A DNA stretch of 32,121 bases. Origin: Clostridiales bacterium. GTDB taxonomy: Bacteria; Bacillota; Clostridia; Christensenellales; JAISNN01. This document shows, piece after piece, positions 1 through 32,121 of this stretch. The first letter of the stretch is position 1, and the number at the start of each line of letters is the position of its first letter. The stretch lies in assembly GCA_031273825.1 (NCBI GenBank), contig JAISRB010000095.1, positions 1 through 32,121 on the forward strand, written 5' to 3'. A program made the translations under genes and the position numbers. Under the pieces are notes generated by a model that worked only from the letters and a program-made list of their open reading frames with translations, had not been told where the DNA came from and ran no database searches.

Positions 1-538
1 GCCGCGCGGATACGGGGCAAATTTCCTCGAGAATGTCAAGCCCGTTTTCGCGCAGGGTGCTTCCGCTCTCGACGATATCCAAAATAACGTCGCTAAGCCC
101 CATAACGGGTCCAAGCTCGACGGAGCCGTTTAGCTTGATGATTTTTGCGTCCTTGCCCCTCTCGCGGTAATAATTTTTTGTTATATTCTGATATTTTGTC
201 GCGACGCGCAAGGCCTCTCCTCCCGAATATTGCCGGTTTTTGTAGCCGGCTATGCAGAGGCGGCATTTGCCGAAGCCCATATCGACAAACTCGTAGAGCC
301 GTCTGTCCTCCTCTAAAAGCGTATCGCTGCCGCAAACTCCGACGTCGGCTATTCCGCTTTCTACATAAATCGGAACGTCAGAGGGCTTGACAAAAATAAA
401 CCTATACCGTCCGCCGCTTTCCTCTAAGACGAGCTTTCTCGTCTTTTCCAAAAGCACGGAACAGTCGATTCCGCATTTGCTCAAAATATTTATCGTCTCG
501 TCGGCAAGTCTGCCTTTCGCGAGGGCAAAGGTCAACAT
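1..538 (-). CDS. hisG: ATP phosphoribosyltransferase catalytic subunit HisG (partial, 3' end outside window)
   Basis: Manual minus-strand translation from ATG at 538: MLTFALAKGRLADETINILSKCGIDCSVLLEKTRKLVLEESGGRYRFIFVKPSDVPIYVESGIADVGVCGSDTLLEE...VMGLSDVILDIVESGSTLRENGLDILEEICPVSA. HisG motifs GIADVGVCGSDTL and DIVESGSTLRENGL. Absent from the ORF track because it runs off the window. Lies immediately downstream of hisZ. Confidence 0.93.
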   Translation of the reverse strand, partial: MLTFALAKGRLADETINILSKCGIDCSVLLEKTRKLVLEESGGRYRFIFVKPSDVPIYVESGIADVGVCGSDTLLEEDRRLYEFVDMGFGKCRLCIAGYKNRQYSGGEALRVATKYQNITKNYYRERGKDAKIIKLNGSVELGPVMGLSDVILDIVESGSTLRENGLDILEEICPVSAR

Positions 539-592
539 AAAATACTCTCTCTCCCGTCCTTGTCTCTCTTTAAATTTCCGGCCTTAAGTCTT

Positions 593-1753
593 TTAGCGGA
601 CAAAAACCGCTTTTTTTGCTCCGACCCTTTCGGCGTATTTCCTTAGCTCCGTCTCGCTTTCTATAAAGACGTAGCTGACCGTATACCCCTTTGCTATCAG
701 CTCGCGCTTTAGCAAAAAGGCCTTTTCCGCGTCGCCTCCCGCCGCGCCCAAAACGCAGTCGCAGGTCGGCTTTTTTTGAGTTTTTCCGCTCGCGGAAAGC
801 GCGGTCACGAGGTTTTTGATTCCGACGGCAAAGCCCGTCGCCGGAGTCGCAGAGCCGTCCGCCGACGGAAACAGCTTGTCATATCTCCCGCCGCTCAAAA
901 TCGGCGCGCCGAAGTGGCGCGATATGCCCTTAAAAATCGTCCCCGTATAAAACGCCGGAGATTTTAACAGCCCCAAATCGACGGATATATACCGCCCGTA
1001 TCCGAGACGCTCCAAAAGCCCGACCGCGTTTTGCAATTCGTCGAGCGCGCCGAGACTTTTTTTGTTGCCGATCAGCTTTTTTGCGCGGTCAAACGCATCG
1101 TCGCCAAAAAGCGTCGGCAGCTGACTGACCGTATCGACAAGACGCTGCGGCGTTCCGGCCTTTTTTAGCGTCTCATAAATGGCAAAATTGTTTTTTCTGT
1201 CGACGTTTTTTATCAGCTCGTCGCGGCTCTTTTCGTCAAGCCCGCATTCCTCTATCAGCCCTCTAAAAAAACCGACGTTGCCGACCTCGATTAAAAAATC
1301 GTCAAGCCCCGCCGCCCTCAGCGCGTCTATCGCGACGGCTATGACCTCGGCGTCGGCAAGATAAGAGCCTTCTCCTATAAGCTCAAGCCCGGCCTGAGTA
1401 AACTCTCTGCAGCGGTATCCGTCAGACAACAGCGTAAACGAATTGCCGAGATAGCACAGCTTTAGCGGCGGCTCGCCGAGATTTTTTGTCGCGGCTATCC
1501 GCGCAAGCGGCATAGTCATATCGGGGCGCAAAATAATCAGGCTTCCGTCGGTATCGGTCATCTTAAAGGCCTCGTCGAGCATAAAATCGTCCACGCCCGA
1601 AAAGACGTTGTCGTATTCGATGCTCGGCGTTTCTATTCTCTCATAACCGTTGCTTTTGAATACGCTCAAAATCCTGTCCTCGGTGAGGTTTTTTATATAG
1701 CATTCCCCGGGCAGATAATCACTCGTTCCTGCGGGAATCTTATATTTTTTCAT
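593..1753 (-). CDS. hisZ: ATP phosphoribosyltransferase regulatory subunit HisZ
   Basis: 386 aa, class II aaRS-like: MKKYKIPAGTSDYLPGECYIKNLTEDRILSVFKSNGYERIETPSIEYDNVF, LRPDMTMPLARIAAT, SGGRYDKL; adjacent to short-form hisG. Confidence 0.93.
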   Translation of the reverse strand: MKKYKIPAGTSDYLPGECYIKNLTEDRILSVFKSNGYERIETPSIEYDNVFSGVDDFMLDEAFKMTDTDGSLIILRPDMTMPLARIAATKNLGEPPLKLCYLGNSFTLLSDGYRCREFTQAGLELIGEGSYLADAEVIAVAIDALRAAGLDDFLIEVGNVGFFRGLIEECGLDEKSRDELIKNVDRKNNFAIYETLKKAGTPQRLVDTVSQLPTLFGDDAFDRAKKLIGNKKSLGALDELQNAVGLLERLGYGRYISVDLGLLKSPAFYTGTIFKGISRHFGAPILSGGRYDKLFPSADGSATPATGFAVGIKNLVTALSASGKTQKKPTCDCVLGAAGGDAEKAFLLKRELIAKGYTVSYVFIESETELRKYAERVGAKKAVFVR

Positions 1754-1824
1754 TTACCGTTTACCATAATCCTTTTGAGTATAAAACTTGACAGTGTAAT
1801 ATAGCTATAAACCTATACGCGTTA

Positions 1825-1853
1825 ATTATAATACATATTAAAAAAAAAATCAA
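1825..1853 (-). promoter_or_regulatory. Putative sigma-A promoter for hisZ-hisG
   Basis: Minus strand TTGATT-17 nt-TATAAT, about 70 nt upstream of the hisZ ATG. Confidence 0.65.
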
Positions 1854-1940
1854 CTGATTATCGGGGGGCGCGCGGCACAATATCCGAAGCAAACGCATGA
1901 AAACTTATTTTTGCATAGCTACTATTATTGCCCGTCGCCG

Positions 1941-2822
1941 CTAAAGCCCTTTGCCGTCTATAATCTCTTTTATCACCCTCGGAATAAAGGCGGCGGTATC
2001 GGTCGGTAAAATCGAATATTCGGTCAGCTCGGCCTCCGCAAGGCTTGCGGCTCGGCCGGCTATATACGCGCCCGCGGCCGCGGAGAGAAGTAAGTCCTTG
2101 CCTTGAGCCAAAAGTCCGCCGATTATTCCCGACAGCAGGTCTCCGCTCCCGCCCTTTGCCATGCAAGGCCCGCCTTGCGTGCTTTTTAGCGTCGTTTTGC
2201 CGTCGGTTATAAAGGTTTCGCTCCCCTTCAAAAGCGTTACTACGCCGTATTTTTCGGCGAACGCGACGGCAAAAAGCTCGGGGTTTCGGGCTATTTCCTC
2301 AACCGGCCTTTTGCACAGCCTCGACATTTCGCCGGCGTGAGGGGTGACTATGACGGGCAAGCTTTTTATCATATCCAAACGTTCCTCCGATTCTGACAAG
2401 AAGTTCAAAGCGTCGGCGTCGAGCAATATCGGAATACCTAAGCCGAATAGGTATTCCAATATTTGCCCCGTTTCGGAACACTCGCCCATTCCCATACCGA
2501 CGCAAAACGCCGAAACGCCCTTTGACAGAGCCTCAAAGGAGGCTTTGTCAAACCTGATAAAGCCGCCCGACGACGGCAGCGGAAAAACCGTACTTTCCGT
2601 CACCCTGCTATACATGCATTCCGCGAGAAAATCGGGAACGGCGACGACGTTAAGCCCCGCGCCTACGCGCAAGGCCGCCGCGCCCGACAGGGCGATAAGC
2701 GGCGCGCCGGCGTAGTATTTGCAGCCGCCGATTATCGCGAGCTTGCCGTAATCGCCCTTGTGGGTGAGGCGTTCGCGCTTGCCAAAAAGCCCTTTGATTA
2801 ATTTTGCGTCAACCTCAATCAT
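1941..2822 (-). CDS. nnrD: ADP-dependent NAD(P)H-hydrate dehydratase (YjeF C-terminal / carbohydrate kinase-like)
   Basis: 293 aa; motifs GDYGKLAIIGGCKYYAGAPLIALSGAAALRVGAGLN, VTPHAGEMSRL, QGGPCMAKGGSGDLLSGIIGGLLAQG. Confidence 0.88.
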   Translation of the reverse strand: MIEVDAKLIKGLFGKRERLTHKGDYGKLAIIGGCKYYAGAPLIALSGAAALRVGAGLNVVAVPDFLAECMYSRVTESTVFPLPSSGGFIRFDKASFEALSKGVSAFCVGMGMGECSETGQILEYLFGLGIPILLDADALNFLSESEERLDMIKSLPVIVTPHAGEMSRLCKRPVEEIARNPELFAVAFAEKYGVVTLLKGSETFITDGKTTLKSTQGGPCMAKGGSGDLLSGIIGGLLAQGKDLLLSAAAGAYIAGRAASLAEAELTEYSILPTDTAAFIPRVIKEIIDGKGL

Positions 2823-3721
2823 TGCGCGGCTTCCTCAAACGCGCCGACTATGGCGCGTCTCATACATTCGGGAGCGGCGGCGCAAAGCTGAATAAACCCG
2901 ACCTTTTTTTCACCGCTCGCCATGGCGAATACCGTATCGCCGTCGAGAACCGTATGCACGGGCCGTATAGCCTGCGCGTAGCCGTCGTGGGCTATGTCTG
3001 CAAGCTTATTCGCCTGCTCCTTTGTCAAAACCGCATCGGTGAGAATACAGCCTATAGTAGTATTTTTACCGGCGTTTTCCCCGTCGTCAAAGCTTGCCGC
3101 GCCCTCGGTCAGCATACTCAACAAGTCGACAAACCCGCCGCCGCGCCGCGCTCCGGCTATTATGCTTCCCTTGCCGTCGTATATATCGCCGACGGCGTTG
3201 ACAGCTACTATAGCCGTCACCGCCGCGCCTCCGACGGGCATGGTATAAATCCCTAAGCCGCCCTTCATGGCGCAGGCCGCGCCCGCGAGCTTTCCGACGG
3301 TCGCGCCTATGCCCGCGCCGACGTTTCCCTTTTGTGTGTTTCCCGCCGTCGCCGCGCTTGCCGCGGCGTAGCCCATGGCCTTGTCGGGGTACGCAAAGGT
3401 TTTATATTCGAGATCATATAAGACCGCGCCGCAGACAATCGGCACTCTCGTTCCGCCGGCCTTAAATCCGACGCCGCGCTCTCTCAAATACTCCATTACG
3501 CCCGAGCAGGCGTCCAGCCCGAACGCGCTCCCGCCGGACAAAACGACGGCGTTGATTTTTTCTACCGAATTCCCGTTCTTCAGCAAATCGGTTTCGCGCG
3601 TACCGGGAGCGCAGCCTCTGACCGAAACGCCGCCCGTCGCGCCGTCCTTTGCCAAAATGACGGTGACCCCCGTTCCCTTGTCATTGTCTCCCGCGTGTCC
3701 TATCAAAAATTTATCGGTCAT
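2819..3721 (-). CDS. P1 family peptidase (DmpA/NylC-type N-terminal nucleophile aminopeptidase/amidase)
   Basis: Likely start MTDKFLIGHAGD at 3721 preceded by GGAGAAAGG; the track start at 3811 is upstream. Motifs KINAVVLSGGSAFGLDACSGVMEYLRERGVGF, GNVGAGIGATVGKL, KNTTIGCILTDA (self-cleavage-type motif). Confidence 0.88.
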   Translation of the reverse strand: MTDKFLIGHAGDNDKGTGVTVILAKDGATGGVSVRGCAPGTRETDLLKNGNSVEKINAVVLSGGSAFGLDACSGVMEYLRERGVGFKAGGTRVPIVCGAVLYDLEYKTFAYPDKAMGYAAASAATAGNTQKGNVGAGIGATVGKLAGAACAMKGGLGIYTMPVGGAAVTAIVAVNAVGDIYDGKGSIIAGARRGGGFVDLLSMLTEGAASFDDGENAGKNTTIGCILTDAVLTKEQANKLADIAHDGYAQAIRPVHTVLDGDTVFAMASGEKKVGFIQLCAAAPECMRRAIVGAFEEAAQ

Positions 3722-3807
3722 AACGGCCTTTCTCCTTTTTTTGCCGGGCTTTAACATAGCCCTCAGGTTGAGTCTTATAATATTAAACAATTGACCTTTA
3801 TCTGCTT

Positions 3808-4434
3808 TCACGATTCCTCGTCCTCCGTTTCCGAGGCGACGCAGTCTATAGCGCGCCTTACGGTATCATACTTGTAACCCTTAGAGGCGAGATATCTCAC
3901 GGCCTTGTTTTTTTGCTTGACGTCCGAAAGCCCGCCGCCTCTCATATATTTTTTGAGAAGGCCGCAAGCCGCTTCCTCCTCGTCGATATCCTCTATCGCA
4001 TAATTTATCAAATCTTCGCTTACGCCTCTTTGCTTCAGCTCATATTTCAGAGCAAGGCTCCCGAGCTTGCTTTTGTGCGCCGCGACATAATCGGCGGCGT
4101 ATGCCGCGTCGTCGAGATATCCGTAGCCGCGGCACTTGTCGACGGCGCATTCTATCGATTCGTCCATGTACTCCCGTTTTTGCAAAGCCTCGCGCGCCTG
4201 CCTTTCGGTGACGCGCTTTGCCGAAAGCATTTTTAGAAGCGTCGCGACCGCCGCTCTCTTTTCGTCCTCCTTTATCGCTTCTATAAGCCCGTCCGCGTCA
4301 ACCTCGCCGCCGGTCTTTAGGCGCATGGTCACGACTGTCTCTATCGACAGACCGCAGACAAACGACCCGTCGACAAATATATTGGCGCGCCGCTTATCTC
4401 TTTTTTGAACCTCTATCCTTGTAATAACGCCCAT
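3808..4434 (-). CDS. recX: Regulatory protein RecX
   Basis: 208 aa; RecX-like three-helix repeats: LLKMLSAKRVTERQAREALQKREYMDESIECAVDKCRGYGYLDDAAYAADYVAAHKSKLGSLALKYELKQRGVSEDLINYAIED. Confidence 0.85.
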   Translation of the reverse strand: MGVITRIEVQKRDKRRANIFVDGSFVCGLSIETVVTMRLKTGGEVDADGLIEAIKEDEKRAAVATLLKMLSAKRVTERQAREALQKREYMDESIECAVDKCRGYGYLDDAAYAADYVAAHKSKLGSLALKYELKQRGVSEDLINYAIEDIDEEEAACGLLKKYMRGGGLSDVKQKNKAVRYLASKGYKYDTVRRAIDCVASETEDEES

Positions 4435-4440
4435 TTGCCC

Positions 4441-5142
4441 TTATCCTTCGACAAAATTTTTGATTATCGCATTAATCTCGGGGTTTTTCTTTTTGAATAA
4501 AAAGTGATCTCCCCCCTCTACTATTTCGAGCCTCGCGCCCTTTATCTTGGCGGCTATCTCCCGCGTATGCGCGTCCCTTATGACGTCGTTTTCACCGGCG
4601 ACGACGAGAGCTTCGGCGGTGATTTTTGACAGCTTTTCGTCGGATATTTCGGGTTGCTTTACCATTATTTCAAAATGCTTTTTTAATTCCTTATATTTTT
4701 TAGAAAAGGGCGCGGCAAGGCAAAAGCCCAAATATTCGGCCTTTATAAAAGCCGCCGCCGAGGCTTTAAGGCCGTTTAAGCGCGTATTCGCGCCTACTAC
4801 TACGAGCTTTTTTACCGTGTCTCCGAGAATAGCCGCCGCCTCTAAGGCTATGTTTCCCCCGTCGGAAAAGCCTATCAACGCAACGTCCTTGAGCTTCTTT
4901 GCCTTGATAAACTCCGCTACGTCGCAGGCCATCATCGGAATAGTTATGCGGCCGTCAAAAAAACTGCCGCCGTGACCTCTGCTGTCGATAAAAATCATAG
5001 ACCTCCGACAGATAAAAAAGTCTCTCGTCCTTTCAAATTTTGACGAGCGGCCGCCGTTTCCGTGCAAAAAAATCATAGGCCGCGACGACGTGTCTCCGTA
5101 CTCCTCATAATAGAGCTCTATACCGTTTATTTTTATGTACAT
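4441..5142 (-). CDS. Alpha/beta hydrolase
   Basis: 233 aa; IFLHGNGG, DSRGHGGS, ALIGFSDGGNIALEAA (GxSxG nucleophile elbow), AGENDVI, GGDHFLF (acid/His). Confidence 0.88.
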   Translation of the reverse strand: MYIKINGIELYYEEYGDTSSRPMIFLHGNGGRSSKFERTRDFFICRRSMIFIDSRGHGGSFFDGRITIPMMACDVAEFIKAKKLKDVALIGFSDGGNIALEAAAILGDTVKKLVVVGANTRLNGLKASAAAFIKAEYLGFCLAAPFSKKYKELKKHFEIMVKQPEISDEKLSKITAEALVVAGENDVIRDAHTREIAAKIKGARLEIVEGGDHFLFKKKNPEINAIIKNFVEG

Positions 5143-5185
5143 ATATTACACTCCCCGCGCCTTTTTCAGGCGGTTTTACGCCGCT

Positions 5186-5899
5186 TTAGTCAAGCGGATT
5201 GTCGCCCTTTTCGGGCATGGTGACTATTCGTTTTATTTCCTTAGGCGAGTTTATCAAAACGTCGTTTATAAAAAGCTTAAAGGTGCAATCGAGCAGCTTC
5301 GCGGCTTTTTCGCTCATGCTTATACGCGACAGATAGATTTCAAAATATTCCATGACGGACGAGGTGGCGTTCATATAAATACGGCTCGATATGGCGCGTT
5401 TTTCGGGATTGATATAGACGACGTTCTTTTTTATGGCGTGGTTTACGCGGTCGTGAATCTCGTTCGGGTCATATTTTTGCGTCACCCTCGTTCTGTGCGC
5501 GTCGCTCTTGTCGGCTATGATGAGAGCCGCGCTGACGGCGTTTATCGGCGTGCCCGTCTCCTCCTCGTGGTTGCCTATCGCCGCGGTGACGGTGTTTATG
5601 TCCTTGTAGGGCATTCCCAAATCCTTTAAAATCCTATAGGCGAACATCGCACTGACGTGTCCGTGATAGTTGCGGTTGATCGAATTGCCCGTGTCGTGCA
5701 TATATCCCGCGATAAAGCCAAGCTCGGCCTCGTCGTTGTCGTAGCCGAGCTTTTTCAAAATTTTTTCGGTGACGCTCGCCACATACATCGCGTGCCTAAG
5801 ACCGTGTTCGGTATAATTCATCATGTCGAGACACCGCTCCGACGCGTTTATAAGCTCGAGGATTTCCTCATTATTTTTTACAAGCTCCTTGAATCCCAT
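5186..5899 (-). CDS. HD domain-containing phosphohydrolase
   Basis: 237 aa; HGLRHAMYVASVTEKILKKLGYD...GFIAGYMHDTGNSINRNYHGHVSA...IGNHEEETG, IADKSDAHR. Confidence 0.85.
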   Translation of the reverse strand: MGFKELVKNNEEILELINASERCLDMMNYTEHGLRHAMYVASVTEKILKKLGYDNDEAELGFIAGYMHDTGNSINRNYHGHVSAMFAYRILKDLGMPYKDINTVTAAIGNHEEETGTPINAVSAALIIADKSDAHRTRVTQKYDPNEIHDRVNHAIKKNVVYINPEKRAISSRIYMNATSSVMEYFEIYLSRISMSEKAAKLLDCTFKLFINDVLINSPKEIKRIVTMPEKGDNPLD

Positions 5900-5953
5900 T
5901 TATTCTCCTTTTAGAGCCGCGCATATTCATGCGCGCATCCCCCCCACCTCCTA

Positions 5954-6718
5954 TCATTCTCCGATGCGTTCGATAGCGCTTCTTATTTCAAGATATTCCT
6001 CTCTTGTCGGCTCCTTGGACGCGAGATATTCTTTGAGAACGCCGACGCTGCCGACGTTTCCGCAGCGACCCAAAAGTCCGGCGTAAAAAACCGTATTTTC
6101 TCCGCTCAAAAAGCCCTGCGTAATCAGCCCGAGCGTCGCGGCGTCCGTCGGATAGCCGCTCAAAATATCCAAAAGCATGTCCTTGGCCTCGCCGTCTCTC
6201 AAGGCTTGAAGCCCGTCGGTTTTTTTGAATATCAGACAATCAAGACCCTGCCGACCGTCCTTTAGGGCGTTAAACGCCGCGTCTACGACGGGAGCGGAAT
6301 ATTTTTCGGCGGCGATTATAATGTCGAGAATAAACTCCGTCGTTCCGTCCGCGGCCGCGCTTGCAAGCTTTTCGACGGCAAAGAGCCGCGCCCTTTCACA
6401 GCCCGTCAAAAACAATCCGCGCAGCATTTCGGCGCGGGCGGACTCAGGCTCTATGCCGTCGACAAACTCCGACGTCACGTCGCCGACCTTCGCGCCGGTT
6501 TTGCACACCCCGTCTATATAGCCGGCCAGTCCGTTAGAGGCGTAAAGCCCGCCGAGGTATTCGAGCGGACTCCGTCCGCTAAGCGCCGCGTTCGGGGCGG
6601 CCTTCCAAACGTCGAGCGCGGAGAGATATTCCGCTTCGATATTTTCGCGCCCCCTTACGGCGTTACTTTTAATATATTCCCTAAAATAATTTTCAAACAG
6701 TCTTTCCAAAAAAACCAT
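5954..6718 (-). CDS. Hypothetical protein with HEAT-like helical repeats
   Basis: 254 aa ORF with RBS-like spacing, compact gene order and helical repeat character; N-terminal W..PN..LSGRSPLEYL motif. No firm family. Confidence 0.6.
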   Translation of the reverse strand: MVFLERLFENYFREYIKSNAVRGRENIEAEYLSALDVWKAAPNAALSGRSPLEYLGGLYASNGLAGYIDGVCKTGAKVGDVTSEFVDGIEPESARAEMLRGLFLTGCERARLFAVEKLASAAADGTTEFILDIIIAAEKYSAPVVDAAFNALKDGRQGLDCLIFKKTDGLQALRDGEAKDMLLDILSGYPTDAATLGLITQGFLSGENTVFYAGLLGRCGNVGSVGVLKEYLASKEPTREEYLEIRSAIERIGE

Positions 6719-6762
6719 ATTTTCCTCTCTTTTTTTTAGCGCGCGCTATCCCGCGGCGTCCG

Positions 6763-8565
6763 TCACTTAAAGTCCGTCTCAAACAGCGGCCCGATTTCCT
6801 TCGCGATTTTCTTTATCCGGTATTCCGACACGTCCATGATTTCCGCGGCGTTCAAGACCCTTTTCCTCTCGTTTAATTTCCCAAAACAAAACGCGAGCGC
6901 GGCGACCGCCTTGATATCCTTGACGGTCTCCTTGCCGAGCGGCTTCCGCACAATTTTTTTCGCCTCGTTTTCTTTGTTTTCGCGCGGCTCTATACCGTCG
7001 TTTTTGAGCGCGGCGGCTCTTTCTTTTTTCTTATCGGCGGCGGCTCGTTTTTTTAGAGCGAGGGAGATTTCGGTAAAAAACTCCTTATAACGCGCTATAT
7101 CGCAAAGTCCGTCGGGCTGTTTGACAATCAACGCCGCGATAAGCTCGGCGTATGCCTTGTTGAGCAAAACGTCCTTAGCATCGACAGTCTTTCCGTCGTA
7201 TTCAAAATATGAAAACACGTCGGTCGTAATACATTCAAAAACAAAAGGCTCCTCTCCCGTCATTATGCTCGACGCGACAAAGCGTTTAAATTCGGAATCT
7301 ATGGAGATATCCTTAAAAAAACGTTTTAGTATGGCGACGACCTCCTTGCTCTCGAGATATACCAGCAGATATTTGACTACCTCGACTCTCAACTCGTCTA
7401 TCTCAAGCCCCATATACAACAGCTCGCGGCTTTCGGGCGAATCCAAAAGCGTAATCGGCTCCGCGCCCTTGGCGATGTCGGCAAACATTTCTGACAAAAC
7501 GTCAAAGGCCTCGCCCGGCAACGGCATGCGATAGCTTATCCGCATACCCTTTTCGCAGTATTTCAAGAAAAAACGCGCGTGGCTGTCCTCGCCGAAAATT
7601 TCATAAATTTGCTTGTAGACGGATTTTGCCTCGTCTACCTTTCCGCCGTTAAAAAGAGCGCAGGCCAAATCATACATTGCGTCCGCGTCGTAAGGTGTTA
7701 TCTCCAAAAGCTTTCTGCAATAAAACTCGACAAGGTCGTGACGGCTTATGGCCATCATGGCCGTTATGGCTCTGTCGATATCGTCATCCTTTGACACGTC
7801 GGAGGCCGTAAGCAAATCGACGTATTCCTGCATAAGCTTTTTGTCGCCCTTAAACATGGCTATGTTGATGATATTCAAAATTCCCTGCAGTCTCATTTCC
7901 TTTTTGTCGAGCATTTTTTTGGCGTGGGCAAGAGCCAAAGCGTACTTATTTGAATTGACATAGCACATGACGAGCAGGTTGTGCTGCGTTTCATTGTCGG
8001 AAGCGTCTATTCCCTTTTTTAAATATTTTAACGCCTCCGAAAATTCGTTGTGCGCTATCAATTCGAGCGCGGCTTTGACAAGCCCGTTCGAGACCTCCTT
8101 GTCCTTGTCTATGAGCTTAAACGGCTCGTACTCGTCGCGGTAGGTGTCCAAAAAAGCGTCTATGCCGTCGGTATAATACTCCTCCTTAAACTCAAATTTC
8201 TCGTTTTCCTCTATATCCCTCAGCGCGTCAAAGCATTTGTCGACAATGTCAAACTGTCCCGAAAAAAAATACAGCTTAAAGAGCAGCATATACAACTCAT
8301 ATTTTTTTGCAAGCTCGTCCTCTCCCCAAAAATCCTTGCCGGCGCGCGCGGCGATGAGCCTTATTTCCTGACATTTTTGTAAGGAGCAGTCGAGCGCGTC
8401 AACCTCATAATATAGCTTGGCGTGCAAAAGCAACGCGTCCGCGCTGTCGGGGGCTAATTTGCGCGCGCGGTTGAGATACAAAAAAGCGTCCTCTATCTCG
8501 CCGCGGTAAAAGTGTTCGTTGGCCTTTTCCATGAGTTTTTTTACGTCGGTTAAGTCGTATATCAT
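6763..8565 (-). CDS. Tetratricopeptide repeat (TPR) protein
   Basis: 600 aa; ANEHFYRGEIEDAFLYLNRARKLAPDSADALLLHAKLYYEV and further TPR-like units (DADAMYDLACALFNGGKVDEAKSVYKQIYEI). Confidence 0.75.
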   Translation of the reverse strand: MIYDLTDVKKLMEKANEHFYRGEIEDAFLYLNRARKLAPDSADALLLHAKLYYEVDALDCSLQKCQEIRLIAARAGKDFWGEDELAKKYELYMLLFKLYFFSGQFDIVDKCFDALRDIEENEKFEFKEEYYTDGIDAFLDTYRDEYEPFKLIDKDKEVSNGLVKAALELIAHNEFSEALKYLKKGIDASDNETQHNLLVMCYVNSNKYALALAHAKKMLDKKEMRLQGILNIINIAMFKGDKKLMQEYVDLLTASDVSKDDDIDRAITAMMAISRHDLVEFYCRKLLEITPYDADAMYDLACALFNGGKVDEAKSVYKQIYEIFGEDSHARFFLKYCEKGMRISYRMPLPGEAFDVLSEMFADIAKGAEPITLLDSPESRELLYMGLEIDELRVEVVKYLLVYLESKEVVAILKRFFKDISIDSEFKRFVASSIMTGEEPFVFECITTDVFSYFEYDGKTVDAKDVLLNKAYAELIAALIVKQPDGLCDIARYKEFFTEISLALKKRAAADKKKERAAALKNDGIEPRENKENEAKKIVRKPLGKETVKDIKAVAALAFCFGKLNERKRVLNAAEIMDVSEYRIKKIAKEIGPLFETDFK

Positions 8566-9426
8566 TTAAAAAATTTCTCCTATATCGGTATAGCTATAGT
8601 TTTTTTCGCAAAAGGAACATTTTACCTCAATTTTTCCGACCTCTTTTATCGTCGCGGCCGCCTCGTCGCGGCCCAAAGCTAAGATTATCTCCTTGACCCT
8701 TTCCTCCGAGCAGTCGCAAAGATAGCGCGGAACGTATTCGTCTATCTTTTTGAATTCAAACGCGCCGAAATATTCGGACATGACGGCGTCCGCGGTCTTT
8801 AAAGAATATAATATCTTACCAACGTCGGTAAAGCGCGTCAAAACGTCCTGAACGGCGGTTATCAAAAAGTCGTCCGCGCCCGGCAACGCTTGCACAAAGA
8901 TTCCGCTCGCCGACAAAATACTCCGTCCGTCAAAATATTCGCCCATGGCTATTCCCGACGGGCGTTGCTCGCTGACCGTCAAATAGAGCGCGAAGTCCGA
9001 GGCTATGTCGCCCCTGACCACCTCTGAATTTCCGACGTAAGGCTCGCGCATTCCGAGATCCTTTATGACTCTTATCCTTCCGCTTTTGCCGAACGCCGCG
9101 CTTACGTCGAGTCCGCCGCCGCCGGCTGCGTTCGTAGGCTCTCCTCCGCCGTCGGTTACAAGATAGCCCTTGACGAGACCGCCGCTTTTTGCCGCGACGA
9201 CGGCTCTCTTTATCGGGCCGTCGGTCTCGACGGTCAAAGACAGCCTGTCAAAAGGACTCTTAAGGTCTTGACTCAAAAACACGCCGACGGTCAAAAGTCT
9301 GTTTAACGCCGCGGAATACAACGGCGGCAGCCCGTGCAGTCTCGCGGCCTCGTCGGCAACGTCCTTAGAGTCTATTACGGTGACGACAAACGCGCCGTTC
9401 AAGATATATCTCGCGCTAAAGCTCAT
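8566..9426 (-). CDS. hslO: Redox-regulated Hsp33 chaperone
   Basis: 286 aa; C-terminal zinc/redox motif CDC...KCSFCEKNY, HGLPPLYSAALNRLLT, GGLVKGYL. Confidence 0.92.
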   Translation of the reverse strand: MSFSARYILNGAFVVTVIDSKDVADEAARLHGLPPLYSAALNRLLTVGVFLSQDLKSPFDRLSLTVETDGPIKRAVVAAKSGGLVKGYLVTDGGGEPTNAAGGGGLDVSAAFGKSGRIRVIKDLGMREPYVGNSEVVRGDIASDFALYLTVSEQRPSGIAMGEYFDGRSILSASGIFVQALPGADDFLITAVQDVLTRFTDVGKILYSLKTADAVMSEYFGAFEFKKIDEYVPRYLCDCSEERVKEIILALGRDEAAATIKEVGKIEVKCSFCEKNYSYTDIGEIF

Positions 9427-9457
9427 AAGTAACTCCTAAAAAAAACCGCGCGGACGC

Positions 9458-10195
9458 TTATCGCCGCGCTTTTTTCGCCGCGACCAGCAACCTCTTTGAC
9501 GCGCCTCTAAGCGCGCCGAAGCTGTCGCCGTCAAACGCCGAAAAGGTAAAGCCGCAAGCCCTAAGCAACTCAAAAATTTTTTGATTGTCATAAAAATACT
9601 GAGTATTCGTCTCGTCGCTGCGAATATAACCGCCGCCGCTCCTCTCAAAAAAGGTCAGCTCCATAGTTATCGCGCCTTTTTTTATATTTGAATTCCGCCA
9701 AAAATATGTAAGCCCCTGCGCGTCCTCATAATAGAGCTTTCCCGACAGAAGCTTTTTGGCCTTATATACCGTGCTCATGTCGAATATCAAAAGCCCGTCG
9801 TCGTTTAACGAGCGGCTTATAGCGGCAAAAAGCCGTTTTAGCCCCGCCGCGCTCGAAACGTAATTGAAGCCGTCGACAAAGCTCGCGATAAGGTCATATT
9901 TTGACGGTATGACCGGCTTGTTTACGTCCTGTCTTATAAAGGTTATTTTTTGACGGTGCAAATCGGCGTTTCCCGCGGCGGCGTTGAGCATGTCGGGCGA
10001 TATGTCGGAGGCCGTCATATCGACGCCGATACGCGAAAGCCCTACGGTGATTTTTCCCGTGCCGCAGGCAAACTCAAAGCCGCTTTTGACCCCGCGCGGC
10101 TCTATTTGCTCTTTGACAAAACCAAGCAGCCCGTCATAGCGGTAATCCTTCATCAACGCATCATAATACCTATAAAGCGCGGAATATTCAGACAT
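9458..10195 (-). CDS. Class I SAM-dependent methyltransferase
   Basis: 245 aa; SEYSALYRYYDALMKDY, GFEFACGTGKITVGLSRIGVDMTASDISPDMLNAA, FDMSTVYK. Confidence 0.88.
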   Translation of the reverse strand: MSEYSALYRYYDALMKDYRYDGLLGFVKEQIEPRGVKSGFEFACGTGKITVGLSRIGVDMTASDISPDMLNAAAGNADLHRQKITFIRQDVNKPVIPSKYDLIASFVDGFNYVSSAAGLKRLFAAISRSLNDDGLLIFDMSTVYKAKKLLSGKLYYEDAQGLTYFWRNSNIKKGAITMELTFFERSGGGYIRSDETNTQYFYDNQKIFELLRACGFTFSAFDGDSFGALRGASKRLLVAAKKARR

Positions 10196-10262
10196 TTTTT
10201 ACTCTCTTTATATAAGGCTTGCGCGTCGGATACGAAGGGGCAAGCCCCGCGCCCGCCTCATT

Positions 10263-11357
10263 CTATTTTTTCTTTTTCGGGGCGTTCGGGGCGTTCTTTG
10301 AATTGCCGCCGCTCGCCGCTTTATCCGCGCCGACGACCGTTTTTTTTGCGCCGCCGTCGCCCGCCGCCTTTTTGGGGTTGTTATATACGTTGACGGCTTT
10401 TTTTCTTTCCTTCTTTTTGCCGTTGTTAGACGACGGCTTTGACCTTTCGGAGGCCTTTGCCTCGTAGAGCTTGTCTAAGAAATTTTCAAAGCCGTATTCG
10501 CAAAACGCGTCGAATACGAGCGCGTATATCGACAGGAGAATAAAGACGGCGATTACGATAGTTATGACTATCACCGTCATATTGCCGGTAAAAATCAAAA
10601 AGAACGGCAGGCACGATATCAAGGTTATTCCCATATTGACGGGATATAAGCCGACGGTATACAGCGCGGCGTTCTTTAATACGCTCCCGAATTTCAAATC
10701 GTATATCGGAATCATGACAAAGCAATAGGCCGCAAAGCACACCGCCGTCAAGGCCGCGACGGCAAGCGCGGCAAAAATCAGCCAGCCAAAGACGGCGGAC
10801 GCGCCGTTAAGCGTGTTTTCATAGTGATAAAACCCGAAATAGACGACGCCGAACAAGACGGCTATCAAAGCCGAATAGACGGCGGCGTACTTCCACCAAT
10901 GCTTTTTTAGCCCTTCTAAAAAGACCTTAAAGACCTTTACGCCCGAATGCCCCCACCCGAGCAGCCGCGTGACGCTAAAAACGCCCGACAAAAAAGGCCC
11001 GGGTATCAGGAGCAACAAAAACGCGTATATCAAATCGCGCCTTATCGACGAGACAAGCTCTATGATTTTTCCGGCGTTCTCGACCGAGGTCATAGGATAG
11101 CCTATTCCGGTGTTCAGGGCGTATTCAAACGAGCCTATCGTCTCGGTTACGCGTCCCGATATGTACATTAAAAAAATCAAAAACGGAAGAAACGCCGCCG
11201 CGATGAGCAGATTGACCGAAAAAAGCGTTTTATATTCGATAAAGAGGACGTCCCACGTCCTCTTGATTCTCCCGGATTTAAAAAAAGAAGGCGCCGGCGG
11301 CTGCAAAGGCGCGACCCTTTCGGCTCTTTCAAGCGTTAATTTTGAATACCATTTCAT
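10263..11357 (-). CDS. Multi-pass membrane protein, DUF624/YesL-like, with Lys/Ala/Asn-rich cytosolic-type tail
   Basis: Likely start MKWYSKLTLER; several TM segments (LFSVNLLIAAAFLPFLIFLMYIS, AAVYSALIAVLFGVVYFGFYHY, VIVITIVIAVFILLSIYALVF), ending KKKERKKAVNVYNNPKK...NAPKKKK. Confidence 0.65.
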   Translation of the reverse strand: MKWYSKLTLERAERVAPLQPPAPSFFKSGRIKRTWDVLFIEYKTLFSVNLLIAAAFLPFLIFLMYISGRVTETIGSFEYALNTGIGYPMTSVENAGKIIELVSSIRRDLIYAFLLLLIPGPFLSGVFSVTRLLGWGHSGVKVFKVFLEGLKKHWWKYAAVYSALIAVLFGVVYFGFYHYENTLNGASAVFGWLIFAALAVAALTAVCFAAYCFVMIPIYDLKFGSVLKNAALYTVGLYPVNMGITLISCLPFFLIFTGNMTVIVITIVIAVFILLSIYALVFDAFCEYGFENFLDKLYEAKASERSKPSSNNGKKKERKKAVNVYNNPKKAAGDGGAKKTVVGADKAASGGNSKNAPNAPKKKK

Positions 11358-11465
11358 GTTTATTCGACCGTCCGTTATTTTATTTGTCACCGCTTTACGG
11401 CTCTGTCCGCGCTATAAACGCTCCGGCCTTTTTTTTGAGAAAGGCGCGGAGCTTAAAGCCGCGGT

Positions 11466-12185
11466 TTATTTTAGCATTACGATTTTTCCGTCTCTGAGCG
11501 CCATAAAGGCCTTGCCGAAAACGGCGTCGAGAGCTACCGTTCCGAACATTCTGCTGTCCTTACTGACGCGGCGGTTGTCTCCCATGAGAAAGACGTGACC
11601 CTTCGGCACCGTCAGCTTCAGATTCTCATAAATAATTCCGTAGGGAGAGGTTTTTTCTCTGATATAGGTGACGCCGAAGTCTTTTAGATAAGGCTCGTCA
11701 AGCCTGCCGCCGTTTAGATATACTACGCCCTCGATATATCTCTGACCGCCGTCGACAAACTCAAAGCCCTTGTCGCGCAGCTCGTTTCTTTCCGCGGCGG
11801 TTCCGCTGAAATCCTTGTATTCGTATCTGATCTCCAAGACGTCGCCCTCGGAGGCTATGACGCGCTTGATGATATAATCGATGGCGTTTCCATCCTGATC
11901 GATTTCACCCGGATCGGGATTTGCCGCGCGTACTATATCGCCGTTTTTTATTTTTTTTGTCAGAAATAAATAGACTATATCGTTAGAGCCTTCGATTCCG
12001 ACTAAGGTGTAGTCCATCGACGAGCCTTTGACCTCGGTCGTCACAAAAACGTATTCTTTTAATACGACGGACGCCGTAAACGACAGCATAACTACAAAAA
12101 CTAATATTAAAATATCCGTTATAAAACTACTTTTTCTCGTCGGCTTTTTTAAAGCCGACGGCGGCAAGGTGGTGTTTCCGTTCAT
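11466..12185 (-). CDS. lepB: Signal peptidase I
   Basis: 239 aa; N-terminal TM, KGSSMDYTL (Ser), IKRVIASEGD (Lys), HVFLMGDNRRVSKDSRMFG. Confidence 0.9.
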   Translation of the reverse strand: MNGNTTLPPSALKKPTRKSSFITDILILVFVVMLSFTASVVLKEYVFVTTEVKGSSMDYTLVGIEGSNDIVYLFLTKKIKNGDIVRAANPDPGEIDQDGNAIDYIIKRVIASEGDVLEIRYEYKDFSGTAAERNELRDKGFEFVDGGQRYIEGVVYLNGGRLDEPYLKDFGVTYIREKTSPYGIIYENLKLTVPKGHVFLMGDNRRVSKDSRMFGTVALDAVFGKAFMALRDGKIVMLK

Positions 12186-12252
12186 CGTTTCATCCTTTTT
12201 GAGTTATTTTTTTGAGGTTCTATCTTTTTTATTTTTAATCAGCCGGCGCGTC

Positions 12253-13914
12253 CTAAACAAAAAGCACGTTGTTAAAAACCACTTCCCGCGCCCCTTCTAT
12301 TTCGAGCATTTTTATGCCGCCGAAGCCGTCGGCCTGCCTGACCGCGCCGTTGCCCGTCATGAGAAACATTCGCGGCGACAGCGACGTTTTGCGCCATTCG
12401 TCCGAGGCCTTAAGCGCGACGCGGCAGGTATAAATCTCCAGCCCCTCCTCCGCGCTTTTGTAGATATTGACAGAAAATTCGACGTCCCTTGCGGTGTAAG
12501 CGTCAAAGACTATCGCCGCTGCGTCGTCGTCGTTTATGCCCGTCGTGCCTACGCCGTAATTTATCATTGCGCCCTCGCTCGACGTGACGCCCTTAATCGA
12601 ATACGCGCCCTCGGCAAGCGTTATTATGTTTTCCTCCGCGATAAGTCCGTTTTTAGAGGACGGAACAAAGGTTACGCCCGTATCCGTCGAATATATTATC
12701 CGGTTGCTCGGAGTTCTCGCCTGCGGCTCTCTTTTGTCAAAGCTCTTTGCCGCGCACTTGCTCGACACTACCTCTCCGCCCTTATATGAGATGTTGGCAA
12801 AGGCAAATATTATCGCGGGATTGTCAACGTCGATTTTTGCGATATACTCTCCGCCGCTGACCTCCTCGGCCTTGAGGCTCTTCCATTCTCTGAAATAGGG
12901 CAGCTCGTTGGTGACGCTATAATATACGCCGACCGACTCTATGCCGTCAAAGTCAGGGGCTTTGAGGTTAAAATAATATTTGTCCTCGCTGACGGTTATG
13001 CTCGCCTGAGGGTTTCTCACGCGCTTTTCACCGCCGTCAAAGACGCGGTTTAGCCACATTATGAGGTTGTCGGCCGCCGCGGCGGTTATTCTGTCGCGCA
13101 GATTAGGGCTTATTATGAGGGTCTTGTCGCCGTCCGTCATGTCAAACAAATCCATTCCTCTGTCAAGGTCTCCGAATTCGCTGTTTGTCGACAAAAGCAT
13201 GAGCGACGGAACGCTCAAAAACTTAACATATGTCTGCGCCTCTATGCCAGAAATATAGGTCTGTCTTTCCTCGTCGATTTCGAGACTCTTTCCCGAATAT
13301 TTATACAATCCGCGATAGGCCGTATAGCCGCACCCGAATATCGAAACCACGCCCTTAAAGGTCTTGCTTGAGTCGGAGCCGGCCGCCATATACGCGGCGG
13401 TAGACGATGTGTTTTCGGCGGCTAATATTATGTCGTCTATCCCCAAAACGCTACCGACAAAGACGGCGGCCCGCCTTATCATCTTTGCCCAGATAAACCA
13501 CGAGGTATGCCTCGCCGACGGCTCGGCCTTCAAAAAACGCTCCGAGGCGGCGTTGGGCTTTCCGTGGGCGAATTCGCCCCGGTAGACCGTCGACGGAGCG
13601 GTCTCCGTCGGCATAAATTCGATGACGGCCACTAAGCTTCCGTCGTTTGCCAGACGCAAAATAAGCTCCTTATCCGCGCCCTTAAAGAGGTCTGCGGCGT
13701 ATAATACCGCCGAATTTTTTGCGCCGTCCTTTTTTTGAAGGATAGAGCAAAGAACTCTCACCTCTCCGCCGTCCGTCTTTTCGGAGGTGAACAGATATTT
13801 TTTGCGTATAATTTCGCCGTCCGTCTCCTCGAATACGCACTCCGCGTCTAAGGAACCCGACTTAGGGTCATAATCGCCCCAAAGCTTTGACGGTGTCATG
13901 AATATACTTTCCAT
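12253..13914 (-). CDS. Hypothetical protein with a probably degenerate alpha/beta-hydrolase domain
   Basis: ORF 12253..13950 with likely start MESIFMTPSK at 13914. Central region SWFIWAKMIRRAAVFVGSVLGIDDIILAAENTSSTAAYMAAGSDSSKTFKGVVSIFGCGYTAY resembles a CocE/acetyl-esterase nucleophile-elbow region but lacks GxSxG. Confidence 0.5.
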   Translation of the reverse strand: MESIFMTPSKLWGDYDPKSGSLDAECVFEETDGEIIRKKYLFTSEKTDGGEVRVLCSILQKKDGAKNSAVLYAADLFKGADKELILRLANDGSLVAVIEFMPTETAPSTVYRGEFAHGKPNAASERFLKAEPSARHTSWFIWAKMIRRAAVFVGSVLGIDDIILAAENTSSTAAYMAAGSDSSKTFKGVVSIFGCGYTAYRGLYKYSGKSLEIDEERQTYISGIEAQTYVKFLSVPSLMLLSTNSEFGDLDRGMDLFDMTDGDKTLIISPNLRDRITAAAADNLIMWLNRVFDGGEKRVRNPQASITVSEDKYYFNLKAPDFDGIESVGVYYSVTNELPYFREWKSLKAEEVSGGEYIAKIDVDNPAIIFAFANISYKGGEVVSSKCAAKSFDKREPQARTPSNRIIYSTDTGVTFVPSSKNGLIAEENIITLAEGAYSIKGVTSSEGAMINYGVGTTGINDDDAAAIVFDAYTARDVEFSVNIYKSAEEGLEIYTCRVALKASDEWRKTSLSPRMFLMTGNGAVRQADGFGGIKMLEIEGAREVVFNNVLFV

Positions 13915-14007
13915 AAGCCCTATTGTACCATAAAAGCCGCAATAAAGCAAGCTTTTACAGGGTTTGCGAATTAAAACTTTTTTCGCGCGTCCGCCGCCGT
14001 TTTATCA

Positions 14008-14039
14008 GGGCAGCCAAAAACCGCGCTTTTTGGTTGCCC
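14008..14039. repeat. Palindromic repeat copy 1 (GGGCAGCCAAAAA-ccgcgc-TTTTTGGTTGCCC)
   Basis: 13-bp inverted repeat (one G-T position) just past the glgC stop; reverse complement matches 17418..17449 at 31 of 32 positions by eye. Confidence 0.85.
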
Positions 14040-14043
14040 GCCC

Positions 14044-15234
14044 CTATATCATTTTTCCTTTTAGTACGACTTCTCCCTCTTTTATAACCGTATCCGGCCC
14101 TATCAAGGCTATCTCCCATTCGCCGTTTTCTGCGGCGGCGGTGAGATTTTCGCCTATTTGCGCGCCCTTTTTGACGACCGCGCCCGGCCCTATTATGGCG
14201 TATCTGACGACGGCGTTTTCGTCTATGGCCGCGCCCGGCATGACTATCGAATTTTCGACGATTGCGCCCTTGCCGACGGTACAGCTGTGCGACAAAATAG
14301 AATTTCTAAGAGTTCCGTCGATTTCGCAGCCCTCGCTGACGAGGCTGTTTTCTATTTTTGCGTTTAGTCCGAGATAGTGCGGCGGCTCGGCTGAATTTCT
14401 CGCGTAGATTTTCCAACCCGTATCGTTGAGATTTATTCCCGAATTTTTATCGAGCAAATCCATATTGGCCTCCCAAAGGCTGGATATCGTTCCCACGTCC
14501 TTCCAATAGCCCTTAAAAGAGTACGCATAAAGCTTTTCGCCGTTTTTTAGCATATTGGTTATTATGTTCTTTCCGAAATCGTTTTGAGACGATTTATCGT
14601 CCTCGTCGGCTATGAGATACGCCTTTAGCTTTTCCCACGTAAATATATATATACCCATGGAGGCCTTTGTGCCCTTCGGCTTTTTCGGCTTTTCCTCAAA
14701 TTCCGTCACCCTGCCCTTTTCGTCCGCGCTCATAATTCCGAATCTCGACGCTTGCGACAGCGGCACGTCGATGACGGCTATCGTGCAATCAGCCTTGTTT
14801 TTTTTGTGGGAGTCGAGCATAAGCGAATAGTCCATTTTGTAGATATGGTCTCCCGACAGCACCAAAACGTATTCGGGGTTGTACCTGTCTATAAAGGCTA
14901 TGTTTTGATAGATAGCGTTAGCCGTGCCCTTATACCATTCGCCCGACTTTGCCCTCATAAACGGAGGAAGGACAAAAACGCCGCCGTTCAGTCTGTCCAA
15001 ATCCCACGGTTGACCGTTGCCGATATATGTATTCAGTTCAAAGGGCTGATATTGCGTCAATACCCCGATTGTGTCGATATGCGAATTGACGGTGTTAGAA
15101 AGCGTAAAATCTATGATTCGGTATTTTCCGCCGAACGGCACCGCCGGTTTTGCCACCTGACTCGTCAAAACGCCGAGTCTCGTTCCCTGTCCTCCCGCAA
15201 GAAGCATTGCGACGCATTCTTTTCTTTGTTTCAT
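14044..15234 (-). CDS. glgC: Glucose-1-phosphate adenylyltransferase
   Basis: 396 aa; [76 protein letters not shown], left-handed beta-helix C-terminus. Confidence 0.95.
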
Positions 15235-15271
15235 GGCTCACACCCCTTTCGGCGAAAAACCGCCGGCCGTT

Positions 15272-17179
15272 TTATTTTTTGTATCCGCTTAACGCTATAG
15301 GTCTGATAAACATGGCGGCGTTCGCGGGAATATTCAATCTCAAGATATACTCCTCGCCGTGCCGCGGCTGCGCCGATTTTCTCGCCTTTAGCGTCGAATT
15401 GCTCTTTACGCTTCCTCCGAAGGCCGCGCTTTCGCTGTTTAGTATTATCTTGTAGCTCCCGTCGGACGGCACGCCTATCTCATATTTTTGACGCGCCACT
15501 GGCGAAAAGTTTATCGCGGCGATGATATAGCCGCCGTCTAAGGCGCATCTCTTGAATACGGCTATATTTTGAATTTTGTCGTCTACGACAATCCACTTAA
15601 AGCCGTCAAAGCTGCAATCAAGCTCAAAAAACTCTTTGTTTGAGGCGTAAAGCTTGTTTAGCGTCTTGACGTAGGTCTGAAATTTTTTGTGCTTAGGATA
15701 GTCTAAAAGCTGCCAATCAAGCTGCTTTTTATAGTCCCATTCGATAAATTGCGCAAATTCGCCGCCCATAAACAACAGCTTTTTGCCCGGCTCGGCAAGC
15801 ATATAGGCAAAAAGAGCCTTGAGGGCGGAAAACTTTTCGTCGTAGCTTCCCGGCATTTTTTCTATGAGCGAACGCTTGCCGTGGACGACCTCGTCGTGAG
15901 ACAGCGGCAAAACGTAGTTTTCGGAATAGGCGTAGGTTATCGGAAAGGTCAGAAGCGCGTGGTTGTCCTTTCTAAAAAAAGGATTGAGCGAGGCGTATCT
16001 CAAAGTATCGTTCATCCACCCCATATTCCACTTGAAGTTAAAGCCCAAACCGCCGTCGTAGCTCGGTCTCGTTATCATCGGAAAGGCGGTAGACTCCTCG
16101 GCTATCATGAGAAAACCCTCGTTTCTCGACAAAACCGCCGTGTTTAGGTCGCGCAAAAACTCTATGGCCTCCAGATTATAATTGCCGCCGTCGATATTTT
16201 TTGCCGCGGCCTTGCCGCTCCTGCCGTAATCTAAATAGAGCATTGACGCGACCGCGTCGACTCTTATTCCGTCTATGTGATAAACCGAAGCGAAATATTC
16301 CGCGGAGGAAATGAGAAAGCTCCTTATTTCCGGTCTGCCGTAGTCAAATATGACGGTTCCCCAATCCTCGTGCTCGCGCTTTAGGGGGTCGGCGTATTCG
16401 TAGAGGCTTTTGCCGTTAAATTCAAAAAGCCCGTGCGCGTCCTTAGGAAAATGCGCCGCCACCCAATCGAGAATGACGCCTATGCCGGCGTTGTGCAGAC
16501 GGTCGACAAAGCGCATAAAGTCCTTTGGCGTTCCGAACCGCGAGGTCGGCGCGAACATGCCCGTAACCTGATAGCCCCAGCTGCCGTCAAAGGGAAATTC
16601 GGTGACGGGCAAAAGCTCTATATGCGTATAATTCATCGACTTGATATAGGGTATAAGCTCGTCGGCTATCATCGAATAGCTCATATAAGAGCCGTCGGCG
16701 TTTCTGCGCCACGAGCCTAAGTGCATCTCATATATGTTTATTGGCGACGAATAGGGATTATAACCGTTTCTTGCCGTCATCCATTTTTTGTCGCTCCAAC
16801 GGTAGCCGTCTAAGACATAGAGCTTAGACGCGTTAGCCGGCGGCGTTTCGCCGTGATAGGCGTAAGGATCCGACTTAAAAACGCAACTCCCGTCGTTTTG
16901 GATTATGCAATATTTATAATTGTCGTATTCTTTAAGCCCAAAAACGACTGTTTCGTATATCTCGTCCGAAATTCTGTCCATGGGATTTTTGTCCTTATCC
17001 CACCCGTTAAAATCTCCGACGACCGAAACGCCAAAAACCGACGGCGCCCATACGCGAAAAACCCAGCCGTCCTTGCCGCCGATTTTTATCGGACGCGGCG
17101 AAAACAGCTTGTGCGCTTCGTAGTTGACTCCCCTATGGAAAAGATATATGGGATCTCTCAGTTCTTTAGCAAGCGGCAT
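15272..17179 (-). CDS. glgB: 1,4-alpha-glucan branching enzyme (GH13)
   Basis: Likely start MPLAKELRDPIYLFHRG at 17179 (RBS GAGGTTAATT); the track start 17233 lies inside the promoter. Motifs NIYEMHLGSWRR, ELLPVTEFPFDGSWGYQVTGMFAPTSRFG, DGIRVDAVASMLYLDYGR, LSHDEVVHGKRSL. Confidence 0.95.
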   Translation of the reverse strand: MPLAKELRDPIYLFHRGVNYEAHKLFSPRPIKIGGKDGWVFRVWAPSVFGVSVVGDFNGWDKDKNPMDRISDEIYETVVFGLKEYDNYKYCIIQNDGSCVFKSDPYAYHGETPPANASKLYVLDGYRWSDKKWMTARNGYNPYSSPINIYEMHLGSWRRNADGSYMSYSMIADELIPYIKSMNYTHIELLPVTEFPFDGSWGYQVTGMFAPTSRFGTPKDFMRFVDRLHNAGIGVILDWVAAHFPKDAHGLFEFNGKSLYEYADPLKREHEDWGTVIFDYGRPEIRSFLISSAEYFASVYHIDGIRVDAVASMLYLDYGRSGKAAAKNIDGGNYNLEAIEFLRDLNTAVLSRNEGFLMIAEESTAFPMITRPSYDGGLGFNFKWNMGWMNDTLRYASLNPFFRKDNHALLTFPITYAYSENYVLPLSHDEVVHGKRSLIEKMPGSYDEKFSALKALFAYMLAEPGKKLLFMGGEFAQFIEWDYKKQLDWQLLDYPKHKKFQTYVKTLNKLYASNKEFFELDCSFDGFKWIVVDDKIQNIAVFKRCALDGGYIIAAINFSPVARQKYEIGVPSDGSYKIILNSESAAFGGSVKSNSTLKARKSAQPRHGEEYILRLNIPANAAMFIRPIALSGYKK

Positions 17180-17204
17180 AATACAATTAACCTCAATGCC
17201 TATC

Positions 17205-17233
17205 ATTATATCAAACTTTATGAAAATAGTCAA
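17205..17233 (-). promoter_or_regulatory. Putative sigma-A promoter for glgB-glgC
   Basis: Minus strand TTGACT-17 nt-TATAAT, predicted TSS about 20 nt upstream of the glgB ATG. Confidence 0.8.
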
Positions 17234-17280
17234 TATATCTCGTAAAATATTTTTTTATAGGGATTTATATGGCTTTTATT

Positions 17281-17341
17281 AGGGCTTGCGCATTTGCGCA
17301 AGCCCTGTGTAGGGGCAACGCGCTCGTTGCGCATGCGCTCC
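17281..17341. repeat. Intergenic repeat copy A: AGGGCTTGCGC-attt-GCGCAAGCCCT + GTGTAGGGGCAACGCGCTCGTTGCGC
   Basis: Near-identical to 17507..17567; contains a perfect 11-bp stem hairpin and a GCAACG-cgct-CGTTGC hairpin. Confidence 0.85.
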
Positions 17342-17360
17342 GCTCGCCGGGTTTCCCCTC

Positions 17361-17383
17361 TTGCGGCAACGAGATTGCCGCAA
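17361..17383. repeat. Perfect inverted repeat TTGCGGCAA-cgaga-TTGCCGCAA
   Basis: 9-bp perfect arms, read directly. Confidence 0.8.
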
Positions 17384-17417
17384 TTCACCCCTTTTCGCGG
17401 ACTTTGTCCGTTAATGG

Positions 17418-17449
17418 GGGCAACCAAAAAGCGCGGTTTTTGGTTGCCC
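17418..17449. repeat. Palindromic repeat copy 2 (GGGCAACCAAAAA-gcgcgg-TTTTTGGTTGCCC)
   Basis: Perfect 13-bp stem; inverted copy of 14008..14039. Confidence 0.88.
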
Positions 17450-17506
17450 TAAATAAAGTTGACGGCTTACTCATAGTCAAAGCGTGTCAAAAACGCAGTT
17501 TTTTTT

Positions 17507-17567
17507 AGGGCTTGCGCGGTCGCGCAAGCCCTGTGTAGGGGAAACGCGCTCGTTGCGCGTTCGCTCC
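17507..17567. repeat. Intergenic repeat copy B: AGGGCTTGCGC-ggtc-GCGCAAGCCCT + GTGTAGGGGAAACGCGCTCGTTGCGC
   Basis: Direct repeat of 17281..17341 with a changed loop and one internal C/A change before the tails diverge. Confidence 0.85.
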
Positions 17568-17568
17568 C

Positions 17569-17601
17569 AAAAAAACGCGGGGTCATATTTTCCCCCGCGT
17601 T
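17569..17601 (-). terminator. Putative Rho-independent terminator downstream of the yhcG-like gene
   Basis: Minus strand AACGCGGGG-gaaaatatga-CCCCGCGTTTTTTT: 9-bp GC-rich stem followed by a T run. Confidence 0.7.
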
Positions 17602-17643
17602 CCGGATTGTTTGTTTGCAATCATAAGCTTGCACAAAAATTAC

Positions 17644-17667
17644 TTGTAGGGGCGTCCGCCCCTACAA
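17644..17667. repeat. Perfect palindrome TTGTAGGGGC-gtcc-GCCCCTACAA
   Basis: 10-bp perfect arms; shares the GTAGGGG motif with copies A and B. Confidence 0.8.
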
Positions 17668-17703
17668 CGGCTATTGCGCCAAAAGCACACTGTCTACTAA
17701 ATA

Positions 17704-17726
17704 CCGCCGCTAATCACTGACCGCTG
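17704..17726. repeat. Left flanking direct repeat CCGCCGCTAATCACTGACCGCTG
   Basis: 21 of 23 positions match 18884..18906 (CCGCCACTATTCACTGACCGCTG), same orientation, flanking the yhcG-like gene. Confidence 0.75.
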
Positions 17727-17745
17727 CTCACCAAATTGTATATTT

Positions 17746-18792
17746 CTATTCGCCGGTTTCGAGGGCTTTTTTAAGTTCTTCTTTGCTCGGCAATACCGTC
17801 TGATATTTAGCCGCAAAAATCTGCTTGTTCTCTTCCGGTAACATCATTTCTACGAGAGCGTCCTTCTTGTCCTTGCACAACACTATTCCGATTGTTTTAT
17901 TCTCATCAGGCAACTTAACCATGCGGTCATAATAATTTACATAAGTTTGCATTTGACCGATATCTTGGTGTTTAATCTTTCCGATTTTAAGGTCTATAAG
18001 CACAAAGCAACGCAAAATCCGATTGTAAAACACGAGGTCGACATAAAACGATTCTTCATCGAATGTAAACCGCGCCTGCCGCTTGACAAATGTAAACCCT
18101 TTTCCGAGTTCAAGTAAAAACTCTTGAATATGGTCAATCAACCTTTTTTCGAGTTTTTGCTCGGTGTAGTCTGTCTTTTCCGGCAATCCCGTAAATTCAA
18201 GCACATACGGGTCTTTGAAAATGTCGGCCGGAGTTTGAACTATCTGCCCATGCGCCGCCAACTCCATTACCCTATTTTTATCCATTGAGAGCGCAATTCT
18301 CTCATACAACGAAGTGTCAAACTGCCGCGAAAATTCTCGAAAGCTCCAACCGTTCGCCGCAATTTCATGCTCGTAAAACTTGCGTTCGTCGGGATTAGAA
18401 ATACGCATAAGCTGAATATAATGCGACCAACTTATGGCGGGATTGAATTGGCTAAACACTGTTTCGCCAATTTGATTTCCGGAATACACCAAATAAAATT
18501 GACGAATCAGCTTGAGGTTTGCAATAGAAAAGCCTTTGCCAAACCCGGCGGTTAAATACTCGGAAAGCCTTTTTATAACTTGCTCTCCATATTCGGCGCG
18601 CGTTGCCCCCTTCTGCTCATTTTCAATAATCCGCCGCCCGATTTCATAATAAGTGACAACCATTGTCGTATTTACGGCTTGCGTTAAGCCGACGCGCGCT
18701 TTGTTTATCAGCTCAAATATATCACGAAAAAACGGCGTTTCCGACGGAAACGCGCCGCTATCAGACGATAAAGCGATTTTCTTTTTTGACAC
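17746..18792 (-). CDS. YhcG/DUF1016 family PDDEXK nuclease domain-containing protein
   Basis: Probable GTG start at 18792 (VSKKKIAL) with GGAGGATATA just upstream; the track start is 18858. Motifs ARVGLTQAVNTTMVVTYYEIGRRI, SWSHYIQLMRISNPDERKFYEHEIAANGWSFREFSRQFDTSLYERIAL, FYVDLVFYNRILRCFVLIDLKIGKIKHQDIGQMQTYVNYYD. Confidence 0.92.
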   Translation of the reverse strand: MSKKKIALSSDSGAFPSETPFFRDIFELINKARVGLTQAVNTTMVVTYYEIGRRIIENEQKGATRAEYGEQVIKRLSEYLTAGFGKGFSIANLKLIRQFYLVYSGNQIGETVFSQFNPAISWSHYIQLMRISNPDERKFYEHEIAANGWSFREFSRQFDTSLYERIALSMDKNRVMELAAHGQIVQTPADIFKDPYVLEFTGLPEKTDYTEQKLEKRLIDHIQEFLLELGKGFTFVKRQARFTFDEESFYVDLVFYNRILRCFVLIDLKIGKIKHQDIGQMQTYVNYYDRMVKLPDENKTIGIVLCKDKKDALVEMMLPEENKQIFAAKYQTVLPSKEELKKALETGE

Positions 18793-18883
18793 TATATCCT
18801 CCGGCAGTTTATAAGCTCTAATGTAATCAACAGCATTGAAAATAGCTATTGACGGCAAGCTTTAGTGGCGACGCTTTTAACCG

Positions 18884-18906
18884 CCGCCACTATTCACTGA
18901 CCGCTG
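18884..18906. repeat. Right flanking direct repeat CCGCCACTATTCACTGACCGCTG
   Basis: See 17704..17726. Overlaps the TAGTGGCG/CGCCACTA hairpin (18863..18892). Confidence 0.75.
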
Positions 18907-18923
18907 TTTCCTAACCGCTAATA

Positions 18924-20138
18924 CTACAAACCCTTTTCGTCATACAAAAATATCGCGTCGGTGACTATATCAAACGCCTTTCCTATAACCGCGGGGTCGA
19001 GGTTGTCCTTGGTGTCGCGGCGCGTGTGATAGTAATCTTGCAGGTTATGAGCCATAGCCGCGAGGCAGGTGGACTTAAAGCCGGCCTGCGCAAACGCGCC
19101 CGAATCGGTCGCGCCCAAAGAAACCGTCGCGTATTTTAAGTCTACACCGTTGCTCTTGCCGGCCTCTCTGACGAGACCCGCCACGTCGAGGTCGGTCTTT
19201 ACCGTGCCGTTTATGTCCTTGGTGTACAAGCTGAAATGCTCGGCCTCTCTAAGCGTCTCCATGCAGACGACGATAGTCTCAACGTCGGAATACTCTTCCT
19301 TGTGCGCCTTTGCAAAGGCCTTTGCGCCGCGCAAGCCGGCCTCCTCCGAGCCGGAGATGAGAACGCAAAGCTCCGTGTTTTTGAGCTTAATTCCCCCCTC
19401 TTTAAAGGCTTTAGGAACGGCTAACGACACATAGCAAGCCGTCAGATTGTCGTTCGCGCCGTCGACTATGACCTTTTTGTCGTGGAACTTATAGAGCGCG
19501 ACCCAAAATACCACAAAGACAAGTCCGCACAGCCCGAGTATCAGCAAAACGCCGCTTGCGACGGCAGGCTCCGCGCCGTTTGTTATCAAGGCCGCTATCG
19601 ATAGACCGATGATATAGAACGCTCCGACAAGCGACGCGGCGACGACGACCAAAAGGCCTTTCATTCCGAATTTGTAGTGCCAATGCCATTCTTGCGTAGC
19701 GTCGGCGTGACCGTTTATGATTATTCTTCTCTTGACTGTTCCCGTCGGCTTTATAACGCCGACAACGTTGACCGACGTTTTTTTCTTAAAGAGCGGGTCG
19801 ATAAGCGTTTTATACATGACTAATTGCGAAATCAAAGGAATAAAGGCTATCAAAAGAAGCGCGATAGCCAATACCGGCAAAAAGAAGTAAGAGATAAAGC
19901 CGGCAATCATAAGGCTTGCGGTTATATAAATCCAGTCCATAAACGCGTCGGGACTCAATGTGAATTCCTCCGTCTTTACGCTGTCGCAGGTCTTTGCAAG
20001 CTCGGAATTAAAATAGTCCTGAGCGTCTTTTTCGCCCTTACTCCCCGGAGCGCGCTTTTCAAACGTGTCGATTACATAGCCGATGCCGCCGACCATATAG
20101 TCGACCGCGTCGTTTTTGATCTTTTGCGATAGTTTCAT
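18924..20138 (-). CDS. M28-family zinc peptidase with integral membrane segments
   Basis: 404 aa; INGHADATQEW, GANDNLTACYVSLA, LISGSEEAGLRGAKAFA, GATDSGAFAQAGFKS, HTRRDTKDNLDP; TM segments N-terminally and inserted between HAD and GANDN. Confidence 0.85.
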   Translation of the reverse strand: MKLSQKIKNDAVDYMVGGIGYVIDTFEKRAPGSKGEKDAQDYFNSELAKTCDSVKTEEFTLSPDAFMDWIYITASLMIAGFISYFFLPVLAIALLLIAFIPLISQLVMYKTLIDPLFKKKTSVNVVGVIKPTGTVKRRIIINGHADATQEWHWHYKFGMKGLLVVVAASLVGAFYIIGLSIAALITNGAEPAVASGVLLILGLCGLVFVVFWVALYKFHDKKVIVDGANDNLTACYVSLAVPKAFKEGGIKLKNTELCVLISGSEEAGLRGAKAFAKAHKEEYSDVETIVVCMETLREAEHFSLYTKDINGTVKTDLDVAGLVREAGKSNGVDLKYATVSLGATDSGAFAQAGFKSTCLAAMAHNLQDYYHTRRDTKDNLDPAVIGKAFDIVTDAIFLYDEKGL

Positions 20139-20282
20139 AATCCCTGAAATCCTCCTAAAAAATGACTAAAACCGACCGATAAATAAAAAATACCGGAAAG
20201 CTTAATGTCATTATATTACCAAAAAAACGACAATAATGCAAGCGATTATTCCACATTTATGCGGCAAATTATACAAAAAGCC

Positions 20283-20323
20283 GCACAGTATTCCAAAAAA
20301 CGCGGTTTTGCGGAATACTGCGC
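20283..20323. repeat. Intergenic hairpin CAGTATTCC-aa-AAAAC-gcg-GTTTT-gc-GGAATACTG
   Basis: Two nested stems (9 bp and 5 bp) read directly. Confidence 0.75.
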
Positions 20324-20362
20324 GACGCGACATATTACACAAAACGCCGCTTTTTGCTCGCG

Positions 20363-20460
20363 TTTCCGCGCGCACGGGCGGTCGCGCGGCGTTGCGACTA
20401 TTGCCTTGTCACACTCAATCCGGAGCGTATTTCCGCGCGCACGGGGGCGGCTGCGCGGCG
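20363..20460. repeat. Two-copy GC-rich direct repeat TTTCCGCGCGCACGGG(n)CGG(n)GCGCGGCG
   Basis: Copy 1 20363..20391 and copy 2 20430..20460; each is itself an imperfect hairpin (CCGCGCG...CGCGCGG). Confidence 0.7.
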
Positions 20461-20469
20461 CCGTCCTAT

Positions 20470-20514
20470 AAAAAAAAGAGAGAAAGCTTTTTTTGGGAAA
20501 ACCTTCTCTCTCTT
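20470..20514 (-). terminator. Rho-independent terminator of gap
   Basis: Minus strand AGAGAGAAGGTTTTCCCAAAAAAAGCTTTCTCTCTTTTTTTTATA: stem AGAGAGAA/TTCTCTCT followed by a T run. Confidence 0.85.
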
Positions 20515-20561
20515 TATGATGATTAAGATTTTAAGATAATATCACTTTTATTGCGCGTCTA

Positions 20562-21611
<1,050 letters not shown>

Positions 21612-21622
21612 TTACTTGTAAT

Positions 21623-21651
21623 ATTGTAACCAAAACTTGCAAATTTAGCAA
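21623..21651 (-). promoter_or_regulatory. Putative sigma-A promoter of gap
   Basis: Minus strand TTGCTA-17 nt-TACAAT. Confidence 0.65.
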
Positions 21652-21653
21652 GT
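21635..21653. promoter_or_regulatory. Near-perfect 19-bp palindrome (candidate operator) ACTTGCTAAATTTGCAAGT
   Basis: 8 of 9 base pairs symmetric around one centre; covers the -35 and part of the spacer of the gap promoter. Confidence 0.6.
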
Positions 21654-21679
21654 AATTTGACCCCGTTTTTTTAACTTTG

Positions 21680-22828
21680 TTAAAAATTTAATTTTTCAAC
21701 ATAGCTTATTCTCTTGACGGGCTTGCCGTCCCTAAAATAAATTTTGGGAACGCGCAGCCCCACTCCGCAGACAAATTCGTAATTAAAGCTGTTAGCCGCG
21801 TCGGCAAGCTCCTCGACGGTTATCTTTAAGCCGTCCGAGCTCCCCACTATGACGGCTTGGCTTCCTACGTCTACGCCGTCGATATCGGTAACGTCCGCCA
21901 TAAACTGATCCATACAGACCCTGCCGATTATCGGCGCGAAACGCCCGTTTATTATGACCTTACCCTTGCCCGACAGCGCGCGCGGATAGCCGTCGGCGTA
22001 CCCTATCGGAATAGTCGCTATCTTTGTCGGCCTTTGGGTGACGTAGGTGCTTCCGTAGCTTATTCCGCACCCTTTCGGCAAGACCTTTATGTGGCTGACC
22101 GCAGCGTACCACGACATGACGGGGCGCAAGCCGAAATCCTGCGCCGTCTCCTTTGACGGATAAAGCCCGTAGGTCATTATTCCCGAACGAACCGCGTCGT
22201 AATGCCCCGCGTCAAACTCGATTATTCCCGCGCTGTTGCTTATATGCCTGCAGTCGATTTTTATGCCGTTTTGCTCCAAAAACTCCGCTACGTCCGCAAA
22301 AATCTCCTTTTGTCTTTTTGCATAAGTCTTATCCGTCTCGTCCGCCGAGGCGTAATGCGTGCAAAGCCCCGTGATTTTGATATTAGGCAGGGCGGCCACG
22401 GCGAGCAGCTCCGTCCTTTGGCCGGGCAAAAAGCCTATTCTGCCCATGCCGGTGTCTACGCCGATATGAATATCCAAAACTATGCCGCGCTCCCTTGCGA
22501 GCGACGACAGCTTTTTTGCCGTTTCGAGGTTTGACACCGACGGCAGAAGTCCGTAATCAAAAACGTCGGTCAAGCTGTCCCCGACTATGTTGCCGAGAAT
22601 GAGCAGAGGGTTTTTTATTCCCGCCCGTCTAAGCTGTACGGCCTCCTCGGGAATCGCAAGCCCAAAGCCGTAGACCGTGTCTTGAAGCTCTCTCGCAAGC
22701 TCTATCGCGCCGTGACCGTATGCGTCGGCCTTTATTATCGCAAAGACCCTCGCGCCCGTCTTGCCGCCGGCAAGCCCTACGTTGTGCCTGACGGCGTCTA
22801 AATCTATCTTTAAGTACGTTCTTTCCAT
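21680..22828 (-). CDS. alr: Alanine racemase
   Basis: 382 aa; IDLDAVRHNVGLA, VFAIIKADAYGHGAIELA, IHIGVDTGMGRIGF, RSGIMTYGLYPS, ISYGSTYVTQRPTKIATIPIGYADGYPRALSGKG, VCMDQFMADVTD. Confidence 0.95.
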   Translation of the reverse strand: MERTYLKIDLDAVRHNVGLAGGKTGARVFAIIKADAYGHGAIELARELQDTVYGFGLAIPEEAVQLRRAGIKNPLLILGNIVGDSLTDVFDYGLLPSVSNLETAKKLSSLARERGIVLDIHIGVDTGMGRIGFLPGQRTELLAVAALPNIKITGLCTHYASADETDKTYAKRQKEIFADVAEFLEQNGIKIDCRHISNSAGIIEFDAGHYDAVRSGIMTYGLYPSKETAQDFGLRPVMSWYAAVSHIKVLPKGCGISYGSTYVTQRPTKIATIPIGYADGYPRALSGKGKVIINGRFAPIIGRVCMDQFMADVTDIDGVDVGSQAVIVGSSDGLKITVEELADAANSFNYEFVCGVGLRVPKIYFRDGKPVKRISYVEKLNF

Positions 22829-22859
22829 AATATCCTTTATCGTCCGTTTTTTATCGGCT

Positions 22860-23642
22860 TTAAGCCCCGGCTATAACCTCTCTCAAGTCCGCGATTTCGA
22901 TTGACGCGGCGCGAAGGGCGCGGCTTATTTTTTTGACGAATTCCAGAGCCTTAGGCCCGTCGCCGTGAACGCAAACCGAATGCGCCTCTATGTCTATATC
23001 CTTGCCCGAAACCGTCGTCACCCTGCCTTCCTTGACCATTCTGACGACGCGCGCCACGGCCTGCTCCTCGTCGGTTATCATAGCTCCCGGCTTGCCCCTC
23101 TTGACAAGCGAGCCGTCGTCCTCATAGCCTCTGTCGGCAAAGACCTCCTTTGCGACCTTAAGGCCGGTTTCGCCGGCGGCGGCTATCATCGCGCTTCCCG
23201 ACAGACCCAACAAAATCAAGTCCTTGTCAAACTCCTTTATTCCTTCGCATACGGCTTTAGCAAGCGTCATATCCTTTCCCGCCATGTTATAGAGCGCGCC
23301 GTGCGGCTTTATATGCCTAAGCTCGACGCCCTTAGCCCTCGCAAAGGCATAAAGCGCGCCCGTCTGATATAAGACGTAGGCCTTGGCCTCCTCCGGCGTA
23401 ACGTCGATATTGCGCCTCCCGAACCCCAAAAGGTCGGGAAAGCCCGGGTGCGCGCCGACGGAAACGCCGTTAAGCTTGCAAAGCCCGACGGTCTTTTCCA
23501 TGACCAAAGGGTCGGATGCGTGATAGCCGCAGGCGACGTTTGCCGAGGTGATATATTTTATCGCCTCCTCGTCGAGTCCGATAGTATACGCGCCGAAGCT
23601 TTCGCCGAGGTCGCAATTTAAATCTACCTTTTTGTTCGCCAT
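22860..23642 (-). CDS. pxpA: 5-oxoprolinase subunit A (LamB/YcsF family)
   Basis: 260 aa; [91 protein letters not shown]. Confidence 0.95.
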
Positions 23643-23659
23643 AAAACCGTCCTCCTCTA

Positions 23660-24463
23660 TTAATCCTTTAGGTCGTTATTTTTGATATCGGTTATAAACA
23701 TGTGTCCCGGCGCGTGCGTTATGACAAAATCGGGTTTAGAATTCATCATCACCGATTGAGGCGTAACTCCGCAACACCAAAACACCGTCGTTTCGCCCTC
23801 GTTTATCGTCACCGCGTCGCCGAATTCGGGCTTATTTATGTCCCTTATGCCTATAGCCGACGGGTCGCCTATGTGAATCGGCGAGCCGTGAACCCTCGGC
23901 ATCGAGGCTGTTACCGTCACCGATCTGACCACCTTGCCGCGCGGTATAGGACGCATACTGACGACCATTTTTCCGCTAAAGACTCCGGCGGGAACGCAGT
24001 CTATATCCGTCGTATACATGGGCACGTTTTTGCCCTCCTCTATGTGCCTGACGGGAACGTCCGCGTCGAGCAGAGCCGACTCGAACGAAAAGCTGCACCC
24101 GATGAGAAAGACGACGAGGTCGTCGCGCCAAAACCCGCTTACGTCGGTATATTCGCCCGTCAAAATGCCCTTTTCATAAATCCTGTATTTAGGCAAATCC
24201 TTTGCGATATCCGCGTCCTTGGCTATGTGTCTAAGCGCGCGGCTGCCCGTGTCGCCCACCTCCAAAACGGGGCACGACTTGGGATTTCTCTGCGCGAACA
24301 GCAAAAAATCATAGGCGTACTTCTTTGGCAAAACGACCAGATTGGCCTGCGCGTAGCCTGCGCACATGCCGGACGTATTCCAATCTATCTCACCCTTTCT
24401 TATCAAGGCTCTGACGGCCTTCGGTTGCATGTCCGCGTATTTTAAGTTGTCTATCCCTTCCAT
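23660..24463 (-). CDS. DUF1445 / YcsI-type putative hydro-lyase (D-glutamate cyclase N-module family)
   Basis: 267 aa; [125 protein letters not shown]. Confidence 0.9.
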
Positions 24464-25485
24464 AGTTTTTTTATCCTCTCCATAATGCTTTTTTGCGGCG
24501 CAACGCCGCTTTTTGCCGCGGCGGCGGGAGGCGGCGGTATAAGCCTCCCGAATTTTGCCTGCAACGCGTTTATTTTTTCTATTCCGTCAAAATACGCCCT
24601 TTGCGCCTCCTCGAGCGAAGCTCTCTTAAAGGTCAGCGTATCGCCCGGCTTTAACTGAGCCAAAAGCGGCATGTCCGACGATATGACGACGGCGATTTTT
24701 GCGTAGCCGCCGACGGTCTGACGGTCGGCCGCCATTATTATCGGCTTGCCCGACGCGGGAATCTGAATCGCGCCGAGCGGTATGCCGTCGGATATGATGT
24801 CGACGCCGTTTTTGCTTTCGACGGCGGCTCCGTCGAGCTTTATTCCCATTCTGTCGGAGTCGTTTGTCACCTTATATTCGCCGCCGAACAACGCCGCAAT
24901 CCCCCCGTCGGTAAAATAATCGTCCTGCGGACCTAATACCGCCCTGATTTCGACGGGAAACGCGGGCGGCACGGGTATGTCGGTCTTTCTGTTTTCTATT
25001 GCGCCGGTCAAGGGGCTTACGCTGTTAAAATAGAGCAAATCGCCGTTTTTGAGCGGTCTGCCCATATAGCCGCCTATTCCGCATTTTATGTTTGTCGAAT
25101 AACTGCCCATGACCTTTTTTAAATAAAAACCGCCCTGCACGGCCAAATAGGCGCGGCAGCCGCTCTTTGCAAACGAGCAAGTGAGAACGTCGCCCTCTTT
25201 GACATTTATTGCCATATAGCGCGGTATAGAGCCGCCGTTTATTTCGGGTGAAACGTCCGCGCCCGTTATCGCTATAACGGCGTCCGAGGTAAACCGGCCG
25301 CTTATTCCGACGAGCGTCATTTCGATTGCGGACTCGTCCTTGTCGTTTCCGACAAGTATATTGGCTATGTTAAACGCCGTCTTATCCATAGCTCCCGACG
25401 CTTGAAAGCCGAACGCCATAAAGCCCGTGCGTCCCGCGTCCTGAATCGTCGAAACCGGCCCGACGTTTGTTATTTTTATGCCCAT
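24451..25485 (-). CDS. pxpC: 5-oxoprolinase subunit C (biotin-dependent carboxyltransferase/KipA-type)
   Basis: Start MGIKITNVGPVSTIQDAGRTGFMAFGFQASGAMD at 25485 after GGAGGTGA; RAYLAVQGGF, VLGPQDDYF, SDRMGIKLDG, PIIMAADRQTVGGYAKIAVV. Start overlaps the pxpB stop as TAATG. Confidence 0.93.
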   Translation of the reverse strand: MGIKITNVGPVSTIQDAGRTGFMAFGFQASGAMDKTAFNIANILVGNDKDESAIEMTLVGISGRFTSDAVIAITGADVSPEINGGSIPRYMAINVKEGDVLTCSFAKSGCRAYLAVQGGFYLKKVMGSYSTNIKCGIGGYMGRPLKNGDLLYFNSVSPLTGAIENRKTDIPVPPAFPVEIRAVLGPQDDYFTDGGIAALFGGEYKVTNDSDRMGIKLDGAAVESKNGVDIISDGIPLGAIQIPASGKPIIMAADRQTVGGYAKIAVVISSDMPLLAQLKPGDTLTFKRASLEEAQRAYFDGIEKINALQAKFGRLIPPPPAAAAKSGVAPQKSIMERIKKLWKG

Positions 25486-26204
25486 TATCTCACCTCCGTG
25501 CGGCAAGAATAGCTTCCGTCGTCGACTGCGCGTTTGATTTTTTCATATTCGTCAAAATCTATCGGAAAAAATTTTATGTAATCGCCCGCGTCATAGAGAA
25601 ACGGCTGCGTCCGCGACGGGTCATAGGGCTTGACGGGGGTTCTGCCTATCAGCCGCCAGCCGCCCGGGGAGGCAAGCGGATATATTCCCGTCTGCTCGCC
25701 GCCTATTCCCACCGAGCCTTCGGGAATTTTTGTTCTCGGATTTTTTAGTCTCGGGGCGTTCAGACGCTTGTCCATGCCGCCGAGATAAGGAAAGCCCGGA
25801 AGAAAGCCGAGCATATAGACGAGATATTCCGTCGCCGAATGAATAGAAATAATGTCGGCTATAGACAGCCCCGTATGCTCGGACACGCCGTCTATGTCCT
25901 CGCCGTATACGCCGCCGTAGGCGACGGGAATGTGAACGATTTTTTTAGATTTTTTTGAAACCGCGCCGCCGACTGCGCTTATGCCGCCGAGCCTTTCGAC
26001 GAGGCGGTCAAAGCTTATAACCTCGGGCTTATAATATATCAGCAGAGAACGAAAGGTCGGCACGACCTCGGTTATTCCGTCTATAGGGCGCGCTTGCAGC
26101 GCGTCTTTCACCTCTTTTACGCGGCCGTTTAAGGCCTCGCTTATTTCGTTTCCGAATTGCATGACCAAAGCCGTATCGCCCGCCGTCAAAAATTCCGCAG
26201 TCAT
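25485..26204 (-). CDS. pxpB: 5-oxoprolinase subunit B (KipI-type)
   Basis: Start MTAEFLTAGDTALVMQFGNEI at 26204 after GGAGAGG; LLIYYKP, HIPVAYGGVYGEDIDGVSEHTGLSIADIISIHSATEYLVYMLGFLPGFPYLGGMDKRLNAPRLKNPRTKIPEGSVGIGGEQTGIYPLASPGGWRLIGRTP. Confidence 0.95.
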   Translation of the reverse strand: MTAEFLTAGDTALVMQFGNEISEALNGRVKEVKDALQARPIDGITEVVPTFRSLLIYYKPEVISFDRLVERLGGISAVGGAVSKKSKKIVHIPVAYGGVYGEDIDGVSEHTGLSIADIISIHSATEYLVYMLGFLPGFPYLGGMDKRLNAPRLKNPRTKIPEGSVGIGGEQTGIYPLASPGGWRLIGRTPVKPYDPSRTQPFLYDAGDYIKFFPIDFDEYEKIKRAVDDGSYSCRTEVR

Positions 26205-26244
26205 ATTATCCTCTCCCGAAAGCGTATATTTTCCAATGCCACGA

Positions 26245-27318
26245 TTATTTGTTTTCCTCAAAAAATCTCAGCTCGTCTACCTTTTCAAACCACGTTTTGC
26301 AGGCGTCTACCAGCTTAGGCGCATAGGAAATGCACTCGCGCATTAGCCTGAGTATCGCCAAATTTATCTCGATATCAAACCCGTCGATAGACGGAATCAG
26401 CCAGCCGTACATGTCTATCATTCCGCTTTCCGACGCGGTATAGATCGCCCGTTTTTGGTCCTCGTCGCCGTGCAATATTTCATGGTCGCCCTTCAAAAAG
26501 GCCAACGCCGCGACGAGCGCGTTCGCGCCCCAGTCGGAGACCGTCGCGGTTATTATGTCGTCGGCCGCGCTGTCTGCGGCAATCCCGCCGCCGCAGCCGC
26601 AACGGCAGCGGCCCTCGGCCGCATAAGGTATATATTTGTTTATATGTCCGCCTATCGCGCCCATGCCGATTTCGTTGCCGAGGTCGCCTATGGCTATCGT
26701 CGGTATGCCCTTTTCCTTTGCCGTCTTAAAAAATATATCGGTCTTGGCCTCAAGCTTTGTCACGTCAAGCCCCGTCGCGTTGTGATAAACGCCTTTTTTG
26801 TTCGCGCCGGGAGCCTCCGTCGAAATTACGACGGGAGGCGTCGCGGTCTTTAACATTTGAAGAGCCTGCGCCTTTGCCTTTCCCGCATATTTGGTAAAGG
26901 TTACAACGCCCATCGAGACGGGATATTCCTTTAATTCCTCGATATCCTCGTATAGGTGCAAGCCCATAACGCGCGACAGCCGTCTGACCGCCTCGAGGTT
27001 ATCCTCCGGGCAAACTATGACGGGCTTTGCCTTAAAGGCCTTTACGAGCGCGCGCGCGATAAACATCGCGCCGATAATGCCGTCCATCTCGGCCTTTTTG
27101 TGCGACAAAAGCACAAAGCCCGTTATGATATATACGATATCGTTTTCCTTTACCAGACCGATAAGCCTTTCGGCGGCGTTTATCGTCAAGGGCTTGCCGG
27201 TATACTCTCTCGCCGCCTTATATAAGATTCTGCAAACTCCGTACCCTCTCGGGTCGAGATTCATCAGATTGTCAAGGTTTTGTCCTATGTTGAGCTTGGT
27301 CAATTCGTCCTGCGTCAT
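26245..27318 (-). CDS. DUF4392 domain protein (D-glutamate cyclase C-module family)
   Basis: 357 aa; AIGDLGNEIGMGAIGGHI, ATVSDWGANALVAALAFL, related by motif to the C-terminal half of eukaryotic D-glutamate cyclase (DGLUCY); unusual RCRCGCGGG segment. Confidence 0.82.
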   Translation of the reverse strand: MTQDELTKLNIGQNLDNLMNLDPRGYGVCRILYKAAREYTGKPLTINAAERLIGLVKENDIVYIITGFVLLSHKKAEMDGIIGAMFIARALVKAFKAKPVIVCPEDNLEAVRRLSRVMGLHLYEDIEELKEYPVSMGVVTFTKYAGKAKAQALQMLKTATPPVVISTEAPGANKKGVYHNATGLDVTKLEAKTDIFFKTAKEKGIPTIAIGDLGNEIGMGAIGGHINKYIPYAAEGRCRCGCGGGIAADSAADDIITATVSDWGANALVAALAFLKGDHEILHGDEDQKRAIYTASESGMIDMYGWLIPSIDGFDIEINLAILRLMRECISYAPKLVDACKTWFEKVDELRFFEENK

Positions 27319-27350
27319 TTTGCCTGGTCTCCTTTTTTTAGGCGTTATTA

Positions 27351-28190
27351 TTATTTTGTTTCTTCATAAAATTCTTCAAGCAAAGCGTCCTGTATCCTTT
27401 TGAGAAGCTCGGGCGCCTTTCCTCCGACGGGCTTGCCGTCAACCTCCGACGCGCCTATGCAAAGCTGACCCGCGCTCGATATAATTACCTCGTCGGCGGA
27501 AAATAAGTCCGCGACGTTAAACGGCGTTTCGTCTACGGGTATGCAAAGCTTTTTGCACACTCTGATTATGTGCATTCTCGTAATTCCCGGGAGTATGAGG
27601 CGGTCGGTAGGCGCGGTTATAAATTTGCCGTCCTTGATTATCGATATGTTGCTGTGGGCGCATTCAGTAACCCGTCCGCCTCTGTGCAAAATAGTTTCGT
27701 CGCAACCGATACTCTCGGCTCTTTGCGACGCCATAACGCTCGGAAGCAGATTGAGCGTCTTGATATTGCAATGCAAAAAGCGCGTATCCTCGGCGGTTAT
27801 GACCTTGAGCTTCTTTGTCACGTCCTTTATCTTTGCCGGCTTCAATACTATCCATATGTTGGCCTTAATTTTAGGGTCAAACGAATGATTTCTGACTTGA
27901 GTTCCCCTCGTCGCCTGCCAATAGACAAAGAGGTCGCCGGTCTCGACCTTTTTGACCATATCCTTCAAAAGGTCTTTCATCTCTTGCTTTGTCACCGGCA
28001 AATTGATGTCAAGCAAGCCCGCGCTGTTAAAAAAGCGGTCTATGTGGTCGTCAAGCGCGTAAATCTTATAATTTGCGCTATATGTAGCGTCATAAACGCC
28101 GTCTCCAAAAAAACAAACCCTGTCGTTGAACGGAATCGTCATCTTTTCCAATTCGTCATATCTTCCGTTGTAGTAGCCTAAGTTCTTCAC
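27351..28190 (-). CDS. dat: D-amino acid aminotransferase (class IV PLP)
   Basis: 279 aa, GTG start with GGAGG upstream; YYNGRYDELEKMTIPFNDRVCFFGDGVYDATYS, HIDRFFNSAGLLDI, VYWQATRGTQVRNHSF, RFLHCNIKTLNLLPSVMASQRAESIGCDETILHRGGRVTECAHSNISIIKDG, LPGITR. Confidence 0.88.
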   Translation of the reverse strand: MKNLGYYNGRYDELEKMTIPFNDRVCFFGDGVYDATYSANYKIYALDDHIDRFFNSAGLLDINLPVTKQEMKDLLKDMVKKVETGDLFVYWQATRGTQVRNHSFDPKIKANIWIVLKPAKIKDVTKKLKVITAEDTRFLHCNIKTLNLLPSVMASQRAESIGCDETILHRGGRVTECAHSNISIIKDGKFITAPTDRLILPGITRMHIIRVCKKLCIPVDETPFNVADLFSADEVIISSAGQLCIGASEVDGKPVGGKAPELLKRIQDALLEEFYEETK

Positions 28191-28223
28191 TGTTGTGATA
28201 TCCTCCGTAATTTTCTGCCTTTT

Positions 28224-28252
28224 ATTATAGTACTACAAAAAAAAAAAGTAAA
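28224..28252 (-). promoter_or_regulatory. Putative sigma-A promoter of the dat-DUF4392-pxpBC-DUF1445-pxpA-alr operon
   Basis: Minus strand TTTACT-17 nt-TATAAT; spacer contains a long T homopolymer. Confidence 0.7.
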
Positions 28253-28324
28253 GAAAAATTTATGTGAAATTCAAAAGATTTTGCACCGAAAGTTCAGATT
28301 TTTTTTGCCGCGCGCAATCGGACG

Positions 28325-28462
28325 TCAAAGAGCGGCCGCATCCTTTGATTCGCTGTCCTTAAGGACGTTGCAAATATCAACTACGGAAAAGTACCGTTCC
28401 TCTTTTTCCGCATCCCAATGAGAACGGATATTTTTGTTTTCAAAGATTTTTATGTTGCTCAT
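28325..28462 (-). pseudogene. Truncated BRO-N / phage antirepressor-like fragment (45 codons)
   Basis: Manual translation: MSNIKIFENKNIRSHWDAEKEERYFSVVDICNVLKDSESKDAAAL*, with AGGAGAAAG RBS; resembles the first about 35 residues of BRO-N proteins, then stops. Confidence 0.7.
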
Positions 28463-28531
28463 AGCTTTCTCCTAATAGCTTCAATTTTCTTTATTTCCTT
28501 TTTTCTATGCGCCGAATGCAAAAGAAACAAA

Positions 28532-28963
28532 TTAAGCTTGCCTGCCGCCTGCCCCGTTCGTTCGTCTTATTATAAACTTAACAGGCGAGCCTATCGACGT
28601 TTCCGTCTTGATAAAAGCGGCGTTTTCTCCGCATATGACGATAGAGGGCGACATATTATCCATGGCGATTTGCAAGGCTTTGTCAAACGGCTCAAATGTT
28701 CCGTCATATTGATTTTCCGTTATAATATAGCAATTATTGTTTATATCAAAATATTTTGATATACTTGTTTTTATCTCGGCATAAGTAAGCCGCGGACTTC
28801 GTTCCGCAATATATTTCGGATTTATTATATTGTCCGCGTTATGAGCAAAGCGATGCGCCGCGTCGATACGCTTGTTTTTAGAGAACAATTCAAAGAGCAA
28901 TCTATCTTGCGCCGGCTTTTCAATGAATGTCCTAACAAATTTTTCCTCAATTAATCTATCCAT
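28532..28963 (-). CDS. Hypothetical protein (small soluble; accessory)
   Basis: 143 aa, MDRLIEEKFVRTFIEKPAQDRLLFELFSKNKRIDAAHRF...; GENAAFIKTETSIGSPVKFIIRR. No antisense ORF gives a better alternative. Confidence 0.65.
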   Translation of the reverse strand: MDRLIEEKFVRTFIEKPAQDRLLFELFSKNKRIDAAHRFAHNADNIINPKYIAERSPRLTYAEIKTSISKYFDINNNCYIITENQYDGTFEPFDKALQIAMDNMSPSIVICGENAAFIKTETSIGSPVKFIIRRTNGAGGRQA

Positions 28964-29023
28964 ACAATCACTCGCTATTGTCCTCTACGATTAGCTACTT
29001 AAGTTATTAGTTTGCCATAAACG

Positions 29024-29497
29024 CTAATCCCCGCACCAACGGTTCACAACCTCCGTTCTTTTTTGAATAAACGCTCCGTAAGTCTCCAACTCTCCTTTTA
29101 AAGAATGGCTACAAGCGGCAATATCCTTTTCTAAAACGGTTAACTCGTTTGATAAAAATATGCCCGCTTTAAAAATATCATCATTGGTTATTTTGTCATG
29201 AAACATAATCACGGCTCTCCAATAGCTTGCTTTAAATATTTTATCTGCTATTGCATGGCGATTCCCATTATTTGTTTGGACAAGAGACCGGCTCATAATA
29301 AAATCCTCGTTAGCCACTTCAAAAGATGTATATACTATGATTTCCTTTCCTTTTTTTATATAATGAACCTCGTCCGATATAAGATCGGAATAAACTTTTT
29401 TGCGATCCGAATAAACCCTTCTGCAAAAACCGTTTTTCTTTAAAAAGTCAAAGTTCATTTTTATCAGAGACAAATTGCTAATAATCGTTTCCCCCAT
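29024..29497 (-). CDS. Hypothetical protein (small soluble; accessory)
   Basis: 157 aa, ...MNFDFLKKNGFCRRVYSDRKKVYSDLISDEVHYIKKGKEIIVYTSFEV...; AT-richer than the surrounding core genes. Start may be MNFDFLKK. Confidence 0.6.
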   Translation of the reverse strand: MGETIISNLSLIKMNFDFLKKNGFCRRVYSDRKKVYSDLISDEVHYIKKGKEIIVYTSFEVANEDFIMSRSLVQTNNGNRHAIADKIFKASYWRAVIMFHDKITNDDIFKAGIFLSNELTVLEKDIAACSHSLKGELETYGAFIQKRTEVVNRWCGD

Positions 29498-29549
29498 ATC
29501 GTTTTTTATCGCTCCAACCTTTTCAACCGCCCGGTTTTATCATAGGAAT

Positions 29550-30104
29550 TTACACGGTTTTTATCTTTTTCTTATAATTATTATGATTATATAGCAGTTC
29601 AATATCTTTATTTTCACAGCCGCCGTATTTTATTGAGGAAATATCCGATATCGAAAACAAGCAAACCCCGTCCGGCTCGCCGAAGTAATTTACCGATTCA
29701 ATTTCGCAAATATCTTGCTCTATATCCGCATTCGACACAATTCCCGTCACGTCTCTTTTATTGCTTTCTAACAACTGAACGTCAATTATCCTTTTATTAT
29801 TTTTTGCCGATAATAACAATTCAAGCAGAATATCTTGACTGTTAAATTCATGTTCAAAAAGCTTTACGTTCTTTAATTTGATGAACCTTTCTATTTTGCC
29901 GTTATACTCCGTATGCTTTTCAATTCTCACAATACTATTGATTTTGTATAACGTCAAACCGCTCTCCTCGCCCGTCGGCTCGACTCCGCTTATGATGACA
30001 TTATCATCGTCTACGGCAATGATTTTTCCTACTCCGAAGTTTTCGCTGTCTAAATCGGTATAAATGGCGACAAACTCTCCTATTTTTAATGCTTTTTTGT
30101 TCAT
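29550..30104 (-). CDS. Hypothetical protein, duplicated small beta-domain, paralogue of 30172..30708
   Basis: 184 aa; two related halves, VAIYTDLDSENFGVGKIIAVDDDNVIISGVEPTGEESGLTLYKINSIVRIE and IDVQLLESNKRDVTGIVSNADIEQDICEIESVNYFGEPDGVCLFSISDISSIKY. Confidence 0.65.
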   Translation of the reverse strand: MNKKALKIGEFVAIYTDLDSENFGVGKIIAVDDDNVIISGVEPTGEESGLTLYKINSIVRIEKHTEYNGKIERFIKLKNVKLFEHEFNSQDILLELLLSAKNNKRIIDVQLLESNKRDVTGIVSNADIEQDICEIESVNYFGEPDGVCLFSISDISSIKYGGCENKDIELLYNHNNYKKKIKTV

Positions 30105-30171
30105 TATAGTATCTTAGCCCCTTTTTTTATTAGTTTTACTTTTATTATTCGTCTCCCGATAACAATTATCT

Positions 30172-30708
30172 TTAATCGTTTAGCTTCGACAAAAGTTCTA
30201 TCTTTCTTTCGTCGGACGAATCACAGGATATATGGCTGATTCTATTGATTTCTATAAAGGCTTCGCCGTCGGGCTTTCCGGCTTCCGTAACTAAAAAGAC
30301 GCGCGCTATTTTGTCTCCGGCGTCCTTTATAAAGCCGATGATATTCTTATTTCCGCTTTCATACAATTCTATAGCGCAAACCTTTTTTTCTTTTAACGCA
30401 AAGAGCAACAAAGAACGTGTCATACCGCAACCACATTCTATCTCCCGATATTTTTGCCGCCCGTAATATTCAAGCAACCGCCGTATATTGGTTATATACT
30501 CATTTTTTATTTCGATATTAAAAACCTTTTCAATCGGCTTGCACAAAACGCCGTCAGCTTTCCCGTATTGATCTATACTTTCCAATAAAAAAAACGTCTC
30601 GTCGCAATCTAAAACATATCCGACGGAAAATTTACTTGTATCGTCCGCATCGGTATAGACTCCGCAAAGCTCTCTTGTTTTTATCATATCTTTTAGTATT
30701 TTTATCAT
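30172..30708 (-). CDS. Hypothetical protein, duplicated small beta-domain, paralogue of 29550..30104
   Basis: 178 aa; CGVYTDADDTSKFSVGYVLDCDETFFLLESIDQYGKADGVLCKPIEKVFNIEI and CAIELYESGNKNIIGFIKDAGDKIARVFLVTEAGKPDGEAFIEINRISHISC. Confidence 0.65.
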   Translation of the reverse strand: MIKILKDMIKTRELCGVYTDADDTSKFSVGYVLDCDETFFLLESIDQYGKADGVLCKPIEKVFNIEIKNEYITNIRRLLEYYGRQKYREIECGCGMTRSLLLFALKEKKVCAIELYESGNKNIIGFIKDAGDKIARVFLVTEAGKPDGEAFIEINRISHISCDSSDERKIELLSKLND

Positions 30709-30754
30709 AGTTTCTCCGTTTAATTATCGCCGCCGACAAACAATCGGCTACATT

Positions 30755-30868
30755 TTAACTCCCATATAACACGCCTTGCAACTCTCGCGCAAGCCAAAAC
30801 TCATAACCGCTCTCGTCTACGCGCTTTATATCCTCAAATTTCTTTGCTTGCCGCTTTTCTAATTCCAT
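30755..30868 (-). pseudogene. Truncated DinD-like (DNA-damage-inducible protein D) fragment (37 codons)
   Basis: Manual translation: MELEKRQAKKFEDIKRVDESGYEFWLARELQGVLYGS*; matches the N-terminal DinD pattern (FEDIK..DE.G.E.W.ARELQ..L.Y) then ends. Confidence 0.65.
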
Positions 30869-30966
30869 ATTTTTATTATACCTTGTTTTCTTGCGAAAAG
30901 TCAATTAAAGCGTCGCCGCAAAAACTCAAATTTCAGAGCAAACGCATTTTCATGCGTTCGCCCCGC

Positions 30967-31920
30967 TCAAATTTTATTTAAATATTCCGTCGCTATAGTC
31001 GCATAAAAGTCTATCATAGCCTCGTCCAAAAAGTTGTCGTTTTTGGAATGAGTGTCGGACAGCTTGGTCAGGGCTTTTATCGCCGATTTTGACGTCGAGA
31101 TAAAGGTCACGGCGCGTATATCCGAAAAAGGCATGGAATCCGTCGGCAGCAGCGGCGTTTTGTAGACGGATATAACCGCGTCTTTCGGCGCGACGGCTTT
31201 GATTTCATTCGCGACCGACAGACCGTCTTGGTTGTGGGTATAGATGCAGATATCCTTGTCGCGGCCGCCTACGCAGTCAAAATTCAGCAAAATCTTTTTT
31301 GAATATTCCGCTCTTCCCGATTCGGCGATCAACCGTTTTTTTAATTTTTTAGAGCCGAGCGTGCCGTTTTCCTCGTCGTCAAAAAATACAAAACAGATTT
31401 TTTCAAAAAGCTCCGGGTTGCTCTTTGACAGTCTGTCGGCGACGTCGAGGAGCGCGATACAGCCGCTCGTGTTGTCGTTAAAGTTAAATTTGTTGTCAAA
31501 TATAAAGCTAAAAGCCGTGTATACTCCGCAAGTCGCAAAGAATAACGCCGCGTAAGGCCACCCCAAAAACACGCCCGAAAGCGTCGTTCCCGCTATGACA
31601 AACGCTATTATGCACGACATGACGGCGATATCGCCTATTATTCCGGCGCGGTTGGTGACAAATACGGGCGGCATGGTCAAGCCGCTTTTTGACGTGTCAT
31701 AATGCGCGGTCAAGAGAACCTCGGCTTTTTTTTCGTCGCCGAATATGAGGTTCGTCGTCTTTTCAAAGCCGCCGTCGGCTCTGCCCGATATGCCGCGCTC
31801 CGACATATATTCCTTTATGTAATTAAAAAATTCGCGTTTTACTTCGGGCTTTCTCCTGACGCGAAACCGTTCGTCCTCGCATAGATCGCGGTTTAGCTTT
31901 TTGATATTTTCATTCGGCAT
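30967..31920 (-). CDS. M28-family peptidase with membrane segments
   Basis: Likely start MPNENIKKLNRDL at 31920 with AAGGAGAAAG upstream; TAHYDTSKSG, two TM segments, FNDNTSGCIALLDVADRL, VFFDDEENGTLGSK, LLPTDSMPFSDIRAVTFIS, DTHSKNDNF. Track start 32112 is in the preceding gene region. Confidence 0.85.
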   Translation of the reverse strand: MPNENIKKLNRDLCEDERFRVRRKPEVKREFFNYIKEYMSERGISGRADGGFEKTTNLIFGDEKKAEVLLTAHYDTSKSGLTMPPVFVTNRAGIIGDIAVMSCIIAFVIAGTTLSGVFLGWPYAALFFATCGVYTAFSFIFDNKFNFNDNTSGCIALLDVADRLSKSNPELFEKICFVFFDDEENGTLGSKKLKKRLIAESGRAEYSKKILLNFDCVGGRDKDICIYTHNQDGLSVANEIKAVAPKDAVISVYKTPLLPTDSMPFSDIRAVTFISTSKSAIKALTKLSDTHSKNDNFLDEAMIDFYATIATEYLNKI

Positions 31921-31949
31921 ATTTTTCTTTCTCCTTGCATGTCGTTTTT

Positions 31950-32121
31950 TTAAAAGCATTCCTTTTTTATTTTTTCGTATTCCGCGGCCTCCGCGTCCGT
32001 CAAGCCCGACTCCTCCCCGCTCTTTTCGACGGTCAGAAGCCTTGTGACAAAACGGCTTCTTTCGGGGCTTATTTTTAGGCGCGTCGATATAAAAAACGAC
32101 GCCGCCACGCAAACTACCAGC
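31950..32121 (-). CDS. C-terminal fragment of a preceding gene, probably a membrane protein (partial)
   Basis: Manual translation: LVVCVAASFFISTRLKISPERSRFVTRLLTVEKSGEESGLTDAEAAEYEKIKKECF*; open to the window edge, ends just before the M28 RBS. Confidence 0.5.
   Translation of the reverse strand, partial: LVVCVAASFFISTRLKISPERSRFVTRLLTVEKSGEESGLTDAEAAEYEKIKKECF

Follow-up and report, generated by a model that had tools for sequence, protein, structure and literature searches.

Between a glgB-like gene (assigned by Pfam) and a YhcG gene, the DNA analysed here, a stretch of 32,121 nucleotides from a Clostridiales bacterium (hereafter the window), carries a dense cluster of palindromes. Is this cluster peculiar to the locus, or does it belong to a repeat, and if so, of what kind? 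The initial annotation had suggested a REP/MITE-like family under structural constraint. In outline this reading stood: composite palindromes are dispersed through the genome, and their stems are kept while the sequence is altered. An association with a RAYT/Y1 transposase gene, which had been named for checking, was not supported. Four properties go beyond that annotation: the repeat is mobile, it prefers stop codons, it is truncated by modules, and its architecture is order-wide.

Modular structure of the repeat

The palindromes quoted in the initial annotation were all found in place, as were the two composite copies (17274-17341 and 17500-17567), which are 90% identical over 68 nt. The repeat in the window extends from 17281 to about 17567, with the module order H1-H2-H3-linker TTCACCCC-H4-H5-M3-H6 (Table 1). 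It is a unit of about 180-290 bp, made of ordered, differing palindromes which form five or six hairpins and have no coding capacity. When 17281-17570 was folded as single-stranded DNA, the z value was -8.4, and none of 200 shuffled sequences folded as well.

Table 1. Positions of the repeat modules and of neighbouring features in the window
Feature	Position	Strand	Remark
Isolated H5 module	14008..14042	-	directly 3' of the glgC-like gene's stop codon
glgC-like gene	14044-15234	-	
glgB-like gene	15272-17233	-	
Strong promoter-like site	17233-17205		adjoins the H1 end of the window copy
H1, terminal stem-loop AGGGCTTGCGC-ATTT-GCGCAAGCCCT	17281..17306	+	end that overlies the neighbouring gene's stop codon in many other copies
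H2, long hairpin AGGGGCAAC ... GTTTCCCCT	17311..17359	+	17311-17332, on its left, forms the motif counted 75 times
H3, palindrome TTGCGGCAA/TTGCCGCAA	17361..17383	+	covariation within this genome and between families
Linker TTCACCCC	17384..17391	+	short motif, found again in other families
H4, stem CCCC..CGGACTTTGTCCG..GGGG	17388..17419	+	inner pairs covary
H5, GGGCAACCAAAAAGCGCGGTTTTTGGTTGCCC	17418..17449	+	AAAAGCGYGGTTTT apex found again in other families
M3, joining segment TAAATAAAG..CATAGTCAAAGCG..AAACGCAGTTTTTT	17450..17506	+	
H6 and truncated H2-left	17507..17567	+	direct repeat of H1-H2L; GTGT spacer as in H1 of the window copy
Hairpin	17569-17601		outside the repeat; minus strand (17601-17569) reads as stem, then T-run
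Palindrome TTGTAGGGGCGTCCGCCCCTACAA	17644-17667		outside the repeat; 17667-17644 terminator-like on the minus strand (terminator scan)
YhcG gene	17746-18858	-	

In this genome (G000), the consensus of H1 is AGGGCTTRCGC-N4-GCGYAAGCCCT with variants, followed by a variable four-base spacer; that of H2 is AGGGGAAAC..GTTTCCCCT. The outer modules H1 and H6 are direct repeats, each of them self-palindromic. Their spacers are identical within the copy in 9 of 16 cases (mean of shuffled pairs, 1.7), and in some copies (L003, L009) bases outside H1 also agree with the second H1. Because of these agreements, the second H1 probably originated as a copy of the first, made at the same place.

The pair TTGTAGGGGC..GCCCCTACAA, which had been counted with the family, lies outside the element. 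That only the hairpin at 17569..17601 resembles a terminator was not exact either, as Table 1 shows for the minus strand. Motifs related to the separate palindrome at 17644-17667 (GTAGGGGCGGACGACCCGGCCGCCCG) occur as short direct repeats in locus L021, and GTAGGGGC recurs in L005 at regular spacing.

In the window, H1 is not at a stop codon but about 46 nt from the start of the glgB-like gene, which it faces. The isolated H5 module at the end of the glgC-like gene is a second piece of the palindromic repeat within one glycogen cluster.

Copy number and partial forms

The G000 assembly is a 1.74 Mb draft in 132 contigs with 89% completeness. The initial annotation would have been refuted by motifs unique to the locus or as frequent as in shuffled sequence, and the count that it named was carried out: the H2-left motif AGGGGMAACRYRCTCGTTDCGC, with up to two mismatches, has 75 genomic sites, compared with none for the reversed control pattern. 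By BLAST, about ten other places match 17281-17565 at 83-90% over most of its length. These results rule out a unique or chance feature. Covariance model R1 has 69 matches in G000, partial ones included. Altogether the genome contains about 70 dispersed copies and pieces, a number which is a lower bound, and the arrays are perhaps incomplete, since the assembly is a draft and several contig ends lie inside repeats.

Partial copies exist in several forms (H1-H2L only, to H3, H5 only). Among 74 H2-left units, 37 comprise H1-H2L only, five reach H3, two reach H4 and 30 reach H5; many of the 37 represent either the final H6 in a long copy or a member of an array. One copy on contig C98 lacks H1 and consists of H4-H5 only, again just after a stop codon. 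The GTAGGGG core that had been thought to be shared is not constant, as the H2 stem begins with TTAG in 31 of the 74 units, with GTAG in 17 and with ATAG in eight.

Units of about 40 bp are arrayed in tandem, head-to-tail and in the same orientation, on contigs C34 and C116. In these arrays (L030, C34:90-345; L002, C116:45430-45585) the unit corresponds to the right arm of H1 plus H2-left, and the four-base spacers are array-specific (e.g. CATT).

Those genes between close pairs of copies that were checked are housekeeping genes or have no assignment, and include those for a DUF819 protein, an NFACT protein, thymidylate kinase and YqfD; the candidate of an autonomous copy was rejected on these grounds.

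Position at stop codons and empty sites

As a rule, a copy begins at the stop codon of the gene that precedes it. For 17 of the 23 copies with a co-directional upstream gene, H1 begins within -20 to +7 nt of its stop codon, and the TAG of TAGGGC is often this stop. Several other families show a sense ORF ending about 45-51 nt before H2, which is the length of H1. Some copies, including that in the window, abut no stop codon.

The element can supply the stop codon or the last residues of the protein. A gene at locus L107 of G010, a genome assigned to another family within the order, terminates at 1521, inside H1, with MGGKLRLSAE* compared with MGGKDKLTAK*; from its C-terminus we take it to be seryl-tRNA synthetase-like. 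Similarly, H1 provides the last residues of a glmU-like gene of G000 (KKYRGIHS* compared with KYKK* or KYGKKK*).

The flanks of G010 copies were searched in the congeners G129, G179 and G264. At five sites (L107, L102, L119, L099, L103) there is no element in the congeners whose gene end was found and read, and by eye several of these empty sites have an unchanged right-hand neighbour. Three species have a copy at the site of a phoU-like gene (L095), which is empty in G264. In G000, eight genes abutting a copy, among them a ychF-like and the glmU-like gene (names given from sequence), have orthologues in the congeners G001-G005, with the element absent after every one whose 3' end was read; L194, L196 and L204, where the reads stopped short of the gene end, were left out of the count. 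The repeat moves, its sites being occupied in one genome and empty in congeners. Since the gene ends are not alike and the copies are missing from five congeners, insertion is likelier than loss overall, although single sites may have arisen by loss. The congeners are too diverged for target-site duplications to be defined.

Covariation of the stems

We gathered 35 cores from G000, of which 27 near-full-length ones were aligned (A1). Both sides have changed in 15 of the 51 predicted pairs, in line with the conserved stems that the initial annotation had noted. In the cross-family alignment, 92% of the cells pair and 125 are double-changed (shuffled alignments, 33.5 +/- 4.5; 0/500). As MAFFT misaligned H3-H5 across families (A2), model-fitted alignments were used instead; these lean towards their own structure, against which a control was run by sliding the partners by 1-3 columns, and the score fell from 0.36 to at most 0.09. 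Alignment A8 includes two reverse-strand rows of L243.

In H3, the cross-family pairs from 125/187 to 134/178 contain 62 double-changed cells, with none changed on one side only (G-U). Because these double changes occurred without G-U intermediates, a palindrome at the DNA level is favoured over selection on RNA. The arms thus appear to be kept complementary in the DNA, by palindrome recognition and/or hairpin-templated correction.

Folding is strong on both strands. Of 27 copies, 25 fold better on the minus strand, and host controls lean the same way, not significantly. All eight unique transition-type mismatches in G000 are A.C on the strand read from H1, i.e. G.U on the opposite strand (8:0, significant). 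The other families have A.C and G.T in balance (11:10), mismatches of further kinds are the most frequent, and host control stems behave alike. A minus-strand RNA deduced from this asymmetry was not retained as a candidate, the bias being significant in G000 only.

Relatives across the order

Out of 396 genomes sampled across the order, 19, belonging to six families, show the same module order in divergent sequence with covariance model R3. R3, which was built across families, matches six genomes that had contributed no sequence to it (G255, G276, G277, G676, G694, G747). R1 matches G010 at an E-value of about 1e-6 and, reciprocally, model R2, built on G010, matches G000 at E = 1e-10; R2 also matches genomes of families f6, f14, f24 and f29. 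G010 has its own repeat family (about 80 BLAST pieces), which follows the plan in different letters: H1 after a stop codon, AAGGGGAAACC..GGTTTCCCCTT, TTTTCGCGC..GCGCGAAAA, TTCA(A/C)CCC, CCGCCCTTACGGG and AAAAGCGCGGTTTT. Within the genus of G000, only G001 keeps copies, few and degenerate.

With R3, no match was found outside the order in a class-wide sample of 391 genomes; the viral contigs searched had none either. The core 20-mer had a single exact match, in a gammaproteobacterium, in a collection of 84,980 species (one genome per species); it was taken as chance and spread beyond the order was rejected.

Some loci deserve separate mention. In G179 (L143, contig C4) a copy lies at the end of an rRNA operon, after the 5S rRNA gene (5S 359-475, match 674-879), and is preceded by a terminator-like H1. 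Tandem copies in family f14 (L251, G245:C17) have the next H1 directly after H5 and a short A/T-rich joint. In several G010 loci (among L093-L122), GGTGGAGCGCCACGCGCTCC-type palindromes adjoin modules of the element and appear to form another mosaic repeat family. G004, a congener in which the element is absent, carries a degenerate tandem repeat of the GTTGAAAGTTGCGGATTAAA type directly after a gene end (L215, contig C143).

Discussion

The repeat is probably a non-autonomous mobile element, a fixed series of palindromes without coding capacity of its own whose copies are moved in trans, and it is best read as a new, order-wide kind of mosaic palindromic element. An enzyme that recognizes hairpins, probably in single-stranded DNA, would move the copies. 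Insertion at a stop codon may be tolerated because the protein is left almost intact and a hairpin-rich 3' end is added. Tandem copies of H1 would arise at the site, by template switching or by tandem duplication.

Position right after stop codons, strong folding of both strands and the fact that in G000 all eight unique transition-type mismatches read as G.U on the strand opposite to the neighbouring gene would also fit a structured RNA, acting in cis (as a terminator or stability element of the 3'-UTR) or in trans, which had spread through its usefulness at gene ends under selection of the RNA fold. We consider this unlikely: the mismatch bias is not found in other families, H3 pairs changed without G-U intermediates, and the empty sites in congeners imply that the element is not needed there. 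Nor was there any covariance-model match to a known structured RNA in Rfam 15, including a permissive search of 16 loci. The same lack of an Rfam match, together with a reading of the sequence, is what bears on a group II intron (intron domain V) or an integron attC site (R/L boxes with an integron integrase). The G.U bias could also point to SINE-like retro-insertion, in which reverse transcription at a nick copies an RNA whose strand is opposite to that of the abutting gene. With H1 as the 3' end of the RNA, this end would be precise and the far end ragged, and template jumps would give tandem copies, consistent with the precise H1 end at stop codons, the variable far end and the head-to-tail arrays. 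Such a route seems very improbable, as many of the apparently short units are terminal H6 modules or array members, some copies (that on C98) have no H1, and the bias is again limited to G000.

A REP or BIME mobilized by a RAYT/IS200 transposase, as in Proteobacteria, can hardly be credited. The repeat is palindromic, extragenic and mosaic, and it gives TAG stops to ORFs like the GTAG REPs (PMC3733652); Y1 transposases are present in seven of 17 tested members of the order at the Pfam cut-off. No Y1 transposase was found, however, in G000 or in the repeat carriers G179, G264, G018, G169 and G192, and across the 17 genomes its presence does not track the repeat. Moreover, only 17 of 74 units have the GTAG tag, and units of about 180-290 bp consist of different palindromes in order, not of one palindrome in alternating copies.

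Among known repeats of Firmicutes, pneumococcal BOX and the bcr1-type of B. cereus are modular or structured intergenic sequences with conserved secondary structure, like the repeat described here; compared by description only, BOX has fewer modules. To our knowledge, neither is described as abutting stop codons. No description of a comparable multi-palindrome element was found in the literature searched, in which subscription journals are thinly covered. With the REP/BIME sequences of Proteobacteria the repeat shares mosaics of extragenic palindromes at high copy number, complementary stem changes (PMC2817692) and TAG stops for flanking ORFs, which GTAG REPs provide in Proteobacteria, Cyanobacteria, Chloroflexi and the PVC group (PMC3733652). 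In GTAG-tagged REPs, however, this tetranucleotide ends a palindrome of 20-40 bp and a RAYT (Y1) transposase is encoded in the genome with the repeats on its flanks, and in BIMEs one palindromic unit alternates in orientation. The repeat has no conserved GTAG tag (TTAG being more frequent) and no linked Y1 transposase; its five or six palindromes differ from each other, their order is fixed, tandem copies have the same orientation, and six families within a single order share the plan, most of its letters having changed. MITE-like small mobile sequences (Correia, RUP, ERIC, RU-1/2) are non-autonomous, form hairpins, are 100-300 bp long and have expanded in particular lineages (PMC2229807). The repeat resembles them in these respects, and like a MITE it is non-coding and dispersed, with empty sites as the sign of insertion. 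It seems to differ at its ends, where a palindrome is repeated directly in place of a single pair of terminal inverted repeats, and no cognate transposase was found.

Somewhat doubtfully, we also entertain the wider reading that the repeat may represent an undescribed class of mobile nucleic acid which targets gene ends within one order. Its identity would lie in the order of hairpins rather than in the letters, and it would be spread by an enzyme not yet tied to any bacterial repeat, possibly through an RNA intermediate as in SINEs. The repeat is conserved as an architecture across bacterial families while its sequence has been rewritten, and by landing on stop codons it alters, within one species, the C-termini of proteins and the 3' ends of numerous genes. 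Covariance model R3 can be used to find further copies, and the repeat offers a testable way into a mobilization system of a little-studied bacterial group.
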